Assembly: GCA_016212735.1 (NCBI GenBank)
Contig: JACRDZ010000083.1
Span: 1 to 8,095, forward strand
From: Candidatus Firestoneibacteriota bacterium
Lineage (GTDB): Bacteria > JACRDZ01
Length of the DNA: 8,095 nucleotides
Direction of reading: 5' to 3'
Part shown: in pieces, positions 1 to 8,095 of the stretch
Layout: each line of letters starts with the position of its first letter
Position numbering within the stretch: position 1 is the stretch's first letter
Made by a program: the position numbers and the translations under genes
The notes under the pieces: model-generated
What the model was told of the DNA's origin: nothing
The model's database searches: none
What the model saw: only the letters and a program-made list of their open reading frames with translations

Positions 1-21
1 AATATTGGTTATTGTTGTCAT
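1..21 (-). CDS. Start of a truncated minus-strand gene (first 7 codons only)
   Basis: An ATG at 21-19 (minus) opens a frame reading M-T-T-I-T-N-I before the window ends. It is preceded by the strongest Shine-Dalgarno in the window, AAGGAGG (minus strand, 28-34), 6 bases from the ATG, which is near-ideal spacing. That is the whole evidence: no family can be named from seven residues. The gene lies downstream of the nucleotidyltransferase-HEPN gene in the same direction, with about 150 bp between them. Its start codon and part of its ribosome site lie in the right arm of an imperfect hairpin (17-93), so its translation may be structure-controlled. Confidence 0.5.
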
Positions 22-93
22 GCTTTTCCTCCTTTTTATTTTTTATCCCTAAAAAGGATTATAGCTTATAATCCTTTTAGAGGAAAGCATGAC
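17..93 (-). promoter_or_regulatory. Long imperfect hairpin covering the ribosome site and start of the left-edge gene
   Basis: Positions 80-93 are the reverse complement of 17-31 apart from one extra base (14 pairs). Nested inside, 67-79 pair with 50-63 with one extra base (about 13 pairs) around a 3-base loop. An 18-base A-rich stretch (32-49) bulges out on one side only. In minus-strand RNA the outer stem takes in the AUG at 21-19 and half of the AAGGAGG. Read directly this is an inverted repeat. That it masks translation initiation is inference. It could instead be a terminator or a small hairpin-type mobile element. Confidence 0.5.
50..79 (-). terminator. Possible intrinsic terminator (A-stem-T hairpin), inner part of the larger fold
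   Basis: In the minus direction the stem AAGGATTATA pairs with TATAATCCTT around a short AGC loop and runs into TTTTTA. It is preceded by A residues, giving the A-stem-U symmetry of a bidirectional terminator. It lies about 95 bp past the stop codon of the nucleotidyltransferase-HEPN gene, where a transcript end would be expected. The stem is AT-rich and therefore weak, and the T run is short. The same bases also take part in the larger fold around the next start codon, so the two roles compete as explanations. Confidence 0.35.
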
Positions 94-173
94 ACTTTAA
101 CATATCATCTCTGTGGTTCATTTTTTTATCCTTTTTTTCATTTTACTTTTGACAGGGCCAAAACACCTTACTT

Positions 174-923
174 TTAAATATTATCGGGCAAATCAAGATT
201 AGAGATTAGCTGAATCGGGATTTCTTTTCTTAAATCCAATAAAATATTTTCAAAAATTCGTCTGGCAATTGTGACAGATCTTATTCCGTCAACTTCTAAA
301 GGTTCACCCAATGGTAAAAGTCCTGCTTCACCAGGATATCTCCCTCTATATATATTATCAATAAAAATTATATCTTCATCAGAAAGTTCTATATGAACAT
401 TATATTCTTCTCCAATAGAAATTAAACGTTCTACACTATGTGTTTTTTCTAGATCCCATCCTTTATTCAGAAGAGATGCTTTGATTGATTTTTCGATAGA
501 TTGTTGAGCATGAAAACATGCACCTTTAAAATATTTGCCCTGAAGAAGATATTCTGCCATGTTTAATTCATCTGATGACTGTTTAATCCATTCTTTGACA
601 GCATCTTTCATATATAAAAGCCTCCCTTCTTTAAATATAGCCCTTAAAAAAGGGCTGCCTTTGGAATAATAATCAACGAGAACAGAAACTGGAACAATAA
701 ATGGGTCAATAGCAAATTTTTTGTAGAAATTTTTTAATATATTATAAATTAACTTCTGACAATTATCTATTTTTTCTAATTTATCATCTATAACAATCAA
801 TATATCTAAATCAGTACCAATTCCTTCTCTTGCAACAGAACCAAACAATATTATTGATATTACTGGATGTATATTATTTATTATTCTATTTGATACATCT
901 TTTGCCTCTTTTATTGTAACCAT
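174..923 (-). CDS. Nucleotidyltransferase (MNT-type) fused to a HEPN domain
   Basis: This is a 249-residue soluble protein with two domains. Residues about 1-105 are a minimal nucleotidyltransferase of the polymerase-beta superfamily: the motif FGSVAREGIGTDLD has G28-S29 and the metal-binding pair D38 and D40, and D73 in AIDPF is the likely third acidic residue. Residues about 110-232 match the HEPN domain: a helix with HAQQSIEKSIKA (138-149), the TH pair at 161-162, and YRGRYP (192-197). In two-gene MntA-HepT systems the transferase AMPylates and silences the HEPN RNase; here both halves are one chain. I find no canonical RNase motif (Arg, 4-6 residues, His) in the HEPN half, so a toxin role is doubtful. 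The start is supported by GGAAAG 11 bases upstream of the ATG. The gene follows the polysaccharide genes but has no clear link to them. Family is confident; substrate unknown. Confidence 0.85.
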   Translation of the reverse strand: MVTIKEAKDVSNRIINNIHPVISIILFGSVAREGIGTDLDILIVIDDKLEKIDNCQKLIYNILKNFYKKFAIDPFIVPVSVLVDYYSKGSPFLRAIFKEGRLLYMKDAVKEWIKQSSDELNMAEYLLQGKYFKGACFHAQQSIEKSIKASLLNKGWDLEKTHSVERLISIGEEYNVHIELSDEDIIFIDNIYRGRYPGEAGLLPLGEPLEVDGIRSVTIARRIFENILLDLRKEIPIQLISNLDLPDNI

Positions 924-947
924 AATTTTAGATTCTTTCCAATCTTT

Positions 948-979
948 AATAATGATATCTCAATTGAGCTATCATTATT
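948..979. repeat. 32-bp near-perfect palindrome between the ligase and nucleotidyltransferase-HEPN genes
   Basis: The halves AATAATGATA and TATCATTATT flank a 10-bp perfect palindrome CTCAATTGAG, and only one position pair (958/969) fails to match. It fills the middle of the 66-bp gap, just past the ligase stop codon and about 25 bp before the next ATG. No T run follows it on the minus strand, which argues against a standard intrinsic terminator. It could be an RNA 3'-end hairpin that protects the upstream message, or an operator for the downstream gene. The sequence does not decide between these. Confidence 0.6.
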
Positions 980-989
980 TTATCATTTT

Positions 990-2156
990 CTATTTATTAT
1001 TTGTTATATTTCTGTCTTTTTCTCTGCTTAAAACCATAAGTCCCATTAAAAACCAAAACAATGTAATTGATATATCATTTTTAAGACTATAGTCAACAAA
1101 TCCTGAGACTAAAAAGGATACCAATCCTGCAAAACAACCAATACTTATATTATTGTTAATATTCTCTTTAATATATTTATATCCTTCATTTAATAAACAC
1201 CAAATCATCCAAAAAAAAGCGGCTAATCCTGGTATTCCTGCATTTACTCCCTGTTGAATATAATTATTATGCGAATGATCATGAACAGGATATTTTCCAT
1301 TTTTATCAGCAGCTAATGAATAATTTCCCATTCCTACACCAAGAATAGGATTATCTTTAATAATTTTTATTCCTTTATCCCAGATTTCTAATCTGATATT
1401 ATTTGAAGACATTTTTAAATCAGGAATTGTCTTTACTCTCTCAATAAAACTTGGATTTATATATGCAATTAAAACTATAAGAAATATAACAGGTAATATT
1501 ATTCTTTTATCTTTTATAAAAGAAATTAATAGAATCCCTGATATTAAGCCTAACCATGCACCTCTTGTATATGTAAAAACAAGCGCAATTGACATTATAA
1601 GTATTGCAAATAATAAAAATAAATTTTCATAAATATTCTGTTCCATTTGCCATAAAACTGATATGCTCAATAAAATCACATATACTAAAAACCATGCAAA
1701 ATCAAATATACTTCCCAGTAATCCTTGAATTCTTATAGAATGGATATTAATAAAGCCTTTATTTATCTCAATATATTGATAAATGCCAATTAAAGCAAAA
1801 ATTGTCGAAGCTAAAATAAGTAAATTTACTAATAATTTTAAATCTTCTTTCTTTACTAAATTCACCGTTATAAAAAAAACAATTATAAGTAAAAGTCCTG
1901 CCAGCTCATGCAAACCTCTCTGTAGATTGATACCAAATATAACACCTAATATATTTATTAAAATATAAATAATCGCAGGTATAAAAACAGAAGTTGGAAT
2001 AAAATCTATTTTCTTTGTATAAATCATTTTCCCAATCCAGACAAAAAAAATCAAAACAATTGTTATTTGATTTATAGAGATTGAAAAAGGAAGAGAAATC
2101 ACAAAAATAATAAAAAGATATTTGATTATCTTTTCAAATACTTCAATATTTTTCAT
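990..2156 (-). CDS. O-antigen ligase / Wzy-type polymerase family membrane protein
   Basis: This is a 388-residue inner-membrane protein with about 11-12 hydrophobic segments (for example near residues 12-26, 30-47, 56-76, 86-100, 107-128, 146-168, 178-194, 200-213, 218-233, 306-322, 337-354 and 362-376). Two hallmarks of the O-antigen ligase (Wzy_C) family are visible. One is TYTRGAWLG (195-203), with the key arginine R198. The other is a long outside loop (about 234-305) ending in GVGMGNYS (273-280) and the histidine-rich HDHSHNNY (292-299). Family members join undecaprenyl-linked glycan to lipid A core (WaaL), polymerise repeat units (Wzy), or glycosylate proteins, and sequence alone does not tell these apart. 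Its ATG lies 3 bp after the fcl stop with only a weak AAAG upstream, suggesting translational coupling. It follows the rhamnose and fucose genes and probably handles a glycan containing those sugars. Confidence 0.85.
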   Translation of the reverse strand: MKNIEVFEKIIKYLFIIFVISLPFSISINQITIVLIFFVWIGKMIYTKKIDFIPTSVFIPAIIYILINILGVIFGINLQRGLHELAGLLLIIVFFITVNLVKKEDLKLLVNLLILASTIFALIGIYQYIEINKGFINIHSIRIQGLLGSIFDFAWFLVYVILLSISVLWQMEQNIYENLFLLFAILIMSIALVFTYTRGAWLGLISGILLISFIKDKRIILPVIFLIVLIAYINPSFIERVKTIPDLKMSSNNIRLEIWDKGIKIIKDNPILGVGMGNYSLAADKNGKYPVHDHSHNNYIQQGVNAGIPGLAAFFWMIWCLLNEGYKYIKENINNNISIGCFAGLVSFLVSGFVDYSLKNDISITLFWFLMGLMVLSREKDRNITNNK

Positions 2157-2159
2157 AAA

Positions 2160-3242
2160 TTACTTTATATACCACTCATATACTTTTTGAATTCCATCTC
2201 TTAAACTAACAGTTGGTTCCCAACCAAGAGAATTTATTCGCGAAACATCGAGAAGTTTCTTTGGTGTTCCATCTGGTTTTGTTGAATTATATACTATTTG
2301 TCCATTAAATCCGATAATGTCTTTAATAAGTATAACAAGGTCTTTAATTTTAATATCTTCTCCTGTCCCAATATTTACAATTTCACCAATATCTTTAAAA
2401 TCACGATTTTCCATTAAAAACACACAGGCATTAGCTAAATCATCTACATATAAAAACTCTCTGTAAGGTTCGCCAGTTCCCCAGATTTCTACACTTATAT
2501 TTTGTAAATGTGTTGATGTACTGATGTGTGAATGTATAAAAATACCAAATTTTGAGAGAAGATTTATGATTTCTTCATTGCTTAATTTATCTTCTTCAAA
2601 TCCTTTAATAGGATATTTCTTTAAATCTTTTATTATAGCTGTAAAATCTCCTATCTCTAAACATTTTGCAAGATGAATTTTTCTTATGAGAGCTGGTAAA
2701 ACATGTGAAGTTTCAAGATTAAAATTATCTCCATGTCCATAAAGATTTGTCGGCATAACTGAAATGAAATTAGTACCATACTGCTCATTATAATATCTGC
2801 ATAATTTGATTGCAGATATTTTGGCTATTGCATATGGTTCATTTGTTGGTTCCAATATTCCAGTTAATAAGCTTTCTTCTTTCATAGGCTGAGGTGCAAA
2901 CTTCGGATAAATACATGATGAACCTAAATTTAGAAGTTTATTAACTCCATATTTATACGCAGAGTTAATTACATTTAACGCAATCATAATATTATCATAT
3001 ATGAATTCAGCTTTATATGTATTATTTGCGAATATTCCACCAACTTTTGCTGCTGCTAGAAATACGAATTTAGGTTTTTCTATATTAAAAAAATATTCTA
3101 CTTCAGCTTGCCGTCTTAAATCAAGCTCCATATTTGTTCTGGTTACAAAATTCATATAACCTTTTTCTTTTAATCTTTTTAATATTGCTGAACCAACAAG
3201 TCCATTATGACCAGCGACATAGATTTTTGAAAATTTATCCAT
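2160..3242 (-). CDS. fcl: GDP-L-fucose synthase (GDP-4-keto-6-deoxymannose epimerase/reductase)
   Basis: The enzyme epimerises and reduces GDP-4-keto-6-deoxy-D-mannose to GDP-L-fucose in the cytoplasm using NADPH. It is an extended short-chain dehydrogenase: the Rossmann motif is G11-x-x-G14-x-x-G17, followed by AAAKVGGI (63-70) and GSSCIYPK (107-114). The catalytic residues by family position are S108, C110, Y137 and K141 (EPYAIAK) and H180. The C-terminal half has [15 protein letters not shown] (254-268) and [12 protein letters not shown] (322-333). At 360 residues it is longer than the roughly 320-residue E. coli enzyme because of extra sequence at about 196-250. Most of that resembles an insertion seen in Bacteroides-type homologues, but residues 236-246 are encoded by an 8-bp tandem repeat. 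The ATG overlaps the end of gmd by 8 bp, with GGAG about 10 bases upstream, so the two are probably translationally coupled and act in sequence. Confidence 0.96.
2505..2536 (-). repeat. 8-bp-period tandem repeat inside fcl (four units)
   Basis: On the minus strand the units are TACATTCA, CACATCAG, then TACATCAA and CACATTTA, a consensus of YACATYNA in four consecutive octamers. It encodes fcl residues 236-246, rich in His, Ser and Thr ([11 protein letters not shown]), just before the conserved WGTG motif. The reading frame continues intact on both sides. From memory of homologues, about a dozen residues here have no counterpart. Confidence 0.65.
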
Positions 3243-4284
3243 TTGCTCTTTTCTCCATTTCTGCTAATTTCATATCTTCTTCTATCATTAGCATTACTAA
3301 TGCTTCAAAATCTACTTTTAGTTTCCAGCCTAAATTTTTTCTTGCTTTTGTTGAATCACCTAAAAGTAAATCAACTTCTGCAGGTCTAAAATATTTAGAA
3401 TCGATTTCAATTAATACTTTCCCTGTTTTTTTATCTATCCCTTTTTCATTTTCATCTTTCCCCTGCCATTTAATTGGCATATCTAAAGAATTAAAAACTT
3501 TTTCCGTAAATTCCCTTACTGAATGTGTTTCACCTGTTGCAATAACATAATCTTCCGCATGTTCCTGCTGCAGCATAAGCCACATAGCTTCAACATAATC
3601 TCCGGCAAAACCCCAATCACGTTTTGCTTCAAGATTTCCAAGATAAAGTTTTGACTGTAATCCAAGTTTTATTCTTGTTGCAGCGCGAGTTATTTTTCTT
3701 GTAACAAAAGTTTCACCGCGACGTGGAGATTCATGATTAAATAAAATACCATTACATGCAAACATATTATAACTTTCTCTATAATTAACGGTAATATAAT
3801 ATGCGTATGCTTTTGCGCATGCGTACGGTGATCTTGGATAAAAAGGAGTTGTTTCTTTTTGAGGAGTTTCTATAACTTTGCCATATAGCTCAGAAGATGA
3901 TGCCTGATAAAACTTTGTTTTCAATTCTGTCTCTCTAATTCCCTCTAATATTCTAATTGTACCAAGTGCATCTACTTCGCCTGTGTATTCTGGAATATCA
4001 AAAGATACTCTTACATGACTTTGAGCTCCAAGATTGTATATTTCATCTGGTTTAATATCGCGCAAAAGTTTATTTAAAGAACTCGCATCATTCAAATCCC
4101 CATAGTGCAGTGTAAGACGTGCCCCTCTTTCATGTGGATCATGATAAATATTATTTATTCTTCCTGTATTAAATGATGAGGATCTTCTGATAATACCATG
4201 TACTTCATATTTCTTACTTAATAATAGTTCTGCAAGATATGAACCATCCTGGCCGGTAATACCTGTGATTAAAGCTTTTTTCAT
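3235..4284 (-). CDS. gmd: GDP-mannose 4,6-dehydratase
   Basis: The enzyme converts GDP-D-mannose to GDP-4-keto-6-deoxy-D-mannose, the first committed step to GDP-L-fucose, in the cytoplasm with bound NADP. At 349 residues it is a little shorter than the E. coli enzyme. The cofactor motif is G8-I-T-G11-Q-D-G14, with the NADP-selecting RRSSSFNT at 33-40. The active site is ASSSELYG (128-135) plus Y154 and K158 in SPYACAK. S130 stands where E. coli has Thr132, a conservative change, and E132 matches Glu134. [18 protein letters not shown] (181-198) is nearly invariant in the family, and [14 protein letters not shown] (222-235) also matches. An AGGGGG tract (4295-4300) 10 bases upstream supports the start. 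It is the first gene after the 355-bp repeat-filled spacer and overlaps fcl by 8 bp. GDP-mannose must come from genes outside the window. Confidence 0.98.
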
Positions 4285-4378
4285 ATAATATAATCCCCCT
4301 GTAATTTAAATACGTTCTAGGTTCTTGGCTGAAGGCCGTATGTGTTAAGTTAAGGAATTTATTTTAGTAAATTAGCTT

Positions 4379-4408
4379 TATATAGCAAAGAGTTATCGTT
4401 TATTGCAA
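4379..4408 (-). promoter_or_regulatory. Candidate sigma-70-type promoter for gmd-fcl-ligase
   Basis: On the minus strand TTGCAA (4403-4408) and TATATA (4379-4384) are separated by 18 bases, each matching 4 of 6 consensus positions. Transcription would start near 4372, leaving a leader of about 88 bases before gmd that still includes the left outer arm of the repeat. AT-rich DNA makes such matches common, so this is only a candidate. The 355-bp gap after rfbB makes some promoter here reasonable. Confidence 0.25.
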
Positions 4409-4439
4409 ATTACTAATTTTAATGAAGATATATATAAAC

Positions 4440-4481
4440 TGTAAAATGGGTACTGTAAAATGAAAAATGTAAAATGATTAG
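4440..4481 (+). repeat. Degenerate heptamer array, left inner arm of the spacer element
   Basis: Six consecutive 7-bp units start with TG on the plus strand. The first, third and fifth are identical TGTAAAA; the others are TGGGTAC, TGAAAAA and TGATTAG. The word GTAAAATG therefore recurs exactly every 14 bases (4441, 4455, 4469). Confidence 0.7.
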
Positions 4482-4523
4482 GAAATCCGTTCTTACTGCT
4501 AAAGCTAAAGAACTGATTTTAAA

Positions 4524-4551
4524 TTTTACATTATTCATTTTACAGTTTACA
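4524..4551 (-). repeat. Degenerate heptamer array, right inner arm of the spacer element
   Basis: Read on the minus strand, four consecutive 7-bp units occur: TGTAAAC, TGTAAAA, then TGAATAA and TGTAAAA. It is the same unit family as 4440-4481 but on the opposite strand, so the two arrays form the inner stem of the nested inverted repeat. Confidence 0.7.
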
Positions 4552-4639
4552 GTTGTTTTTTATTGGTTAAATTATACTAATTCAATATTCTTAACTTAAC
4601 ACCTATGCCATTGACCCCAGACCCTAGAACCTGCTCAGC

Positions 4640-5683
4640 TTAGAGCTTTCCCAATTTTTCAAGATACCATCTTATTGTCTTCTCTATTCCACTGTTAAAA
4701 TTCTCTTCTGCTTTCCATCCAAGTTCTGTTTCAATCTGTGTTGCATCTATTGCATATCTTCTATCCTGTCCTGGTCTATCTTTAACAAATGTTATCAATT
4801 CTTTATATGATGATATTTTTTTATTTTTAATCGTTTTATTTGTTTTAATAGGATAGAGTTCATCTAATATTTCACAAATTTTTTTTGCTATATTTAAATT
4901 TATTTTTTCGTTTTTTCCACCTATATTATATGTTTCTCCAGTTATTCCTTTATGAAATGCTAAATCTATTCCTTTGCAATGATCTAAAACATATAACCAA
5001 TCTCTAATATTTTTACCATCACCATATATCGGGATTGATTCACCTTTCAAAGCAGTTCTAATAATAGTTGGGATAAGTTTTTCCTGATGCTGTTTTGGTC
5101 CGTAATTATTTGAACAATTCGTAATTATTGTATCCAGACCATAAGTGTGGTGATAACTTCTAACAAGCATATCACTGGAAGCTTTACTTGCAGAATATGG
5201 ACTGCTTGGCTGATATGGAGTTTCTTCAATAAATAATCCTGTTTCACCAAGTGTCCCATAAACTTCATCAGTTGATATTTGATGAAATCTCGAACCTTTA
5301 TAAATATCTTTGTATTTAAATGGCTCTTTTAACCATAATTCTCGTGCAGTATCAATCAATACAAATGTTCCAATTACATTTGTTTGTATAAAAATTCCGG
5401 GGTCTTCTATGGAATTATCAACATGTGATTCAGCAGCAAAATTTATAACTCCTTTAACATCATATTCTTTAAAAATATTCTTAACAAATTCTCTATTACA
5501 GATATCACCTTTAATAAACTTATATCTGAAATGGTTCTCTATTTCAGTTAAATTACCCATATTACCTGCATAAGTCAATTTATCTAGATTTATTATGAAA
5601 TAATTCGGATATTTTTCTATAAAATATGGGATAAAATTACTGCCGATAAAGCCAGCACAACCTGTAACCAGGACTGATTTCAT
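4640..5683 (-). CDS. rfbB: dTDP-glucose 4,6-dehydratase
   Basis: This is the second step of dTDP-L-rhamnose synthesis: dTDP-glucose is dehydrated to dTDP-4-keto-6-deoxyglucose using bound NAD. I start it at 5683, giving 347 residues (MKSVLVTG...). AGGAG lies just upstream, and this ATG overlaps the rfbD stop as ATGA (4 bp). An in-frame ATG 39 bp further upstream (5722) would only add 13 residues encoded within rfbD and lacks this support. The cofactor motif is G8-x-x-G11-x-x-G14. NFAAESHVDNSI (81-92), STDEVYG (137-143, with T138, D139 and E140 of the dehydratase triad), Y163-xxx-K167 and NNYGP (192-196) are all present. RPGQDRRY (303-310) is a family signature near the end. It is last in the rhamnose block and translationally coupled to rfbD. 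Confidence 0.97.
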   Translation of the reverse strand: MKSVLVTGCAGFIGSNFIPYFIEKYPNYFIINLDKLTYAGNMGNLTEIENHFRYKFIKGDICNREFVKNIFKEYDVKGVINFAAESHVDNSIEDPGIFIQTNVIGTFVLIDTARELWLKEPFKYKDIYKGSRFHQISTDEVYGTLGETGLFIEETPYQPSSPYSASKASSDMLVRSYHHTYGLDTIITNCSNNYGPKQHQEKLIPTIIRTALKGESIPIYGDGKNIRDWLYVLDHCKGIDLAFHKGITGETYNIGGKNEKINLNIAKKICEILDELYPIKTNKTIKNKKISSYKELITFVKDRPGQDRRYAIDATQIETELGWKAEENFNSGIEKTIRWYLEKLGKL

Positions 5684-6561
5684 TTTTCTCTCCTGACACA
5701 CTCTTTCAGCGAATCCCTCCAATAAGGTATTTTTATATTCAGCTCTTTTTTTATTTTTCCTTTATCCAATACACTGTAATGTGGTCTTTTTGCCGGAGTT
5801 GGATAGTCTTTTGTTTCAATTGGATTTATTTCACATTTTAACTCTGAAAATTCAACAATTGCTTTTGCAAAATCATACCAGCTTGCAACACCTTCATTAG
5901 AATAATTATATATTTTTATTTCATTCGGTCCAAAAACATTCTGTTTTTCAGTAATTATTAATAAAATAATTTCAGCTAAATCTCTTGCATATGTCGGAGT
6001 ACCTATTTGATCATATATAATATTTAAACTGCTTTTCTCTTTTGCCAGTTTTTGTATTGTTTTTACAAAATTCTGTCCATAGAAAGAATACAGCCATGAT
6101 GTTCTTAAGATAATTGATGTAACTTGACAGGATATTATTTCATTCTCACCTTTTAGTTTTGTTTTACCATATACACCTTGAGGATTTGTTTTGCTGTCTT
6201 CTTTATATGGGTTGCAACTTTTTCCATCAAATACATAATCAGTTGAAATATGAATTAGTTTAATATTTTGTTTTTTTGATATTTCTGCTAAACTCTTAAC
6301 TGAATATATATTTATCTTTTCAGCGTTATATATATCACTTTCTGATTTATCAACTGCTGTATAAGCAGCGCAATTAACAATATAATCAATTTTGTTTAAG
6401 CTAAAATATTTATTAAGTTTTTCAATATTGGTTAAATCAAGTTCTGCTATATCAGTAAATATAAAATTGAATTTTTTTAAATCAGAGTTATTGTTTTTAA
6501 CAGAATTAAATATTTCGCTTCCTAGTTGACCATTTGCTCCAGTAATTAAAATATTTTCCAT
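5680..6561 (-). CDS. rfbD: dTDP-4-dehydrorhamnose reductase
   Basis: This is the last step to dTDP-L-rhamnose: NAD(P)H-dependent reduction of dTDP-4-keto-L-rhamnose in the cytoplasm. At 293 residues it is the usual length. The N-terminal motif is G8-A-N-G11-Q-L-G14, followed by NCAAYTAVD (63-71), STDYVFDG (106-113), the catalytic Y131-xxx-K135 (YGKTK) and RTSWLY (153-158), all standard for the family. KRPHYSVLD (258-266) is the substrate-side signature. The upstream sequence is the purine-rich GAAGGCA heptamer array ending in AAGAGAG about 7 bases before the ATG, so the repeat may now supply the ribosome site. The stop codon overlaps the rfbB start by 4 bp. Confidence 0.97.
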   Translation of the reverse strand: MENILITGANGQLGSEIFNSVKNNNSDLKKFNFIFTDIAELDLTNIEKLNKYFSLNKIDYIVNCAAYTAVDKSESDIYNAEKINIYSVKSLAEISKKQNIKLIHISTDYVFDGKSCNPYKEDSKTNPQGVYGKTKLKGENEIISCQVTSIILRTSWLYSFYGQNFVKTIQKLAKEKSSLNIIYDQIGTPTYARDLAEIILLIITEKQNVFGPNEIKIYNYSNEGVASWYDFAKAIVEFSELKCEINPIETKDYPTPAKRPHYSVLDKGKIKKELNIKIPYWRDSLKECVRREK

Positions 6562-6574
6562 TTAGTACTCTCTT

Positions 6575-6623
6575 TGCCTTCTGCCTTCTGCCTTCTGCCT
6601 TCTGCCTTCAGCCTTCTGCCTTC
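6575..6623. repeat. Seven-copy 7-bp tandem repeat between rfbC and rfbD
   Basis: Seven adjacent heptamers occur, TGCCTTC on the plus strand (GAAGGCA on the minus), with one variant unit AGCCTTC at 6610-6616. The last unit runs into the rfbC stop codon (TGA, 6624-6622). A 5-bp direct repeat AGTAC flanks the array at 6564-6568 and 6624-6628. Seven is not a multiple of three, but because the array begins at the stop codon, copy-number change would alter only the gap to rfbD. Confidence 0.95.
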
Positions 6624-7188
6624 AGTACAAACTATCACTATAATTAAACATTTCTGTATTATATAAATCTGGAAGAATTTTATCTTTTTCTGAAAGAACA
6701 ATATCTTTTTTGTTAATTCGCCAATCTATATTTAGAGTTTTATCACTATAAATAATTCCTCTCTCCGATTCTTTTGAATAGTAATTATCAACTTTATAAT
6801 TTAAAATGCATTCCTCACTTATAACTATAAATCCATGAGCAAATCCTCTTGGAATAAATATCTGTTTTTTATTATTTTCACTGAGTTCAATTGTCACAAA
6901 TTTAGCAAATGTTGGGGACCCTTTTCTAATATCAATGGCAACATCAATTATTTTCCCTTTTATTACTCTGACTAATTTACTTTGAGCAAAAGGTGGAAGT
7001 TGAAAGTGAAGCCCTCTTAGCGAACCGTATTTTGATATTGACTCATTATCTTGAACGAAATTTATTTTCTTAATATTTCTATCAAATAAATCATTTCTAA
7101 AACTTTCAAAAAAAAGCCCTCGTTCATCATCCCAGATTTTTGGCTCTATAATTACTACTTCAGGAATTTCTGTTTTAATAAATTTCAT
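6622..7188 (-). CDS. rfbC: dTDP-4-dehydrorhamnose 3,5-epimerase
   Basis: The enzyme double-epimerises dTDP-4-keto-6-deoxyglucose at C3 and C5, cofactor-free, in a cupin-type beta barrel. At 188 residues it is the normal length. GSLRGLHFQLPP (55-66) carries the catalytic base H61. KLVRVIKGKIIDVAID (71-86) contains the conserved lysine and arginine that bind substrate phosphates. FIPRGFAHGF (111-120), NYKVDNYY (130-137) and TLNIDW (151-156) are family signatures, and LSEKD (165-169) near the end probably holds the aspartate partner of the histidine. The start codon overlaps the rfbA stop by one base (TAATG), with AGAGG 6 bases upstream inside rfbA. The C-terminus ends at the edge of the heptamer array, which supplies part of the TGA stop. 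Confidence 0.97.
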   Translation of the reverse strand: MKFIKTEIPEVVIIEPKIWDDERGLFFESFRNDLFDRNIKKINFVQDNESISKYGSLRGLHFQLPPFAQSKLVRVIKGKIIDVAIDIRKGSPTFAKFVTIELSENNKKQIFIPRGFAHGFIVISEECILNYKVDNYYSKESERGIIYSDKTLNIDWRINKKDIVLSEKDKILPDLYNTEMFNYSDSLY

Positions 7189-8069
7189 TAATAACCTCTT
7201 TTTACTAAATTAGTAAGATATTGTCCATACTGATTCTTTTTCAATGGTTCCGCCAGTTTTAATAAATCATCTTTCGAAATATATTTTAAATTATATGCAA
7301 TTTCTTCAATACAGGCAATTTTTAATCCCTGCCTGTCTTCAATTGCTTTAATAAACATACTGGCATCTGAAAGGCTTTCATGTGTACCTGTATCCAACCA
7401 TGCATAACCTCTCCCCAGAAGTTCAACACGAAGTTTATTATTTTTTAAATATTCTTTGTTTACATCAGTAATTTCGAGTTCCCCTCTTGCAGACGGTTTG
7501 ATTTTTTTAGCTATATTAACCACATTATTATCACAAAAATAAAGACCTGTTATGGCATAATTTGATTTTGGATTTTCAGGTTTTTCCTCTATAGAGATAA
7601 CATTCCCGCAACTGTCAAATTCAGCAACACCATATCTTTCTGGTTCATTAACATAATATCCAAAAACTGTTGCTCCTTTTTTTTCTTTTATATCAAATAC
7701 TGCTTTCATGAGTAATTCAGTTAGACCATGACCATAGAATATATTATCTCCAAGAATAAGACAGACATCATCATTCCCTATAAATTCTCTACCTAAAATA
7801 AATGCTTCAGCAAGTCCATTTGGCGATGGTTGTTCTTTATAAGAGAAACTTAACCCTAGCTGTTTCCCATTTCCTAGAATATCATTGAATCTGGCTAGGT
7901 CAAAAGGGGTAGAAATAATTAGAATTTCTTTAATACCAGCAAGCATTAGAACAGATAAAGGATAATAAATCATTGGTTTATCATAAACTGGTAAAAGTTG
8001 CTTGCAAACAGACAAAGTTATAGGATAAAGCCTCGTTCCGCTGCCACCTGCCAAAATAATACCTTTCAT
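7188..8069 (-). CDS. rfbA: Glucose-1-phosphate thymidylyltransferase
   Basis: The enzyme joins dTTP and alpha-D-glucose-1-phosphate to dTDP-glucose and pyrophosphate; it is the first and usually feedback-inhibited step of the rhamnose pathway. At 293 residues it matches the E. coli enzyme in length. [11 protein letters not shown] (6-16) is the nucleotide-binding loop. LGDNIFYG (105-112) carries a metal-binding aspartate. [18 protein letters not shown] (160-177), [11 protein letters not shown] (194-204) and the C-terminal [14 protein letters not shown] (220-233) are characteristic. An AAAGGGG tract (8083-8089, minus strand) lies 13 bases before the ATG, rather far for a ribosome site, but no closer one is seen. 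It is the first gene of the four-gene rhamnose block. Whether the transcript begins here or further upstream cannot be seen. Confidence 0.98.
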
Positions 8070-8082
8070 GTTTTTTAATAAT

Positions 8083-8089
8083 CCCCTTT
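8083..8089 (-). promoter_or_regulatory. Probable ribosome binding site of rfbA
   Basis: AAAGGGG on the minus strand is followed by 13 mostly A/T bases and then the rfbA ATG. The gmd leader has a similar AGGGGGATTA tract at 10 bases, so a G-rich tract at longer than usual spacing may be a local style. The window ends 6 bases upstream, so no promoter or preceding gene can be judged. Confidence 0.45.
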
Positions 8090-8095
8090 AAATTA

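Follow-up and report, generated by a model that had tools for sequence, protein, structure and literature searches.

Does the short heptamer array that separates rfbC from rfbD mark an insertion with a 5-bp target-site duplication, as a preliminary description of this DNA proposed, or did it come about in some other way? The window (the whole stretch of DNA analysed, 8,095 nucleotides) carries on its minus strand the gene order rfbA-rfbC-rfbD-rfbB, then gmd, an fcl-like gene and an O-antigen ligase gene (Table 1); the names rfbA, rfbB, gmd and fcl come from reading the translations. The best matches of RfbD and RfbC are 63% and 69% identical. For the O-antigen ligase, identity to a protein of Candidatus Desantisbacteria is 67%, and judged from this one protein the lineage of the window is apparently not cyanobacterial. 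Like the pairs that overlap in Table 1, gmd and fcl overlap, and only 3 bp separate fcl from the ligase. The rfbC-rfbD gap of 60 bp (6562-6621, with the rfbD ATG at 6561) had been singled out as the outlier, which holds for its compact neighbours in the gene block but left unmentioned two other wide gaps, one of 355 bp between rfbB and gmd and one of 66 bp beyond the ligase. Also beyond the ligase, on the minus strand at 174-923, the translation reads as a nucleotidyltransferase-like ORF fused to a HEPN-like part.

Table 1. Features of the rfbC-rfbD junction and its neighbourhood in the window
Feature	Position	Strand	Basis
rfbC-rfbD heptamer array; seven units, six GAAGGCA, unit 2 GAAGGCT	6575..6623	-	letters, TRF
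TGA stop of rfbC; the array begins with its G and A	6622..6624	-	letters
Left GTACT; the TAC inside is the final rfbC codon	6624..6628	-	letters
Right GTACT, then AA and the rfbD ATG	6564..6568	-	letters
AAGAGAG, putative ribosome-binding site 6 nt 5' of the rfbD ATG	6568..6574	-	by reading; inference
rfbC (dTDP-4-dehydrorhamnose 3,5-epimerase), 188 aa	6622..7188	-	
rfbD (dTDP-4-dehydrorhamnose reductase), 293 aa	5680..6561	-	
rfbA-like gene, 1-bp overlap with rfbC	7188..8069	-	name by reading of translation
rfbB-like gene, ATG at 5683, 4-bp overlap with rfbD	4640..5683	-	name by reading of translation
rfbB-gmd gap, the second with heptads; folds back imperfectly and has period-7 repeats	4285..4639	-	

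The array runs from 6623 to 6575 on the minus strand, between two copies of GTACT; its units read GAAGGCW, and it has the top TRF score of the window (91). The present rfbC stop is a TGA made of a T and the GA of array unit 1; at the other end, AAGAGA (6574-6569, minus strand) follows directly after the seventh unit, and 13 nt lead from the array end to the rfbD ATG. Built of seven head-to-tail 7-bp units, the array looks like a new member of the known class of intergenic heptanucleotide repeats, and on the coding strand it overlaps the stop of the upstream gene, a position described for such heptamers in PMC4692102. Chance would not produce such an array; for the GTACT pair the excess over chance is not clear.

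Arrays of this one heptamer were collected elsewhere, from 23 stretches in viral contigs and at least 108 in genome contigs. Among the matches listed, 154 arrays have at least four units, 133 of them with clean flanks, 114 with unique flanks and 58 with heptad-free flanks, the filter on heptad-like flanks (114 to 58 arrays) being our own choice. For position, 59 of the 154 were usable; the others lie inside an ORF (54), have no ORF on one side (39) or are duplicates (2). The window array is itself counted in both the 58 and the 59. Distances follow a simple ORF rule rather than a gene caller; stop codons being rare or absent in the arrays, frames run through them, and 54 are counted as lying inside an ORF. 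Among the matches listed, 50 of the 59 usable arrays have the closer ORF at the 5' end of their GAAGGCA strand (p 5e-8). In 41 cases the left ORF has its end toward the array, at a median distance of 13 nt and in 33 of them within 50 nt; in the other 18 it has its start there, at a median of 58 nt. From the opposite array end the medians are 174 nt for the 29 start codons and 151.5 nt for the 30 stops, all within the same listed matches. The general property of these arrays is position and polarity: they lie near the upstream gene end. The shared stop of the window recurs in part, with a T before unit 1 giving an in-frame TGA that closes an open frame of 80 or more codons in 10 of the 154 arrays among the matches listed, five of the ten being GAAGGCT arrays, whose TGA follows from their own sequence.

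Nine array sites were searched in relatives, of which L025, L091, L069, L047 and L078 were read or aligned, making six sites with the Symploca junction described below; Symploca L076, L045, Nodosilinea L080 and Nostoc L043 were set aside from the reading. The sites were picked non-randomly, for having several genomes per genus, and duplications were judged by reading rather than by a formal test. On this reading, no target duplication explains the difference at any of the six sites, few of which are clean empty sites. The Paenibacillus array has 15 units past a TAG stop; one relative (G074), 96% identical on the gene side, has fewer than 2 units there and also lacks about 290 bp of the neighbouring spacer, so this site is not a pure unit-number difference. 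Two further relatives have almost no units (G060) or degenerate ones (G087). The Fodinibius array follows CAG as TGA, its GA coming from unit 1, the same composite stop as in the window, and relatives (three shown of eleven, 72-75% identity) read CAG TAG, CAA TAA and CAA TAG. At the stop codon of Okeania L025, one species has GAAGGCA, two have TTAATAA (one with more units) and one has a TCAGCTA-like heptad, a fifth genome being without the left flank; at L091, two species have array and body, and three have other sequence at that point. Because relatives carry differing heptads or other sequence, both Okeania sites read as turnover rather than as clean empty sites.

Differences in unit number at like sites are direct. 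An Okeania AATTCTA array measures 34 bp in one genome and 60 bp in another, with flanks 95-97% identical; in the comparison of Okeania stretches that gave this pair, 12 of 24 heptad arrays (all motifs taken together) could be matched, several of them in poor alignments. The Okeania TTAATAA array is long in one genome and short in another. In IMG/VR, arrays of 5, 3 and 4 units share alike flanks, and arrays of 12 and 7 units have the left flank alike.

The rfbC-rfbD junction itself can be followed into other genomes. An RfbD search of 38 array-bearing genomes gave a match in 34, and 30 loci were fetched, 18 of them with both genes. Compact junctions (-4 to +16 nt) are found at 11 of these 18 loci; the remainder comprise three long adjacent gaps, one ambiguous locus (L150), one non-adjacent pair and two pairs about 1.1 kb apart. 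Each long gap (295, 403 and 565 nt) contains a heptad run, and the best 28-nt stretch per gap keeps period 7 at 21, 21 and 19 of 21 positions. Over the whole gap, the period-7 excess reaches z 9.4 (L149), 5.2 (L143) and 2.3 (L140); period 8 is about equally strong in L149 (0.53) and L140 (0.33), so these two gaps are not purely heptads. In Symploca, strains SIO1C2 and SIO2C1 have a 4-bp ATGA overlap between rfbC and rfbD and SIO2E6 has a 295-nt gap of short repeats, an unpolarised difference. The exact rfbD-start pattern had no match in the genome contigs searched, and of the 24 stretches of viral contigs that matched a pattern for RfbD none was confirmed as a relative. In an alignment of 120 RfbC rows including the window, 21 end earlier, 15 in the same column, 32 one column later and 52 two or more later, which puts the RfbC C-terminal end within the natural range of its relatives. 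By analogy with Symploca and Fodinibius, the proposal that the array was added to a compact junction is plausible; its second part, the 5-bp target duplication, fares worse, as set out below.

We favour, at a probability of roughly one half, a bare array of the STRR/LSSR kind that grew in place at the rfbC stop, with the GTACT pair not a transposition scar. The direct differences in unit number, together with the bare look of the window, Paenibacillus and Fodinibius arrays, argue for growth in place and make a body-less element its main rival. The anatomy, the stop-hugging polarity and the unit-number differences at comparable sites elsewhere are established, and by analogy the rfbC-rfbD junction of the window may have taken the same course. 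The G-rich strand of the array lies on the coding strand, at the point where rfbC stops. From a short heptad seed at the rfbC end, unit duplication and slippage would have built up the array; an rfbC-rfbD junction that had been compact or overlapping would thereby have widened to 60 bp, and the rfbC stop would have become the TGA common to the first unit. The GTACT pair would then be a coincidence or an older local duplication. As a consequence of the array, translation of rfbC and rfbD may have been uncoupled: the two genes would no longer be coupled by overlap, and rfbD would start from its own putative AAGAGAG site. If growth in place is right, relatives should show the junction GTACTAAGAGAGTACTAAATG or other unit numbers. 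Changes in unit number would leave the RfbC and RfbD proteins unaltered. Phase variation by frame change was considered and is out, since by reading the array begins inside the stop codon and ends before the ATG, and unit changes cannot alter either protein.

Two observations run counter to growth in place: the GTACT copies with the exact TAC TAA ATG are the expected outcome of a simple insertion, and many arrays in Okeania, Symploca and Niastella sit in dispersed elements with a fixed body, so that some arrays do travel with elements elsewhere. The window array could be the arrival or remnant of a short dispersed heptad-ended element, inserted at a gene end without target duplication, whose body was lost or never present; we consider this unlikely, if the most serious competitor. 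Its clearest model is Niastella soli L078 (about 4014-4212, some 200 bp), where a TAG is followed by GGCA, 16 GAAGGCA units, a body with complementary GAGAC and GTCTC words, and three GTTTGCC units. Six near-full-length copies (87-97%) occur elsewhere in that genome, and the element is missing at the same stop codon in the eight displayed of nine other genomes, where the genes are separated by a few tens of bases of other sequence. Array plus fixed part also stands at dozens of places in Okeania and Symploca, among the matches listed. The window array has no such fixed body, only 13 nt separating it from the rfbD ATG, and by reading the Paenibacillus and Fodinibius arrays have no Niastella-type body either. 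In Okeania, the fixed body joined to the GAAGGCA arrays is about 110 nt long. REP elements and other non-autonomous palindromic elements lie just after stop codons, and some move without target duplication; the window array resembles REP elements in lying just past a stop codon and differs from them in being neither palindromic nor accompanied by a body.

A further point for such an element comes from within the window, where the rfbB-gmd gap (4285-4639) folds back on itself imperfectly and contains heptads. Its arms of 71 nt match at 70% and the inner arms of 24 nt at 96%, and its period-7 autocorrelation is 0.42 against 0.297 +/- 0.023 for shuffled sequence. Both long gaps of the run from rfbA to the ligase carry heptads; the 66-bp gap beyond the ligase has no period-7 excess (0.36 vs 0.357). 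The rfbB-gmd gap starts just past the rfbB stop and contains TGTAAAA-like period-7 words, with heptad-like words in its outer arms.

The reading proposed at the outset, a single 60-bp insertion of array plus AAGAGA with GTACT as the duplicated target, appears improbable, although its letters are sound. The seven-unit array and 6 more bases do stand between minus-strand GTACT copies at 6628-6624 and 6568-6564, correct to the letter. Taking out one GTACT and the 55 bp leaves TTG TAC TAA ATG, with the RfbC protein the same and its stop TAA instead of the present TGA, and the pre-insertion junction would be GTACTAAATG; a compact rfbC-rfbD junction is, moreover, the commoner state at the loci compared above. 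This ancestor is not unique. Removing the array only (49 bp) gives TTG TAC TAA GAGAGTACTAA ATG, equally good, with the same RfbC and a TAA stop, an 11-nt spacer GAGAGTACTAA and the AAGAGAG before rfbD kept. After array-only removal, a stop at or before the ATG arises with 0.52 of 13-nt spacers drawn from the window; many random spacers thus give a stop too, and the tidy reconstruction is weak evidence.

Judged alone, the window gives the GTACT repeat a p of 0.004-0.02: this GTACT recurs in this 13-nt spacer with p 0.005, and an abutting 5-mer recurs within 6 nt of random flanks with p about 0.019, or 0.09-0.20 with looser edges. Across the 58 heptad-free-flank arrays, among the matches listed, a 5-bp repeat like that at rfbC-rfbD occurs at chance frequency: one array, that of the window, has an abutting 5-mer repeat and none of the other 57 does, where permutation gives a mean of 0.66. 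At slack (2,6), 2 are seen (the window and L060) against 1.63 expected, and with slack (6,6), 3 against 3.22, among the same 58 of the matches listed; L060 has a 6-mer repeat with 2 nt of slack, in a flank that is still heptad-like. The 114 unique-flank arrays of the matches listed show 4 against 1.27 expected for a left copy abutting and a right copy within 6 nt; this excess is carried by flanks with heptad-like words and vanishes once these are set aside and 58 are left. Target duplication is no detectable property of GAAGGCA arrays. The preliminary description had made flanking duplications at other arrays of the same genome a check on the insertion; in the arrays of other genomes, which this result covers, they are lacking.

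Comparable sites point the same way. The six sites read against relatives are without a fitting duplication. In Symploca SIO2E6 a 4-bp GTAT stands at both gap ends, and its removal does not yield the overlap of SIO1C2 and SIO2C1. The sister rfbB-gmd gap has no abutting 5-bp duplication, its 35-nt ends sharing only AAATT, GGGA and CAGG, all offset. As a mechanism, the 5-bp target duplication finds no support, and the GTACT pair is probably due to chance; however tempting, such an insertion scar is not something that these arrays generally have.

Selection could also have kept the array for a regulatory role, through binding of proteins to the RNA, stability of the transcript or adjustment of rfbD translation, but this is very improbable. 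Such roles have been proposed for gene-adjacent heptamer repeats, namely TAACTGA repeats and the hupS-hupL STRR (PMC4679880, PMC2670836), and the array ends 13 nt before rfbD, but the array RNA shows no structure beyond shuffles (z 0.02) and no Rfam family, the region has no terminator and no promoter excess, most usable arrays among the matches listed lie closer to the upstream gene end than to the downstream gene, and one Okeania stop codon bears different heptads across species.

Published heptamer repeats give growth in place a setting. PMC4692102 describes GGGAATC and GGGGAYT intergenic heptamers in Xanthomonas and Nostoc, those downstream of an ORF lying mostly 0-50 bp from the stop on the coding strand, including all the stop-overlapping ones. 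The window array is like these in being G-rich on the coding strand and near or over the upstream stop; length variation, seen at comparable sites elsewhere, would be a further likeness. Unlike them, GAAGGCA has only GG runs and is probably a weaker quadruplex candidate. The array thereby comes under a published rule by which G-rich heptads begin close to the stop of the upstream gene. The cyanobacterial STRR between hupS and hupL, mostly of 7-bp units (PMC2670836), likewise lie between neighbouring genes; there the repeats are reported to be able to form hairpins, whereas the window array shows no structure beyond shuffles and the window lineage is apparently non-cyanobacterial. The TAACTGA direct repeats of Beggiatoaceae (PMC4679880) are also intergenic heptamers, some lying over the upstream stop codon, but mostly stand a few nucleotides upstream of a start codon, unlike GAAGGCA arrays, which mostly hug the upstream stop. 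STRR have served for fingerprinting of Nostoc (PMC5088731). In the small part of the literature matches covered, no paper was evidently on this array.

More tentatively, and against the odds as we judge them, GAAGGCA-type arrays across phyla might reflect a directed addition of heptads at stops that keeps one polarity and leaves no target duplication; in some cases the added heptads would form one end of a short array-body-array element, and the T plus GA stop of the window would be one instance of the process. The same polarity in many groups, together with filled and unfilled states of the rfbC-rfbD junction, makes the origin of bacterial heptad arrays testable via close strains. The Nostoc site L043 (array at 4045-4100) was set aside above because about 15 kb separate its flanks in relatives; in many of the Nostoc genomes listed the two flanks are also oppositely oriented, as if the array marked an inversion breakpoint.
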